Notes under the pieces: model-generated
The model's database searches: none
What the model saw: the letters and a program-made list of their open reading frames with translations, nothing else
What the model was told of the DNA's origin: nothing
NCBI GenBank assembly: GCA_945868435.1
Contig: CAMBLG010000010.1
Location: forward strand, 1-64,000
Direction: 5' to 3'
From: an uncultured Lachnospiraceae bacterium
GTDB lineage: Bacteria; Bacillota; Clostridia; Lachnospirales; Lachnospiraceae
Length of the DNA: 64,000 nt
Position numbers and translations under genes: made by a program
Part shown: in pieces, positions 1-64,000 of the stretch
Layout: the number at the start of each line of letters is the position of its first letter
Numbering within the stretch: the stretch's first letter is position 1

Positions 1-1213
1 GGCCTCTTTTTATGCAAAATGGCTTACGCTGATGAAGGGTGATAAGGTGGTCAAGAGAGGAAAGAAACTCTCCTATTTTGGTTTGTTCATCTATACTTGG
101 GACTAAAATCGACTGCTCAAAAAAATCAGCAGTAACCAACTCATTCATCATTGTTCCAGCTTTTGTACTACAAATCAATTTTCTTTTCATTATTGGTTCA
201 AAATGAATATAGTACTTCCAAAATGAAACAGGCATTTGGAACAACGGTCTCAAAGCACTGAATCTAGGCGACATTATGCCATCTCCGATATCATTAGCAA
301 CAAATCTACCATATCGAAATTCTTTGTTAGTATGACCTTCAAAAGCAATATCTCCTATTCTTAAGACTTTATAATTCGATAATGAACTATCTGCAGCACC
401 ATTACCTTCTCCTTTATATGTCATTGTTGCTATAGAAAAAGTTTTATCATATCCAATCAAATCTTTGTTCCGCTCATTGTTTACTTCATACAGCTCTCCA
501 AACTTACGCTGTTCCCAAGCGTTTGTAAATCCATCAAATCTAATCTCCGGAACATTTTCACCATTTTGTGGGAACATTTTTTGAAGCATAAATTTTTTTA
601 GCGTTTTTATCTCTTCACACTTTCGCTGATGAAGGGTGATAAGGTGGTCAAGGTTGGAAAAATATTCTCCAATTATCGTCTGCTCGTCTACCGATTTTGG
701 AATTATCATATTGGTATCCTGTAGTGCAGACTTTGATATAGATGTTACTTTTATTCCTTGCATTAATGGAATCAACTGAGCATGATATGCTGATGAATTC
801 ATATAATAGCCAAGGAATTTTGCACCATACTCTTCCTTAGGACGACAAGGTATTGTATGCAATCCTGAAATAAGCTTAATGTCATCCACACCCTGTATTT
901 CTGTGCATTTCCCAACAGTTTCGTCCTCTGCCGTATCAGCAATTACAATGTCTCCATTATGTAAAAAAGAACCTTTGAATTTTTCGACTTTAGAGTCATC
1001 ATTTATAAATGGCAATTCTTCTTTGGAGACATCGATATAATCTCCAAACTTAATCAACACATCGCCATAATGTACATTCTTGACAGTTCCGCTTTCATAA
1101 TTCAATTCGGATCTTGATAAAGTATTATTCTGCAATCCAGTGAACACATCACTAAACTTACGCTGTTCCCAAGTATCTGCATACCCTTTAAATCTAATCT
1201 TTGGATTTCTCAT
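1..1213 (-). CDS. hsdS: Type I restriction-modification specificity subunit HsdS (3' end beyond window)
   Basis: The frame is open from an ATG at 1213 to the left edge (about 404 codons), so the C-terminus is missing. It would recognise the DNA target and dock HsdM and HsdR. Two half-subunits are visible: WEQRKF-type openings near residues 15 and 230, each followed by a variable target-recognition domain, and each closing with a conserved helix containing LDHLITLHQRK (about residues 187–200 and 370–380). After the second HQRK the sequence runs into PFCIKRG, unlike the first copy, which continues CEEIKTLKK. The start lies 5 bp after the hsdM stop, and its ribosome site (GGAGAGGTGA) overlaps the end of hsdM, so the two genes are translationally linked. 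The family is firm; the recognised sequence cannot be read. Confidence 0.9.
   Translation of the reverse strand, partial: MRNPKIRFKGYADTWEQRKFSDVFTGLQNNTLSRSELNYESGTVKNVHYGDVLIKFGDYIDVSKEELPFINDDSKVEKFKGSFLHNGDIVIADTAEDETVGKCTEIQGVDDIKLISGLHTIPCRPKEEYGAKFLGYYMNSSAYHAQLIPLMQGIKVTSISKSALQDTNMIIPKSVDEQTIIGEYFSNLDHLITLHQRKCEEIKTLKKFMLQKMFPQNGENVPEIRFDGFTNAWEQRKFGELYEVNNERNKDLIGYDKTFSIATMTYKGEGNGAADSSLSNYKVLRIGDIAFEGHTNKEFRYGRFVANDIGDGIMSPRFSALRPLFQMPVSFWKYYIHFEPIMKRKLICSTKAGTMMNELVTADFFEQSILVPSIDEQTKIGEFLSSLDHLITLHQRKPFCIKRG
27..652. repeat. Direct repeats inside hsdS
   Basis: A 29-bp perfect direct repeat lies at 27–55 and 624–652 (the LDHLITLHQR coding stretch). A second, 19-bp repeat lies at 501–519 and 1155–1173 (the WEQRK stretch). 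They are the duplicated conserved regions of HsdS and could serve as homologous crossover points for swapping target-recognition domains. Confidence 0.85.
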
Positions 1214-1218
1214 ACTAA

Positions 1219-2817
1219 TCACCTCTCCAACATGTCGATAAAACTATTGAGTGATGACATCACGTTTTGGTCTGGCGAAGTCAGATCCTTTAGAAGCGAC
1301 AGAAATTCTCCCTGAATCTTCTCAATTTTCTCATCAGTCTGCTTCATCTCCTGTAGGAGTGCATTTAAATCTATCTCGTTTTCCTCCTCGAAATTATCGA
1401 CATATCGGGGAATATTGAGATTGAAGTCATTCTTTTCAATATCCTCAAAACTGGCGAGGAAAGACTCTTTATCTACGGTTTCTCTCTTAGTATATAACTC
1501 TATAATGGAATCTATATGCTCGTCCGTCATAGCATTTTGCTTTTTACCCTTATCAAACTTCCGGGAAGCATCTATGAATAATACATCTCTTCCTTCTCTA
1601 TGCTTCTTCAACACAATAATGCAAGTTGGAATGGATGTGTTATAGAACAAATTTGCCGGCAAACCGATTACCGCATAGATATTCCCGGAACGAAGCAATT
1701 TCTCTCGTATTTTTCCTTCTGCCGCTCCTCTAAACAGGACTCCATGTGGCAATACGATAGCCATAGTTCCATTGCTCTTCAAGTGATATAATCCGTGAAG
1801 TAAAAACGCATAATCTGCCTTTGATTTTGGGGCTAATACTCCGTAATCGCTAAATCTTTCATCCTGCAAAAATCCAGCTGCTGCACTCCATTTTGCAGAG
1901 TATGGCGGATTCATGAGGACCATATCAAAGTTTGTCTCTTCGTCGGTAGGCCAATCCCCGTCAAGGGTATCGCCGTTGCGGAGTTTCTGATTCTCCGGCA
2001 CAATTCCGTGTAAGAACATATTCATTCTTGCAAGATTATATGTAGATGTCATCAATTCCTGCCCATAATATTTAATGTAATACGGCTCTATAGAATATTT
2101 CTTCGCATTTAACAACAGTGAGCCAGAACCCATACAGGGATCATATACGGATAATCCTTTCTTTGTTTCCTGTCCGGCAATTGCTATTCTGGTTAATATC
2201 TTAGATACAGCCTGTGGCGTATAAAATTCCCCCGCCTTTTTACCAGTTTCAGAGGCGAACTGCCCAATCAGGTACTCATACGCATTTCCCAATACATCCG
2301 AATCTGTATTTAATAAATCTGCCTTGTCAATCTCCTTAATTAAGTTGGATATGGTATCACTCTGCTTTTGGTCACCTGTTCCCAAACGATTGGAATACAA
2401 ATCAATGTCTGTAAACAAATCTGCAAATAGCGGATCACTCTGCTCTATGTTATTAAATGCCTTTTGCAACTGCTCTCGATTAAATGAATTATTTCTTGCT
2501 GCATCTGCAAAGCATGTGTATGTCAACTCCGGTTCAATTACATAATGACATTCTGCCTTAATCTGTTCTTTTAATTCTTCAGCGCTTTCATCTTCTAATG
2601 CTTCCTTATATGCCTCCAACGCAATTTTCAACGTTTCCGGTTTTTCATCATAGATCAAATCATATACCTTAATCAGAAAGGAATCTGATAAATATTTGTA
2701 GAAAACAATCCCTAATAAATAATCTTTATACTCATTTGCGTCCATTTTAGAGCGAAGTATATCTGCTCCACTCCACAATACACTGATTAAATCCTTGCTG
2801 TTTTCCAATTCTGCCAT
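1219..2817 (-). CDS. hsdM: Type I restriction-modification DNA methyltransferase subunit HsdM
   Basis: 532 aa, normal length for HsdM. It methylates adenine in the HsdS-specified target and forms M2S with HsdS. Visible features are an N-terminal helical HsdM_N region (about 1–150), GEFYTP at 196–201, the AdoMet motif DPCMGSGS at 226–233, and the catalytic NPPY at 303–306, typical of N6-adenine methyltransferases. The C-terminus is coiled-coil-like. The ATG at 2817 follows a TAGGAG ribosome site. It is the first gene of an M–S order; hsdR is not in the window and could lie further left. The intact catalytic motifs indicate an active enzyme. Confidence 0.95.
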   Translation of the reverse strand: MAELENSKDLISVLWSGADILRSKMDANEYKDYLLGIVFYKYLSDSFLIKVYDLIYDEKPETLKIALEAYKEALEDESAEELKEQIKAECHYVIEPELTYTCFADAARNNSFNREQLQKAFNNIEQSDPLFADLFTDIDLYSNRLGTGDQKQSDTISNLIKEIDKADLLNTDSDVLGNAYEYLIGQFASETGKKAGEFYTPQAVSKILTRIAIAGQETKKGLSVYDPCMGSGSLLLNAKKYSIEPYYIKYYGQELMTSTYNLARMNMFLHGIVPENQKLRNGDTLDGDWPTDEETNFDMVLMNPPYSAKWSAAAGFLQDERFSDYGVLAPKSKADYAFLLHGLYHLKSNGTMAIVLPHGVLFRGAAEGKIREKLLRSGNIYAVIGLPANLFYNTSIPTCIIVLKKHREGRDVLFIDASRKFDKGKKQNAMTDEHIDSIIELYTKRETVDKESFLASFEDIEKNDFNLNIPRYVDNFEEENEIDLNALLQEMKQTDEKIEKIQGEFLSLLKDLTSPDQNVMSSLNSFIDMLER

Positions 2818-2953
2818 CTCATTCTCCTAACACGTAATTATTTTACCATTGCGTTTCTATGATAGCACGCCTAAGATTGCTTTTCGATTCCTAATTTGTT
2901 CCATTACATTCTTTTCATTCAACATCTGATCCAGGATCGGGATAAAATGCAAA

Positions 2954-2976
2954 GCGCCTATTACAAAAATAGGCGC
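2954..2976 (-). terminator. Rho-independent terminator of the ATP synthase operon
   Basis: Perfect 9-bp stem (GCGCCTATT / AATAGGCGC) with a 5-nt loop. On the minus strand it is followed by TTTGCATTTT and sits 15 bp after the atpC stop, at the end of the operon and before hsdM. Confidence 0.85.
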
Positions 2977-2990
2977 CCTGTGAATTATCT

Positions 2991-3404
2991 TTACTTGTAG
3001 CCTGCGGCATTGATTCTGGTCAATGCTTTGTGCAGCGCAAACTCCGCACGCTTTAAATCCGTCGTCTCAGCCTTAACGCTGATACGCTCCTCCGCACGAT
3101 CTCTCGCCGCCTCGGCGCGATTCAGATCAATCTCATCCGGCCATTCTGCTACCTCAGCGAGAAGCGTTACCTTATCGCCAAGAATCTCTGCAAAGCCTGC
3201 GTGAATCGCTGCAACCTTCTGCCGATCCTCTTCGTGGATAATCACCACACCCGGTTCGATCACGGTGGTCATCGGAATATGATTTTTGTACACACCAATC
3301 TGTCCATCGATGGTGTTGAACTCAATCATATCCGCACTTCCGGTATAGAATACACGATCCGGCGTGACAATTTCTACTTGAAACGTGTTATTTCCCTCTG
3401 CCAT
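2991..3404 (-). CDS. atpC: F1Fo ATP synthase epsilon subunit
   Basis: 137 aa, the usual length. It is the central-stalk subunit that couples c-ring rotation to F1 and inhibits hydrolysis. An N-terminal beta-sandwich (EIVTPDRVFYTGSADMIEF, about 8–27) is followed by a helical C-terminal hairpin rich in Ala/Arg/Glu (about 90–137). It is the last gene of the operon and is separated from atpD by an unusually long 145-bp gap with three hairpins, whereas other junctions in the operon are short or overlapping. The ATG is preceded by an AGGAGGTGC ribosome site. Confidence 0.95.
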   Translation of the reverse strand: MAEGNNTFQVEIVTPDRVFYTGSADMIEFNTIDGQIGVYKNHIPMTTVIEPGVVIIHEEDRQKVAAIHAGFAEILGDKVTLLAEVAEWPDEIDLNRAEAARDRAEERISVKAETTDLKRAEFALHKALTRINAAGYK

Positions 3405-3434
3405 AAATGCACCTCCTATATGCGACGTGAACTA

Positions 3435-3546
3435 CCAGCCCATGCAAAATTTGCCTTCGGCAAATGGGCTGGAGCATGTAATGTTCGCCTACGCGAATAT
3501 TACCTACGCACCTTGCTCCGCAAATGCGGACTCTCATGCAAGGTGC
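3435..3546. repeat. Three tandem stem-loops between atpD and atpC
   Basis: Hairpin 1 at 3435–3472 (CCAGCCCA/TGGGCTGG outer stem, TTTGCC/GGCAAA inner stem). Hairpin 2 at 3478–3503 (11-bp stem with one mismatch, loop CTAC). Hairpin 3 at 3508–3546 (GCACCTTGC/GCAAGGTGC plus an inner TCCGCA/TGCGGA). They fill the whole intercistronic gap. No T-run follows, so they do not look like a terminator. They could be an RNA-processing or stability element setting the epsilon dose, or a small mobile palindromic repeat. Confidence 0.75.
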
Positions 3547-3549
3547 TAC

Positions 3550-4953
<1,404 letters not shown>

Positions 4954-4986
4954 TCATAAATAATTTGATTTGCGCATCCGATCCCG

Positions 4987-5841
4987 CTACTGGGCAATTG
5001 CGTTCGCTCCCGCAATAATCTCGGTAAGCTCCTGCGTAATGGAGCCCTGACGCGCTCTGTTATACTTCAGTGACAGATCACTGATCATCTCTTCCGCATT
5101 GCTGGTTGCAGAATCCATCGCCTGCATTCTGGCACCGTTCTCACTGGCTACTGCCTCGACTAACGCGCCGTAAAACAGGCTGGTCACATATTTTGGAATG
5201 ATCATATTCAGAGCCTCTTCTTCATTAGGCTCATAATTCATAAGCACATTGGAATCACCCGTCTCCGCCGGATCGATCTCCACCGGCAAAAGCTTGATCA
5301 GCTTTGGCTCCTGGCTGACGGTATTTTTAAAATGTGTATATGCAAGATAGATTTCTCCGACCTCACCCTTGGTAAATGCATCCAGCACCTTGTTACACAG
5401 TGCCGCTGCATCCGAATAGGTCGGTGCCTCCATAATCTCGGAAGCATTCTCTACAATATTGTAACCTCTTCTGGAAAGAGCCTCAACGCCCTTTCCTCCC
5501 ACCGCATAGATGTCCAGATCCTCTTTCACAAAGTCTCCGCCCGTAATCAGCTTCACAATGTTGGAGTTGTATCCACCGGCAAGTCCACGGTTTGAAGTGA
5601 TGACTACCACCGCCTTCTTCCCGGACTGCCCGCCGCGTAAATACGGATGGTCGATCGTTCCGCTTTTGGCAAGCATGGAACTCACGGTCTTGTACATATA
5701 ATTGAAATAAGGATTGGTCGCTTCCGCACGGTTTCGTGCCTTCTGCAGCTTAACGGTAGAAACAAGCTTCATGGCTTTCGTGATCTGTTGCGTACTCTGT
5801 ATGCTGCTTTTTCTTCGCTTTATGTCTCGCATGGAGGCCAT
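4987..5841 (-). CDS. atpG: F1Fo ATP synthase gamma subunit
   Basis: 284 aa, the usual length. It is the rotor shaft inside the alpha3beta3 hexamer. The N-terminus MASMRDIKRRKSSIQSTQQI and the C-terminal segment with MDSATSNAEEMI and YNRARQGSITQELTEI are hallmark gamma sequences forming the antiparallel coiled coil. It lies between atpA and atpD in the standard order with a 29-bp gap to atpA. Confidence 0.96.
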   Translation of the reverse strand: MASMRDIKRRKSSIQSTQQITKAMKLVSTVKLQKARNRAEATNPYFNYMYKTVSSMLAKSGTIDHPYLRGGQSGKKAVVVITSNRGLAGGYNSNIVKLITGGDFVKEDLDIYAVGGKGVEALSRRGYNIVENASEIMEAPTYSDAAALCNKVLDAFTKGEVGEIYLAYTHFKNTVSQEPKLIKLLPVEIDPAETGDSNVLMNYEPNEEEALNMIIPKYVTSLFYGALVEAVASENGARMQAMDSATSNAEEMISDLSLKYNRARQGSITQELTEIIAGANAIAQ

Positions 5842-5870
5842 GTTTTACCACCTACTTTCTACCATATTTG

Positions 5871-7926
<2,056 letters not shown>

Positions 7927-7939
<13 letters not shown>

Positions 7940-8457
7940 GTTGATTCACCCATCTCTCTCAATGTCTCATCTACCAGCGTGCTCTGGATCTGTGGATTGA
8001 TAGAAGCTGCAACCACCTTCTGCGCCATCATGGAGGCAATCGTGATCATCTCCTGCTTCATGTCATCCATCGCATGCTTTTTCTCAAGCTCAGCCTCTTC
8101 CTTGGCCTGCTTAATGATGCGGGCAGCCTCCTCCTTGGCCTCCTCGACAATGCGGGCCTCATTTTTCATGGCCTTCTGTCTCGCCTCGGAGAGAATCGCT
8201 TCTGCTTCCTTGTCCACTTCCTTAAGCTTTGCCTCATACTCGGCCTTCAGTGCCGCTGCGCTCTCCTTGTCTTCTCTGGCTGTATTGATATCGCCCTCAA
8301 TCCGGTCCTGCCTGTCCTTCAGCAGCTTTCTTGCCGGATTAAAAAGCAGATACGACATCAGAAGAAACAGGAAAAATACCGCAACTGCAAGTAAGATTGC
8401 ATCAAATACAAGCTGAGCATCAAGATTGAATAAAAAAGTCTGGTCTAATAATAACAA
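7927..8457 (-). CDS. atpF: F1Fo ATP synthase b subunit
   Basis: 176 aa. An N-terminal membrane helix (about 17–40) is followed by FNPARKLLKDRQDRIEGDI and a long charged coiled coil rich in Ala, Glu and Lys, forming the peripheral stalk. It lies 38 bp after atpE. Length and layout are normal. Confidence 0.95.
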
Positions 8458-8495
8458 TCTCTTACTCTCCTTTCATCCGCTCATCCGCGCGTGGA

Positions 8496-9526
<1,031 letters not shown>

Positions 9527-9538
9527 GGTATCACCTCC

Positions 9539-9916
9539 TTATTTATTTTTGTGTAAGAGGGGCTGAAGGTACGCAGAGATCTTAAGCCCCAGGACTCCTA
9601 AGAAAGCCATAAGCAGGCTTCCGAAGTCGAAATAACCCAATATGAAAAACAGAATTACCACCACCGCATACCGAAGCAGCGATTTGGCGATAATGATGCG
9701 GTTCGCGTGTTTGCTGTCCCCCATGGCAACCGAGTCAAAAATTACTGTCGCCAGATTGACTGCCATGCCCACCGCAATGATAATTCCATACCATAACCCA
9801 ATGGAATAGTACAGTTTATCCTCCACAAACCATACCCCGGCCAGCTGCAGCACCACACCATACAGCACAATGCCGAAGACCAGTCCCGGCAGTGCCTCGT
9901 TAATTCTTCTTAACAT
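9539..9916 (-). CDS. AtpI-like ATP synthase accessory membrane protein
   Basis: 125 aa from the ATG at 9916, which has GGAAG 7 nt upstream; a longer open frame to 9991 lies within the preceding gene and lacks a ribosome site. Four hydrophobic segments are visible (about 10–28, 36–55, 75–92, 95–113). Position directly before atpB and size match AtpI/UncI-type proteins that help assemble the c ring. The sequence is too plain for a firm family call. It overlaps the end of the upstream AtpZ-like gene by 17 bp. Confidence 0.7.
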   Translation of the reverse strand: MLRRINEALPGLVFGIVLYGVVLQLAGVWFVEDKLYYSIGLWYGIIIAVGMAVNLATVIFDSVAMGDSKHANRIIIAKSLLRYAVVVILFFILGYFDFGSLLMAFLGVLGLKISAYLQPLLHKNK

Positions 9917-10148
9917 GCTTGTCTTCCTTGTTGTCCCTCTCGTAGATCCTTTTTGCCATCCGGTACACATTGGTGCCGCCGGCCAGCGCACCTATGAAAA
10001 AAAACGGAATCATCATCCAGGAAATCCCTGTCTTATTGCCAATCCAGATTCCAAGAGCACAGCACATAAAAATCGGTACCAGCATATTAATTCCAAATTG
10101 GAGCACCAGAATCAGTGCATCGATTACCTGTCTGTTATCCTTTTTCAT
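9900..10148 (-). CDS. AtpZ/AtpQ-like small membrane protein
   Basis: 82 aa with two hydrophobic helices (about 12–34 and 41–61), a GTNVYRMAKRIY stretch after the second helix and a charged Lys/Asp tail. This layout, and the place as first gene of the atp operon before an atpI-like gene, are those of the AtpZ/AtpQ family, proposed in other bacteria to help ATP synthase assembly or divalent-cation transport. It is the first gene after the atp promoter. Confidence 0.7.
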   Translation of the reverse strand: MKKDNRQVIDALILVLQFGINMLVPIFMCCALGIWIGNKTGISWMMIPFFFIGALAGGTNVYRMAKRIYERDNKEDKHVKKN

Positions 10149-10181
10149 ATATCACCCTTATAACGATTCACAACTACATCC

Positions 10182-10209
10182 ATTATACCATTTTTGGTCG
10201 AGTTGTCCA
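10182..10209 (-). promoter_or_regulatory. Promoter of the ATP synthase operon
   Basis: On the minus strand TGGACA (10209–10204), a 16-bp spacer and a perfect TATAAT (10187–10182), about 34 bp before the first atp gene. Confidence 0.75.
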
Positions 10210-10279
10210 TAAAATTACATCAAAACGCAACAAATTTGTGTATTTGTATTCATTATACAAAGAACAAGGCATAATATAC

Positions 10280-10320
10280 AAGCGCCGATGCACTGGAACA
10301 TTTCCAGCGCACCGGCTCCT
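10280..10320 (-). terminator. Hairpin after the dCMP deaminase gene
   Basis: On the minus strand GCCGGTGCGCTGGAA and TTCCAGTGCATCGGC form a long imperfect stem around ATG. The tail is only moderately T-rich (GCTTGTATATTATG), so it is a probable but not strong terminator. Confidence 0.55.
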
Positions 10321-10336
10321 CATGTTTCTTATCCTC

Positions 10337-10816
10337 TTATAGCGCCAGCCGAACTTCACGGCCGCTTCTCTCATACCGGCGCAGGGTAACTCCTGCGGCC
10401 CGAAGCATTTTCTTGGAGGCGATGACCATTGCGGTGTCTGCATACTTATCGTCATCATACACAACCTCCCGAATTCCGGACTGTATAATTGCCTTCGCAC
10501 ACTCATTACACGGAAAAAGCGTCACGTAAATGGTTGCCCCTTCCAGACTTCCTCCGCGATAATTGAGAATTGCGTTCAACTCACTGTGAGTGGTGTAGAA
10601 ATACTTGTTATCCTCTCCCTCGCGGTTCCAGGGAAACTCGTCGTCGGAACATCCCAGAGGAAATCCATTATAACCCATGGAAAGGATCTTGTGCTCTTCA
10701 CTCACGATACACGCCCCCACCTGGGTGTTCGGATCCTTTGAACGCATGGCAGAGAGCATCGCCACTCCCATAAAATACTCATCCCAGCTAATATAATCCT
10801 GTCTCTTTGTACTCAT
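10337..10816 (-). CDS. dCMP deaminase family protein (ComEB-like)
   Basis: 159 aa zinc-dependent cytidine/deoxycytidylate deaminase. The zinc and catalytic motifs are THSELNAIL (His and proton-shuttling Glu) and FPCNECAKAI (two zinc Cys). A DPNTQVGACIV strand and GYNGFPLGC loop are typical of dCMP deaminases. It would convert dCMP to dUMP for thymidylate synthesis, next to the uracil-salvage gene upp. It is the last gene of the tsaC–phosphatase–upp group, in the position where ComEB or glyA-type genes often precede atp operons. Confidence 0.88.
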   Translation of the reverse strand: MSTKRQDYISWDEYFMGVAMLSAMRSKDPNTQVGACIVSEEHKILSMGYNGFPLGCSDDEFPWNREGEDNKYFYTTHSELNAILNYRGGSLEGATIYVTLFPCNECAKAIIQSGIREVVYDDDKYADTAMVIASKKMLRAAGVTLRRYERSGREVRLAL

Positions 10817-10876
10817 TTCTATTATCCCTCTCCCCGCAATTCCTATACACGGTTTGTAAAAAGAGTTCCCAGTTGG

Positions 10877-11506
10877 CTATTTTGTTCCGAAAATACGGTC
10901 TCCCGCATCTCCCAGACCCGGCACGATGTATTTGTGCTCATTCAGATGCTCATCCAGAGCACCAATGTACAGATCAATATCCGGATGTGCCTCGGTCAGG
11001 CGCTTGACACCTTCCGGCGCTGCAATGATACACATAAAATGAATATTTTTGACGCCTTTTTCCTTTAACATATCAAGAGCCGCCACAGCGGAACCGCCGG
11101 TGGCCAGCATCGGATCAACCACAAAGACCTCACGGTTGGCACAGTCTGCCGGAAGCTTGCAATAATACTCCACCGGCTCTGCGGTCTCCGGATCACGGTA
11201 CAGACCAATGTGACCGACCTTTGCCGCCGGAATCATCTCCAGCATACCATCCACCATACCAAGACCTGCGCGGAGAATCGGAACCACCGCAAGCTTTTTG
11301 CCCTTTAATTCCTTTACCGTTGTCTTGCAGATCGGTGTCTCAATCTCTACATCTGCCAGCTCCAGATCTCTGGTGGCCTCGTAGCACTCCAACATAGCCA
11401 CCTCGCTGACCAGAGTACGGAAATCCTTGGATCCGGTCTCCGTCCTTCTCATAATTCCAATCTTGTGCTGGATCAACGGATGATCCATAACCACTACTTT
11501 ACCCAT
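10877..11506 (-). CDS. upp: Uracil phosphoribosyltransferase
   Basis: 209 aa, full length. It makes UMP from uracil and PRPP. The PRPP-binding loop is [20 protein letters not shown] and the uracil-binding end is [17 protein letters not shown]. Conservation of upp directly before the atp operon matches Bacillus. It is preceded by the LMW-phosphatase-like gene with a 53-bp gap. Confidence 0.96.
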
Positions 11507-11559
11507 TTCATGCCCTCTCTTTCTTTTGTCACCTGTTATTGTGTGATGGAGAAGCCGCT

Positions 11560-12033
11560 TTATGCGGACGCCTCTTTGCTGCTTTCTTCATTCAAAATCC
11601 TGACAAGCTTTTTGATCGATTTGCGAAGTGTCTCATAACACAATCCGTAAACCGGCAGTTCGCCGCCATAGGGATCCAATATTTCCAATTCATCTCCCAC
11701 GTACTCCGTCAGGACAAAAATATCTGCCTGAATCGAATTATCGTACTGCTCGATGATACGATCCCTCTGCGACTCTTCCATAGTCAAAACCAATGTTCCC
11801 TCAGTCAAATCCTCCTCCGTGAGCTGCTCTGAGATAAATCCATCCGTGAGAATTCCGTTGCTGATCAGCACGGCCTCCGCTTTCTGATTCATGGGCTCCG
11901 GAAACTGCACCACCAACCCGCGAGAGCAGATTTCCACCGGACGCTTCAATGTAAAATCATCTAATATTCTTGCGGCCATTGCCTCCCGGCAGGTGCCGGT
12001 CTGGGCCACAAATACTATTTTACTGTATTCCAT
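11560..12033 (-). CDS. Low-molecular-weight phosphatase-like protein lacking the catalytic cysteine
   Basis: 157 aa from the ATG at 12033 (G-rich ribosome site 5–12 nt upstream); the frame extends further up only by overlapping tsaC. Active LMW protein-tyrosine/arginine phosphatases carry VCxGNxCRSPMAE; here it reads [17 protein letters not shown], so the nucleophilic Cys is Ala and the Asn is Gly, while the loop Arg remains. The C-terminal [19 protein letters not shown] keeps the DP(F/Y)GG general-acid region. In Bacillus the gene at this place beside tsaC is ywlE, a protein-arginine phosphatase. This copy is predicted catalytically dead, perhaps a binding protein. Confidence 0.8.
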
Positions 12034-12080
12034 AAATTGTCCCCCCCATTTTTGGTGGTACATCGGAGATGTACCACAGT

Positions 12081-13133
12081 CTATACCTCTATGATCATAT
12101 GTCCCGCCGCCTTCAAGAGCCGGTTCATGATTGCCTGGCCAATACGCGGTGTCTGGAAGCATTCCGAATAGATCGCCGCCACATCCAGATCGTCGCATTC
12201 CCGCAAAATCCTGTACAGATGCTGCGCAATGGCATCCTCGTCCGTCCTTCTTCCGATGCAAAGGACAATATCCGCCTCATAGCAGCTGCGGGTCTCCTCC
12301 GTTGCGATCACCGCAACCTTTTCCCCTCTGTCCCGCTTTTCTTTCACCAGTTCGTTGATCTTCGTTACAACCGCCTGCTCTTTGCCATCCACCACGACCA
12401 TCTGGGCCTTCGGTGCATAGTGGCGGTATTTCATTCCGGGAGCTTTGGGTTTTCTCGTGTCATCCGCCGCGATGATTCCCGGATCCAGGATGACCTCCTG
12501 CCCCAGAACCTCCGAAAGCATCTTAGGCGTAATATATCCCGGCCTCAGCACCATCGGCACCGGCTCCGTCAGATCAATGATCGTGGATTCGATTCCGATT
12601 CTCACCGGTCCGCCATCCAGGATCATGGCAATCCTGCCGTTCATGTCTTCCACCACATGGGCAGCCTCCGTGGGACTTGGCCGTCCGGAGGTGTTGGCAC
12701 TGGGCGCTGCGATCAGACATCCGCTACGCCGGATCAGTTCCAGCGCCACCGGGTGATTCGGCATCCGCACAGCCACCGTATCCATTCCTCCGGTGGTTGC
12801 CTGCGGCACCGCATCGCTCTTATTTACGATCATGGTAAGGGGTCCCGGCCAAAAAGCGTCCGACAACAGCTTTGCCTGGGGCGGCAGCTCCAGCGCCACA
12901 CGCGCCATATCGGAAAAATCCGCAATATGCACAATCAGCGGGTTGTCGGAGGGTCTGCCCTTCGCCGCATATATTTTTGCAGAGGCCTCCGGGTTCAGCG
13001 CATCCGCTCCCAGTCCGTACACCGTCTCGGTGGGGAACGCCACCAGCTCCCCCTCCGCGATCAGCCGCCCGGCCTCCGCCATTATTGTTTCGTCCATCCG
13101 CTGGGGATCGACTGTCTCTATTCTCGTTTGCAT
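12081..13133 (-). CDS. tsaC: L-threonylcarbamoyladenylate synthase (TsaC/Sua5)
   Basis: 350 aa, the long two-domain Sua5 form. It makes threonylcarbamoyl-AMP for the t6A37 modification of ANN-decoding tRNAs. The YrdC domain shows AFPTETVYGLGADAL, KGRPSDNPLIVHI and APSANTSGRPSPT; the Sua5 C-terminal domain begins about residue 220 after the APGMKYRHYAP linker. The start at 13133 is chosen because AGGATAGGA lies just upstream; an in-frame ATG at 13160 has no such site. It is the first gene of the operon with the phosphatase-like gene, upp and dCMP deaminase. Confidence 0.93.
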   Translation of the reverse strand: MQTRIETVDPQRMDETIMAEAGRLIAEGELVAFPTETVYGLGADALNPEASAKIYAAKGRPSDNPLIVHIADFSDMARVALELPPQAKLLSDAFWPGPLTMIVNKSDAVPQATTGGMDTVAVRMPNHPVALELIRRSGCLIAAPSANTSGRPSPTEAAHVVEDMNGRIAMILDGGPVRIGIESTIIDLTEPVPMVLRPGYITPKMLSEVLGQEVILDPGIIAADDTRKPKAPGMKYRHYAPKAQMVVVDGKEQAVVTKINELVKEKRDRGEKVAVIATEETRSCYEADIVLCIGRRTDEDAIAQHLYRILRECDDLDVAAIYSECFQTPRIGQAIMNRLLKAAGHMIIEV

Positions 13134-13253
13134 TTGGTTTCCTATCCTTTTTGCATCCACAATTCATGTATCATCAAGTATTTTTACACTAACTTAATAC
13201 ACGAATTGCTTCGTTGCTTCGCAACTCCTGCAAGTCTGACTTTTGACTCTTGT

Positions 13254-13282
13254 ATTATATAATACATGAAAATCAGTGTCAA
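13254..13282 (-). promoter_or_regulatory. Consensus promoter of the tsaC–upp operon
   Basis: Minus strand: perfect TTGACA (13282–13277), 17-bp spacer, perfect TATAAT (13259–13254). The −10 box lies inside the palindrome TGTATTATATAATACA, which could let a regulator bind. The leader is about 110 nt. Confidence 0.85.
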
Positions 13283-13389
13283 ATTTGCTTTCCCGAAGGA
13301 GTCTTCCAGGCTGCGACACTTCCCGACAATTATCTGCGGCATGCGCTATTTCTATGCGCTTTTTGTCGTAATAATACGATGGATTTTGT

Positions 13390-13418
13390 TTGAAGTTGCG
13401 ATTCGACATTTGTATAAT
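13390..13418 (+). promoter_or_regulatory. Promoter of the MerR-type regulator gene
   Basis: TTGAAG (13390–13395), 17-bp spacer, TATAAT (13413–13418), 50 bp before the start codon. Confidence 0.8.
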
Positions 13419-13467
13419 CATTACAGGAGCTACGCCTAACAGAAATATTCAAAAGGAGGAGTCATTC

Positions 13468-14154
13468 ATGGAGAAAGTACGTTACATGATCTCGGATGCC
13501 GCCACCATGGCAGGTGTGGAGAGCCATGTATTGCGTTACTGGGAAGATGAACTCGATCTCTCTATCCCTCGAAACGAGATGGGACATCGATACTATACAA
13601 GAGAAAATATTCAGGAATTTCAGCGAATAAAAGAACTGAAGGAACAGGGATATCAACTGAAAGCAATACGAATGATCCTACATAACGGAGGAACCGTTCC
13701 CCCTAACATGAGTCCCGACGGAGTGATACAGTCTGCCCCCGCCTCCAACACAATTCCAGAGCGCCCGGCGTCATCCCCGGCCATCTCCATTATTCCACAG
13801 GCCGGTACTATGCTGTCTGCACAGGAACGGAATGCAACCGTATCGCCGCAAACGGCCGAACCTTTGTCTGCCGAAGAACGCATGGCGCAGTTTCGGGAAC
13901 TGATGAGTGGCATCGTTGGACAGGCCATCGCCCAGAACAACGAAGAGCTGAGCCTGAACATCAGCCAGGAAGTTAAGGAGACCGTCTTAAAGGAGATGAA
14001 CTATCTCTTCCGCGAGCAGGAGGAGGCTCAGGAAGAACGCTACAAGAAGCTGGATGCCGCCATCCGCGGTCATGTGAAAAAGAAGCGTGCGCTTTTTGCC
14101 CCGAAGGACAAGCCTGTAAAAGAGAAGGCTCCAAAGGTATCTAAAGCCCAATAA
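13468..14154 (+). CDS. MerR-type helix-turn-helix protein
   Basis: 228 aa from the ATG at 13468, preceded by AAAAGGAGGAG. The N-terminal 75 residues form a MerR-type winged helix (MISDAATMAGVESHVLRYWE, then NEMGHRYYTRENI). The middle is Pro/Ser/Ala-rich and probably disordered (about 80–140), followed by a helical segment and a basic Lys-rich tail (about 200–228). There is no effector-binding domain or metal-binding cysteines, so it is unlike classical MerR sensors and closer in layout to chromosome-associated or sporulation MerR-type proteins. The target is unknown. It has its own promoter and ends at a bidirectional terminator. Confidence 0.75.
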   Translation: MEKVRYMISDAATMAGVESHVLRYWEDELDLSIPRNEMGHRYYTRENIQEFQRIKELKEQGYQLKAIRMILHNGGTVPPNMSPDGVIQSAPASNTIPERPASSPAISIIPQAGTMLSAQERNATVSPQTAEPLSAEERMAQFRELMSGIVGQAIAQNNEELSLNISQEVKETVLKEMNYLFREQEEAQEERYKKLDAAIRGHVKKKRALFAPKDKPVKEKAPKVSKAQ

Positions 14155-14178
14155 AGGAATCATGGCAGAACATTCTTG

Positions 14179-14207
14179 TCGTATAGGAGACGAAGTTTCC
14201 TATACGA
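14179..14207. repeat. Palindrome copy A (TCGTATAGGA family)
   Basis: TCGTATAGGA at 14179–14188 and its exact complement TCCTATACGA at 14198–14207 form a hairpin. A close relative occurs at 15977–16016, so the two copies bracket the ppk2 gene. Confidence 0.75.
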
Positions 14208-14211
14208 TAAG

Positions 14212-14243
14212 AAAGCCCCGTCGGCATATACCGATGGGGCTTT
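14212..14243. terminator. Bidirectional terminator between the MerR-type gene and ppk2
   Basis: AAAGCCCC-GTCGG / CCGAT-GGGGCTTT stem between convergent genes, with A/T runs on both sides, so it can serve both strands. Confidence 0.85.
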
Positions 14244-14275
14244 GTGTCGCTATATCTCATATTCATACAGATTGC

Positions 14276-15751
14276 TTACTTTATATCCAACGCCTTTTCC
14301 AGGTTCTCAATCACAATACGAAGCGCTTTCAGGCGGGCGTAGTGCTTGTCGTTGGACTCTAAGATATGCCACGGAGCATAGGTCGTGCTTGTCTTGGCAA
14401 TCATTTCATCCACCGCAACTTCATACGCATCCCACTTCTCCCGGTTGCGCCAATCCTCATCCGTAATTTTCCACTGCTTTTCCGGCGTGTTCTGACGCTC
14501 CGTGAAACGGGCAAGCTGGGTATCTTTGTCAATGTGCACCCAGAACTTGATAATGATCGCACCCCAGTCGCTCAGCTCTTTTTCAAACTCGTTGATCTCA
14601 TTGTAGGCGCGCTGCCAGTCGTTCTCGCTACAGAAGCCCTCCAGCCGCTCTACCATCACACGTCCATACCACGTGCGGTCAAAAATGGCAAAATGCCCGG
14701 TCTTCGGAAGCCGCACCCAGAAACGCCACAGGTGATGACGGCTCTTCTCAAAAGGCTTCGGACTGGCAATGGGGATCACCTCATAGCCTCTCGGATCCAG
14801 TGCACTGGTTAATCGCTTGATGTTACCGCCTTTTCCCGCAGCATCCCATCCCTCATAGGCGATGATGATCGGAATTCCCCGACGGTAGGCCTGATTGTGC
14901 AGATCATGCAGACGGGTCTGAAGCGCCTTCAGCTCCTCCTTATACACCTCCGGGTCCACAGAAACACTTAAGTCCACTTCCGACAGCTTCGGCATTTTCC
15001 GGAGGGGGAAGGTGTTCTGAATCAGCGGCACCGTAAGGGCATGATTCTTCAACGCCATATCGATTCCCGCCACAATCGTCTCCATAATCTGAAGCTCCGC
15101 CCATTTTTTGGACTTGGCATCGATGACGTACCACGGCGAGCTGGCGGTACTGGTGTCCTCCAGAAACGCATCATAGGTCTCGAAACACTTGTCATAATGC
15201 TTGTTCTCCCAGAGGTCGAAGTCATCCACCTGCCATGCGGTGTTTTTCGTCTCCAAAAGATTATCCAGGCGCTTTTTCTGCTCCTTCTTGCTAATGTGGA
15301 AGAAAAATTTCAACACCAGATATCCATTGTCCGTAAGCCCTCTCTCAAATCGCCGCACACTTCCGATGCGCTCCTTGTAGGTTTTCGGATCCATGCGATC
15401 CATCAGCACATCATGACAGATCTCGGACATCCAGCCGGAATCCATGAAAAGAAAACGCCCTGCTTCGGGAATCTGCGTCATGAATCGAGTCAAAAACGGC
15501 TTCCGCTTTTCCTCCGCCGTGGGCTGATGCATGGACACTGCAGTAAAGAATCTCGGGTCCAGATTCTGGATGACTCGTCCCAGCAACGTTCCCTTACCTG
15601 CCGCACCCCAGCCCTCGAACAGGATCAGCACCGGCAGATTCCGGTCCTTCATCTGCATCTGCTGTGCAAAAAGCCGTGCATGCGCCTGTGTCAGCCGGTT
15701 TTGCAGTTCCTCTGCCTCCGGCTTCAATAGTGCCTTATAGTTCTCAATCAT
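14276..15751 (-). CDS. Two-domain polyphosphate kinase 2 / polyphosphate:AMP phosphotransferase
   Basis: 491 aa from the ATG at 15751, chosen for its AAGGAGGG ribosome site. Two tandem PPK2 domains are evident. Domain 1 has a P-loop FEGWGAAGKGT (about 44–54) but reads MDSGWMSEI where the lid/Walker B normally reads DRSWYGR. Domain 2 has YEGWDAAGKGG (about 280–290) and FDRTWYGRVMVERLEGF, so it looks fully competent. Such fused proteins use polyphosphate to phosphorylate AMP or other nucleotides; the substrate is inferred from the fused layout. It is transcribed alone and flanked by matching palindromes. Confidence 0.88.
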   Translation of the reverse strand: MIENYKALLKPEAEELQNRLTQAHARLFAQQMQMKDRNLPVLILFEGWGAAGKGTLLGRVIQNLDPRFFTAVSMHQPTAEEKRKPFLTRFMTQIPEAGRFLFMDSGWMSEICHDVLMDRMDPKTYKERIGSVRRFERGLTDNGYLVLKFFFHISKKEQKKRLDNLLETKNTAWQVDDFDLWENKHYDKCFETYDAFLEDTSTASSPWYVIDAKSKKWAELQIMETIVAGIDMALKNHALTVPLIQNTFPLRKMPKLSEVDLSVSVDPEVYKEELKALQTRLHDLHNQAYRRGIPIIIAYEGWDAAGKGGNIKRLTSALDPRGYEVIPIASPKPFEKSRHHLWRFWVRLPKTGHFAIFDRTWYGRVMVERLEGFCSENDWQRAYNEINEFEKELSDWGAIIIKFWVHIDKDTQLARFTERQNTPEKQWKITDEDWRNREKWDAYEVAVDEMIAKTSTTYAPWHILESNDKHYARLKALRIVIENLEKALDIK

Positions 15752-15976
15752 GTAAAACCCTCCTTTGTTCTGCCCCATAATATGCTCTCGCAACGCCCCA
15801 TAAATTATCTGAGAATATGCAGTTATTTTACCATATTTTCTCTCATATTATCAATGTAAAATAACAAATCCCTGCTTTTTTCCAGAACAAAGAATGTGCC
15901 TTGGCACATTCTCGCGCCGAGCGCGGTCGTTTACGACTTTCTTCCTCTTCGCGCGAGTGCGCATCCTGCCGGAGGC

Positions 15977-16016
15977 TTTTTATCGTATAGGAAAGCAATT
16001 TCCTATACGATAAAAA
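15977..16016. repeat. Palindrome copy B (TCGTATAGGA family)
   Basis: A perfect 18-bp stem, TTTTTATCGTATAGGAAA with its complement, around a GCAA tetraloop. The T-run and A-run at its ends would allow termination in either direction. It shares the TCGTATAGGA core with copy A at 14179. Confidence 0.85.
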
Positions 16017-16018
16017 AA

Positions 16019-16039
16019 CTGCCCCACACAGTGAGACAG
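16019..16039 (-). terminator. Terminator of the ferredoxin gene
   Basis: Minus strand: CTGTCTCAC-TGT-GTGGGGCAG, a 9-bp stem with two G·U pairs, followed by a run of seven T. Confidence 0.75.
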
Positions 16040-16076
16040 CTTTTTTGTGAATTATTTAGCGATTACGCTGCTGTAA

Positions 16077-16247
16077 TTAACCCTGAGAGATTGCTCCGGT
16101 TGGGCAAACACCAGCACATGTACCACAATCTACACAAGCAGATCCGTCGATCTCGTACTGAGAAGCACCTGCAGAGATTGCACCTACTGGACACTCACCA
16201 GCACATGTACCACAGCTAACGCATGAATCAGAAATAACGTATGCCAT
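16077..16247 (-). CDS. Small 2[4Fe-4S] ferredoxin
   Basis: 56 aa, standard clostridial ferredoxin size. Two CxxCxxCxxxCP clusters are present: CVSCGTCAGECP near residue 9 and CVDCGTCAGVCP near residue 38. It is a low-potential electron carrier for enzymes such as pyruvate:ferredoxin oxidoreductase or hydrogenase. The ATG at 16247 has AAGGAGGAATTC upstream. It has its own promoter and terminator, and a perfect 16-bp palindrome in its leader. Confidence 0.96.
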   Translation of the reverse strand: MAYVISDSCVSCGTCAGECPVGAISAGASQYEIDGSACVDCGTCAGVCPTGAISQG

Positions 16248-16267
16248 TGTTGAATTCCTCCTTATAA

Positions 16268-16283
16268 AATAATGATCATTATT
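16268..16283. promoter_or_regulatory. Palindrome in the ferredoxin leader
   Basis: AATAATGATCATTATT is a perfect 16-bp palindrome 20–36 bp before the ferredoxin start, just after the promoter. It resembles AT-rich Fur-family operators without matching a standard box exactly; iron control is a guess. Confidence 0.45.
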
Positions 16284-16304
16284 CGCCTCTATTGGCTTAT
16301 TCGT

Positions 16305-16333
16305 ATCATAGTACAATTTCGCGAGAAGTTCAA
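16305..16333 (-). promoter_or_regulatory. Promoter of the ferredoxin gene
   Basis: Minus strand TTGAAC (16333–16328), 17-bp spacer, TATGAT (16310–16305). Confidence 0.75.
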
Positions 16334-16427
16334 GTAAAATTAAGTATGTTTTAAAATATAGACAATTCTCACAAGCAAGCTTGACAAAGGAACTCTTGCA
16401 TCTCCGATTCCGTGTGAACGGTAACAC

Positions 16428-17759
16428 TTAATGTTCCAGGTTTGCGAACTTGGTGTACTGCGGCAGCCATGCCAGGTTGACAGTTCCGATCGGACCGTTA
16501 CGCTGCTTAGCGATAATAATCTCGGAAATACCCTTCAAGTCGGTGTCTTTATTATAGTAATCATCTCGATAGATGAACATAACCACGTCCGCATCCTGCT
16601 CGATAGCTCCGGACTCACGAAGGTCGGAAAGCATCGGGCGATGATCCGGTCTCTGCTCCACGGCTCGGGACAACTGTGACAGCGCCACCACCGGAACGTT
16701 CAACTCACGCGCCAGAGCCTTCAGGGAGCGGGAGATATCGGAAATCTCCTGCTGACGGCTGTCTGTACTTCTGCCGGAACCGGACATCAACTGCAGGTAG
16801 TCGATAATGATAATATCCAGCCCCACCTCCAGCTTATACTTTCTGCATTTGCTTCGAAGCTCGGAAATGCTGATACCCGGCGTATCGTCAATGATCAGCC
16901 TGGAATCGCCGATAATTCCGGCACCCTCCACAAGCTTCTCCCAATCTGCATCTGACAGGTTACCGGTACGGAGTGCCTGCGCATCCACCCGTGATTCCAG
17001 AGAAAACATACGGTTCACAAGCTGCTCCTTCGACATTTCCAGGGAGAAGATGGCACATGCCATGTGCTCATGGAACGCCACATACTGTGCAATGTTCAGG
17101 ACGAATGCGGTCTTACCCATGGACGGACGCGCCGCAACCAGAATCAGATCCGATGGCTGCAAGCCCGCTGTACGGTAATCCAGATCGATAAAACCGGTGG
17201 GAATTCCGGTTACGGTTCCCGACTGCTGGGAAGCCTTCTCAATCTTCTCCAGGGCATTCATGACCACCTGACGGATTGGAACAAAATCCCCACTATTCCG
17301 GCTGGAGAGAAGCGCAAACACGTCATGCTCTGTCTTATCCATAATGCTCTCTAAGGATTCCTTCCCGGCATAGCACTCATTCTCTATATCCTCCGTGACG
17401 CGGATCAGCTTCCGCTTCATGGAGTTCTCCTTTACAATGTTGCAATAATACTTAATATTGGCAGAGGTCGGAACCGCCCTCACCAGCTCACCGGCAAATT
17501 CGAGGCTGGCAATCTCCCTGGGCACATCCTTCTCTTTCAGCTTGTTCTGCAGTGTTACCAGATCCACTGGCTGGCCCGTGCTGTAAAGCTCTACGATGGC
17601 ATCAAAAAGAATGCCATACTGCTGATGATAGAAATCCTCCTTTAAGAGCATCTCCATCGCCGTCACGATGGCATCCTTATCCATGATCATTGATCCCACA
17701 ACGGACTGCTCTGCCTCGAGGCTGTTGGGCATGATCCGCTTGATCAGTGTTTCCTCCAA
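16428..17759 (-). CDS. dnaB: Replicative DNA helicase DnaB
   Basis: 443 aa, full length. It unwinds DNA at the fork as a hexamer. The N-terminal DnaB_N domain (about 8–110) with NSLEAEQSVVGSM is followed by the RecA-fold ATPase with Walker A ARPSMGKT at 210–217 and Walker B DIIIIDYLQLM. The start is a TTG at 17759 with AGGAGGAATACCC directly upstream; no better ATG exists near the conserved N-terminus. It follows rplI by 11 bp in a gdpP–rplI–dnaB operon, the common Firmicute arrangement. Confidence 0.95.
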   Translation of the reverse strand: MEETLIKRIMPNSLEAEQSVVGSMIMDKDAIVTAMEMLLKEDFYHQQYGILFDAIVELYSTGQPVDLVTLQNKLKEKDVPREIASLEFAGELVRAVPTSANIKYYCNIVKENSMKRKLIRVTEDIENECYAGKESLESIMDKTEHDVFALLSSRNSGDFVPIRQVVMNALEKIEKASQQSGTVTGIPTGFIDLDYRTAGLQPSDLILVAARPSMGKTAFVLNIAQYVAFHEHMACAIFSLEMSKEQLVNRMFSLESRVDAQALRTGNLSDADWEKLVEGAGIIGDSRLIIDDTPGISISELRSKCRKYKLEVGLDIIIIDYLQLMSGSGRSTDSRQQEISDISRSLKALARELNVPVVALSQLSRAVEQRPDHRPMLSDLRESGAIEQDADVVMFIYRDDYYNKDTDLKGISEIIIAKQRNGPIGTVNLAWLPQYTKFANLEH

Positions 17760-17770
17760 GGGTATTCCTC

Positions 17771-18217
17771 CTATTCCTCAATCACCTGCACGGTCAGATT
17801 GGCTGTCACCTGTGGGTGCAGCTTAACCGGAACCTCATATCTTCCAAGATTTCTGAGATTTTCCTTCAGATGCATTTTCTTCTTGTCGATATCCAGGCCG
17901 GCCTGATCCTTCGCCGCCTGGGAAATTTCTTTGGCGGAGATGGAGCCGAAGGACTTGCCGCCCTCACCGCCCTTAAGCTTCACCTGAACGGTAGTCTTCT
18001 CAATCACACTTGCCAGCTGCCTTGCATTCTCCAGATTCTCTGCAGCCACCTTATCCGCATGCTGATTCTGTAACTTTAAGTCATTCAGGTTCTTACCGGT
18101 TGCCTCAACACCAAGCTTTTTCGGCAGAATTGCATTGCGTGCATAACCGTCGCTGACGTTGACAATATCTCCCTTCTTACCCAGAGATTTCACATCTTCT
18201 AACAATATAATTTTCAT
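17771..18217 (-). CDS. rplI: 50S ribosomal protein L9
   Basis: 148 aa. N-terminal domain MKIILLEDVKSLGKKGDIV with the DGYARNAILPKKLG signature, long connecting helix and C-terminal domain ending in LHPQVTANLTVQVIEE. It binds domain V of 23S rRNA. Its ATG overlaps the gdpP stop as ATGA, so translation is coupled. Confidence 0.97.
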   Translation of the reverse strand: MKIILLEDVKSLGKKGDIVNVSDGYARNAILPKKLGVEATGKNLNDLKLQNQHADKVAAENLENARQLASVIEKTTVQVKLKGGEGGKSFGSISAKEISQAAKDQAGLDIDKKKMHLKENLRNLGRYEVPVKLHPQVTANLTVQVIEE

Positions 18218-20265
18218 TCTTCTATGTCTCCTTCTTTCAGCATTTCGTCCAGCGTCTCCATAATCTTATGCTTTGCCTGCACAATCGTACAGTTTGTCAG
18301 CTGGGCGCCGGCCACGTTCAGATGACCACCACCACCCAGACGCTCCATGATCAGCTGGACATTAATCTCATCAATGGAACGGGAACTGATATAAACCTTA
18401 CCTGCATATTCTGTCAGTACAAAGGATGCCTTGATTCCGATAATATTCAACAGCTCATTGGCCGCCTGTGCACCTACGATCGTCGGACTCTCCACGTCCT
18501 CGCTGGGACATACCGCAATGGCAAACGCACCGCGATACACTTCCGCATGGCGCACTGCTTCTGCCCTTGCCTTATAGCAGGACATATCGTTACGCAGCAT
18601 CTTGCGGACTCTCGTAACCTCTGCGCCGGAACGCTTCAGATAAGCCGCCGCCTCAAATGTGCGCACTCCGGTCTTGGTCATAAAGTTATTCGTATCGATT
18701 AAGATTCCCGCGTAGAGGCAATCCGCCTCCGCAGCGGAAAGCTTAAATCCATCCTGGAAATACTGCAGCACCTCTGCCACCATCTCACAGGCGGAAGATG
18801 CGTAGGGTTCAATGTACGACAGCAGCGGATTCTCGATGACCTCACTGCTCTGTCTGTGATGGTCAAATACTACCACAGATTCCGTCCGCTTCAAAAGCTC
18901 CGGGCATTCCGTGTAGCTTGGACGGTTCGTATCCACCACCATCACGACCGTGTTGCGGCTGACCATCTCAAGAGCGGTCAGACTGTCGATAAACATGTCG
19001 TCCGGGTATCCCTTCTCTGTAGCGAAACACTCCATCAGAGGCCGGATAGAGCTGGTGGGATCGTTGATGACGATCTGCGCCTTTTTGCCCAAAGTACGGG
19101 CGGCACAGAAGATACCGATTCCCGCGCCAAGAGAGTCCACATCGCTTATACTGTGTCCCATGATGATGACATTCTCACGGCTTTGGATGATCTCGCGAAG
19201 GGCATGCGCTTTAACTCTCGCCTTAACGCGGGTATTGCGCTCCACCTGCTTGGCCTTGCCGCCGTAGTAAGAAATCTCATCCTCCTCCTTGACCACGACC
19301 TGATCACCGCCTCGCCCCAGTGCAAGGTCAATTGCCGCACGGGCGTACTCATAGCTCTCGTTGTACGAGGAACCGCGGATTCCTACACCGATACTCAGGG
19401 TTACCGCCATCTCATTGCCGACCTTGACCGTCTTGACATCCTCCAGGATGCTGAATTTGTCCTCAGTCAGCTGCTGCAGATATTTATATTTGAATACAAC
19501 GAAATATTTGTCTTTCTCAATCTTCCGCACCAAAGCATCCATTTTGGTAAAGTACTGGTTTACCTTACGGTCGATCAAAGCAATCAACAGGGAACGCTTC
19601 ACGTCCTCGATGCTGTCCAGTGCCTCATCATAGTTGTCAATATAGACCAGCGCTGCCACCTGTTTCTGCTCCAGATTCTCCTTCTTATAGTGGTTCAGCT
19701 CCGTCTCGTCAAAGAGGTACATCGCCGTCAGGAACTCCTCCGCTCCATCCACCTCTAATGACTTGCTCTGTCCGGTAATGGCATCAAAATAGATCCGGTT
19801 CAGCGAGATTCGGAATACATGATCATTCTTCTCCACCTGAACATTCTGAGGGCCGTCATTCTTCTGCAGGAATTCCCTGGTAATCATGGGAAAAAGCGTT
19901 GCAATGGACTTATGATACTTGCAATCCACTCCGGTTAACTCCGAAAATTGCTCATTCACCCAGAGAATCTTCCCGCTGTAATCCATAAGCGCATAGGGAA
20001 TCTCAAACTCATTCAACAACCTCTTCTGCACGGTGGCATACTGCGTTGCAAAATTGATGACCTCATTTGTCAGTTGCGGCTTGCTATAATAATACAGACA
20101 TATCTCTACCGTAAAATAAAGCACGGTAAACGCCGTCAGCACAATTCCTACACTCACATCATAAAAATACAGACCAACATCCGTCAGCACCAGCGGTATG
20201 GTCAAAAATAAAGGCCAGCACAGGTAAGACTTGAGCTTTCCCTTAAATCGAATCTTTGACTTCAT
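18214..20265 (-). CDS. gdpP: Cyclic-di-AMP phosphodiesterase GdpP
   Basis: 683 aa. It hydrolyses c-di-AMP at the membrane. Two N-terminal membrane helices (about 15–60) are followed by a PAS-like domain (about 85–150), a degenerate GGDEF-like domain (about 200–330), a DHH domain with GHSISDVDSLGAG (370–382), VVDTNRP and DHH at 468–470, and a DHHA1 domain with GGGGHLNVAGAQL near the C-terminus. All metal-binding DHH motifs appear intact. It is the first gene of the operon with rplI and dnaB. Confidence 0.95.
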   Translation of the reverse strand: MKSKIRFKGKLKSYLCWPLFLTIPLVLTDVGLYFYDVSVGIVLTAFTVLYFTVEICLYYYSKPQLTNEVINFATQYATVQKRLLNEFEIPYALMDYSGKILWVNEQFSELTGVDCKYHKSIATLFPMITREFLQKNDGPQNVQVEKNDHVFRISLNRIYFDAITGQSKSLEVDGAEEFLTAMYLFDETELNHYKKENLEQKQVAALVYIDNYDEALDSIEDVKRSLLIALIDRKVNQYFTKMDALVRKIEKDKYFVVFKYKYLQQLTEDKFSILEDVKTVKVGNEMAVTLSIGVGIRGSSYNESYEYARAAIDLALGRGGDQVVVKEEDEISYYGGKAKQVERNTRVKARVKAHALREIIQSRENVIIMGHSISDVDSLGAGIGIFCAARTLGKKAQIVINDPTSSIRPLMECFATEKGYPDDMFIDSLTALEMVSRNTVVMVVDTNRPSYTECPELLKRTESVVVFDHHRQSSEVIENPLLSYIEPYASSACEMVAEVLQYFQDGFKLSAAEADCLYAGILIDTNNFMTKTGVRTFEAAAYLKRSGAEVTRVRKMLRNDMSCYKARAEAVRHAEVYRGAFAIAVCPSEDVESPTIVGAQAANELLNIIGIKASFVLTEYAGKVYISSRSIDEINVQLIMERLGGGGHLNVAGAQLTNCTIVQAKHKIMETLDEMLKEGDIEE

Positions 20266-20388
20266 GTAGCTCTCCTTCTTTCAATTGCTGCCACGCAGCG
20301 AAGTCCAATGGATTTACGCGATATACTATGAAGTATACCATTTTTTGTCCTATATTGAAAGTCTTTTCGCTTCTTACCCACAGTAAAA

Positions 20389-20421
20389 AAGGCTGCTCCA
20401 CAACCAGTAGAGTAGCCTTTC
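20389..20421 (-). terminator. Terminator of the nfeD–SPFH operon
   Basis: Minus strand: AAGGCTACTC … GAGCAGCCTT stem followed by TTTTTT, about 40 bp after the SPFH gene stop. Confidence 0.8.
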
Positions 20422-20461
20422 TGTTCATTCCACAATATCTATTGCCCGCAGTCGTATTTTA

Positions 20462-21388
20462 CTACTGCTCTTTTGCAACCTCGACGATTGATTTGCTCAA
20501 GCCTGCAATGCCCTGGATATCAGACGGAACAATAATCTTTGTCGCCTTTCCGTCCGCAGCCTTGGCAAATGCCTCTAAGCTCTTCAGCTGCAGAACTGCG
20601 CTGTCCGGTGCCGCATCCTTTAACATGCGAAGACCGTCTGCGTTGGCCTGCTGAATCTTAAGGATTGCCTCTGCCTGACCTTCTGCTTCCTTGACCGTAG
20701 CTTCCTTCTTTGCTTCTGCGCGAAGGATTGCAGCCTGCTTCTCAGCCTCAGCATCCAGAATTGCGGACTCCTTGTTACCTTCTGCCACAAGAATGGTGGA
20801 CTTCTTCTCACCCTCTGCACGAAGGATTGCCTCACGTCTCTCACGCTCAGCCTTCATCTGCTTCTCCATCGCATCCTGGATAGCCTTCGGCGGAATAATG
20901 TTCTTAAGCTCCACACGGTTCACCTTGATACCCCATGGATCGGTAGCCACATCCAATGTCGCGCGCATCTTGGTATTGATGGTCTCACGGGAAGTCAGTG
21001 TCTCGTCTAATTCCAGATCACCAATGATGTTACGCAGCGTTGTAGCTGTCAGGTTCTCGATTGCCATAATCGGATTCTCAACACCGTATGCGTACAGCTT
21101 CGGATCTGTGATCTGGAAGTACACAACCGTGTCAATCTGCATGGTTACGTTATCCTTTGTAATAACCGGCTGTGGCGGGAAATCCACCACCTGCTCCTTT
21201 AAAATCACGCGTTTTGCAATGCGGTCAATAAAAGGAACCTTGAAGTGAAGGCCGACTGACCATGTTGTCAGATACCCTCCCAGACGCTCAACAACCACTG
21301 CATGTGCCTGCGGTACAATTTTGATACAGCTGGATGCGATAATGAGCGCGATGATAATAATGATAGCTAATGCAATAATTGGGCCCAT
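20462..21388 (-). CDS. SPFH/Band 7 (stomatin-like) membrane protein
   Basis: 308 aa. One N-terminal membrane helix (about 4–24) precedes an SPFH domain with VVVERLGGYLTTWSVGLHFK and WGIKVNRVELKNIIPP. A long Ala/Glu/Lys coiled coil (about 175–245) follows, repeating AILRAEGEK and AILDAEAEK pieces. It forms oligomeric scaffolds in functional membrane microdomains and partners with NfeD, encoded 11 bp upstream. It resembles QmcA/stomatin-class proteins rather than FtsH-bound HflK/C. Confidence 0.92.
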   Translation of the reverse strand: MGPIIALAIIIIIALIIASSCIKIVPQAHAVVVERLGGYLTTWSVGLHFKVPFIDRIAKRVILKEQVVDFPPQPVITKDNVTMQIDTVVYFQITDPKLYAYGVENPIMAIENLTATTLRNIIGDLELDETLTSRETINTKMRATLDVATDPWGIKVNRVELKNIIPPKAIQDAMEKQMKAERERREAILRAEGEKKSTILVAEGNKESAILDAEAEKQAAILRAEAKKEATVKEAEGQAEAILKIQQANADGLRMLKDAAPDSAVLQLKSLEAFAKAADGKATKIIVPSDIQGIAGLSKSIVEVAKEQ

Positions 21389-21399
21389 TTTTCTCCTCC

Positions 21400-21855
21400 T
21401 TATACTTTTTCTACAATGAGCTTGACGCCACTGATCTCAAGAACCCTCGCGGACTCTCCGACCTCAATGACCTCGTTATCATAACGGGTTCGAACCGTCC
21501 ATTCCTGTCCGGAAACTACGGCCTTACCGGTCTGATCCATGTTACTTACGCGCTCCGTGATTCGGATGATCTGTCCGATTGCGCGGTCCGCATTGGTCTT
21601 CTCCGTGCGGTTGTTGATGAACCGCTTCGCCCATGGTCTCGTTCCCACCAGAAGACCAATGGAAACTGCCAGAAACAAAATCACCTGAACGGCTATGTTC
21701 GCATCACAGATGGCCGCCAAAAGCGCCACCAGAGAACCTGCGGCAAACCAGATCGAGGTGAGTCCTACCGTCACCAGTTCTCCAATCACAAAAGCAATCG
21801 TGAGAAGCAGCCAGATGATAACCATGGCATCCATAAAACTGAACAAGGTAACCAT
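21400..21855 (-). CDS. NfeD-like membrane protein
   Basis: 151 aa from the second of two close ATGs (21855), which has GAAGGGAG at proper spacing; the first (21861) is too close to the site. Three membrane helices (about 10–75) are followed by a C-terminal OB-fold beta domain (GKAVVSGQEWTVRTRYDN, then VGESARVLEISGVKLIVEKV). It is the short NfeD form lacking the ClpP-like protease domain and is coupled with the SPFH gene. Confidence 0.9.
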   Translation of the reverse strand: MVTLFSFMDAMVIIWLLLTIAFVIGELVTVGLTSIWFAAGSLVALLAAICDANIAVQVILFLAVSIGLLVGTRPWAKRFINNRTEKTNADRAIGQIIRITERVSNMDQTGKAVVSGQEWTVRTRYDNEVIEVGESARVLEISGVKLIVEKV

Positions 21856-22047
21856 ATACATTCTCCCTTCTTCCTCACATGATAGGTGTTACGTATTAAT
21901 TTTAATTATTTCGCTGCCACTTATATAGTATATTTTATGTTTTCCTTTTATACTTTGCAAGAGGCTTTTGATAAGTATATTGTAAAATGCGTACAAGCCC
22001 TCGTCCACCACAAATTTGCGGCTTTACTCTGCGGTAATACGCATTTC

Positions 22048-23250
22048 TTACGACAACGGAATCCGGATTACAAACGCCTTGGCATAGCGCTCCAGCCCCG
22101 GAATTCTCTGAATGGAAGGCTGCTGCACAAGTGCAAGCTCCCAGCCATGCATCCGAACCACCTTCCTTGCAATGGAAAGCCCCAGCCCGCTTCCGGCACC
22201 GGTTCTGGAACGGTCTCCCTTGTAAAACGGTTCAAACAGATGGGCCGCAATATCATCCTCAATGCACGCCCCGCTGTCAGCCACCGCCACACAGATTTGT
22301 TCCTCTAATTCCAACATTTGCAGACATATCCGCGTCTGTGGTCCGTTATGCCGAATAGCATTCACCAAAAGATTCGTCACAACTCTGGACAACTGCAAAC
22401 GGTCAGCCTGGACAGGAATGCGTTCCTCCGGAATCACGATATCCAGTTCCATGCCCGCATTTTCGATGTCCGAGTAGATGAGCGCCGCGTTTTCCCGCAA
22501 CAATTCACACAGATCCAGCTCGACCATATCCAACGCAAAGCCCTCACTTTCCAGCTTCACATAGTCAAACAACAGAGAGATCAGATCATTCATCCGTGCA
22601 GACTTGTTGCGGATGGCATCCAGGTACTCCTGCTGCTTATCCGGTGGGATCATTCCGTCGGAAAGGGCCGTGGCATATCCCGCCACCGTAGTGATCGGCG
22701 TCCGGAGATCATGGGCAATATCCGACAGCATCAGGTTCCGCTTCCGGTCAAATTCCCGCTTTGCCGCCTCCCGCACATCCTGAATCTTCGCAAATTCCAG
22801 GGTGACAATGCGGGCATACACAAATGCGCCCAACACAAAGGGAAGCAGCAGCAAAAACACCGCCACGAACAGATACAGGAAAAACAAGATCCGCCGTCCA
22901 CCGTCCAGATGCATCATCCCTCCGTCCCCGCGCACCGCCGGAGCCACATGTCCCGTCAACCGGTCCACCGCTTCTCCCATCCACTGCATGGCAGTGCTTG
23001 CCTGTGTCGGAAGAAGCCCGCGGATTCCCCCTATCACAATGGAAATCAATACCAGCACAAACATGGCTGCCACCTGCAGAGCACTGAGGGAGGTCCCTGC
23101 TGCCGCCTCCGGAAAAAAGTAGGGAAATACCACCGGCATTGCCACCTCATTGATGAGAGTCAGCAATCCGTACTCAACAATCCCGACAATTGCAAGTATA
23201 ACAATGAATTTCCGAATCAAAAACCATCGCAGTTCTTCGTATTTTTCCAT
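22048..23250 (-). CDS. Sensor histidine kinase
   Basis: 400 aa. Two N-terminal membrane segments (about 11–35 and 60–80) and another pair around 120–145 flank a short external loop. HAMP-like linker, then H-box with His180 in SDIAHDLRTPITTVAGYA; ATP-binding N, G1 and G2 boxes near RVVTNLLVNAIRHN, VADSGACIEDD and GAGSGLGLSIARKVVRMHG. It resembles VanS-type envelope sensors. It follows the response regulator by 2 bp and ends the operon. The signal is unknown; the small extracytoplasmic region argues for membrane-stress or partner-protein sensing, perhaps the DUF975 protein encoded upstream. Confidence 0.92.
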   Translation of the reverse strand: MEKYEELRWFLIRKFIVILAIVGIVEYGLLTLINEVAMPVVFPYFFPEAAAGTSLSALQVAAMFVLVLISIVIGGIRGLLPTQASTAMQWMGEAVDRLTGHVAPAVRGDGGMMHLDGGRRILFFLYLFVAVFLLLLPFVLGAFVYARIVTLEFAKIQDVREAAKREFDRKRNLMLSDIAHDLRTPITTVAGYATALSDGMIPPDKQQEYLDAIRNKSARMNDLISLLFDYVKLESEGFALDMVELDLCELLRENAALIYSDIENAGMELDIVIPEERIPVQADRLQLSRVVTNLLVNAIRHNGPQTRICLQMLELEEQICVAVADSGACIEDDIAAHLFEPFYKGDRSRTGAGSGLGLSIARKVVRMHGWELALVQQPSIQRIPGLERYAKAFVIRIPLS

Positions 23251-23252
23251 TG

Positions 23253-23939
23253 CTACTTCTCCATCCGATAGCCAAGTCCACGAATCGTCTTAATGTATGC
23301 TGTCGGGTCATCCTCATTTAGTTTTGCCCGAAGCTTGCTGATGCAAACCATAATATTGTTGTCCGCGATAATGTACTCCTCGCCCCAGCCCTGCTCATAG
23401 ATCTGCTGCTTGGTAAACACCTTGCCGGGATGTGACATAAACAGTTCCATGATCTTATACTCCACAGAAGTCAGATCAATAACCTGATCTCCTCTTGTCA
23501 ATGTGCAGGACTCCTGATCCAGAGTCAGATCCTGCACAGTCAATTTCTTCGCGGTATTGCCGACACCGCCCAGCGCATAGAACCTGCGGATATTGGAGTT
23601 GACCCGCGCCACCGCTTCCAGGGGATTAAACGGTTTTGCCAGATAGTCGTCCGCGCCCAGATTCAACCCCAGGATCTTTTCGGAATCTGCATCCTTTGCA
23701 GACAGGATAATCACCGGAATATTACTTTTCTGGCGCATCTCCTGAAGCACATGAAATCCGTCCACCTTGGGCATCATGATGTCCAAAATGCACAGATCTA
23801 TGTGGTGACTTTGAAGCGCATCTAACGCCTGCTGCCCGTCTGCCGCCTCGATAATATTGTAGTGTTCGTTCTCCAGATAGAGGCGGAGAAGATTCCGGAT
23901 CTCCGCCTCATCATCTGCAATTAATATCGAATAACTCAT
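23253..23939 (-). CDS. OmpR/PhoB-family response regulator
   Basis: 228 aa. Receiver domain with acidic pocket ADDEAEI and phospho-acceptor Asp53 in LCILDIMMPKVDG; conserved Thr/Ser and Lys (AKPFNPLE) follow. The C-terminal winged helix (about 130–228) includes LTSVEYKIMELFMSHPGKVF and YIKTIRGLGYRME. Its start overlaps the DUF975 stop by 4 bp (ATGA). A tandem CTTAA-type site upstream of the operon is a candidate autoregulatory operator. Confidence 0.95.
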   Translation of the reverse strand: MSYSILIADDEAEIRNLLRLYLENEHYNIIEAADGQQALDALQSHHIDLCILDIMMPKVDGFHVLQEMRQKSNIPVIILSAKDADSEKILGLNLGADDYLAKPFNPLEAVARVNSNIRRFYALGGVGNTAKKLTVQDLTLDQESCTLTRGDQVIDLTSVEYKIMELFMSHPGKVFTKQQIYEQGWGEEYIIADNNIMVCISKLRAKLNEDDPTAYIKTIRGLGYRMEK

Positions 23940-24802
23940 GATTGCTCTCCCATCGGTGCTCCATAGTAACGAAGTGCGTCATACAAAGCCGCATGAGCGG
24001 AATCCATATATGGCTGCACATAGAAGATGTCGAGAATGCCCAGTGTGAACAGTGACAGAATCTTCCATCCGAGGAATGACAGATCCAGCACAAAGGCTCT
24101 CCACTTCTGCCCGGTCATCATGCGCTTGCTCTCTGCGAAGGCCTGCTCCTTGGTCATCTGCGGGTTCTCTGCCAGAAGATAAGGAATCATCTGGTACTCA
24201 TAGCTCTTCACAATACCCGGAATGATGAAAAGCAGTGTCCACAATACGGTGTAGAGATCCCGGAAGAACATTACTTTCACAATGTTCTTATAATTGTGAT
24301 CAAAAGCGAACATAACCTCCTTCACCTGGGCATTCTCGCCAAGGTTCTTGAAGAAAAAGCGGTCGCAGCCCACTTCAACCGGATTGCAGACAAACACATC
24401 GATCACAATGGCAATCGCCATGATGATGCAGAACACAACCATAAATACCATAAAGAATGTAATCAGGAATGCCGTAAATGCGGCACCACCCATGCCCTTC
24501 TGGAGCTCATTCATATTCGGAACTTTCGGTACACTCGGTGCTTTTCCAAAGTCGCTGTCATCATCCGAATCCTTCTGGATCAGATTCCCCTCATCATCCA
24601 ACTCGTAGAGCTCGTTGTACATGTACTCCTCCTGCTCTATCTGCTGTGAATTTTTATCCTGGTTCATCTGTTGTGATGCTGCACTTCCTCCGGCCGAGCC
24701 GCCTACCACCAGAGCAAAAAGCAAGCTGACCAGCACGCATTTCCAATAATTTCGTTTGAATGAGAATTTGGCTCTGCTTTTGAGCTGTTTTCTATCCCAC
24801 AT
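23936..24802 (-). CDS. DUF975-family integral membrane protein
   Basis: 288 aa. It starts MWDRKQLKSRAKFSFKRNYW, the typical DUF975 opening, then a membrane helix (about 25–45), an acidic external loop (about 50–100) and four or more further helices, with QMIPYLLAENP and EAFAESKRMMTGQKW motifs common in the family. The molecular function is unknown. As first gene of an operon with a response regulator and kinase, it may be the sensed partner or an output of envelope stress signalling. Confidence 0.8.
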   Translation of the reverse strand: MWDRKQLKSRAKFSFKRNYWKCVLVSLLFALVVGGSAGGSAASQQMNQDKNSQQIEQEEYMYNELYELDDEGNLIQKDSDDDSDFGKAPSVPKVPNMNELQKGMGGAAFTAFLITFFMVFMVVFCIIMAIAIVIDVFVCNPVEVGCDRFFFKNLGENAQVKEVMFAFDHNYKNIVKVMFFRDLYTVLWTLLFIIPGIVKSYEYQMIPYLLAENPQMTKEQAFAESKRMMTGQKWRAFVLDLSFLGWKILSLFTLGILDIFYVQPYMDSAHAALYDALRYYGAPMGEQS

Positions 24803-24820
24803 ATTATTTCCTCCTTTTCG

Positions 24821-24836
24821 ATGTGATTGTAATCAC
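24821..24836. promoter_or_regulatory. Palindrome in the DUF975 operon leader
   Basis: TGTGATTGTAATCACA, 7-bp arms around GT, lies between promoter and ribosome site. It matches the general CRP pattern TGTGA-N6-TCACA, but CRP-type regulation in this lineage is not assured; it may be another operator or an RNA hairpin. Confidence 0.45.
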
Positions 24837-24857
24837 ATATCCGCTTTGTTTTATGGC

Positions 24858-24887
24858 ATTATCTTATCATGTATTTCTTTCTTTCAA
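24858..24887 (-). promoter_or_regulatory. Promoter of the DUF975–RR–HK operon
   Basis: Minus strand TTGAAA (24887–24882), 18-bp spacer, GATAAT (24863–24858). Confidence 0.6.
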
Positions 24888-24895
24888 ACTCGAAA

Positions 24896-24918
24896 AAGCT
24901 TAATGTTACCTTAAGCTT
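24896..24918. promoter_or_regulatory. Candidate response-regulator operator
   Basis: AAGCTTAA and TTAAGCTT around TGTTACC; read as direct half-sites it is CTTAA spaced by 11 bp, the arrangement used by OmpR/PhoB regulators. It sits just upstream of the −35 box of the operon that encodes such a regulator, suggesting autoregulation. Confidence 0.5.
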
Positions 24919-24971
24919 GTGTGCTATTGTCATGATCAACGATACGATTGTCTTTAGCTTTACACAAAAAA

Positions 24972-24994
24972 GAGGCGGTGTCAAGCACCGCCTC
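24972..24994 (-). terminator. Terminator of the amylase gene
   Basis: Minus strand: GAGGCGGTG–CTTGA–CACCGCCTC perfect 9-bp stem followed by TTTTTT, 14 bp after the amylase stop. Confidence 0.92.
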
Positions 24995-25007
24995 CCATGT
25001 GTAGAAC

Positions 25008-28000
25008 CTATTTAACTGTAATCTTCATAGTAACTGTTTTTGTCGTACCATTCTTCAGAGTAACCTTTACCTTTACGGTTGCAGTTCCCTTCTTCTTTGC
25101 CTTGACCTTTCCGGACTTCGTTACCGTTACAACAGATGCTTTGCTGGTTGTATACGTAATCTCAGCTACATTATCCATATCCAGCTTACTGTTCATCTGT
25201 ACCGTTGTAGACTTTCCCTTCTTTACCGTAGTAGAAGACTTCTTAACCTTAACAGTTTTGAGAATGCTCTTCTCAATGGCAGCAGCCTCCTCCTTCGTTA
25301 CCAGCTCATAAGTCTGACCACTTGGAAGTGCCACCTTCACGTCACCGTCCTTGCCCACCGTATAGGTCTTGGCATTAACAAGAACATACTTACCTGTTTC
25401 AGAATCAATTGCTACAACTTTAAGTTTATTCCCTGCCGTGAGGTCCTCAGCATCTGCCTGAACCGTATACGACATTTTACCAGCAGTAACCGTTACAGAA
25501 ATCTCAACCTCCGATGTGCCTGCAGCTTCTGTAAGCTGAACTACCACATCTCCGGAGATCGTTCCTGTTACATTGGTCTTTCCGCTTTTTCCGGTTGTCT
25601 CTACCGTTGCGGTTACCCCTGTAACCTCACCTGAGGCATTCTTCTCAACCGTTACGGTTGCGGATGTATTCTTAGCTACTTCCTCAATCACAGAAACTTC
25701 CTTGCTGCTTGTAACATTACCATCTGCATCCTTCTCGGTTGTTATGGTTACAGTTACTTCGTTTCCAGCCTCGTTCTTAGAGGTCTCTGTCTTCGTCTCA
25801 GTAGTTGTTCCGTCCGGATTCTTCGTTACAGTTGTGTTATCCGGTGTGGAAGGTGTAGATGGTGCAACAGAACCACCGCCGGAAATCTGATTATCACCAG
25901 CAACTAAAATGACCGTACCGCCGTCACCGCTTGCAGGAATTGTAACAATTGCATTACCGCCGCTTACTGCGAATGTCTTACCGGAATATAAATCCTTCAC
26001 GTTTGCAAGAGAAGAACCTACCGGAATCGTTATCTGCTTTGCTTCTGTTGTTGTATTTAAACCAACATACGCAAAATCTGACCCATAGCTTCTCTTGAAT
26101 ACGAGATACCCATCTGCATCACTACCTGCAACCTTTGTTCTGTCACCTTTTGCAAATACATTCATCTTTGCATTTCTTGCAGCAATCAGTTTCTTGTAAT
26201 GATCCATCATCGCAATCTGTTCTACAGTAAGACCATCAAACTGCATGTCATAACGATTGTTGGCATCACTGCCATAGGTAGTATCACCAGTTAAATTGAT
26301 TTCCTCACCATAATAAATAATCGGAATACCCTTTGCTGTCAGTTCCAGAGCTGCAGCAACTTTCATCTTACTGGTATCACCACCGACACTCGTCAGGAAG
26401 CCAGTTTCATCATGACTGCTCAAGAACTGTCCCATGGTAATCGCATTGCTTAAGTTCGTATTTCGATTCTCCAGAGAAACCTCGGCACTATCAATATTTC
26501 CTTCTACAAACTGCTTAGCAATTGACTTGAAATCAAAGTCAAGCAGCGCATCCATTTGTCCATCTGCCAAATAATCACCTGTATTGATGCAGCTTGCACC
26601 AAAGTACTCGCCAATCATCTTAAAGTCAGGATTCTCTTCTGCGATAGAAGTCTTTAACTGTGACCATGTCTCATGATCTACATGCTTTACTGTATCTACA
26701 CGGAAATAATCAACACTGTTTCCGTTTGCAGTGGTATGGGTCGCCCATGCCGTCTGCCACTCAATCAGCTTACTTCTGACCGCCTGATCCTCTGTGACAA
26801 AATCCGGCAAGTCAGATAACCACTGTGTAACACTGTCATTTCCACGATCTGCATACGGACGAATCATTCCATTAAATGGATGACCTGACTGTCTCCACTC
26901 TCCATTTACAACATTAGAATCAGTCTTATCGTATCCGGCATGGTTTACAACAATATCAAGCATTACTTTGATTCCACGCGCATGCGCTTCATCTAACAGC
27001 TTATCAAACTCTTCTGTTGTTCCTAAATGTTCATCCAGCTTTGTGAAATCGCATGCCCAATAACCGGCATAACCACCTACATTTTCTCCTAACTCATTAC
27101 TATAAAAGCTTTCAATATTATCCACCACCGGAGTAATCCAAATCGTATTTACCCCCAGAGAATCAATGTAGTCTAACTTCTGCGTAAGTCCCGCAAAATC
27201 ACCACCGTGATAATCTTCTCTCAAATCCTTGTCTAAACCATAGTTATTATCTGTACTTCCATCGTAGAAACGATCGGTTAATAAGAAATAGATAATGGAT
27301 TCATCCCAGTCAGGATCTGCACCTATGTTTGCAACTACTTTCACGGTTGCAACGGAATCAAAGGTATTGCCATACTTATCCTCGATGATAATCGGAACCT
27401 CATGATCTCCTGCTGCCACGCTCTCATTGACATACAAAGCAGCCTTTCCGGTAATTGTACTAACATTTACTGTCTGTCCTGCATAACCCAACTTAGAGAG
27501 GTCCGCAACAATAGAAGTAATTTCTTCCTGCTCAAAAGCATCAATTGTCGTAGAGCCGTCTTTTCTGCTAATTGCTACTGAAAGAACAGGATTCTGATTA
27601 CTGTTGACTCCAGACTCCGGTGAAACTGTTGGCTGAACATCATAATTATATTTCTGGTACTCGATTTCTGCCGCCTTTACACCTGCTACGGTCTCCGTAT
27701 TCGCAGGTACATAATAAAGATCCTGTACTGCTTTTGCTCCCTCTCCGAAGTCAACCATATAGTAGAACTTGTAAACACCGGTTGCAATAGTGCTTGCTCC
27801 ATTCTGCAGCTTATAGCTATAAAGCTCATTGTTTGCATCATAGGTCATGGGATATTCTACATACTCGGATGCACCAGGCGCTTTTACCATCAGTTTTACA
27901 GATTTGATTCTATCCATTGCACCCTTGTAGAACAAATCGTCATCTCGATAGCGGAATACGATACCATTGTCATAACCTGTCTTTCCTGTAGAAAGCACAT

Positions 28001-30179
28001 ATGGGTCTTTAATACCTTCTCCGCCTCGAACCTTTGTATAACGTTCTCCTTCGTTAACATTAATTGTTCTATCACTGAACTCTCTATCACTTACATCATC
28101 ACCACTCCACTTGGACTCCAATCTTACAATATAGCCAAAAGAAGTAATATTGTCATCCAGTGCTACATAAGCAGCATTTTTATCCGTATCTCCCTCTTTT
28201 ACAAACGGGAAAGAAGGATTAAATGGAAGGTTATACCACGTGTAAATATCGGACTGATCTTTATACTTGGAATCCTCTTTGTATGTATACTCGTAGATCA
28301 GAACTCTCTTTGTATGGTAGAACTCTTTTATCTGCGTCTTTTCCGGTAAATCCTCTCCGTCTTTATACGTTACCTTAACATAATAGTAACCTGTCTCAGC
28401 TCCTGTTGTATCAATAATGGCCTTCTTAGAATCGGCTTCATCCTTCGTAACTGTAATCTTACTATGAGGTGTAGTACAAGTTTCGTCCTTATAAACACCC
28501 CAAGCAGTAACAGTCGCTGAACCACTTCCTTTTGCGGTAAATTCAAATTGACCATCGCCTGCTGTGGTGTGACCGGAAATGACCATACCAGGCACAGACA
28601 GTGCAGAATTACCACCCTCTATTTTTGTATTGGCCGGATCAGTAAACCAATTACCATTATCATCTTTAAACTTATACTGATAAGATCCCGGATCAACAAC
28701 TACATCACCAGCTCCGGCATCTGGCTTATTGATTACAATCGAATAAATGCCTGTCTCATCATCATAAGACATCTCTTTACCATTGCCCCAATCGGTAACT
28801 GTACCCATGAGATACAGCTTGGTAAAGGTATCTGAATTCTTCTTTTTATATTGAATCAAAACAGAATCGTCAGCGTTTACAACCGGACTTTTATAATCCA
28901 GCAAAGATGCCGGATTAATTGGTGCGTCAATGGATGCACCTTCAACCCAACCCGACGGTTTTCCCACGGACTGAAGTGCACCTGCTTCGTCAGGCTGCAG
29001 CCAAAGCTCCATTGTCCCCGATGTAATAGCATTGGTCGTAATATCATACTGACCTGTTTGTTCTGTCCAACCTCCTGCGTTAAACTTAATATGTGTAACC
29101 TCAAACGGCTTGCTTAACGTTACCTTAAAGCTATACCAACCAGTATTTTTGCTATTTTCTTCTAACAGACCTCCGTAATTAGCTTTACAGAAGTCATATC
29201 CCTCAATCGCTGCCCAACTGGTTCCTTTCGCAAAATAAGTTGCAACCTTATCCCAGTTGTTCACATTATTAAAGTGAACTGTTATGGTACAGGAATCTAC
29301 AGTCGGTTCTGCCGGCTCTTGCACAGCCTCCTTGCTATCCCAGATTTTGCCATATGCATAATACAGAGAAATTGGTGTGCCGCCATCTCCAGTCTTCTTG
29401 CTATTGATTGTTGCTAGTAGCTCATTGGTTCCATCAAGCTGAATCTTGTTTCCTGTTTGAGCATCTACAAACAACATTCCTGTGATTGAACCTGTTGTTG
29501 TTGTCTTTGCGTTCAGAGTTGCATAATACCAATCAGAGTCTCCTTCGCGCAACATACTCTTCTTCTCGTTACCCCATGGTATAACTTGGACATTCTCTCC
29601 TGCGCTAATATCTACATCGCTCCAAGCATCAATTGCCGGTGTTGTCCAGTTTTCGGAATTTAAAAAATACAACTTTACATTTGTATATTCTGTAATTTTT
29701 TCCTCTTCTATCTCTTTTGTTTTATTAGAATCTGTATACCATTTCCCATCACTCGGAGAATAATATGCAGCCGCATATGTTCCTGTTGCTATCGCATTAT
29801 TCCAACATTTGTACTCCGTTCCATCTGTTTTAACAAACTGTATACCCGACACAGTACTTGATATAGAAATAGTTACATATCCCCATCCTGCCAAATTGCT
29901 GTCAGCTAATAATGCTGGGTATGTACCACCATCCCCCCAAGTAGAAGGACGAAACGCATTTGCCGTATCTCCTTCTTTCACCGTTGCACCGCTCCAGATA
30001 TTTATACACCAATCTGCTACCGCCGTTCCCTCAGGTAGTTCAAAATAAAGTTTTACCTCTTTTTCTGCCGCCTGGACTTTCTCCGCTCCCGGCAGCTGTA
30101 CCATAGTCAGCACCATTGCGAAAGCCAAAAACAGGCTCAGCAAGCGCTTTCCAATTGGTTTCCTTTCTCGTTTTCTCAT
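25008..30179 (-). CDS. Large secreted multi-domain GH13 alpha-amylase
   Basis: 1723 aa from the ATG at 30179 (GGGAGGTTTTT ribosome site; the frame extends 13 codons further without one). Signal peptide to about residue 37, cleaved after VQAAE. Several starch-binding-type beta modules follow (for example VKLYFLNSENWTTPAIDAW), some like CBM26, then pullulanase-like N domains. The GH13 barrel is about 960–1330: region I DIVVNHAG (~1075), nucleophile Asp in FRVDTVKH (~1160), acid/base Glu in MIGEYFG (~1190), region IV LSSHDETGF (~1250). A Thr-rich repetitive linker and a C-terminal Ig-like domain (KKGKSTTVQMNSK to the end) suggest cell-wall association. It would attack starch outside the cell. 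Exact bond specificity is not determined. Confidence 0.9.
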   Translation of the reverse strand: MRKRERKPIGKRLLSLFLAFAMVLTMVQLPGAEKVQAAEKEVKLYFELPEGTAVADWCINIWSGATVKEGDTANAFRPSTWGDGGTYPALLADSNLAGWGYVTISISSTVSGIQFVKTDGTEYKCWNNAIATGTYAAAYYSPSDGKWYTDSNKTKEIEEEKITEYTNVKLYFLNSENWTTPAIDAWSDVDISAGENVQVIPWGNEKKSMLREGDSDWYYATLNAKTTTTGSITGMLFVDAQTGNKIQLDGTNELLATINSKKTGDGGTPISLYYAYGKIWDSKEAVQEPAEPTVDSCTITVHFNNVNNWDKVATYFAKGTSWAAIEGYDFCKANYGGLLEENSKNTGWYSFKVTLSKPFEVTHIKFNAGGWTEQTGQYDITTNAITSGTMELWLQPDEAGALQSVGKPSGWVEGASIDAPINPASLLDYKSPVVNADDSVLIQYKKKNSDTFTKLYLMGTVTDWGNGKEMSYDDETGIYSIVINKPDAGAGDVVVDPGSYQYKFKDDNGNWFTDPANTKIEGGNSALSVPGMVISGHTTAGDGQFEFTAKGSGSATVTAWGVYKDETCTTPHSKITVTKDEADSKKAIIDTTGAETGYYYVKVTYKDGEDLPEKTQIKEFYHTKRVLIYEYTYKEDSKYKDQSDIYTWYNLPFNPSFPFVKEGDTDKNAAYVALDDNITSFGYIVRLESKWSGDDVSDREFSDRTINVNEGERYTKVRGGEGIKDPYVLSTGKTGYDNGIVFRYRDDDLFYKGAMDRIKSVKLMVKAPGASEYVEYPMTYDANNELYSYKLQNGASTIATGVYKFYYMVDFGEGAKAVQDLYYVPANTETVAGVKAAEIEYQKYNYDVQPTVSPESGVNSNQNPVLSVAISRKDGSTTIDAFEQEEITSIVADLSKLGYAGQTVNVSTITGKAALYVNESVAAGDHEVPIIIEDKYGNTFDSVATVKVVANIGADPDWDESIIYFLLTDRFYDGSTDNNYGLDKDLREDYHGGDFAGLTQKLDYIDSLGVNTIWITPVVDNIESFYSNELGENVGGYAGYWACDFTKLDEHLGTTEEFDKLLDEAHARGIKVMLDIVVNHAGYDKTDSNVVNGEWRQSGHPFNGMIRPYADRGNDSVTQWLSDLPDFVTEDQAVRSKLIEWQTAWATHTTANGNSVDYFRVDTVKHVDHETWSQLKTSIAEENPDFKMIGEYFGASCINTGDYLADGQMDALLDFDFKSIAKQFVEGNIDSAEVSLENRNTNLSNAITMGQFLSSHDETGFLTSVGGDTSKMKVAAALELTAKGIPIIYYGEEINLTGDTTYGSDANNRYDMQFDGLTVEQIAMMDHYKKLIAARNAKMNVFAKGDRTKVAGSDADGYLVFKRSYGSDFAYVGLNTTTEAKQITIPVGSSLANVKDLYSGKTFAVSGGNAIVTIPASGDGGTVILVAGDNQISGGGSVAPSTPSTPDNTTVTKNPDGTTTETKTETSKNEAGNEVTVTITTEKDADGNVTSSKEVSVIEEVAKNTSATVTVEKNASGEVTGVTATVETTGKSGKTNVTGTISGDVVVQLTEAAGTSEVEISVTVTAGKMSYTVQADAEDLTAGNKLKVVAIDSETGKYVLVNAKTYTVGKDGDVKVALPSGQTYELVTKEEAAAIEKSILKTVKVKKSSTTVKKGKSTTVQMNSKLDMDNVAEITYTTSKASVVTVTKSGKVKAKKKGTATVKVKVTLKNGTTKTVTMKITVK

Positions 30180-30230
30180 AAAAACCTCCCTTTCTCTCCT
30201 TAGTCTTTCGACCATCATTACTGCAATTCT

Positions 30231-30263
30231 TTATGCATTCATTTGGGCACAAATTTCATGCAT
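30231..30263. promoter_or_regulatory. Dyad in the amylase leader
   Basis: ATGCAT(T)CATTTG … CAAATTTCATGCAT imperfect inverted repeat, starting some 15 bp after the promoter; a possible operator or leader hairpin. Confidence 0.4.
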
Positions 30264-30282
30264 AAAAATCATTGTAATTTTG

Positions 30283-30311
30283 ATTATAGGAAGAAAAGTG
30301 TACATATTCAA
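30283..30311 (-). promoter_or_regulatory. Promoter of the amylase gene
   Basis: Minus strand TTGAAT (30311–30306), 17-bp spacer, perfect TATAAT (30288–30283), about 100 bp before the start codon. Confidence 0.82.
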
Positions 30312-30344
30312 CAGTAAATTGTAGAGAAGTTTCATTTTCATCCT

Positions 30345-30378
30345 TTTTACTAAATTTCGCGAAATATTTTTAGTAAAA
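30345..30378. promoter_or_regulatory. Candidate LacI-family operator upstream of the amylase promoter
   Basis: ATTTCGCGAAAT (30354–30365) is a perfect 12-bp palindrome with central CG, as LacI/MalR-type regulators use. It is embedded in outer arms TTTTACTAAA (30345–30354) and TTTAGTAAAA (30369–30378). It lies some 35 bp upstream of the −35 box, a place suited to an activator or to looping. Confidence 0.6.
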
Positions 30379-30391
30379 CTTTCTAAGCACA

Positions 30392-30431
30392 AAAAAGAAC
30401 ACCTTCCGGAATCTCCGAAAAGTGTTCTCAT
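30392..30431 (-). terminator. Terminator of the rpsF–ssb–rpsR operon
   Basis: Minus strand: AGAACAC … GTGTTCT outer stem with inner TCGG/CCGG pairing, followed by TTTTTT, just after rpsR. Confidence 0.85.
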
Positions 30432-30450
30432 AACCTTTACTCACGATATA

Positions 30451-30714
30451 TTATTCGCAAACGTATGGCATCATTGCAAGATGACGTGCTCTCTTGATTG
30501 CAACAGTAAGAGCTCTCTGATGCTTTGCACAGTTGCCTGTGATACGGCGAGGAAGGATCTTTCCTCTCTCAGAGATGTATCTCTTTAACTTGTTGATATC
30601 CTTATAATCAATGACATTATCCTTGCCACAGAATACACATACCTTTTTTCTTCTACGCATAGGTCTTCTCTTCATAGAAGCGCCTTCACGATCAGCTGCC
30701 TTATTGAAAGCCAT
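30451..30714 (-). CDS. rpsR: 30S ribosomal protein S18
   Basis: 87 aa from the ATG at 30714 (AAGGAGG site); a longer frame reaches into the intergenic region and ssb. The sequence [20 protein letters not shown] and the C-terminal [18 protein letters not shown] are S18 hallmarks. CVFC plus a later Cys and His form the zinc-binding version. It pairs with S6 in the platform of the 30S subunit. Last gene of the operon. Confidence 0.96.
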
Positions 30715-30733
30715 GGTTTTTACCTCCTTATTC

Positions 30734-31177
30734 TTAGTTAAATGGTAATTCCTCATCGATTCCGTCCGGAATGTTCATGAAGCCATCTCCAGCTGCACCA
30801 CTCGGTGAAGGAGCACTTGCTCCTGCTCCGCTGTAGCCGTCCCCTCCGTTGGAGTTTTTGCTCTCAGCGAACTCAATGTTCTCTACCACAACATCAGTTG
30901 TGTAGACACGCTGTCCATCCTTATTGGTATAGCTGCCTGTCTGGATTCTTCCCTCGAGAACAAACTTGGTTCCCTTGCGGCCGAATCTCTCCAGAAACTC
31001 TGCTGTCTTGTTGAATGCAACACAATTGATGAAATCCGCGGTCTGCTCATCGTTATCACGACGGAAACGACGGTCTACTGCCAGCGAAAAACGCGCGATA
31101 GCAGTGGAACTCTCCCCCTGAGAGTAACGGATCTCAGCGTCTCTGGTTAATCTTCCCATAAGAATTACTTTATTCAT
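30734..31177 (-). CDS. ssb: Single-stranded DNA-binding protein
   Basis: 147 aa. OB fold (about 1–105) starting [19 protein letters not shown], with [17 protein letters not shown]; Gly/Ser/Pro-rich flexible linker; acidic tail ending [10 protein letters not shown], the tip that docks replication and repair partners. It lies between rpsF and rpsR as in most Firmicutes. Confidence 0.97.
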
Positions 31178-31198
31178 ACGATCTCCTACTTTCTTATC

Positions 31199-31489
31199 TT
31201 ATGCCTCGTCTTTCTTAACGCATAAGAAACGAAGAACATTGTCCATGATGCGAACGTCCTGCTCTACTGCTGCCGGAACATCAGTATTAGCATCGAACTG
31301 GATGAAGTAGTAGAAGCCTTCTGACATATGCTGAATGTCGTAAGCAAGCTTCTTCTTGCCCCACTCCTCAACTTCTGTCACAGTGCCGCCAGCGCGAGTG
31401 ATGTACTCTTTCGCCTTCTCAACGACAGCTGCTCTCGCATCGTCCTCGATCTTTGCACTAACAACGAGTGCCAATTCATACTTGTTCAT
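31199..31489 (-). CDS. rpsF: 30S ribosomal protein S6
   Basis: 96 aa. MNKYELALVVSAKIEDDAR and VEEWGKKKLAYDIQHMSEGFY are S6 motifs. It heterodimerises with S18. First gene of the rpsF–ssb–rpsR operon; a GC-rich leader hairpin upstream could be the S6:S18 autoregulatory site known in other bacteria. Confidence 0.96.
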   Translation of the reverse strand: MNKYELALVVSAKIEDDARAAVVEKAKEYITRAGGTVTEVEEWGKKKLAYDIQHMSEGFYYFIQFDANTDVPAAVEQDVRIMDNVLRFLCVKKDEA

Positions 31490-31518
31490 GCGAATTTACC
31501 TCCTTTTGGTCTCTGGCC

Positions 31519-31533
31519 CGCAGATTTGCTGCG
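31519..31533 (-). promoter_or_regulatory. Leader hairpin before rpsF
   Basis: Minus strand CGCAG–CAAAT–CTGCG followed by GGGCC, between promoter and ribosome site. It lies where S6:S18-binding leaders are found, but the conserved consensus was not clearly recognised. Confidence 0.4.
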
Positions 31534-31564
31534 AGCAAGGAAAATTAAGTTATCACGAAGATAG

Positions 31565-31593
31565 ATAATACCATGTTTTGCGCCGGTTTGCAA
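31565..31593 (-). promoter_or_regulatory. Promoter of the rpsF operon
   Basis: Minus strand TTGCAA (31593–31588), 17-bp spacer, TATTAT (31570–31565). Confidence 0.75.
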
Positions 31594-31597
31594 GGGG

Positions 31598-32518
31598 TTA
31601 ATTCATTTTTTCGCCAACTTGTGGCGACTTTTGCGGAAGCTGTACCAATATTATGGCCAAAAACATCAGCACACAGCCCACCAACTCTCTTCCGGTCAGC
31701 TTCTGCTTAAGCAACACCCATCCGGCAAGGACGGAAATGACTGACTCCATACTGAGAAGCAGGGAAGCCACCGCAGGGTTCATACCTCGCTGGCCAATAA
31801 TCTGCAGCGTGTAGGCCACACCGCAGGAGAGCACACCCGCGTACAGGATCGGAAGCCACGCCGCCAGAATCTGTTCCAAATGTGGCTCTTCCCACACAAA
31901 CATTGCAATCGCAGATAACGTTCCACTCACGAAGAACTGTATGCAGGACAGCTTGACACCGTCCACCCGCTCCGCAAAATGGTCCACCGTCAATATATGG
32001 AAGGAAAAGGTAAAGGCGCACAAAAGCGTCAGCACATCTCCCTTCTGCAACGTGAGGCCGCCTCCGGTCATACACAGAAAATACAGGCCGGCTACCGCCA
32101 GTGCCACTGCGCACCAGACGCGAACGCCCGCCTTTTTCCCAATAAAAAGTCCCAGAATCGGAACAATCACGATATACATTGCTGTAATGAATCCACTTTT
32201 CCCAACGGTCGTGTATTGAATACCTATCTGCTGAAAATTCGTTGCGATGCACAATAGCACACCACAGGTAATTCCTGCAATCCATAGTGACCGGCGGTCG
32301 CCCTCCGGGCGGGAAGACTTGTCCTCCCCTGATTTCCGCACACGGCCAAGCAATGCGATACAGGGAAGCAGCGTCACTCCTCCAATCAGCGATCGCACAG
32401 CATTGAAAGTGAAGGGTTCGACATAATCCATTCCAACGCTCTGTGCCACAAAGGCCACACCCCAGATAAGCGCTGCTAAAAGCAGCAAAAGCGATTGTCG
32501 TATTACAAATTTGTTCAT
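31598..32518 (-). CDS. EamA/DMT-family membrane transporter
   Basis: 306 aa from the ATG at 32518, which overlaps the DUF951 stop as ATGA; the longer frame upstream is the shadow of DUF951. Ten hydrophobic helices in two EamA repeats are evident: LLLLLAALIWGVAFVAQSVG opens the first, and the second ends in GWVLLKQKLTGRELVGC. Drug/metabolite exporter superfamily; substrate unknown. Confidence 0.85.
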   Translation of the reverse strand: MNKFVIRQSLLLLLAALIWGVAFVAQSVGMDYVEPFTFNAVRSLIGGVTLLPCIALLGRVRKSGEDKSSRPEGDRRSLWIAGITCGVLLCIATNFQQIGIQYTTVGKSGFITAMYIVIVPILGLFIGKKAGVRVWCAVALAVAGLYFLCMTGGGLTLQKGDVLTLLCAFTFSFHILTVDHFAERVDGVKLSCIQFFVSGTLSAIAMFVWEEPHLEQILAAWLPILYAGVLSCGVAYTLQIIGQRGMNPAVASLLLSMESVISVLAGWVLLKQKLTGRELVGCVLMFLAIILVQLPQKSPQVGEKMN

Positions 32519-32703
32519 AGCTTGCGTAGCCCTTTCGTATTCTTCTCCACCAGCTTGCGCTGCACCATGACCTGATGCCCGCAGCCACAGCATTTCAGGC
32601 GAAAATCTGCCCCTGTCCGAAGGATTTCCCATTCATGACTCCCACAGGGATGGGGCTTTTTGAGCTTGACAATATCGCCCACTTCATACTTATATTCGTT
32701 CAT
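32515..32703 (-). CDS. DUF951 small protein
   Basis: 62 aa. YEVGDIVKLKKPHPCGSHEW, then RTGADFRLKCCGCGHQVM, is the DUF951 pattern with Cys pairs suited to metal binding. Function unknown; it is widely conserved in Firmicutes. Translationally coupled to the EamA gene. Confidence 0.88.
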   Translation of the reverse strand: MNEYKYEVGDIVKLKKPHPCGSHEWEILRTGADFRLKCCGCGHQVMVQRKLVEKNTKGLRKL

Positions 32704-32729
32704 GCATTTCTTCCTTTATTAGTAACTAT

Positions 32730-33461
32730 TCAGAACCCCTCCACATCTATCTGCGAAAAGACGCTTCCAAGACCTTCCTGAATCAGCAGGTCTGCCCGCT
32801 TATCCATCGGGGTTGCTGACTTGTTGATGAGCACCAGACGATCTCCATTATAATAGTCAATGAGGCCCGCAGCCGGATACACGGCAAGAGAGGTTCCACC
32901 CACGATCAGCATGTCCGCATGGCTGATGTAGTAGACCGCATCCTGGAGAGTCTTTTGATTCAGACCTTCCTCGTACAGCACCACATCCGGCTTTACCGGA
33001 CCTCCACACTCCTTACAGAGCGGTACCCCCTCCGAGTGAAGGATTTCCTCGGCCGACATAAAAGCGTTGCAGTGCTCGCAGTAGTTGCGCAGCACGCTTC
33101 CGTGCAGCTCCATGACATTTTTGCTTCCGGCCTTCTGGTGCAGGCCGTCAATGTTCTGGGTAACAATACCCTTGCACTTGCCCGCCTTCTCCAGCTCTGC
33201 CAGCTTGATGTGCGTAATGTTGGGTTCCGCATCCAGACAGAGCATTTTATTGCGGTAAAACCGGTAAAATTCCTCCGGCTTGCTGCGGTAGAAGCTATGG
33301 CTTAAGATGGTCTCCGGCGGGTAATCGTACTGCTGATTATACAGCCCGTCCACACTTCGAAAGTCCGGAATTCCGCTCTCCGTCGATACACCGGCTCCGC
33401 CAAAAAAGACGATATTGTCCGATTCCTTTACCCACTGCAGAAACTGCTTGATTGCATCCAT
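32730..33461 (-). CDS. NAD-dependent protein deacylase (sirtuin)
   Basis: 243 aa. Rossmann NAD site [30 protein letters not shown], catalytic His in [12 protein letters not shown], zinc Cys in NYCEHC and CKECGG, and [16 protein letters not shown]. It removes acyl groups from lysines using NAD+. It shows the bacterial class U/III-like short form. Transcribed on the minus strand before DUF951. Confidence 0.93.
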
Positions 33462-33494
33462 GCCTATGCCCCTTTCCTATTATATATAGTAATT

Positions 33495-34145
33495 TTAGAT
33501 TTGTTTTAATATCTTCATGATGCTTTCACTGGTTCCCAGCACCATCAGATGCTCGTTTTCCTTGAATTCATAATCCGGCGCCGGCATGATGTCGGTGGTG
33601 TCGCCTTTTTTCACGCCAAGGATGTTGACATGATAGTTCTGCCGCACATTTACTGCCGTGATAGTCTGTCCGATCCACTCTCTGCATGGCGGAATCTCGT
33701 AAATGGAGTATTTATCATCCAACTGCACATAGTCAAAAACGTGATCCACACTGAAACGTTTCGCCACTTTCTCTGCGATATCACGATCCGGATAGATAAC
33801 CTCGTCCGCTCCGTTTTTCAGAAGGAACTTCGCGTGAACATCACGGTTTGCCTTACTGATGACGTATTTTGCGCCCATTTCCTTTACAAGATTTGTCACC
33901 TCAAGACTGTTCTGGAAGTTCGCGCCGATGCACACAAATACCAGATCAAAGTTTCCAACTCCTAGGCTTTTGATCACCTGCGGATTCGTGCAGTCTCCAA
34001 TCTGCACATTGGTCACCTTGTAGATCAGGTCCGTAACGCACTCTTCCCGCTCATCTACTGCCATGACATCGTTGCCCAGCGCGATCAGATTCTCGCACAG
34101 ATGATGTCCGAATTTGCCCATTCCGATTATTAATATTGATTTCAT
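33495..34145 (-). CDS. ktrA: Potassium uptake regulatory subunit KtrA (TrkA-like)
   Basis: 216 aa from the ATG at 34145 (AGGAGAG site). RCK_N Rossmann domain with LIIGMGKFGHHL and the acidic end VMAVDEREE; RCK_C domain in the last third, the usual binding site for c-di-AMP in Firmicute KtrA proteins. It gates KtrB, encoded 30 bp upstream. Confidence 0.93.
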   Translation of the reverse strand: MKSILIIGMGKFGHHLCENLIALGNDVMAVDEREECVTDLIYKVTNVQIGDCTNPQVIKSLGVGNFDLVFVCIGANFQNSLEVTNLVKEMGAKYVISKANRDVHAKFLLKNGADEVIYPDRDIAEKVAKRFSVDHVFDYVQLDDKYSIYEIPPCREWIGQTITAVNVRQNYHVNILGVKKGDTTDIMPAPDYEFKENEHLMVLGTSESIMKILKQI

Positions 34146-34175
34146 GTTCTCTCCTCTTAATGATTCTGTATTCAA

Positions 34176-35531
34176 CTAACCAATGGTTATTTTTTCAACG
34201 GGAAGTGTGATATGTGAGCTCTCGGGTTTCTTAATAAAGGACAACGCAAAGGTCATACTTCCGATTCGCCCACAGAACATCAGCAGCATAATCGCAACTC
34301 TGCCCACCGTATTCAGATCTCTCGTAATTCCCGTAGTCATACCGACCGTGCTGATGGCGGAATATGCTTCAAATAAAATGTCATCCATGGCAAGATTGCT
34401 GGTGGCCAGAATGAGAAGTGTGCTGATGACTCCCAGAAACAAATTCAAACAGAACACCATGCTGGCCTTCTTGATGATTTCATCCCCAATTCTGCGATGG
34501 AACACATTGCAGCCATTGCCGCGAATATTGGAGTACACATAGAACAGGATTACGGCAATTGTCGTGGTCTTGACACCACCCGCCGTGGACCCCGGACTAC
34601 CACCGATAAACATCAGAATGATCGTCAGCAGCTTGCTCTCCTGCTTCAAAGCTCCGGTATCCACGGTATTGAAGCCCGCCGTCCTGGCCGTCACGGACCC
34701 GAACAGGGAAGCCAACACCTGCTCACCGGTGCTCATCCCTTCCAGAGTATTGCCCTGCTCAAACAAATACAGTAGAAGCGCTCCCACCACAATGAGAATC
34801 GCTGTCACCGACAACACGAGCTTCGTGTGAAGAGAAAAAGCCTTCCATTTAAATTTTTTAAAGGAAACATCCGCCCATACCACAAAGCCCAGTCCGCCAA
34901 TGACAATCAGTGCCATCAGTGTCAGATTCACGAACCAGTCTCCGGCATAATACCCGGAAAAGGAAGAATATGCTTCCTCGCAGCCCATCAGGTCAAAGCC
35001 CGCGTTGCAAAATGCGGAAATCGCGTGGAATATGCCATAATATATGCCTTTTGCAAGACCGAAACGGGGAACAAACCGAATGGAGAGCAGGATAGCTCCC
35101 ACACCTTCAAACAGAAGCGTCCCGAAAAATATCATGCGGGCGAGCTTCACAATGCCACCTATCTCCAGCGCATTCACGCTTTCCTTCAGCAGATCCCGCT
35201 CCCGCAGACCGATTCTTCTGCGAAAAAGGATGGAAAAGCCGACTCCTATGGTGATAAAGCCCAGTCCACCGATTTGGATCAGTGTCAAAATTACAAGCTG
35301 CCCAAACAAATTCCAATGTGTAAAAGTGTCATACACCACAAGCCCCGTCACACAGGTCGCACTGGTTGCGGTAAACATCGCATCCCGAAAATTGGTCCAC
35401 TCTCCGGTTCTGGACGCAATTGGAAGCATCAATAAGCATGTCCCCACCAAAATAATCATAAAAAATCCGGCTGCAATAAACTGCACCTGATTCAGTCTCC
35501 GCAGACGATGCTTCGAAAAAAATTGTTTCAT
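34176..35531 (-). CDS. ktrB: Potassium uptake membrane subunit KtrB (TrkH family)
   Basis: 451 aa from the ATG at 35531 (GGGAGA site; an ATG-like start 5 codons earlier lacks one). Multiple membrane-pore-membrane repeats with filter regions such as ATSATCVTGLVVYDT, SAFCNAGFDLMGCEE and GGSPGSTAGGVKTTT. It imports K+, usually Na+-coupled in KtrB. It has its own TTGACT/TATAAT promoter and pairs with ktrA. Confidence 0.94.
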   Translation of the reverse strand: MKQFFSKHRLRRLNQVQFIAAGFFMIILVGTCLLMLPIASRTGEWTNFRDAMFTATSATCVTGLVVYDTFTHWNLFGQLVILTLIQIGGLGFITIGVGFSILFRRRIGLRERDLLKESVNALEIGGIVKLARMIFFGTLLFEGVGAILLSIRFVPRFGLAKGIYYGIFHAISAFCNAGFDLMGCEEAYSSFSGYYAGDWFVNLTLMALIVIGGLGFVVWADVSFKKFKWKAFSLHTKLVLSVTAILIVVGALLLYLFEQGNTLEGMSTGEQVLASLFGSVTARTAGFNTVDTGALKQESKLLTIILMFIGGSPGSTAGGVKTTTIAVILFYVYSNIRGNGCNVFHRRIGDEIIKKASMVFCLNLFLGVISTLLILATSNLAMDDILFEAYSAISTVGMTTGITRDLNTVGRVAIMLLMFCGRIGSMTFALSFIKKPESSHITLPVEKITIG

Positions 35532-35558
35532 AGTATTATCTCCCATTAGATACTATGT

Positions 35559-35586
35559 ATTATAGCCCTCTTAGGGCAAAAGTCAA
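35559..35586 (-). promoter_or_regulatory. Promoter of ktrBA with dyad in the spacer
   Basis: Minus strand TTGACT (35586–35581), 16-bp spacer, TATAAT (35564–35559). GCCCT-AAG-AGGGC fills the spacer (35565–35577), an arrangement seen for repressor operators; it could also end the spmAB transcript. Confidence 0.7.
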
Positions 35587-36116
35587 CCGGAAGCACACAG
35601 CCCTGTCAGGAACAAACTGGCAAGAATTCCGGCCACGGTAGCCACCAGCGCGCCTGCCAGTGTATACCGCGTTTTCTTGACTTTTACGGACATGAAATAT
35701 ATGGACATCGTGTAAAAAATCGTCTCTGTGCTGCTCAGCATGATGGAGGCTGCGATTCCCACATAGGAGTCGGTTCCATGGGTTTTATACAGGTCCAAAA
35801 GCAGCCCCGTTGCCGCTGACGAGGAGAACATCTTGACAATTGCAATCGGCAGAAGCTCCGCGGGAAATCCGGTGTACTCCATGGCTTTTCCCAGAAGTCC
35901 CGACACAAAATCCAGAAAACCCGATGCGCGCAAAATGCCCACTGCCACCATTAATCCGATGAGCGTCGGCATGATCTCTATCACCGTACGCACACCGCTT
36001 TTGGCTCCATCCAGGAAATCTTCATACACCTGCTGCCGCCGGGACAGACCTGTTCCCACGATATACAATACAAGAAACGGAATAATTGCCTCCGAAAGAT
36101 AGAGAATGACCTTCAT
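35583..36116 (-). CDS. spmB: Spore maturation protein B
   Basis: 177 aa integral membrane protein with Gate/nucleoside-recognition-like helices (EIMPTLIGLMVAVGILRASG, then PIAIVKMFSSSAATGLLLDL). With SpmA it supports spore core dehydration and heat resistance. It follows spmA with a 42-bp gap that contains a dispersed 21-nt repeat. Start has GGGAGGAG upstream. Confidence 0.92.
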   Translation of the reverse strand: MKVILYLSEAIIPFLVLYIVGTGLSRRQQVYEDFLDGAKSGVRTVIEIMPTLIGLMVAVGILRASGFLDFVSGLLGKAMEYTGFPAELLPIAIVKMFSSSAATGLLLDLYKTHGTDSYVGIAASIMLSSTETIFYTMSIYFMSVKVKKTRYTLAGALVATVAGILASLFLTGLCASG

Positions 36117-36158
36117 GAACTCCTCCCGTTTACCGGTTTCTGACTTGTGACTCTTGTA

Positions 36159-36755
36159 TCAATGTATTCGTTTCCACTTACGGATAGAACACAGATGCCG
36201 CAGTTTGATGAACAGAACGGCCACCCCGGTGGATATGGCGGTTGCGATGATGGCTGGCCCTACGATGGCCGCCGGATTCACCGAGCCGTACTGGCTGCGG
36301 TAGGCGATGATATTGACCGGTATCAGTTGCAGCGAGGAGATATTGAGTATTAAAAAATCGCACATGGCATCGGTTGCTCTGCCATGCTCTGCGTCCAGTT
36401 TTTTCAGTTCTTTCATGGCCGACAGCCCCGCCGGTGTTGCGGCCCAGCCCAGTCCAAGAAAATTCGCCACCATGTTGGTTGCCATATAGGTTCGGGCGGC
36501 GCTGGCTTTCGGCACGGACGGAAAGAGAAAGCTCATAAGCGGATTCAGTTTCCTTGCCGCCTGTTCCACCATACCTGCCCGCTCGGCGATCCGCATGATG
36601 CCCACCCAGAATGCCATCACTCCCGCCATGGTGATGCAGAGCGTGACTGCTTCTTTGGCGGAGGACAGGGCCTGATCCGTCACCGCGTCCAGTCTTCCGG
36701 TAACCGCTCCATAGATTACTCCTATTACGATCATTCCACCCCACAGATAATTCAT
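36159..36755 (-). CDS. spmA: Spore maturation protein A
   Basis: 198 aa integral membrane protein: MNYLWGGMIVIGVIYGAVTG, then ATNMVANFLGLGWAATPAGL and FLILNISSLQLIPVNIIAYR, all SpmA hallmarks. With SpmB it implies the organism makes, or descends from makers of, endospores. The 554-bp fold-back element lies immediately upstream, so its promoter may be inside that element. Confidence 0.93.
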   Translation of the reverse strand: MNYLWGGMIVIGVIYGAVTGRLDAVTDQALSSAKEAVTLCITMAGVMAFWVGIMRIAERAGMVEQAARKLNPLMSFLFPSVPKASAARTYMATNMVANFLGLGWAATPAGLSAMKELKKLDAEHGRATDAMCDFLILNISSLQLIPVNIIAYRSQYGSVNPAAIVGPAIIATAISTGVAVLFIKLRHLCSIRKWKRIH

Positions 36756-37436
36756 ACTCGTCTCCTTCTATCGCTCTTTCGCGATATTTGCGCCCCGCGC
36801 TTCTTATTTCCCTGCAAATATCATTTTATTTTGCGGATTTGCACACAGATCTTCTTACGATTTAGACAGAATCGCTGAGGTTGTTAGCGGCACGCATTTT
36901 GCTGAACTTTCGTGTCCGAAATGCGTGTCGACAATTTCCAGCCGATTGTCCGCCCAAGTGAGAAGGCTAACCCGTTCCTCGAATTTGCCTAAATGGGCGC
37001 CTTCGCAAAGTTGATATGAGCCGCCTTGGACAAAACTCGCTTTGAGTACAACGGAATATCGCCACACTGTGTTGCTCAAACAGTTGCCCTGCGGCGGCAC
37101 ATTTTGTTCATGTGCCCATGTAAGGCAAATGCGAATCACTCTAAGCCGTTCTCACTCTTGGCGAACAATCGGTTGGAAATTGCTCGAGGCTATGGCGGAC
37201 ACGAATCATCGGAAAAGGAAAATGCGTGCTGCAACAACCTCGTGATTCTGGATCCATGAGTAAGAAAGGCTGTGTACAAATACGCAAAGAAAGAAATCCC
37301 CATGCAGGGAAATAAGAAGCGCGGGGCGCAAATATCCACTACAGCATCACTCTATGATGGTCGCCCGGATAATATGCATAAGGGTGGGGCCGCCGCATAC
37401 AATGAATAATAAATCCTGCCAACAGGAGCACTCGTT
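36756..37436. other. 681-bp intergenic region between spmA and the DUF885 gene
   Basis: Almost entirely occupied by the fold-back element at 36783–37336. The remaining 100 bp before the DUF885 gene contain a TACAAT near 37396 that may be a −10 box. No convincing gene was seen. Confidence 0.7.
36783..37336. mobile_element. 554-bp fold-back element with 34-bp perfect terminal inverted repeats
   Basis: The ends 36783–36816 and 37303–37336 are perfect 34-bp inverted repeats (outer end GATATTTGCGCCCCGCGC). Inside, the two arms stay recognisably complementary for about 150–200 bp, with conserved islands such as GAGGTTGTT, CACGCATTTT, CGTGTCCG, CAATTTCCA and CCGATTGT. Short frames from each arm give the related peptides NRLEIVDTHFGHESS (minus, ~36.9 kb) and NRLEIARGYGGHESS (plus, ~37.2 kb). 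No transposase is present and no clear target-site duplication flanks it. It may be a MITE-like or fold-back element, or a large structured RNA. Confidence 0.75.
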
Positions 37437-39200
37437 ATGAAATACCTATCACGAAGCAGAATGTCTGTCCCCAGAAGGTCTCCTGTCCTCGGACTGTCCC
37501 TATTCCTGCTTGCCATATTCGCTGGCCTTGTTTTCCTCATACATGGGCCACTGGGAAAAGGCGGCAGCACCGAATTCAACCACTTTCTCTCAGACACATT
37601 TATTCAGGAGACATCCTCCAATACCATGAATCTGCACTTTACCTTAAGCGATCCTACCTCCGCCGGCATTACTGACTATGATGTAACCTTCGGCGATTAC
37701 TCGGCTGAAGGCCGCAAAAGCAGTCTTCTTGCCACAAAGCAGCTGCGCGAACAACTGGACGACTTTTCCTATCGGTCTCTGACGGAGGATGAGCAGATCG
37801 TCTACGATGTGCTCTCTGATTATCTGGACCGCCAGCTGGCCCTGTCGGACTATCCGCTTTTCGACGAAGTCCTGACACCTTCCTGCGGTGCCACATCCCA
37901 GCTTCCGATCCTTCTCGCAGAATACCGCTTCCATTCCGCACAGGACGTGGAGGACTATCTGGCGCTATTGACCCAGATGGACACCTACTTTGACCAGCTC
38001 CTTGCCTACGAGCAAGAAAAAGCGGATGCCGGGCTCTTCATGTCGGACTACTGCTGCAGAAAAGTCATTGAGAGCTGCGAGGTGTTCACCCTGCATCCCG
38101 ACGACAACTTTCTGATTACAACCTTCGACAACCGGCTTGATCAACTGGAAGGGATATCTGACGGGGATAAGGCGGACTACCGCAAGCGGAATCAGACCGC
38201 CATTGCCGAGCATGTCATTCCTGCTTATCAGAATATTGCCTCCGGTCTCACGAAGCTGATGGGACGCGGCCGTAACGACTGGGGACTGTGCAACTACGAG
38301 GATGGCTGTGCATACTACAGTGCGCTCGTCGCCTACTACACCGGCTGCGATGATACGGTGGAAGAGCTCTTCTCCCAAATCGAAGAAAAACGCACCGCCG
38401 ACCTGGCCGTCTGCTCGTCTCTGCTGTCTGAAAAACCTTCCCTTCTTCTGGAATCCGATTCCGTGACGCTGGATTACCCGGATGAAACTGCCATGGTACA
38501 GGCATTAGAAAATGCGATCACTGCCGATTTCCCCGAAGTTCCTGACAACAATTGGGAACTGGTTCACGTGGACCCGGCGCTTTCCGACTACCTGGCTCCG
38601 GCCTTTTATATTACTGCTCCCATCGACAACTACAAAAGCAATCGCATTTATTTGAACACTGCAGCCAACTATGACAGTCTGGGGCTTTTTACCACGCTTG
38701 CCCACGAGGGCTTTCCGGGCCATCTCTACCAGACAGTCTGCTCCTATGCATACGGCATGAATCCGCTGCACACTCTGCTGAACTATCCGGGCTACACCGA
38801 GGGCTGGGCCACCTATGTGGAGATGCAGTCCTATTATTACGCGGGGCTGGATGAGGATATGGCTTCACTGCTTCAACACAATCAGGCCGTGATGCTCAGT
38901 CTGTACGCCACCTCGGATATTGGTATTCACTATTATGGCTGGGAAAAGGATGAGATGATGAAATTCTGGTCCGGTTACGGCATCACGGATGAAGCCACCG
39001 TGGAAGCGATCACAAATCTGATTCTGGAAGAGCCGGGCAACTACCTCAAATACTATGTGGGCTACATGAAATTTACCCAGCTTCGGGAGGCGTGCGAAGC
39101 AAAACAAAAGAGCGCCTTCGATCCTGTGCAGTTTCACGAGGAAATCATGCGCATCGGACCGGCGCCCTTTGAACTTCTGCAAAAGAAGCTACTAGATTGA
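37437..39200 (+). CDS. DUF885-family membrane-anchored zinc peptidase
   Basis: 587 aa. N-terminal signal anchor (about 17–37) after a basic start, then a large extracytoplasmic DUF885 domain. The metallopeptidase motif is AHEGFPGHLYQ (His–Glu–x3–His, about 421–431), with the second metal Glu region YTEGWATYVEMQ (about 452–463). Such proteins are probable carboxypeptidase-like hydrolases; the substrate is not known. The ATG follows CAGGAGC. It is the only plus-strand gene in this stretch and converges on rsmI, with just 8 bp between them and no clear terminator. Confidence 0.88.
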   Translation: MKYLSRSRMSVPRRSPVLGLSLFLLAIFAGLVFLIHGPLGKGGSTEFNHFLSDTFIQETSSNTMNLHFTLSDPTSAGITDYDVTFGDYSAEGRKSSLLATKQLREQLDDFSYRSLTEDEQIVYDVLSDYLDRQLALSDYPLFDEVLTPSCGATSQLPILLAEYRFHSAQDVEDYLALLTQMDTYFDQLLAYEQEKADAGLFMSDYCCRKVIESCEVFTLHPDDNFLITTFDNRLDQLEGISDGDKADYRKRNQTAIAEHVIPAYQNIASGLTKLMGRGRNDWGLCNYEDGCAYYSALVAYYTGCDDTVEELFSQIEEKRTADLAVCSSLLSEKPSLLLESDSVTLDYPDETAMVQALENAITADFPEVPDNNWELVHVDPALSDYLAPAFYITAPIDNYKSNRIYLNTAANYDSLGLFTTLAHEGFPGHLYQTVCSYAYGMNPLHTLLNYPGYTEGWATYVEMQSYYYAGLDEDMASLLQHNQAVMLSLYATSDIGIHYYGWEKDEMMKFWSGYGITDEATVEAITNLILEEPGNYLKYYVGYMKFTQLREACEAKQKSAFDPVQFHEEIMRIGPAPFELLQKKLLD

Positions 39201-39208
39201 ATCTTGAA

Positions 39209-40078
39209 TTACGACAGGAGACTCTGGTATATATCCCGCTTGCTTACGCCGCGGTCCTTCGCCACCAGCTTCATGGCCTCCTTTCGGTCAATCCCCTGGG
39301 ATTCGTAGTGCGCCATGTGCTCTTCAATGCTCATGGTCTCCCACTCCGCCTGCTGCTCTCTCTCGATCTGAGCGCGGGATTTGCCCTCTATTACAAGTAC
39401 ATACTCACCCCGGGGCTCCTTGGCCTCGTAATAATGCAGGCTGTCCCCCAGGGTGGTCTGCATTTTTTCTTCATGCCTTTTCGTCAGTTCCCGGCAGATC
39501 GTCAGCCTGCGGTCTGCCCCCAGAACTTCCGACAACTCCTGAAGTGTCTTCACAAGGTGGTGCGGTGCCTCGTAGAGAATGATGGTGCGGGTCTCCTCCG
39601 CAAGTTCCGCAAGCACTGCCTGGTGTTCTTTCTTATCCTTTGGCAAAAAGGCTTCAAATGCAAAACGCCTGGTGGGCTGCCCGGACATGGTCAGTGCCGT
39701 GACACAGGCAGCGGCTCCCGGCAAAGATGTCACCTCAATGCCCTGCTCATAGCAAATGCGCACGATGTCCTCTCCGGGATCGGAGATTCCCGGCGTTCCC
39801 GCGTCTGTGATCAGCGCGATATTCTGTCCCTGGCGCATTTTCTCCACCAGCTGATATGCCTTCTCGATCTTGTTGTACTCATGATAACTGGTCATGGGAG
39901 TCTTGATCTCAAAGTGATTCAAAAGCTTGATGGAATTGCGCGTATCCTCCGCCGCAATCAGGTCTACTTCCTTCAAGGTACGCAGCACCCGGTAAGTGAT
40001 GTCCTCCAGATTGCCGATGGGCGTTGCGCACAAATATAACATTCCCTGTTTTTTTTGCTCTGACTTACGTTCTTCCAC
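39209..40078 (-). CDS. rsmI: 16S rRNA (cytidine1402-2'-O)-methyltransferase RsmI
   Basis: 289 aa from a GTG at 40078, preceded by AGGTGAGG; another GTG at 40090 lies on top of that site and is less likely. Tetrapyrrole-methylase fold with YLCATPIGNLEDITYRVL, AEDTRNSIKLLNHF and ITDAGTPGISDPGEDIV, all RsmI signatures. It methylates the decoding-site nucleotide of 16S rRNA. Member of the yaaO–rsmI cluster conserved with Bacillus. Confidence 0.94.
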   Translation of the reverse strand: MEERKSEQKKQGMLYLCATPIGNLEDITYRVLRTLKEVDLIAAEDTRNSIKLLNHFEIKTPMTSYHEYNKIEKAYQLVEKMRQGQNIALITDAGTPGISDPGEDIVRICYEQGIEVTSLPGAAACVTALTMSGQPTRRFAFEAFLPKDKKEHQAVLAELAEETRTIILYEAPHHLVKTLQELSEVLGADRRLTICRELTKRHEEKMQTTLGDSLHYYEAKEPRGEYVLVIEGKSRAQIEREQQAEWETMSIEEHMAHYESQGIDRKEAMKLVAKDRGVSKRDIYQSLLS

Positions 40079-40131
40079 GATATTCCTCACCTTTTATCAC
40101 ACTTCTAAGGGAACGGAATCGTTATCCCTTT

Positions 40132-41523
40132 TTACAATATGTTTAACCCAACTGATTTCAACAGCAGTACGAACAGCATCACCGGCGCAATGTATTTGAT
40201 CATCACGATAAACAGAGTCCTGCGCCCGAATTTCTCCCCGTTCTTTTCCGCTTCCTCAATGACAGTCTTCGGCTTGATGATCCATCCCACCAATATGCAG
40301 GTAGCAATGGCAACAATCGGCATCAGCAGGTTGTTGCTGATATAATCCATAATATCGAGGATCTGTGCCGTGGCGCCATTGGGCAGCTTGAACTCGAAGT
40401 AAAGCTGATTGTAACCAAGACAGACAAACACACCTGCCACAAGGGCAATGATCCCTTCGATGATGGTCGCCTTTGTCCTGCTCACATGAAATTGATCCAT
40501 AATGCTGGATACCACCGCTTCCATGATCGATACGCCGCTGGTCAGAGCGGCGAACAATACCATGGCAAAAAATAAAACTCCCACCAGATTTCCGATTGCT
40601 CCCATGCTGGCAAATACCTTCGGCAGGGAGACGAACATAAGGCTCGGGCCGGACGCTGCCATACCCTCGGTGCCCATAAAGGTATATACCGCAGGAATGA
40701 TCATGACACCGGCCAAAAATGCAATGGCTGTATCAAAAATCTCAATCTGGTTGATGGATGTCACCAGATTTGCATCGTCACTGACGTAGGAGCCGTAGGC
40801 GATCATAATACCCATAGCCACACTCAGACTGAAAAACAACTGACCCATGGCATCTACTACCACAGATAAGAAAGAACTGAAGGTAATGCCCTCCAGGCTC
40901 GGAACCACATAAACCTTAAGTCCCTGCAGTCCGGTCCGAACGGTATCACCGTCGCTGTGCTTTAATGTCAGCGAAAATACGGATATAATTATAACCAAAA
41001 TCACCAGCGCCGGCATAATAATTTTGGACATGGACTCAATGCCTTTGTTGACACCACGATAAATGACAAAGGCACAAGCCACCAGAAAAATCACCATGAA
41101 CACGATAGGCTGTGCTTCCTGCGTAATAAATCCGGTAAAGTAGGTGTCCTCGGCCGCCGCCGTGCCCTGCCCCGTCAGGTAGACCGTCAGATACTTGAGT
41201 ACCCAACCTCCGATTGCACAGTAGTACGGCATGATGATAACCGGAACCAGACATCCAAGGATGCCTAAGAACTTCCAGCCCTTTTTCAGTTCATTGTATG
41301 CCGTCAGCGGACTCTGCTTGGTCTTTCTTCCGATGGCCACCTCAGTGGTCAGAAGCGCAAAGCCGAAGGTCAGTGCCAATATCAGGTATACCACCAGAAA
41401 CAGACCGCCGCCATCCTTCGCTGCCAGATACGGAAATCTCCATATGTTTCCAAGTCCCACCGCACTTCCTGCGGCAGCCAGCACAAATCCAAGTGATCCT
41501 TTAAACGAATTTCTTTTTTCCAT
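40132..41523 (-). CDS. Neurotransmitter:sodium symporter (NSS/SNF) family transporter
   Basis: 463 aa, about 11–12 membrane helices. The helix-1 signature AAAGSAVGLGNIWRFPYLAA, which binds Na+ and substrate, is intact near residues 15–35. Bacterial NSS proteins import amino acids or related amines with Na+. It is inserted between trmN6 and rsmI in an otherwise conserved housekeeping cluster, 23 bp after trmN6, so it is probably cotranscribed. The substrate is unknown. Na+ coupling fits the Na+-type ATP synthase. Confidence 0.92.
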   Translation of the reverse strand: MEKRNSFKGSLGFVLAAAGSAVGLGNIWRFPYLAAKDGGGLFLVVYLILALTFGFALLTTEVAIGRKTKQSPLTAYNELKKGWKFLGILGCLVPVIIMPYYCAIGGWVLKYLTVYLTGQGTAAAEDTYFTGFITQEAQPIVFMVIFLVACAFVIYRGVNKGIESMSKIIMPALVILVIIISVFSLTLKHSDGDTVRTGLQGLKVYVVPSLEGITFSSFLSVVVDAMGQLFFSLSVAMGIMIAYGSYVSDDANLVTSINQIEIFDTAIAFLAGVMIIPAVYTFMGTEGMAASGPSLMFVSLPKVFASMGAIGNLVGVLFFAMVLFAALTSGVSIMEAVVSSIMDQFHVSRTKATIIEGIIALVAGVFVCLGYNQLYFEFKLPNGATAQILDIMDYISNNLLMPIVAIATCILVGWIIKPKTVIEEAEKNGEKFGRRTLFIVMIKYIAPVMLFVLLLKSVGLNIL

Positions 41524-41546
41524 CTTTCCCCTTCACTCCATTCCGA

Positions 41547-42293
41547 CTAATATCCATATATTTCTGTGATTTCTTTGGTATATACTCCCGGCTTTTCAAA
41601 TACGATCAGCGGTTTCTCTACTGTCAGCCTGGACTTTCCGTCCCGAAGCCCTTCGATCAGCACCATATTTGGCTCTTTATCCACAAACGGGTAAACCATC
41701 TGCATCCGCTTTGGCTCAATGCGATAGGCCACCATCTTGCTGAAAATCTCTGCCAGCCGGAAGGGTCTGTGCACCATGTAGAAACGCCCTCCGGGCGGAA
41801 GGATTCGCGCACTCTCCCGCAGAATATCGTCCAGATCACAGAGGATCTCGTGGCGGGCAATTGCCTTGGCGTCCCCTTCATTCACGAGACCGTGCTGCCC
41901 GATCATGTACGGCGGATTCGTTGTGACTACATCAAAGGAGGAGGCACCAAATATCTGAGATGCCTCCTTAATATCTCCGGTTACAATATCCACCTTTTCT
42001 TCCAGGTGGTTGTAGGCAACGCTTCGGGCCGCCATGTCCGCACTCTCCGGCTGAATCTCCAGACCGGTAAAATGCTCCCCCTTCGTCTTCGCCTCCAGAA
42101 GGATCGGAATGATTCCTGTCCCGGTGCCGAGATCAAGTGCCTTTTCCCCGGGCTTTACTCTGGCAAACCCGGAGAGCAGAACTGCGTCCATGCCGAAGCA
42201 GAACCGCCCCGGGTCCTGGATAATGTAATATCCGTTCCTGTGAAGCTCATCCAGCCGTTCATGACTGTGAATCGTTACTTCCTCTCTGCTCAC
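41547..42293 (-). CDS. trmN6: tRNA1(Val) adenine37-N6-methyltransferase-like (TrmN6)
   Basis: 248 aa from a GTG at 42293 with GGGGAG upstream; the frame upstream of it is only the shadow of the ricT tail. AdoMet motif LDLGTGTGIIPILLEAK and catalytic TTNPPYMIGQ indicate an N6-adenine methyltransferase of the YfiC/YabB class. It overlaps the ricT end by 35 bp. In Bacillus the equivalent yabB lies at the same place. The exact tRNA target is inferred from the family. Confidence 0.88.
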   Translation of the reverse strand: MSREEVTIHSHERLDELHRNGYYIIQDPGRFCFGMDAVLLSGFARVKPGEKALDLGTGTGIIPILLEAKTKGEHFTGLEIQPESADMAARSVAYNHLEEKVDIVTGDIKEASQIFGASSFDVVTTNPPYMIGQHGLVNEGDAKAIARHEILCDLDDILRESARILPPGGRFYMVHRPFRLAEIFSKMVAYRIEPKRMQMVYPFVDKEPNMVLIEGLRDGKSRLTVEKPLIVFEKPGVYTKEITEIYGY

Positions 42294-43377
42294 TGTGATT
42301 CTCCCCGGCCTCGTTGTTCTTCCTGTTTTCGTTGTTCCGCCGTCCTCTGCCTCTGTCTCTCTGGTAATTCTCCCGGCCTTCGCTGCGATTGTCCTCGCCG
42401 GCATTGTCGCGGTCTCCGTTGTTCCGGCGGTTTCCACGTCCTCTGTTGCCGCCGCGGTTCTCACGGTTCTGATGCTCCGGCTTCTCCTCCGTCACCTCTC
42501 CGTTGTCCTCCAGACCTTCCAGTTCCTTGAGTTCCTCCTCGGTGAGTTTCACGTCCTTGCGTCGTCTCGGCGTAAAGCGCAGATCATCCACACGATGCTC
42601 CTGCAGTTCCTTTTCCTCTCCGTTGTCCACGACCACCTTCACCAGCTGACGCAGTACATTCACGGCGGACACTTCTCCGCGCATTCCGCTTGGCGTCGTG
42701 ACGGTATCTCCCACAGGCGGAAGGCGGCTGTTCAGGTATTCATACGTATCCTGCTCATTTTTCAGACAGCACATCAATCTTCCGCACACACCGGATATCT
42801 TCGTCGGATTCAAAGACAAGTTCTGCTCCTTCGCCATCTTGATGGACACCGGTATAAAATCCGACAGATAAGATTTACAGCAGAGCTCACGCCCGCAGAT
42901 TCCGATACCGCCGAGAATCTTGGTCTCGTCCCGGACTCCGATCTGGCGCAGCTCGATTCTTGTGCGGAACACAGAAGCCAGATCCTTTACCAACTCACGG
43001 AAGTCAATGCGTCCATCCGCCGTAAAATAAAACAGAAGCTTATTATTGTCAAAGGTGTACTCCGCATTGACCAGCTTCATTTCCAGTCCATGCTTTGCGA
43101 TTTTTTCCTTGCAGATGGCAAAGGCCTCCTTTTCCTTTTCCCGGTTGCGCTCGATGACCTTCTCATCTTCCTCCGTCGCGATGCGGATAACCGGTTTCAA
43201 AGGCTGGATCACTTTATCGTCCTCCACCTCCTTCGGCGGAATGAGAACCGTTCCCATCTCCACGCCGCGGGCGGTTTCCACGATGACGTGCATCGGCACC
43301 TCCAGCTCATAATCCAGCGGATCAAAATAGTAGATCTTGCCCGCTCTTTGGAATCGAATTCCTACAACTTTTATCAT
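42259..43377 (-). CDS. ricT: RicT/YaaT PSP1-domain protein with an Arg/Asn/Gly-rich tail
   Basis: 372 aa. PSP1 domain (about 1–270) with the conserved cysteine sets GICGRELCCKSYL and GVCGRLMCCLKNE, which in Bacillus take part in the Fe-S-containing Y-complex that modulates RNase Y and sporulation/competence. The last ~75 residues are low-complexity, charged and rich in R, N, G, E (RGGNRGRGNRRNN, YQRDRGRGRRNNEN), far beyond the usual length of about 275. This tail looks disordered and RNA-binding, like RGG tails. It lies 2 bp after holB. Confidence 0.92.
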   Translation of the reverse strand: MIKVVGIRFQRAGKIYYFDPLDYELEVPMHVIVETARGVEMGTVLIPPKEVEDDKVIQPLKPVIRIATEEDEKVIERNREKEKEAFAICKEKIAKHGLEMKLVNAEYTFDNNKLLFYFTADGRIDFRELVKDLASVFRTRIELRQIGVRDETKILGGIGICGRELCCKSYLSDFIPVSIKMAKEQNLSLNPTKISGVCGRLMCCLKNEQDTYEYLNSRLPPVGDTVTTPSGMRGEVSAVNVLRQLVKVVVDNGEEKELQEHRVDDLRFTPRRRKDVKLTEEELKELEGLEDNGEVTEEKPEHQNRENRGGNRGRGNRRNNGDRDNAGEDNRSEGRENYQRDRGRGRRNNENRKNNEAGENHSEQRGSNDSQS

Positions 43378-43379
43378 GA

Positions 43380-44369
43380 TTAGTTCTCCTTAATGGTCAG
43401 CAACAGTAACTCCAGTGTCAGGTCAAAGTTCACGTTGGCATTCAGCCGCAGCTTTGCGGTGTCTAATGCCTTTAAGATTATCTCAATTCCCTGATAGGAT
43501 CTTTTTGCTGCCTGTCTTTTTATGTCATAAACCTCATCCTTGAAGATCAGGCCGTTTACATCGTTGGTTGCCTTCATGTACAGCACATCACGAAACCATA
43601 TGGTGATCAGATCAAAGTAGTCGTTAATCTGAAGCTTATACTCTCCAATCTGTTTGATGGCTCCGCCGAATTCGTACAGATCAATGTCGTCCAAGCGTTT
43701 TACCAGCTGGAGTACCGAAGCCTTCAGCTCCCCGAAATCCTCGGAGGAAGCAAGCTGAACGGCCTTGCCCACATTTCCCTGGGAAAATGCGGCACACACG
43801 TCCGCCTGATAATCCGGTATCTGGTAATGCTTCATGAGGTAGTCACGTATGACATCCTCCTTCACCGCTTTCAGGTTCAGTGTAATGCATCGGGACAAAA
43901 TAGTCTGCAGAAAGCTGTCCGCATTGGTGGTCAAAAGCAGGATTACCGCGTAGGCCGGCGGCTCCTCGATGGTTTTGAGCAATGCATTCTGCGCCTGCTG
44001 GTTCATCTTCTCCGCCTCGTCCACAATGTAGACCTTGTAGCGGCTGCTGTATGGTTTGATCACAATGTCATTATTAATCTGTGTGCGGATGTCATCCACG
44101 CCGATGGTATTTGGCTTCTCGTGGGAGACATAGATAATGTCCGGCTGGTTGTGGTCTGTGGCCTGTCGGCAGGACCTGCACTCCAGGCACGGCCGTTCCC
44201 CCTCACCCTCGCACTGCAATGCCATGGCAAAGGCTTCCGCCAGCATCATCTTGCCGGAGTACTCCGGCCCGTTCAGAATATACGCGTGGGATACCATGTC
44301 GAGAGCAATTGCGCTGCGTAAATGTGTGATGATCTGTTCATGTCCGATAATATCGCCAAATCCTGCCAT
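43380..44369 (-). CDS. holB: DNA polymerase III delta' subunit
   Basis: 329 aa clamp-loader subunit. AAA+ N-terminal domain with MAGFGDIIGHEQIITHLRSA, zinc-type Cys cluster (CEGEGERPCLECRSC) and EKMNQQAQNALLKTIEEPP. The P-loop reads GPEYSGKMM, without the usual Thr/Ser after GK, consistent with delta' not needing ATP hydrolysis. Between yaaR and ricT as in Bacillus. Confidence 0.92.
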   Translation of the reverse strand: MAGFGDIIGHEQIITHLRSAIALDMVSHAYILNGPEYSGKMMLAEAFAMALQCEGEGERPCLECRSCRQATDHNQPDIIYVSHEKPNTIGVDDIRTQINNDIVIKPYSSRYKVYIVDEAEKMNQQAQNALLKTIEEPPAYAVILLLTTNADSFLQTILSRCITLNLKAVKEDVIRDYLMKHYQIPDYQADVCAAFSQGNVGKAVQLASSEDFGELKASVLQLVKRLDDIDLYEFGGAIKQIGEYKLQINDYFDLITIWFRDVLYMKATNDVNGLIFKDEVYDIKRQAAKRSYQGIEIILKALDTAKLRLNANVNFDLTLELLLLTIKEN

Positions 44370-44431
44370 ATGCTCTCCTCCTCTTCTTTCATTAAATAAA
44401 ACGGTCCCAGCAATTCAATTTCCAGATGCTT

Positions 44432-44872
44432 CTATGTCAGAATATCCAACAACAAACCCTTGATCTCCCCTATCTTCTCCAGAATCGCAAGGTGATCCTT
44501 CTCATCCGCCACCAGCTCGCTGGCCAGCTCATCCAGATTCTTATCAATGAGCCGCACAATTCCGTACACTCTGTGACGCCCCCTGCGGTCCAGAAAATTC
44601 TCGCGGGAAAACTTGTGGGAGCGGTATACCACTTCATTCAGGAAATCCTTCACAAGTCCTCTGTACTTTTTCATATCCCGGATGTCCATATGCTGGGCAA
44701 TCCGGTTGCCCTGGGCGGTGATGTCGTTTAGGAGCGCGTCCACTCTGGCCTGCAGCTCCGCATCCGTAATGGCACTGGCCAATGTGAATTTGAAGGAGCC
44801 GTCTGCCTCCACCGTCTTACTGGTTTCCGGAATCTGGTTGACCTGATTGATATCATGGACTTTCATATCCAT
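44432..44872 (-). CDS. yaaR: YaaR (DUF327) family protein
   Basis: 146 aa helical protein. [20 protein letters not shown] and [18 protein letters not shown] are typical of DUF327. Function unknown; the gene is a fixed member of the tmk/yaaQ–yaaR–holB group. It overlaps the upstream kinase gene by 20 bp and has its own AGGAGGAAG site. Confidence 0.88.
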
Positions 44873-45458
44873 TGAGACTTCCTCCTATGTACTCCGTCAC
44901 CTCGCGGATGGTCTGCTCCAATTCCCGGTTCTCAAACACCCGGTCAACCCCCGCTTCCTCTAGCTTCTCCCTGGAAAAATCGGCAGCGTCCGCCAAAAAC
45001 CTGCGGCACATCTCCTCGTACTGCGGAGTCTTCTGCTGGCGCTCTCTGGCAATGGCCCGCAAAAGGCGCTCGCCATCCTCCACCTCAATATAAATCGGCA
45101 CAACCCGCTCATTTCCGAAGTACGCACGAATTTTCCGATAGCCCTCCAGCGTTACAATATACAGATAACTGTGGGCATCCAAATCGATCTGTCCATCGTC
45201 CACCGTGAAATATTTCCAGGGACCGTACACCGTCTGATAGGTGCGGAGCTCCACAACACGGTCCTCTGCCAGAAGCGTTTGTACCTGCGCTTCATCGCAG
45301 AAAATATACTCCTTCCCCGGCGTCTCTCCCTCCCGGATCGGCCGGGTCGTATAGGGAACGATGCGCTCCAGCGGAAGCTCCCCTCTCGCCATGATCTCAC
45401 GGTATATGGTGTCCTTGCCGGAAGAGCTCTTGCCCATCACACAATAAATCTTTCCCAT
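44853..45458 (-). CDS. Guanylate kinase-like P-loop protein
   Basis: 201 aa. P-loop [10 protein letters not shown] at the N-terminus, then [20 protein letters not shown], the GMP-binding signature of guanylate kinase (normally SHTTRxPRxGE). It sits where Bacillus has tmk. The C-terminal third (helical, [19 protein letters not shown]) is less typical, and Asp replaces the last P-loop Gly (GKD), so a nucleotide kinase other than a housekeeping Gmk is possible. Confidence 0.8.
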
Positions 45459-45491
45459 ATAACATCCTCAACTAGTCTCATTATAATATAT

Positions 45492-46907
45492 CTATTCCAT
45501 TTTCACAACTTCTATACAACCGGATTCGGACAATCCCTCCACCTGAAGCCCCATCTCCATACAGGCACAGATGGTGTCTCTCGTCGGTTCCGTGACCCTC
45601 TCTCCCGGCACGAGGATCGGAATTCCCGGAGGATAGAGATAGACATAGCAGGCGCAGATACGCCCCGGTGCGTCCGCCAAAGCCACCGGCTCCCGCGCAC
45701 ATTCCACTGCATCCGACAGCCGCATACAACACTCCTGCTCCCGGTATATATCTCCCGGCCGAAGCACCTGCTTTGCCGTCGTTGCCCCTTCTATCTCGTC
45801 CAGCTCCTCCAGCGCCCGCAAAAGCCGCTCGAACCCGGCCATGGTATCCATAACACTTGTCATTGCAAGGACATAATTGCCGCTGGCCATCTCCATCTGC
45901 AGACTATACCGCGACAAAAGCAGTTCCTTCAGCTCCTGCCCGCTTCTGCCACTGCCTGATGCCTCGATCACGAGCTTCCCCGGATCGAAGGCGTACGCCT
46001 CTTGGGGGCTAAAGTCCTCCGCCCCTAGTACTTTCAGATGAGAAAGACCTCCCGCCTTCTGCCGGAATTCCCGCAGTATCTGGACATAGCAGTCAAACCG
46101 CTGGGCCGCTCTTTCCTCCTCCATCATTCGCATGCACCGGTCAATCCCGGCCATCAGCACATAGGATGGGGAGCTGGTCTCATAGATGCCGAGGAAACGC
46201 GCGGTCTCCTCCGCCGGAATCCGGTCACTGCACAGATGCAGAAGTGCTGTCTGTGTGAAAGCCGGAAGTGTCTTGTGCACACTCATGATCACCGCATCCG
46301 CACCGAGCATTGTAGCATTTTCCGGGAACGCGGGATGCAGGCCAAAATGCGCGCCGTGGGCCTCATCCACAATCAGCGGGATTCCATGCCTGTGAACGAC
46401 TTCCGCAATGGAAGCGACATCTGACACCACCCCATCATAGGTGGGAGAGGTGATAACTACCGCACCAATCTGGGGATGCGCCGCCAGCTGCGCCTCGATA
46501 TCCCGCACCGTAACCTGCCCCTGCAGTCCGTACTCCGTGTCCACCGGATAGACGTACACCGGAGTCAGCTGCCGGAGCTCGCAGGCGTTGTACACGGATT
46601 TATGACAGTTGCGGCCCATCAGAATAGTTCCGCCCCGCTTCACCGCCGCGCTGATTGCCGCGAGAATGCCGCAGGTACTTCCGTTTACCAGATAGAAGCT
46701 CTGTTTTGCGCCATAGATGGCCGCGGCCCGATCCTGCTCTGCCTTAAGAATTCCTTCCGAGTGATGGAGATTGTCAAAGTTCTCAATTTCTGTAATATCA
46801 ATTTGATATGGATTGGGAAAGTCCTGTGGGCCCATCCGTTTGTGCCCCGGCATATGAAACGGATAGACATCCGTCTCTGCCAACTCCCTCAGTCTGCGTT
46901 CCAGCAT
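45492..46907 (-). CDS. Orn/Lys/Arg decarboxylase-family protein (YaaO-like)
   Basis: 471 aa from the ATG at 46907 (AAAGGAAG site). PLP-dependent fold-I enzyme opening with VYPFHMPGHKRMGP; NGSTCGILAAISAAVKRG; VDEAHGAHFG with the cofactor Asp; Schiff-base Lys in MSVHKTLPAFTQTALLH. C-terminal subdomain ends YPPGIPILVPGE. It may make agmatine, cadaverine or putrescine; the exact substrate is open. First gene of the cluster leading to rsmI. Confidence 0.9.
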   Translation of the reverse strand: MLERRLRELAETDVYPFHMPGHKRMGPQDFPNPYQIDITEIENFDNLHHSEGILKAEQDRAAAIYGAKQSFYLVNGSTCGILAAISAAVKRGGTILMGRNCHKSVYNACELRQLTPVYVYPVDTEYGLQGQVTVRDIEAQLAAHPQIGAVVITSPTYDGVVSDVASIAEVVHRHGIPLIVDEAHGAHFGLHPAFPENATMLGADAVIMSVHKTLPAFTQTALLHLCSDRIPAEETARFLGIYETSSPSYVLMAGIDRCMRMMEEERAAQRFDCYVQILREFRQKAGGLSHLKVLGAEDFSPQEAYAFDPGKLVIEASGSGRSGQELKELLLSRYSLQMEMASGNYVLAMTSVMDTMAGFERLLRALEELDEIEGATTAKQVLRPGDIYREQECCMRLSDAVECAREPVALADAPGRICACYVYLYPPGIPILVPGERVTEPTRDTICACMEMGLQVEGLSESGCIEVVKME

Positions 46908-46970
46908 GGTTCTTCCTTTCCAATCTATTCGTCTGTCTTGCCGTGTCATATTCCGATAACTGCTTTCCGA

Positions 46971-47879
46971 TTACATGTATCTGCCAAGCTCCGGCATCCA
47001 GTCGTCGAAAAAAATCTCGTCACGGCACAGACAGGTCCAAAGCGGTGTGACCAGGGCAAGAATACGTTCCAACACTTTTTCCCACGAAGTAGACACTGCG
47101 CCATGCCTTTTTGCATACTGATCCCAGCGCTTTCGCATATACGCATAATCACGGTATCCCGCCACCTGCTCAAGCCTTCGCTCCTTTTTTACCTGCGGGG
47201 AGTGCTCCGCCAGCTCCGAGAGTTCCTCCAACATGCGACGTCCGCTGAGAGCCTGGGTGCAGGTCGTCTGATAGACCCGGTCGTATGCACCCATGTCGCC
47301 GATCAGCTCCAGCTTGTCCATTATCTCGAACAGATCCCTGCTCAGCCGGTCTTCCGCCGCATATTTCCAGTAGGTCAACACCCGGCCCGGGATCGCAATG
47401 GCGTCAAACGCCTTTTTCTCCGGCCGAAGTCCCTCTGACACAAGCGGGCGAAGCTTCATTGTAATCGGAACATGCATCTCGCGGTAAAAAGCGTCAAGCT
47501 TCAGCCAGACCTCGCCGGAAGATGCAGACACTTCGCTTCTCCAATGGATTCCCGCGGAATTTTCCGGCGCAAACACCTGCTGTGCAAAATGTTCCGTCAG
47601 GGGACAATTCAACTTCTGCCCTGGAACAAGTTTTCCTTCCGGAAGCGTCCTCGCACTTTCTATATAATAATAGGTACAAACGCTCTCGCCTTCTCTGCGA
47701 CAGCCTTCCTCCCCCAGCATTCCGTCATCGGTGAGCCACAGATGATCGCGGTATTCCGAATCCGAAATGCGAAGCAGCATATCTTCCAGCGCATAGCTTC
47801 TCAGCATATTGGCAAACGGGAGACTCTTTTGTTCCGCCAGTTCTTTCAGTTCCGGTGCCTGAATCGTTCCAACCCACAT
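46971..47879 (-). CDS. AbiEii-like partner protein, nucleotidyltransferase motif not recognisable
   Basis: 302 aa from the ATG at 47879, which shares one base with the AbiEi-like stop (TAATG); a GTG three codons earlier lies on the ribosome site. The opening (FANMLRSYALEDMLLRISDSEYRD) and C-terminal pattern (LSRDLFEIMDKLEL) resemble AbiEii/AbiGii toxins. In those the segment after the first helices carries GG(S/T) and DxD for nucleotidyl transfer; here it reads LWLTDDGMLGEEGCRREGE, and neither motif can be placed. It may be a dead toxin or a diverged enzyme. Assignment rests on layout and partner. Confidence 0.6.
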   Translation of the reverse strand: MWVGTIQAPELKELAEQKSLPFANMLRSYALEDMLLRISDSEYRDHLWLTDDGMLGEEGCRREGESVCTYYYIESARTLPEGKLVPGQKLNCPLTEHFAQQVFAPENSAGIHWRSEVSASSGEVWLKLDAFYREMHVPITMKLRPLVSEGLRPEKKAFDAIAIPGRVLTYWKYAAEDRLSRDLFEIMDKLELIGDMGAYDRVYQTTCTQALSGRRMLEELSELAEHSPQVKKERRLEQVAGYRDYAYMRKRWDQYAKRHGAVSTSWEKVLERILALVTPLWTCLCRDEIFFDDWMPELGRYM

Positions 47880-48505
47880 TACAGCCACACTCCAATCAGA
47901 CTCTGAACCTTCTTTACCACTTTGCGGGCCCTGGCATATTCCATCAGCGCGGAAATGTCCTTGGACTCGTCCCGGATGTAGGACTGGATCGCCTCTTTAA
48001 AGACCTCGCGATCCAACTTACTCTCATATTTCAGGCAATCACAGATCACGCGCTCTTTCTCATAAATCCGATAGGTGTTCCCCCACAGGCTGCACTGAGT
48101 GGTTCCCAGCTCCAGCGCCTCCGGCTCCGTATAGTACGGGATTACCTTCGGGTAGTCCATCTTGAATCTGGACTTGGAGGTGTTCTTGTCCACTGCAAGA
48201 TGCCATCCGAAGGGTTTGCTCTTAATGTAGCCATACGCGTAAAGCGCGCTCTCCATGCACAGGCTTGCGTCCGGAAACAGCCGCGCAATCAGCTCCTCCT
48301 CCGTGAATCGGTCCATCCGGTCTGTATAGTAGCCGTTCTTAATCCTTACCAGCTTTCCCTCCTCCACAAATTCAAGAATGCGCCGATAGTCGATTTCCAG
48401 CTCTCCAAGCTGCTCCTTTTTCACAATTCCCCCGTTGGCTTCAATAAATTCCTGTACCTCACGCAGCGCTTCCTCTGCAGATTTGTTTCTTCTGTGATTC
48501 GCCAT
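47879..48505 (-). CDS. AbiEi-like antitoxin/transcriptional regulator
   Basis: 208 aa from the ATG at 48505 (GGAGCGG site; earlier ATGs have none). An N-terminal winged helix (about 10–60: ANGGIVKKEQLGELEIDYRR) with the LVRIKNGYYT strand is typical of AbiEi antitoxins, followed by the C-terminal domain with CMESALYAYGYI and KERVICDCLKY. AbiEi usually represses its own operon and neutralises AbiEii. It is coupled to the following gene. Confidence 0.75.
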   Translation of the reverse strand: MANHRRNKSAEEALREVQEFIEANGGIVKKEQLGELEIDYRRILEFVEEGKLVRIKNGYYTDRMDRFTEEELIARLFPDASLCMESALYAYGYIKSKPFGWHLAVDKNTSKSRFKMDYPKVIPYYTEPEALELGTTQCSLWGNTYRIYEKERVICDCLKYESKLDREVFKEAIQSYIRDESKDISALMEYARARKVVKKVQSLIGVWL

Positions 48506-48700
48506 GATTTTCCGCTCCATCATAATCTTAGTGGTATTTTTCTCCTATTTTACGCCTTTTTTCCTTTGCCGTCAATGAGAAAACCACATCTGTGGACCGA
48601 AATAATTTGTCGTTTTTTCGTTGATTTTCTCTCAATATTGTCTTATACTTAACTTCGAACACAAATTATTGTCGCATATGTCTTTTAAGGAGAAATGCCC

Positions 48701-49192
48701 ATGAATCACAAAAACCCATCCCGCGAAACCTGCGAGGGAATCATCAAACGAATCCTCATGACGGAGGTTCTTCAGGAAGGCTCCAACCGGCACTTTCGAA
48801 CTGCTGCTGACTTTCTCAACTATTTTGAGTCTCTCTACCCGGCTTCGGATGCATTAACCAAACAAGTGCAGCGTGCCGTGAAGGCATTGGATATGCCCAA
48901 GGACGAGCAGGGATATTTTATTGTCAATAAAACCGTGGATCAGTTCGAACAGGAAAAGGAAATTTCACAGCTCTTTTCTCAGGCACATGTGCAGGTAAAT
49001 CCTATGGAGAACATTGAGACCATCTTCCTGAAATCCGATGTCCATATGCGCTCCTACCTGATTCACACGCTGGAGACATCCCTCACCTTTCAGGGCAAAT
49101 TTGTCACTCTGGTAGAGACTGCAAACGGTGTTCTGATCTATACCGAGAACAAGAACCAGCTCCTGATTCTTCTGGAGAGCCTGCTTCCATAA
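48701..49192 (+). CDS. Possible diverged ArgR-type regulator
   Basis: 163 aa from the second of two close ATGs (48701), which has AAGGAGA at proper spacing. I do not recognise it firmly. The order fits ArgR: an N-terminal helical part ending in SDALTKQVQRAVKALDMPKD, reminiscent of the ArgR recognition region VSRDIKEL, a strand GYFIVNK, and a C-terminal alpha/beta part (MENIETIFLKSDVHMRSYL, then GKFVTLVETANGVLIYTE) like the ArgR oligomerisation domain. Identity is low. Flanking non-coding DNA is rich in TTGTC(G/T). Confidence 0.5.
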   Translation: MNHKNPSRETCEGIIKRILMTEVLQEGSNRHFRTAADFLNYFESLYPASDALTKQVQRAVKALDMPKDEQGYFIVNKTVDQFEQEKEISQLFSQAHVQVNPMENIETIFLKSDVHMRSYLIHTLETSLTFQGKFVTLVETANGVLIYTENKNQLLILLESLLP

Positions 49193-49280
49193 TCACTGTA
49201 TTTTTGCCAAAATAGTCCGATATATTGCCCGCTTTCGAAATTGTCAGATAATTTCGCTTGTAATATTCTATGTCGAATTT

Positions 49281-49325
49281 AAAAATGACGACCGCACATT
49301 TTCTGAACATGCCGTCGTCATTTTT
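49281..49325. terminator. Bidirectional terminator between the ArgR-like gene and dacA
   Basis: AAAAATGACGAC and GTCGTCATTTTT pair exactly over 12 bp between convergent genes. Confidence 0.88.
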
Positions 49326-49384
49326 CTTTTTGTCGTTTAATATTGTCGTTCTTGTCTTTTTTAAGCACCTTTTGTCGATGTTTG

Positions 49385-50788
49385 TCACTTAAACATACGG
49401 TCTTTTCTGCGGTATCGCTTTTTGCTCTCCCGAATCCGGAATCTTTCCTTTTGCGCTCTGCGGACTTCGCGTTTATGACGGATTACATAGAAGTTATCAT
49501 ACAGCTTTTTGCCCAGATAGATCAACACTCCGATCACTGCCAGCCCCAATACAATCAACAGAATCATTGCCGGATGAATCTCAATAACCCGAAGGTCTTC
49601 TTCCTGCGCCGGCATCTGTTTCTCAAAATAACTTTCCTCCACCTTCGCCCCGGTGGTCACAATCTTCGCAGTTCCCACGGTCCTGTCTGCATAGGTATAT
49701 TTGAGCTGCGCCAGCGTTCCACTGTCATCCCGCACCTCATCCAGCGAAAAGATAGCGTCCGCGAACTCAGCTGCCTTGGGAATCACAATATATGCATCCT
49801 CATCCAACGTGACAAAGGGTTCGTTGTCATTCATAACTCCGGTATCTTCCAAATTCTCATTGGCAATACTGGTCTCATTGGCCGCAATGTTCAATGCCTG
49901 AAAATTATCAAAGCAATAGTCCAACAGCTTCCGCGTATCCGTGTAGTGATATGGTGACGATACATCCATCACCACGCACACCAGTGTCAGACCATCCTTC
50001 TCCGCAAAGGTCACCAGCGTATTGTTGGCTACCCTGGTGTATCCGGTCTTGCCTCCCGTGCAGTTGTCCCACAGATATCGGGAATCTCCCTGCCACGGAT
50101 AGATCATCTTGTGATGATTATGGCAGTAGGTCGGATCACTGTGCTTATTCGTAGGTGGTATGGTATAACTGCCTGTCCCGGTAATGATCCGGAACGCTTC
50201 ATTCCGGTAAGCCTCCGCTGAAATCAGCGCCATATCGTAGGCGCTGGTCCAGTGATCTTCATCCGGCAGACCATTGCAGTTGTTAAAATGCGTATCCTTA
50301 CAGCCAAGCTCTTCTGCGCGGCTGTTCATGAGCTCAATAAAGGTACTGTAATCCCCTCCAAGCTGCGCCCCCACATGCTCCGCCACTGCGTATGCACACT
50401 CGTTGGCAGATTCCAGCATGACGGCATACAGACATTCTTCCATGGTCATCTCTTCGTTCAGATCACGGGCAATATTGGAAGTATCTCCCTCATTCTTGTA
50501 CACCGCATCTGCCGAAAATGTAACAGTCTCATTCAGCTCACAGTTTTCAATCGCCAAGAGCGTTGTCATAATCTTGGTAATGCTGGCCGGATAGCGGGTC
50601 TTATGGCTATCCTTCTCGTAAAGCACTGTTCCTGTATTCACTTCCATCACAATGGCATTCGGGCATGTAATTTCCGGTCCTTCCGGCCAGTACTCTTCCG
50701 CCTGCACCGGCATCGGAGCCGCCTGTATCGCAAACACTGCTGCCAACAATCCGGCTGCCGCCCGCTTCCATATACATTTCCAATTCAT
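49385..50788 (-). CDS. D-alanyl-D-alanine carboxypeptidase (low-molecular-weight PBP)
   Basis: 467 aa from the ATG at 50788 (CAGGAGAA site; the longer frame lacks one). Signal peptide to about residue 31 (PVQAEE). Active-site motifs SITK (69–72), SAN (127–129) and KTG (247–249) are all present. After the peptidase and C-terminal beta domain there is a membrane helix (MILLIVLGLAVIGVLIYLG, about 420–440) and a basic cytoplasmic tail, so it is anchored by a helix rather than an amphipathic end. It trims pentapeptides of peptidoglycan; DacF-like. Confidence 0.93.
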   Translation of the reverse strand: MNWKCIWKRAAAGLLAAVFAIQAAPMPVQAEEYWPEGPEITCPNAIVMEVNTGTVLYEKDSHKTRYPASITKIMTTLLAIENCELNETVTFSADAVYKNEGDTSNIARDLNEEMTMEECLYAVMLESANECAYAVAEHVGAQLGGDYSTFIELMNSRAEELGCKDTHFNNCNGLPDEDHWTSAYDMALISAEAYRNEAFRIITGTGSYTIPPTNKHSDPTYCHNHHKMIYPWQGDSRYLWDNCTGGKTGYTRVANNTLVTFAEKDGLTLVCVVMDVSSPYHYTDTRKLLDYCFDNFQALNIAANETSIANENLEDTGVMNDNEPFVTLDEDAYIVIPKAAEFADAIFSLDEVRDDSGTLAQLKYTYADRTVGTAKIVTTGAKVEESYFEKQMPAQEEDLRVIEIHPAMILLIVLGLAVIGVLIYLGKKLYDNFYVIRHKREVRRAQKERFRIRESKKRYRRKDRMFK

Positions 50789-50866
50789 GTAAATTCTCCT
50801 GATATCCTCGCTCTGTGGTATATGCAATTTTAGTATAAGCGCAATCTCTTTATCCCGCAAGCAAAT

Positions 50867-51015
50867 TATGATATAATGTCCGCGAAGGCAAAAGTGAACA
50901 TAGCATTAGACGGATGCAGATGTTTACATCATGCAGACGCTCTATATGCTATGTGAACGCGCCCGCGAGCACGGAAAACCTATGGTTTTTCGTGCTTTTG
51001 CCGAAGCATTTCGGC
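50867..51015 (+). ncRNA. Candidate small structured RNA
   Basis: An extended −10 promoter (TGATATAAT, 50870–50878) points to a start near 50885. Downstream lie GGCAAAAG (50887–50894) and its complement CTTTTGCC (50995–51002), enclosing two hairpins: one closed by CATAGCAT/ATGCTATG (50899–50953), one GCACGGAAAACC/GGTTTTTCGTGC (50969–50995) followed by TTTT, which looks like a terminator. No open frame. Also possible that it is only a palindromic repeat between the divergent dacA and trmB genes. Confidence 0.45.
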
Positions 51016-51027
51016 ACATAATATAAT
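50998..51027 (+). promoter_or_regulatory. Likely promoter of trmB
   Basis: TTGCCG, 18-bp spacer and TATAAT about 35 bp before the trmB start; it overlaps the end of the candidate small RNA. Confidence 0.55.
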
Positions 51028-51059
51028 TCCCTACTACAACACAACGAAAGGATACCCTT

Positions 51060-51701
51060 ATGCGATTACGCAACATTCCGGGCGCCGACGAGGTTGTCTC
51101 CTCCAGCCTATATTGTATACAAGACGCTGCCTCTCACCGCGGCAGCTGGAACACCTTCCTTGGCAACGATCATCCGATCCATCTGGAGATCGGAATGGGA
51201 AAAGGACGTTTTCTCATGGATCTCGCCGCTGCAAATCCCGATATCAACTACATCGGTGTAGAACGCTACACCAGCGTTCTCCTTCGCGCAGTTCAAAAAA
51301 TGGACGAGCTCTGCCTTCCCAACGTACACTTTCTATGTGAGGATGCCAAAAACCTTCCGGAAATATTCGGGGAAAACGAGATTGCCCGCATTTATCTGAA
51401 CTTTTCCGACCCGTGGCCCAAGGACCGTCATGCCAAAAGACGGTTGACCTCCCACGAATTTCTGGATCGGTATGATCAGTTTCTGGCTCCGGGTGGCCGC
51501 CTGGAATTCAAATCCGACAACCAGGAGCTCTTTACCTTCTCCTTAGAGGAGATCGAAGCTTCCGACCGCTGGAAATTAGACGCATTTACCCGGGATCTCC
51601 ACCACGATCCTGTGCTGAATGAGGGCAACATTATGACGGAATATGAGGAAAAATTCTCCTCCATGGGCAACCCGATCTGCAAGCTGATCGCATCCCGCTG
51701 A
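51060..51701 (+). CDS. trmB: tRNA (guanine46-N7)-methyltransferase
   Basis: 213 aa. AdoMet motif HLEIGMGKGRFLMDLAAANP and the substrate/catalytic segment NFSDPWPKDRHAKRRLT are TrmB signatures, with FKSDNQELF and FSSMGNPICKL near the end. It makes m7G46 in tRNA. Single gene, plus strand; converges on the transglutaminase gene. Confidence 0.96.
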   Translation: MRLRNIPGADEVVSSSLYCIQDAASHRGSWNTFLGNDHPIHLEIGMGKGRFLMDLAAANPDINYIGVERYTSVLLRAVQKMDELCLPNVHFLCEDAKNLPEIFGENEIARIYLNFSDPWPKDRHAKRRLTSHEFLDRYDQFLAPGGRLEFKSDNQELFTFSLEEIEASDRWKLDAFTRDLHHDPVLNEGNIMTEYEEKFSSMGNPICKLIASR

Positions 51702-51723
51702 GTGCGCCTTTTCACATAGGAGC

Positions 51724-54291
51724 TCAGCGTTTGTTGTCAAGCTTTCGATAGATTCCGTAGCAGAACTGCGCCTCATGGTCACACACCTCTGCCCCGGAAA
51801 AGGCGGCCTTTTTCACAATCCGCATATATTCGTTCCATTCCTTCGGGGGGATTATCTCATAGGTCCGGATCAATCGGCTTTCATACTCTGCATCTGTAAT
51901 TGGAATCCATTCCATCCCCCCAGTGCCTCTGCTCTTCTTCGGAAACCTTACATGCCCTACAGGCATCCGCCCCTTCCTCATAAGACGTCTGTATATACGG
52001 CGGTTGATACGCTTGACCGCCCTGCAGTTCTGATGGTGCCTCAGTTCCTGCCACAAAACCTCCTGATATCTGCGAACAAAAACACGGATTCCCCAAACGC
52101 AAAGCATGAGAAACGCCGTACAGCAAACCACTCCCGCAAGAATCTTTCCCGGCAGCAGGAAACGCTTACCGGCCGCACCTTCCGTCCCGTCACCCCCATT
52201 GGCTGACAGATTTTCTTCTGTCTCTTCCTGTGGGACACTATACTCGGTTTCTTCTGTTTCCGTATTCTCTGACTCTGTATTTTCGGTATCTTCACTTCCC
52301 GTCTCGGGCTCCTCCGAAGACAGCGCATCCTCCGTGTTCTCGTTCTTGTTCTCGTGCTGTTCCTTCAGTTCCTCCTGCTTGTCCGCATCCGTCGGAAGCC
52401 CTCCCTCCACATATTCATATCCCGGCGTCATCTCCATGGGAACCCAGCCAATCCCCTCCAGATAGATTTCCACCCAGGCGTGGGAATTGCGGTCATACAC
52501 CTTTGCGCTGTAAGTTCCATCTGCCGCCTTCCGGAATGCACTCTGCTTCACAAAATATCCGGAAGCATACCGGGCCGGTATCCCCAGATCCTGCAGAATC
52601 AGCGCCCCTGCGCTGGCGAAATGCATACAGTATCCCTCATGCCCCGTCTCCAGAAAGTATTGAATGGTATCCGTTCCCGCCGGAATGTCATCCAGATACA
52701 GATTGTACTGCGCAGCCCCCGCCAGCACTCGCTGCACATAACCCGCTACACCGATCCGGCACAGGTTGCTGTCCATGGCATCCCCGGTATCAAGCACCCC
52801 ACCGGACTCCACAATTACCTGTTCGGTAATCAAATCGGAAGCCTCCTGCACTGCCGAAAGTGAAGATGCATTGCGGTAATGCTCCATCACGTACGCGCTA
52901 TACCAATTGACCATGTCGGCCTGGCTTTGATTGTCCGAATCCAGATGCGACATATCAAACAACAACTGCAGCACATCTGTATTGTTATTCCATCCCTGAA
53001 AGGAGAGCTCCTTTGCTCCCCGCTCTTTCTTTACCAGACCTTCCCCCTCTACCCATACAGTATCGTCCGTGTCCGACAGATCCGAAAAATACGGAAGGCA
53101 CGCCGCAGAGCCTGCTCTCTCATAGGAGATGGTATAGTTCCACCGCGCCATATTCCGATTGACAGCCATATTCCGATTGACAATGGAGGCATAATAGGAA
53201 ACTGCATCGAAGCTCTCATAACCCATCTGATACAGCCGCGTGCCCAGCCGGTCCCGATCAATCTGTGCCGCCTCTGCCGCACTCCGAAAAGTCTCTCTCT
53301 CCGACTCCCATTTTCCATTCTGATAAGTTCCGCTGTAAAACTCCGGCAGGTACAGATTGGAAGCCGGCATCTCGTCTGTCGTAATCGTCATGACCAGCCT
53401 GTCCCTGTAAGTTGGCGTATCGTTATCAACCCGCGCCTCATCCGCATCCGAATTCAGACTGCTTACCAGTTCCTCAGCCCGAACCTCCACCTGCTTCTGA
53501 AAATCCATAAACTTCGGGCACTGATCCGGGATCTTCTCTGCGGGCTCCTCAAACAGACGCTGCCCCGTAACCACGACCAGGAGAGATAACGCCAGCACTG
53601 CCAACGTGGAGACCAACTGCATGACAGCCGGAGGTATGCGCCTTTTCCCATGCTTCACAGGAACAAACAACACCCGGGACGAATCCGCGCCACCGGAATA
53701 GAGGACCATCGTTCCCATCAACACACACATGAGCCCCTCCCATGACGGGCAGCGGTTCACCAGAAGTCCCAGTGTCAGAGCTACAAACGAAGGCACCAAC
53801 ATAAGCCACCGCGCACCTGTCACATAGCGAAGCACGAGAAAAAGCAGCACCAGCACTACAACGAAAAATCCCAGCCCCGCACCGGCCTGAAGCTTTACAT
53901 TGGAGACGAGATAATTGGTCTTATAGTAGATGTTCCACGCCTGCAGATAGTCATTGCAGAGTCCCACAACTCCATCCCGTATCGCCGCAAGCTCGCGGTA
54001 GGCGTACCAGCCGCCCAGTCCCAGCAATCCCGCTTCGATTCCCGCATACAGGAACAGGCGATAGCGCCCGCAGGCCGGTGCCACTATCTCAAACAAAACG
54101 ATCGCCGACACCAGAAAACACTGCAGCCGCACAAAGTCGATGTGTGCAATCTCCCAGCCCGCAAATTCACTGGACAAAAGGCGCAAAAATCCCGTCAACA
54201 GCAATTCTGCAGCCAAAACCGTCCGCACTGCTCCTGCAAAACTTTCTCCAAAATGATATTCGGTTGTATGGATGGCATGCATTTGATCCAT
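51724..54291 (-). CDS. Transglutaminase-like membrane protein
   Basis: 855 aa from the ATG at 54291 (GGAGGA site 7 nt upstream; earlier GTG/ATG codons have none). Six or so N-terminal membrane helices (about 20–240), a large extracytoplasmic part with a transglutaminase core: Cys in TGHEGYCMHFASAGALILQ, His in RNSHAWVEIYLEGIGWVPM, then an acidic Glu/Thr-rich stretch, one more membrane helix and a cytoplasmic C-terminal domain. Last gene of the MoxR–DUF58–transglutaminase operon, a common set thought to mature or assemble surface proteins. Function inferred. Confidence 0.88.
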   Translation of the reverse strand: MDQMHAIHTTEYHFGESFAGAVRTVLAAELLLTGFLRLLSSEFAGWEIAHIDFVRLQCFLVSAIVLFEIVAPACGRYRLFLYAGIEAGLLGLGGWYAYRELAAIRDGVVGLCNDYLQAWNIYYKTNYLVSNVKLQAGAGLGFFVVVLVLLFLVLRYVTGARWLMLVPSFVALTLGLLVNRCPSWEGLMCVLMGTMVLYSGGADSSRVLFVPVKHGKRRIPPAVMQLVSTLAVLALSLLVVVTGQRLFEEPAEKIPDQCPKFMDFQKQVEVRAEELVSSLNSDADEARVDNDTPTYRDRLVMTITTDEMPASNLYLPEFYSGTYQNGKWESERETFRSAAEAAQIDRDRLGTRLYQMGYESFDAVSYYASIVNRNMAVNRNMARWNYTISYERAGSAACLPYFSDLSDTDDTVWVEGEGLVKKERGAKELSFQGWNNNTDVLQLLFDMSHLDSDNQSQADMVNWYSAYVMEHYRNASSLSAVQEASDLITEQVIVESGGVLDTGDAMDSNLCRIGVAGYVQRVLAGAAQYNLYLDDIPAGTDTIQYFLETGHEGYCMHFASAGALILQDLGIPARYASGYFVKQSAFRKAADGTYSAKVYDRNSHAWVEIYLEGIGWVPMEMTPGYEYVEGGLPTDADKQEELKEQHENKNENTEDALSSEEPETGSEDTENTESENTETEETEYSVPQEETEENLSANGGDGTEGAAGKRFLLPGKILAGVVCCTAFLMLCVWGIRVFVRRYQEVLWQELRHHQNCRAVKRINRRIYRRLMRKGRMPVGHVRFPKKSRGTGGMEWIPITDAEYESRLIRTYEIIPPKEWNEYMRIVKKAAFSGAEVCDHEAQFCYGIYRKLDNKR

Positions 54292-54346
54292 ACAAGATTC
54301 CTCCATACAAAGATACTCTGCACAAAACTCCACGATCCTTAATCGT

Positions 54347-55435
54347 TTACAGTATCAATTCCAGCGCCGAAAGCCGTTCCTTCCATTCCACTTCGCTCAG
54401 TTTCTTAAGCAGTTTCCCATCCATGGAAAGTGCCAGCTCGCCCGTGAGAAGAAGTGTGTGCAGTTCATGGTCATAGCGGTATTTCTCCCGGTACAACTGC
54501 CGAATCTCCTGCGGTGCTTCCCGCATATCCGCAAGATAGCTGCTCAAGAACGTATAATAGTCCTCCTCGTCATCTACCCTCACACGGACCATATCCTGCT
54601 GACTGCCGCTGTACCACGACACATAGTGGGGACAGTGGACATCCATCATGGAGAACACAAGGCTTGCCGCCACGGACAGAAACGCCTGCGCCTGCTTTCC
54701 GGTGCGGATTTTGGCGCTATCCAAAAGCAGAACCACCGGACATGCCAGAGGCTGGGAATCCTCCCGCACTACCAGCTCCTGCATCTTGGCAGAAAGCTTC
54801 CAGTGAATGCTCTGAATTTTGTCTCCGTCGCGAAACTCCCGGACATCAAAGATTTCACTGCTGTCGTTGCCCGGGCGAAAATCATCATAGACATCCGCGT
54901 CCCCAAAGAAATTCCTGGTGCGCTCCGTCACCCGCACGCTGACAGGTGCCACCTCCGGAAGAACCTGTATTCCCGCGCTGCTCTTGATGCGTTTTGTCAG
55001 GTAAAAAAGCCCGGTCAGATCATAAAGCTTCACGCTCCGCAATTCCACCAGATAATTCCCTGCATACTGCGGGCAAACCACGGTCTGATAGCTATTTTCA
55101 CCGGAATATACCATGGCGCCCGAATGCCAAACGCTTCTCCGCCTCTTCTGCAGAGTATTCCACATCCGAACCCGATAACGGATCCGCATACAGGGAATGG
55201 GGCCGCGGTTTACGGTGCCAATCTGCACCTGGACCCGTCCCCCCTGCTCCGCCACGCCGATGGGAATCCGAAGCATCACACGAATTCTGCTTCTCTGAAA
55301 CAGTAAAAATACAAATGCGAGCACCAAAAGAACTGCTTCGGCAAACCCAAGCAGTCCAATCGCCGTACTCGCATAAATGAGTGCAATATAGAACGTGACA
55401 AGCGTCACGATGCCTCCAATCACAAAACTAGCCAC
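54347..55435 (-). CDS. DUF58 domain protein
   Basis: 362 aa from a GTG at 55435 that overlaps the MoxR stop and has GGCGGAG upstream; a longer ATG start at 55480 would overlap MoxR by 53 bp and lacks a site. Two N-terminal membrane helices, then a beta-rich part and the DUF58 signature GNDSSEIFDVREFRDGDKIQ followed by HWKLSAKMQELVVRE. A von-Willebrand-like fold is expected (VVLLLDSAK). Partner of MoxR ATPases. Confidence 0.9.
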   Translation of the reverse strand: MASFVIGGIVTLVTFYIALIYASTAIGLLGFAEAVLLVLAFVFLLFQRSRIRVMLRIPIGVAEQGGRVQVQIGTVNRGPIPCMRIRYRVRMWNTLQKRRRSVWHSGAMVYSGENSYQTVVCPQYAGNYLVELRSVKLYDLTGLFYLTKRIKSSAGIQVLPEVAPVSVRVTERTRNFFGDADVYDDFRPGNDSSEIFDVREFRDGDKIQSIHWKLSAKMQELVVREDSQPLACPVVLLLDSAKIRTGKQAQAFLSVAASLVFSMMDVHCPHYVSWYSGSQQDMVRVRVDDEEDYYTFLSSYLADMREAPQEIRQLYREKYRYDHELHTLLLTGELALSMDGKLLKKLSEVEWKERLSALELIL

Positions 55436-56396
55436 GATACTCCGCCTTCTCCATATAGGAGGCCGGCTGCTTCGTGCCATCCAGCAGCTCTTTCAGCACC
55501 GCCTCCTCCGTCACATGTGTTACCCTTGCCTTCGTGTTCAGCACAATCCTGTGCTTGGCAATATCCAAAAAGATGTCCGCCACGTCCTCCGGAATCACGT
55601 AATCCCTTCCGTGTAAAAATGCCCACGCTTTGGCCATGCGGACACAGGCGATGGTTCCGCGGGGGCTGATCCCCAGCTCGATAAAGCCGTTGTCCCTGGT
55701 GGCGTTCACCAGCTGTGCCACATAGGTGTAAATATTCTCATGCACATACACCTTCTCCACCAGTTGCTGAAGCTTCATAAGGCCATCTGCATCCAATACT
55801 GCATCCAACACCGCAACCCCCGCCGACACACTCTTGCCTCTGGCAATCTCGATCTCGCTTCGAATGTCCGGATATCCCATGCTCATACATATCATAAAGC
55901 GGTCCAGCTGGGACTCCGGCAGAAGCTGCGTTCCCGCACTGCCCTTGGGATTCTGCGTCGCCATCACCACAAAGGGCTGCGGCACCTCATGGGTGACGCC
56001 GTCCACCGTCACCTTTCCCTCCTCCATGACCTCCAGAAGCGCAGACTGCGTCTTCGGCGAGGTCCGGTTAATCTCATCCGCCAGAAACAGATTGCACATA
56101 ATCGTTCCCGGATGATAAGAGAAGTTCCCTGTGTTCTTGTCGTACATGGAAAACCCGAGGATATCCGCCGGCATTACATCCGGCGTAAACTGCACGCGAT
56201 GATTTTCCAGCCCCATCACCTTGGAAAAAGCGATGGCCAGCGTCGTTTTTCCCACGCCCGGCACATCCTCGATCAGGATGTGTCCACCCGCCAGTATGGC
56301 ACAAAAGGCCTTGCCGATACATTCATCCTTGCCTGTCACGGCCTTCTTCACTTCATTGATCACAGCAATTGCCTGCTGATAATGTACATTGCTCAT
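55428..56396 (-). CDS. MoxR-family AAA+ ATPase
   Basis: 322 aa. Walker A GHILIEDVPGVGKTTLAIAF near 35–52, Walker B LFLADEINRTSPKTQSALLE, sensor VMATQNPKGSAGTQ, arginine-finger region PESQLDRFMICMSMG, and C-terminal lid with ISPRGTIACVRMAKAWA. A chaperone-like ATPase that acts with DUF58 and the transglutaminase. First gene of the operon. Confidence 0.95.
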   Translation of the reverse strand: MSNVHYQQAIAVINEVKKAVTGKDECIGKAFCAILAGGHILIEDVPGVGKTTLAIAFSKVMGLENHRVQFTPDVMPADILGFSMYDKNTGNFSYHPGTIMCNLFLADEINRTSPKTQSALLEVMEEGKVTVDGVTHEVPQPFVVMATQNPKGSAGTQLLPESQLDRFMICMSMGYPDIRSEIEIARGKSVSAGVAVLDAVLDADGLMKLQQLVEKVYVHENIYTYVAQLVNATRDNGFIELGISPRGTIACVRMAKAWAFLHGRDYVIPEDVADIFLDIAKHRIVLNTKARVTHVTEEAVLKELLDGTKQPASYMEKAEYRG

Positions 56397-56436
56397 GGCT
56401 TGTCCCCCATCCTTTGAACATCGCTTCTTTGATGAT

Positions 56437-56466
56437 TATAGTACAATTTCACCGTAAAAAACAATC
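56437..56466 (-). promoter_or_regulatory. Promoter of the moxR operon
   Basis: Minus strand TTGTTT, 18-bp spacer and perfect TATAAT, roughly 40 bp before the moxR start. Confidence 0.6.
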
Positions 56467-56578
56467 CCCTTATACCTGGTCATCTGCATATTCAAAAAAA
56501 GTTAAGGATTTATAGGCTATCTTTCCTACTATTTATCCTGTACAATATGGGTATACTAACACCAAGGAGGATGTAACT

Positions 56579-57130
56579 ATGATGAAAAAAATTATCGCAC
56601 TACTGCTTTCCGCTACAATGACGCTGTCCATGACCGCCTGTGGCGGAAAGGCAAATGATACACAACAGGCCAGCGAGGAAACCCCCAAGCAGGAGGCGCC
56701 ATCCTTTGACAGCACAGAGGAGATTATCAACGCCATCTATGAAATCAAGCCTATGGAATTGAACATGGGAAATATGGCGGTAGATCTGAATGATGAATAC
56801 GCCCTTCAGTCTTATCTGGGACTCACACCGGATGATGCAGACAAATTAGCCGAAGCCACTGCCTCAGAGGCTATGATGGGACAGGCCTGCTCCATCGTTG
56901 TGGCAGAAGTGACCGACGCTTCATCTGCCGGAGAGATTGCGCAGAAGATGGCCAACGGCATTGACCAGCGCAAATGGATCTGCGTGGAGGCAGATGAGCT
57001 TCGCGTTGTGACCTGTGACAAGTATATTCTTCTTGTAATGTTCGACTCCAGACTGGATTCTGTGGACGACATTGTGGATGCCTTTACCCAGGTATGCGGA
57101 TACACCGACGGAGAATATCACAAGGAGTAA
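56579..57130 (+). CDS. DUF4358-like lipoprotein
   Basis: 183 aa. Signal peptide with lipobox SMTACGG (Cys about residue 21), then a short Gln/Glu-rich linker and an alpha/beta domain (EEIINAIYEIKPMELNMGN to the end). DUF4358-type lipoproteins are frequent in Clostridia and have no known function. AAGGAGG upstream. It lies 20 bp before the DHHW gene, probably in one operon. Confidence 0.75.
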   Translation: MMKKIIALLLSATMTLSMTACGGKANDTQQASEETPKQEAPSFDSTEEIINAIYEIKPMELNMGNMAVDLNDEYALQSYLGLTPDDADKLAEATASEAMMGQACSIVVAEVTDASSAGEIAQKMANGIDQRKWICVEADELRVVTCDKYILLVMFDSRLDSVDDIVDAFTQVCGYTDGEYHKE

Positions 57131-57150
57131 GTTTATTTAGGGGAGATAAG

Positions 57151-58128
57151 ATGAAAAAGCGCGTGATATCCGGTGTGAGCTGCCTGCTTTTCTTAGGCCT
57201 GCTCACAGGTGCCGCATTTTCCAACATGAAACCAAGTGAATACTATGTGGCGGATGAGAAAATCGTAGCCATCAGCCCGGCTCTGGACACCAGGTCAGTG
57301 ACCCGCGCCACAGACCGGTTCCGGTTGCTCTATGACACTTATCTCGCCCCCAACGACATGCATCCCTACGTGGCCATCGTTCCGGACAAGAGCTACTATC
57401 TTGCGGATCCCAAAGGGCGGGGACAGATGGATTACGAAGCGCTTTTTGCCTTGACTTACTCACAGATGGATTATGCTGAGCCCATCGACCTTGCGGCTTC
57501 GTTGGACGGGGACTCCTATTACCGCACCGACAGCCATTGGCGGCAGGAATGCCTTGCTCCCGTCGCGGAATGCATTACAGAGGCCACAGGTGTCTCCACG
57601 ATCGCTTTTTCCGAAGAAGAAACGGACGGAGGAATCAACTACGATACGCTGTTTGCGGCGGATGGCTTTGTGGGCTCCTACGGGGAAGCCATCACTCTGG
57701 CCAGCGGATGGGAACGGGAAAAATTCGCAGCAATAAAGCCGGATGCGGTCTATTACCTGACCAACGATATCCTTGATCAGGCCGTTGTCCTCAACTATGA
57801 CAACGACAGCCGCTCCGGCTTATATGACTGGGAGAAACTGGCAGAACGAAACCCTTACGATTTCTTTCTGTCCGGAGCTTCCGCTCTCATGTACATCGAG
57901 AGTCCTGCTGCGCTCACGGACCGACAGCTTGTGGTCTTTCGCGACTCCTATGGTAGTTCTCTCATCCCGCTTCTCACTCCGTATTATCAGGAAATCCTCG
58001 TCGTGGATATCCGCTACACCATGAGCGACCGCCTCGGTGAGCGGGTCGACTTCGCCGACTGGGCAGGCGCGGATGCGCTCTACCTCTACAGCACGACTCT
58101 GCTCAACCGAAGCATCTCGCTCAAATGA
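57151..58128 (+). CDS. DHHW-family extracytoplasmic protein
   Basis: 325 aa from the ATG at 57151 (GGGGAGATAAG); the longer frame overlaps the lipoprotein gene. N-terminal signal/anchor (about 5–25). YYRTDSHWRQECLAPV is the DHHW-type motif (variant DSHW), and VVFRDSYGSSLIPLLTPYY is an SGNH/AlgX-like active-site block. Such proteins often accompany MBOAT O-acyltransferases modifying surface polymers, but none is adjacent here. Function inferred. Confidence 0.8.
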   Translation: MKKRVISGVSCLLFLGLLTGAAFSNMKPSEYYVADEKIVAISPALDTRSVTRATDRFRLLYDTYLAPNDMHPYVAIVPDKSYYLADPKGRGQMDYEALFALTYSQMDYAEPIDLAASLDGDSYYRTDSHWRQECLAPVAECITEATGVSTIAFSEEETDGGINYDTLFAADGFVGSYGEAITLASGWEREKFAAIKPDAVYYLTNDILDQAVVLNYDNDSRSGLYDWEKLAERNPYDFFLSGASALMYIESPAALTDRQLVVFRDSYGSSLIPLLTPYYQEILVVDIRYTMSDRLGERVDFADWAGADALYLYSTTLLNRSISLK

Positions 58129-58214
58129 TCAATGTGGCAAACCCATATTTTGACAACGAATCGGCTCCGGCATCCGGAACCTTTTCTTTCATGTTCTTCC
58201 CCTTCGATAGCATT

Positions 58215-58247
58215 AAAAAAACCCCCAACGAAGATCTATGCTTCGTC
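58215..58247 (-). terminator. Terminator of the tRNA-Lys gene
   Basis: Minus strand ACGAAG–CATAGAT–CTTCGT followed by TGGGGG and TTTTTTT. Confidence 0.7.
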
Positions 58248-58293
58248 AAGAGTTCTTTGACTTTTGTATATGTTAAACTATCAAAAAAAGTAA

Positions 58294-58366
58294 TGCGCGA
58301 CCAGGGGTTCGAACCCTGGACACCCTGATTAAGAGTCAGGTGCTCTGCCAGCTGAGCTAGTCGCGC
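58294..58366 (-). tRNA. tRNA-Lys (anticodon CTT)
   Basis: 73 nt. Acceptor stem GCGCGAC/GTCGCGC, D arm with AGCTCAGCTGGCAGAGCA, anticodon stem CCTGA/TCAGG with loop CTCTTAA (anticodon CTT), T arm CCAGG-GTTCGAA-CCCTGG, discriminator A. CCA is not encoded. Confidence 0.96.
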
Positions 58367-58403
58367 ATATTTTTTATTTTCGTCTTTCCTGACGACAAAA
58401 GTT

Positions 58404-58432
58404 ATTATATACTAGACTTACGAGAAATGCAA
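58404..58432 (-). promoter_or_regulatory. Promoter of tRNA-Lys
   Basis: Minus strand TTGCAT (58432–58427), 17-bp spacer, perfect TATAAT (58409–58404), about 40 bp before the tRNA. Confidence 0.85.
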
Positions 58433-58491
58433 CTACTTTTTTCAATTTATTTCATTTTTTTTAATTTTATATGTGAAAGGAGCAATTAGCC

Positions 58492-59712
58492 ATGAAAGTG
58501 GAGGAAAGATTACTCAAATACGTTTCTTACTGGACCACCTCCGACGAGGCCTGTACCAGCATTCCCAGCAGTGACCGGGAGTTTGCCCTCGCAAAAGTAC
58601 TGGAGGCCGAGTTGAAAGAGCTGGGGCTTACCAAAGTAACTCTGACGGAGCATTGCTATGTGTACGGACTGCTGCCCGCCACTCCCGGGATGGAGAATAA
58701 GAAGGCCATCGGCTTCATCTCCCATATCGATACCGCACCGGATTATTCCGGCGAGAATGTAAAGCCTCAGATTATTCCGAACTATGACGGACAGGATGTA
58801 CTGCTTCCGGGAAGCGGAGCTTATCTGAAGGTAGCGGATTTTCCGGCTCTGTCCGGACTGAAGGGCCGCACACTGATCACGACCGACGGCACAACCCTTC
58901 TGGGCGCGGATGACAAAGCTGGCGTAGCCGAAATCATGACTGCTGTGGAGGAACTGATCGCAGAGGACACGCCTCACGGTGATATCTGGATTGGTTTTAC
59001 CCCCGACGAGGAAGTGGGCGCAGGCGCTGACCTGTTTGATCTGGATTACTTTAAGGCAGATTACGCCTACACCGTTGACGGGGATTACGAAGGGGAAGTG
59101 GCTTACGAGAATTTCAACGCGGCAAGCGCAGTATTTTCCATTACCGGTGTCAACGTTCACCCCGGCGAAGCCAAGGACATCATGATCAATGCAGCTCTGG
59201 TGGGATGTGAAATTGTCGCCCTCCTGCCGAAAAATGAAACCCCCTCCCACACAGAAGGACGCGAGGGCTTTTTTCACCTGACCGACATGTCCGGTGATGT
59301 TGCCTCCGCTACCCTTTCTTTTATTGTGCGGGATCACGACAAAGATCTTTTTGAGTCCCGGTTGAATCTACTGCGCACCCTCGAGGTTGAAATGAACCAG
59401 AAATACGGCGCAGGCACAGTGGAGTTGGAAATCAAACATTCCTATGAAAATATGCTTTCTGTCATAGAACAGCAGATGTATATTGTGGACCTGGCCAAGA
59501 ATGCCATCGCTTCTGTCGGCCTTACCCCAATCTCCCGCCCGGTCCGTGGCGGCACAGATGGAGCAAGACTTTCCTTTATGGGCCTGCCCTGTCCCAACCT
59601 TGGAACCGGCGGTTACGGTTTCCACGGTCCATATGAGCATATTTCAGTAGAAGGCATGCAGACCGCGGTACAGATCATCAAGACCATTGCAGCCAATCCC
59701 ACAGATCGATAA
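58492..59712 (+). CDS. pepT: Peptidase T (tripeptide aminopeptidase)
   Basis: 406 aa M20 metallopeptidase. Metal and catalytic motifs: SHIDTAPDYSG (His, Asp), TLLGADDKAGVAEIM (bridging Asp), TPDEEVGAGADLFD (catalytic Glu pair), YTVDGDYEGEVAYENFNAA, and the last His in HGPYEHISVEGMQ. It releases N-terminal residues from tripeptides in the cytosol. Full length; AAAGGAGC ribosome site. Single gene. Confidence 0.96.
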   Translation: MKVEERLLKYVSYWTTSDEACTSIPSSDREFALAKVLEAELKELGLTKVTLTEHCYVYGLLPATPGMENKKAIGFISHIDTAPDYSGENVKPQIIPNYDGQDVLLPGSGAYLKVADFPALSGLKGRTLITTDGTTLLGADDKAGVAEIMTAVEELIAEDTPHGDIWIGFTPDEEVGAGADLFDLDYFKADYAYTVDGDYEGEVAYENFNAASAVFSITGVNVHPGEAKDIMINAALVGCEIVALLPKNETPSHTEGREGFFHLTDMSGDVASATLSFIVRDHDKDLFESRLNLLRTLEVEMNQKYGAGTVELEIKHSYENMLSVIEQQMYIVDLAKNAIASVGLTPISRPVRGGTDGARLSFMGLPCPNLGTGGYGFHGPYEHISVEGMQTAVQIIKTIAANPTDR

Positions 59713-59721
59713 CATAAAAGG

Positions 59722-59765
59722 AACCCCTCATGTATCCATCTCAGAAAACGGAATGATGAGGGGTT
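59722..59765. terminator. Terminator between pepT and the coiled-coil protein gene
   Basis: AACCCCTCAT and ATGAGGGGTT pair exactly over 10 bp between convergent genes; modest T tracts on both strands. Confidence 0.75.
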
Positions 59766-59781
59766 TCTTAATTGAATTCAC

Positions 59782-61353
59782 TTATCCTAAATTTGCAAAA
59801 AGCGCTGCGATCTCATCCGGACTTAAGGATTTGTTCGGATCAGACAAATCCGGCATCGGCGGCTTCTCTTCCACTACCGGTTCTGGCATCGGTTCCGGTT
59901 CCACAATCGGCTCCGGCTCAACTACCGGTTCCGCCGCTGGAGCACTGTCTCCGCCCATATTTGCAAACAATGCCGCAATGTCATCCGGACTCATCATCTT
60001 ATTCGGATCCGATAAATCCGGCATCGACGGCTTCTCTTCCGCTTCCGGTATTGACTCCGGTTCTACAATCGGCTCCGGCTCAACTACCGGTTCCGCCGCT
60101 GGGGCACTGTCTCCGCCCATATTCGCGAACAATGCTGCAATGTCATCCGGGCTCATCATCTTATTCGGATCCGACAGATCCGGCATCGGCGGCTTCTCTT
60201 CCGCTTCCGGTATTGGCTCCGGTTCCGCCATCGATTCAGGCATCGGCTCTGGCTCTATGACTGGTTCCGGCTCCGGAATTGGTTCCTCCGCAGTCACGCC
60301 AAGGTCTTCGCCCAGGCCCTGTAGCATTTCATTAACTTCATCGTCAGTCAACAGAGGCTCGTCCTCCGTATCAATCACAAGATCTTCCTCGGGCAGCTCG
60401 TCCGGGCTGACCTCCGTCTCCGGAAGCTCGTCCGGCAGATTCTCCAAGGAGTCTCCCATATCCTCTAACACATCATCAAGATCAGAAGCTTCTATGTCCT
60501 CAAAAGGTGTTTCTTCCATGGACGGCTCTGACATAATCGGTTCTTCAACGAGTTCTTCGATTGGCTCTTCGTACAAAGGCTCAACCGGAGGCTCTGATGA
60601 AGTGGCGGGCGTTGCCTGCTGCACCGGTGCCGCCACCGGAATCGACGCTGTCATGACCGGAGCCTGCGCAATGATCTTCTGGCTCTGCATAATGGCACTG
60701 TTCAGACGAAGCTCCATATCCTTCAGGCTAACCGTCAGCTCCTGTATCCGTATCTGCAAATCATTCTCATTGGCCTCCAGCAGCCGCTTCTGCCCTTCCG
60801 TCACAGCGTCTCTACCGGCATTCACCGCAGATTCGATCTCTTGGGCGCTGGCATCCATAACATTCCGATTATCCGAAATTGCCTGATTCAACTCTTTTAT
60901 CTGACCATCCAGTGCATCTATCTGCTCCATGACCAGATCATTGGAGTTCATCATGGCTTCCGCATTTTCCCGGTTCCGGGTGATAATCACCTTCGCGATT
61001 CCCTTCTGCGCATTGATGATCTCCTCGGTCGGAACCTTGGCAACTTTCTCAAGATAATTCAGCTTATCCTCAATCTCTTCAAAATATTTTTTCAGCATGA
61101 GGTAGGACGCTTTTTCCGACTTGAAAATGCTGTCATACTGCTCCTCGCGCCGCAGCTCCTTCTGCTCCTTCATGATGAGAATTCCGTTGATCACCACATA
61201 CAGACATCCCAGATCCACAACCGCAAAGACTGCAATCGCGACGAACAGTTTCGAGTAATTAATCATCGTGTACAACTCTGCCATCAGGATCAGTGCAAAC
61301 AGAAGTGTTCCAAAAATTACCTGCATCCGTGCTTTTGAATTTTTGTTCTTCAT
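59782..61353 (-). CDS. Membrane coiled-coil protein with repeated SPDDIAALFANMG peptides
   Basis: 523 aa from the ATG at 61353 (AAGGAGC site). Two N-terminal membrane helices (about 11–29 and 36–60), a coiled coil (about 60–230), then an acidic Pro/Glu-rich region. The last ~150 residues hold three repeats of about 54–56 residues, each with DLSDPNK(M/S)(M/L)SPD(D/E)IAALFAN(M/L)G; the third ends the protein. The peptide resembles the LSQxEIDALL element of FliM/FliY N-termini, which docks phospho-CheY. No flagellar gene is near. Function unknown; a scaffold or receiver-docking role is a hypothesis. Confidence 0.75.
   Translation of the reverse strand: MKNKNSKARMQVIFGTLLFALILMAELYTMINYSKLFVAIAVFAVVDLGCLYVVINGILIMKEQKELRREEQYDSIFKSEKASYLMLKKYFEEIEDKLNYLEKVAKVPTEEIINAQKGIAKVIITRNRENAEAMMNSNDLVMEQIDALDGQIKELNQAISDNRNVMDASAQEIESAVNAGRDAVTEGQKRLLEANENDLQIRIQELTVSLKDMELRLNSAIMQSQKIIAQAPVMTASIPVAAPVQQATPATSSEPPVEPLYEEPIEELVEEPIMSEPSMEETPFEDIEASDLDDVLEDMGDSLENLPDELPETEVSPDELPEEDLVIDTEDEPLLTDDEVNEMLQGLGEDLGVTAEEPIPEPEPVIEPEPMPESMAEPEPIPEAEEKPPMPDLSDPNKMMSPDDIAALFANMGGDSAPAAEPVVEPEPIVEPESIPEAEEKPSMPDLSDPNKMMSPDDIAALFANMGGDSAPAAEPVVEPEPIVEPEPMPEPVVEEKPPMPDLSDPNKSLSPDEIAALFANLG
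59786..60230. repeat. Tandem coding repeats in the coiled-coil protein gene
   Basis: Units recur with spacing of 168 and 162 bp (for example the CCGGCATCG(G/A)CGGCTTCTCT boxes at about 59850, 60018 and 60180), keeping frame. Nucleotide identity is high, so copy number may vary between strains. Confidence 0.8.
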
Positions 61354-61476
61354 AGAATGCTCCTTCCCCATAATACTTATAAGTAGTTCTATTTTACCAT
61401 ATTTATCCGGTTGTCACAATATTTATTGCGTTTTTCCCTAGCTTTCCCTAGAACTCCAACCAACAACACTTAGTTC

Positions 61477-61773
61477 TCATAAATCGAACACGAATTAACA
61501 AGGCTCTCAAACAATAATCCATACCGCCACTAAGCAGGCAAGTCTGAAACCTATACGAATTAACAAGGCTCTCAAACCAGATTCGAAGCTATATGCTTTG
61601 GATGTAGTCTGAAACCTATACGAATTAACAAGGCTCTCAAACAATGCTTGTCTTGCTTGCATGTGTAATCTGTCTGAAACCTATACGAATTAACAAGGCT
61701 CTCAAACGCGTGTTCGTCATTAAATGATTCGATTGCAGTCTGAAACCTATACGAATTAACAAGGCTCTCAAAC
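61477..61773 (-). CRISPR. Type II-A CRISPR array, 5 repeats and 4 spacers
   Basis: 36-bp repeats that read GTTTGAGAGC… and end …TTTCAGAC on the minus strand, at 61738–61773, 61672–61707, 61607–61642, 61542–61577 and a degenerate one at 61477–61512. Spacers are 30, 29, 29 and 29 bp. Transcription is inferred to run leftward from the leader by csn2: the decayed repeat is at the far end and has lost its 3' part only. The short array suggests recent loss or low activity. Confidence 0.95.
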
Positions 61774-61846
61774 CTCAGCAAATATATGTTCGAAGTTCTC
61801 GCCGAGCCATACATAATTGCGAATTATGTTCGATTCGTATATTCAA
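61774..61846 (-). promoter_or_regulatory. CRISPR leader
   Basis: 73 bp, AT-rich, between csn2 and the first repeat. It contains ACATAATT–GCG–AATTATGT (61811–61829), an 8-bp perfect inverted repeat, and the piece ATTCGTATA that also occurs in the CRISPR repeat, in inverted orientation. The repeat-adjacent end reads TTTGCTGAG on the minus strand. Confidence 0.65.
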
Positions 61847-62518
61847 TCATATTTCAATAATACAATTGTCTGCATCGACAATCCACCACTGTTCCTGTGG
61901 CAGCTTGTCAATCATCTTACTTTCTAATAATAAAACAGAAATCTGCTCATAAGCAACCATCTCATACAGTTTTTCCAAATCTTCTTCGGACAAATAGTCC
62001 TTTAAATGTAAAAAGACATATAGTTTAATACCTAGAACCTGATGTCCCAGCTTCACATAATCAACAATATGTTCCATTAATGAAGTACTTTGCATATCTA
62101 CTTTAACCGAATATGCCTTAAGCAGTTGCTGAATATCTAAGTCCAGCGAATATGTCATCGGATAAGGCATCCGCAAATTTATTTCATCTAATAAGGAGAT
62201 AATTGCAGCATTCAGTTCTGCCTTTTGCACATAAAGTTCGGTCTCGCTTATTACCTGCATTTCACTCATCAGCTTTGTAAGTATTTTTTTCTCATTTACA
62301 TCGATTGAAAATGGATTAAAGACAACACTAACACCCTTATCCAAATGCACAGACTTATCCCCATTAGAAATAAAAATATCTCCTTCCTCTCCATTGGATT
62401 GTTTCCATAGATTGCTTACAAATGATTGCATGGTTTTCGGATTTTCCAAACAAATTCCGGACACGCCGCCTTCCGGGATCAATATCTCAAGTCCATCTGG
62501 AGCATAGCACAATTTCAC
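61847..62518 (-). CDS. csn2: Type II-A adaptation protein Csn2
   Basis: 223 aa, the shorter Csn2 form. It forms a ring on DNA ends and supports spacer acquisition with Cas1–Cas2 and Cas9. Sequence is diverged (MKLCYAPDGLEILIPEGGVS, then MPYPMTYSLDLDIQQLLKAY) but size, place after cas2 and 4-bp overlap with it fit. It defines the locus as II-A. Confidence 0.9.
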   Translation of the reverse strand: MKLCYAPDGLEILIPEGGVSGICLENPKTMQSFVSNLWKQSNGEEGDIFISNGDKSVHLDKGVSVVFNPFSIDVNEKKILTKLMSEMQVISETELYVQKAELNAAIISLLDEINLRMPYPMTYSLDLDIQQLLKAYSVKVDMQSTSLMEHIVDYVKLGHQVLGIKLYVFLHLKDYLSEEDLEKLYEMVAYEQISVLLLESKMIDKLPQEQWWIVDADNCIIEI

Positions 62519-62835
62519 AATATCACCAGCCTCTCATCCGTGTCCAACACTTCGCCATTTCTATCGCCAACAATGTACTCCATTTTTGAATATTGTTTTT
62601 CTGTAACACGCATTAGCTGGACCAGGCCCTTGTCCGGTGAATTTTTCCGTACATTACCTGCTATGGCATCTGCTGCTGCACTATTTACCGCCAATTTTGA
62701 ATATACTGACTCCTGTTCCATCATAAAACCGGATTTTATCAAGTATTTCCTGAAATTTGTATAAGCTTTCCTGTCTGTCGCAGTTATCGTTGGCAAATCA
62801 AAAAAGACAATTACTCTCATATATCTATAACTCAT
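62515..62835 (-). CDS. cas2: CRISPR-associated endoribonuclease-fold protein Cas2
   Basis: 106 aa. Ferredoxin-like fold opening MSYRYMRVIVFFDLPTITAT with the conserved Asp in FFDLP; later YTNFRKYLIKSGFMMEQESV. It scaffolds Cas1 in the integrase complex. It overlaps cas1 by 11 bp and csn2 by 4 bp. Confidence 0.96.
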   Translation of the reverse strand: MSYRYMRVIVFFDLPTITATDRKAYTNFRKYLIKSGFMMEQESVYSKLAVNSAAADAIAGNVRKNSPDKGLVQLMRVTEKQYSKMEYIVGDRNGEVLDTDERLVIL

Positions 62836-63700
62836 TTATCTGATAAAATTTTATTTTTGACACATCTCCATCATTGATTGCATCAAATACACTTCGCACA
62901 TAAATTTTGATTGCATTAGGTACATATTCATTTCTTCCGTCAATACACACCTCTGTGTTTACAAGTTCCAACATCCTATGTTTGTCCGAACTCTCAAACT
63001 GTTGTGGCATATATTGCTTTACCATCCGGTCCACCAATACACGAAAAGGTTCCATTAGATCCGAACCTAAGTTAAAAGGATTATCCGCACTATCGTGAAA
63101 AATTCCGAGCTGGGTCAGATACCCGTTCGCAACAATCTCTCGGTTCACCATGGAAAGTAAGATACCGTAACCATAATTCAATGAAGCATTGATGCTGTTC
63201 TCCTGGCTTCTCGAAAAGTTATCTCCAAACAATGCCGCAAAATATACTCTTGCCGCGTGGCCTTCGCGATTTGTTTCATCTCCTACGGTCAACTCCGACA
63301 AATAATCTTTCAGCAAAATCGCCTGTGACCGATTATACTCAAGCAAATGTTCCATCTGCTTGAGTATTTTCTGGTAAACAATTTCGGTCCACACCTCATC
63401 TTTCACGCTTTTTGCCCATGTAATCTGAGTTCTGATCTTTCCACTGCAATCATGACACCCATAATATGAGACGAGTTCCGAAGAAGGCTGCCTCTTTTCA
63501 TCGCAGAATATCACCTTTATCTTGGCTTTTGTCAGTGCCGCCAGCAGCGAACTCGTCAAGGACACCGCTGTGGACGCTATCATAAGCATGGAGATATCCG
63601 ACAAATGGATCCGGGTGATTTTCTCCTGCCTTACCACCAAAAAGCCCATACTGTAATCAAGTTTTGCACTATTTTCAATTACGACTGTTCTAAAACTCAT
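62825..63700 (-). CDS. cas1: CRISPR integrase Cas1
   Basis: 291 aa. NSINASLNYGYGILLSMVNR, then LTQLGIFHDSADNPFNLGSD and LMEPFRVLVDRMV hold the conserved metal-binding Glu, His and Asp of Cas1. It integrates spacers. Its ATG overlaps the cas9 stop (ATGA). Confidence 0.97.
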   Translation of the reverse strand: MSFRTVVIENSAKLDYSMGFLVVRQEKITRIHLSDISMLMIASTAVSLTSSLLAALTKAKIKVIFCDEKRQPSSELVSYYGCHDCSGKIRTQITWAKSVKDEVWTEIVYQKILKQMEHLLEYNRSQAILLKDYLSELTVGDETNREGHAARVYFAALFGDNFSRSQENSINASLNYGYGILLSMVNREIVANGYLTQLGIFHDSADNPFNLGSDLMEPFRVLVDRMVKQYMPQQFESSDKHRMLELVNTEVCIDGRNEYVPNAIKIYVRSVFDAINDGDVSKIKFYQINEL

Positions 63701-64000
63701 ACCGTTAGAAGATCCACTTTCTTTTCATAAACGCCGGTAACTGATTGATTAACAAGAACAACATTAGAATATTTCATAATATTTTTGCTAATTGCAGCAG
63801 ATCCAGAGGCCTGGCTTCCTCCAATCAATCGCAAATCCGCATTTGCAGAATTACAAATCAGCGACAAATTTAAAATCTGTGTCAGAACATATATCTGCTT
63901 TTCTATGTCTAATGCCTTAAATTTATCCTTCCCGCCATTCAAAATCTCTGAGACAGCAGCAGGTCTGTTTTTGTAGATTCCAACACAGTGCTTATATTGC
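63697..64000 (-). CDS. cas9: Cas9, C-terminal end only (gene continues beyond the right edge)
   Basis: About 100 codons are visible, open to the window edge. YVLTQILNLS, SGSAAISKNIM and the C-terminus VVLVNQSVTGVYEKKVDLL match the end of the PAM-interacting domain of type II-A Cas9 (compare LIHQSITGLYETRIDLS of S. pyogenes Cas9). RuvC and HNH domains are outside the window, so activity and PAM cannot be judged. The tracrRNA was not found here and is expected upstream of cas9. Confidence 0.93.
   Translation of the reverse strand, partial: QYKHCVGIYKNRPAAVSEILNGGKDKFKALDIEKQIYVLTQILNLSLICNSANADLRLIGGSQASGSAAISKNIMKYSNVVLVNQSVTGVYEKKVDLLTV

Follow-up and report, generated by a model that had tools for sequence, protein, structure and literature searches.

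Within a 64,000-nucleotide stretch of DNA from an uncultured Lachnospiraceae bacterium (hereafter the window), a 554-nt segment at 36783-37336 ends in two inverted 34-mers that match perfectly, whereas the arms between them have diverged. What keeps the ends of such an element matched? Perfect terminal repeats are normally read as the recognition sites of an enzyme, and a sequence-only reading of this locus suggested a non-autonomous mobile element or a long structured RNA, with selection or gene conversion acting on the ends.

The perfect ends are confirmed, with arms at 36783-36816 and 37303-37336 that are 34 nt long, 100% complementary and 486 nt apart. The 554 nt fold as one long hairpin with an energy of -291.2 kcal/mol, compared with -158.3 (sd 7.2) for 100 shuffles (z -18.5). 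Divergence of the arms around conserved islands was also borne out: counting the terminal stem, 81% of the positions that align without a gap in the window copy are complementary. The fold-back is the sole ungapped inverted repeat scoring at least 20 within 1.2 kb in 458,068 bases, the runner-up scoring 19; these bases are the window and 20 further stretches of the same genome, and the other seven copies described below are not among them. The parts of the window copy are as follows.

36783..36816, + strand: left terminal stem, 34 bp, private to the window copy; 100% complementary to 37303-37336
36786..36792, + strand: foot motif ATTTGCG (consensus close to GTTTGCG), which varies at the stem feet of the copies; mirror at 37327-37333
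36817..36829, + strand: left linker, partly unpaired, copy-specific (identity 0.36-0.39 over alignment columns 21-60, seven copies)
36830..36982, + strand: core arm 1, outer part, common to the other copies, with compensatory changes
36855..37139, - strand: 94-aa ORF (NRLEIVDTHFGHESS), not regarded as a gene (no Pfam match; frame broken in three of eight copies)
36983..37132, + strand: apex of 150 nt, homologous to sequences in two other genera; the region behind covariance models R1-R3
37026..37259, + strand: 77-aa ORF (NRLEIARGYGGHESS), not regarded as a gene (no Pfam match)
37133..37288, + strand: core arm 2, outer part, common to the other copies, with compensatory changes
37289..37302, + strand: right linker, partly unpaired, copy-specific (by pairing and the copy alignment)
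37303..37336, + strand: right terminal stem, exact reverse complement of the left stem

The anatomy is thus a conserved apex, diverged core arms, a linker (in the window genome), a variable and mostly self-matching base stem, and a short foot motif. The related peptides remarked on earlier, NRLEIVDTHFGHESS and NRLEIARGYGGHESS, are indeed alike, but as a by-product and not as genes: arm 2 read on the + strand almost repeats arm 1 read on the - strand, and one frame therefore appears twice. Neither has a Pfam match and the 94-aa frame is interrupted or shortened in three of the eight copies (split in C12, one TAA in C25, residues 1-42 only in C1b), and we rejected both as coding ORFs. Pfam searches of the two neighbours of the window copy returned only a Gate domain (PF07670) and DUF885. 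One neighbour is putatively spmA, as it was named previously, and the names spoIIAA, ackA and tmcAL used below are likewise putative. The idea that the element carries a promoter for spmA found no support, with no sigma-70-like sites in 36650-37500 against 1.1 expected, albeit in a weak test. Near the window copy three terminator-like sites occur where 0.7 would be expected, and two of these lie within the hairpin.

The element is not single-copy. A search of the window genome (G000; 2.57 Mb in 37 contigs, 84% complete) recovered eight copies: the window copy, C4:115383, C8:50915, C1:337088 (C1a), C12:44411, C2:111602, C25:10058 and C1:54487 (C1b). All are intergenic and at unrelated sites, as judged by long ORFs and not by annotation; the flanking ORFs are co-directional at six copies and divergent at two, and there is no fixed neighbour or orientation. 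Arm 1 of C1b is mostly deleted, and this copy is left out of the core pair counts, the apex alignment, the pooled transition:transversion counts and the identity figures. The cores of the other seven differ pairwise by 4.2-16.4% (84-96% identical), with a mean identity of at least 0.73 all through the core, compared with 0.36-0.39 to its left (0.59 at the foot) and 0.36-0.53 to its right. The flanks of the apical loop are near-invariant (0.97-1.0), the loop itself less so (0.76), and the linkers are partly unpaired except in C12, where they are largely complementary. The proposed non-autonomous mobile element is therefore upheld as something repeated, dispersed and non-autonomous in appearance, but not in the expected conservation of its ends between copies.

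In arm 2 of three copies (C1a, C12 and C2; loci L016, L017 and L018) there is an additional double hairpin of ∼80 nt, always in the same position, which the other copies lack. These three are not mutual nearest relatives by core, and the presence of the hairpin in three of eight copies would suggest either recombination among copies or repeated loss.

Each of the eight copies has its own terminal stem, with left-versus-right scores of 15-34 within a copy and at most 11 between copies. Exact terminal runs are 34 nt in the window copy and 17, 12, 27, 13, 26, 12 and 23 nt in the other seven, extended by imperfect pairing, and three of the eight stems are clearly imperfect (C8, C25 and C1b, with 22, 23 and 27 matches). 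The other copies do not carry the terminal 34-mer, which is why DNA searches did not find it there. Copies lacking the 34-mers had been named beforehand as a finding that would count against the mobile or RNA reading; literally that is what we see, yet these copies carry other perfect or imperfect paired ends. What the stems have in common is a foot motif of ∼7 nt close to GTTTGCG: whole stems align better than any of 300 shuffles, although with the motif removed the observed score is reached by 6 of 300 shuffles on the left and 71 of 300 on the right, and any further relation is weak or absent. Selection or gene conversion on the ends thus remains apt if it means keeping the two ends of one copy matched, and fails as an account of sameness between copies. 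Copying of the ends from elsewhere in the genome was considered for the window copy and rejected, as a 27-mer from its stem has no second occurrence in the window genome at up to three mismatches.

These stems bear directly on whether this is an ordinary MITE. Descriptions of prokaryotic MITEs list terminal repeats and direct repeats among the structural features, and for QMITE1 of C. burnetii they give these as the better conserved part (PMC10969869). The hairpin element is like them in being short, non-coding, intergenic, dispersed, hairpin-forming and without a transposase (PMC10969869), and unlike them in its terminal stem, which varies more between copies than any other part while often being perfect within a copy, so that terminal inverted repeats common to the copies are lacking. 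A target-site duplication is seen at one of eight copies (C4, 13 of 14 bp, score 11.5; the best of 56 cross-copy controls scores 9 and the remaining seven copies 3.5-6). The Y1 transposase (PF01797), the only enzyme family sought, gave no match in the 84%-complete genome, with the control positive in 5 of 14 known genomes; the assembly thus shows no sign of the enzyme of an IS200/IS605-type system, although at this completeness its absence is not proved. Were the element an ordinary MITE whose conserved terminal repeat came from an insertion sequence resident in the genome, its size, intergenic sites and hairpin would be accounted for; given repeats that differ between copies, a duplication at one copy in eight and no parent element met with one transposase family sought, we find this barely credible.

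The arms also change together. Compensatory changes, which had been anticipated, are present: the 152 core pairs of the seven copies contain 32 double Watson-Crick cells, 64 one-sided and five double mispaired cells, gapped cells being set aside in all pair counts (10 in the outer stem of G547, below). In the 146 better-aligned pairs there are 29 double Watson-Crick cells, compared with 6.2 on average and at most 19 over all 1854 derangements that swap 3' arms between copies. Distinct double changes in these 146 pairs comprise eight transitions and eight transversions, against 27:6 for single changes (p=0.04); in the inner 125 pairs only, the figures are 4:4 and 21:5 and the difference is not significant (p=0.16). 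Pooled arm mismatches (G-U 53, A-C 48) show no strand asymmetry. Common double transversions suggest that the two sides changed in a single event and not by way of G-U steps, and template switching during DNA replication is a published route to such both-side change (PMC8794818, consulted in part). Paired changes can, however, arise from selection on pairing alone, whether of a DNA hairpin or an RNA.

Relatives were sought in several ways. DNA searches of 98 genomes (the window genome and 97 relatives, 59 of them of the same genus) and protein searches of 391 genomes of the class matched the window genome only; the plasmid search gave no match, and exact-pattern scans gave none in public collections and none in viral contigs. 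One further exact-pattern scan gave four matches in unrelated organisms, a count not far from the one roughly expected by chance. These scans missed true homologues, which only a covariance model found. Model R1, built on the apex, identified copies in two other genera of the family, G547 and G538, with rough E values of 3e-10 to 5e-16. With the new members added, model R3 matched four of 397 family genomes in three of 334 genera: G000, G538 and G547 (at least seven matches each) and G844, a congener of G547 (two matches). A 26-bp match links one G844 copy with six G547 copies but is confined to the element, so no orthologous pair was found; the outer arms of the G844 copies are unconvincing and these copies are omitted from all stem counts. 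Among the 59 same-genus genomes, the whole-genome covariance search covered G040. At the spmA loci of 16 relatives and the ackA loci of 29 relatives in the window's genus, some of them cut by contig ends, R3 found no element, with one 49-nt partial match (E 0.086) at the ackA locus L077. Rfam 15 gave no match at E ≤1 in window positions 36000-38000 and none at E ≤0.1 in six loci.

Several other hairpins were noticed along the way. Two small palindromes in the window have TCGTATAGGA in common within their arms and are perhaps a small palindromic repeat family; the one at 14173-14213 has 19-nt arms matching at 89% around a loop of 3, the one at 15977-16016 has 18-nt arms matching at 100% around a loop of 4. 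The C25 contig of the same genome has a 197-bp fold-back with 19-bp perfect ends, GTAACTATTCAGAACCCCT, that looks like an ordinary MITE (L129:9702-9898). Upstream of ackA-like genes are a hairpin with GTTACTATT ends in another species (L082) and, in three loci of the same genus (L077, L078 and L093), other long hairpins and GGGCGC-type repeats near the place equivalent to that of C1b; R3 found no copy in these three beyond the partial match already given. Copies G538a (L132) and C1b (L020), in different genera, both adjoin a tmcAL-like gene while the genes on the other side differ, and the common neighbour is possibly due to chance.

The G547 copies show the same behavior of the stems on a larger scale. 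Of at least seven copies, two are cut by contig ends (G547c and G547f, omitted from the stem, transition:transversion and stem-distance counts). The five complete copies have terminal stems of 48-63 nt, one perfect (57/57) and the others with few mismatches or small indels, and in all five the left and right arms score 44-57 within a copy and at most 27 between copies. The foot resembles the foot motif of the window genome. The stems of G547 are nevertheless homologous between copies at unrelated sites, with 59-73% identity (27-41% different) compared with 23-38% for shuffles and with core differences of 6-10%, and stem distance does not correlate with core distance (n=10 pairs). In the outer 57 pairs there are 40 distinct double Watson-Crick changes (18 transitions, 22 transversions) against 13 single or mispaired, whereas the 113 core pairs have 10 double against 19 single or mispaired (p=0.0004). 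G538, with at least seven copies, has the same apex and covariation, although its ends are less perfect and identity falls gradually outward. Its outer part has 22 double Watson-Crick, 11 double mispaired and 42 single changes and its inner part 39, five and 34, such that doubles are not enriched at the base. A private near-perfect stem is therefore found in two genera and not in the third. Pooled over the three genomes, doubles comprise 60 transitions and 46 transversions and singles 89 and 32 (p=0.008), with 24 mispaired double changes outside these figures; single changes show a slight excess of G-U (54) over A-C (35; p=0.056). These double and single statistics treat pairs as independent, and the copies are related.

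One reading of the base-weighted pattern is purely mutational, namely that a once-mobile fold-back with no present function has had its arms homogenised by quasipalindrome template switching. The concentration of paired changes at the base in G547 fits it, and template switching is described as both creating and maintaining hairpins (PMC8794818, in part). We nonetheless think it improbable, as it leaves unexplained both the conservation of the apex across genera and the stronger correction at the base than in the core arms.

Evidence for movement comes from an occupied site in G547 and its counterparts. This copy has a terminator on one side and a spoIIAA-like gene on the other. The congeners G870, G844 and G869 have the upstream orthologue (79%, 81% and 64% protein identity) and the terminator, followed by a gap of 72-76 nt to the spoIIAA-like gene; the same gap in G547 is ∼656 nt. 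The three orthologous sites have no element and no palindromic stem, and model R2 (from which C2 was left out), run on twelve loci, matched only at G547's own. In a fifth species, G871, the contig ends ∼50 nt upstream, placing it outside the comparison. The element is thus dispersed, non-coding and multicopy with empty sites, as MITEs are, the empty sites being for this one G547 copy. Dispersal and empty sites argue that the element is mobile. With 67-72% DNA identity over the query genes, these species are only distantly related, so the empty sites give no date for the insertion, and loss of the element from all three may be an alternative to insertion in G547.

The same sites speak to whether the core inserts into pre-existing palindromes, or has its ends copied from the target site. 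The privacy of the end stems in the window genome is what this would predict, but no other inverted repeat scoring at least 20 occurs in the 458 kb surveyed, the three empty sites have no such stem, and G547 already contradicts it: stems that are homologous between unrelated sites came along with the element, not from the target. We regard it as very improbable.

A different alternative is a family of large structured non-coding RNAs, each genome holding several dispersed paralogues, in which the terminal stem is a clamp whose pairing is selected and whose sequence is irrelevant. OLE, ROOL and GOLLD are large ornate bacterial RNAs, and the hairpin element is of their size class and has conserved structure as they do; unlike them, it has no Rfam match, forms one long fold-back and is dispersed and multicopy. 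At the apex, 92.3% of cells are paired across genera compared with 76.6% in shuffles and 32-45% in slid controls, and the covariation score is 0.432 compared with 0.163 for shuffles, with double changes in 24 of 47 pairs. Helix-supporting covariation, as in a structured RNA, is thus present there, in an alignment of 12 sequences (10 distinct, seven of the 12 from one genome) that was fitted to the model and so favors structure, and in which a DNA hairpin would give the same signal. The conserved apex, with its near-invariant loop flanks, and the slight G-U excess would also suit a functional RNA. Against this, there is no promoter-like site near the window copy, neighbours and orientation are not fixed, DNA searches are blank in the 59 same-genus genomes (with whole-genome covariance in G040 only) yet the element is present in other genera, double transversions are common, and the arm mismatches lack strand asymmetry. 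A structured RNA is a possible explanation, though we think it unlikely.

We favor, with middling confidence, an undescribed family of dispersed giant hairpins (∼500-660 nt when complete). Its members are most likely mobile but non-autonomous, depending on an enzyme in trans that recognises their shape, and their arms would be kept complementary by arm-to-arm copying, selection on pairing, or both. This enzyme would know the hairpin by its conserved apex and by a short motif at the foot, which in two genera is close to GTTTGCG, with no fixed terminal repeat. Recognition of shape would leave the sequence of the terminal stem free to drift. The arms would stay complementary as a change in one arm is copied to the other by template switching inside the hairpin, during replication or a move, or as unpaired stems are selected against, or through both. 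More speculatively, and rather doubtful in our estimation, the terminal stem of such a mobile hairpin might be rewritten at each move: in a folded intermediate, one arm would serve as the template for the other, giving every new copy its own perfect stem.

Other known repeats resemble the favored mobile hairpin in part. REP palindromes of the GTAG/CGTC families are 20-40 bp long; their stems measure 6-13 bp and their tag is GTAG or CGTC (PMC3733652). The conserved foot tag and stems with alternative complementary residues are similar, but the hairpin element, at ∼550 nt, has a base stem of ∼25-60 bp as well as a long core and an apex that is conserved, and its foot is close to GTTTGCG or AT-rich. 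Perfect inverted repeats in Nematomorpha mitochondria have arm identity that is regarded as actively maintained, with template switching as one possible mechanism (PMC6649704, in part). The hairpin element shares their perfect arms, although those repeats lie inside coding genes of animal mitochondria and it is dispersed and bacterial. No description of such an element was found among the matches listed in the open-licence literature, and none of the terms sought occurs in a report of new bacterial RNAs (PMC11109978).

In two genera the terminal repeats of this family agree within each copy but not from copy to copy, and are therefore kept matching by some process other than their use as recognition sites. 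If the rewriting of stems at each move were true, terminal repeats would be the record of a copying event and not a recognition sequence. The family adds a conserved apex without an Rfam 15 match, and it offers a natural test bed for weighing compensatory selection against templated copying in the matching of the arms of long hairpins.
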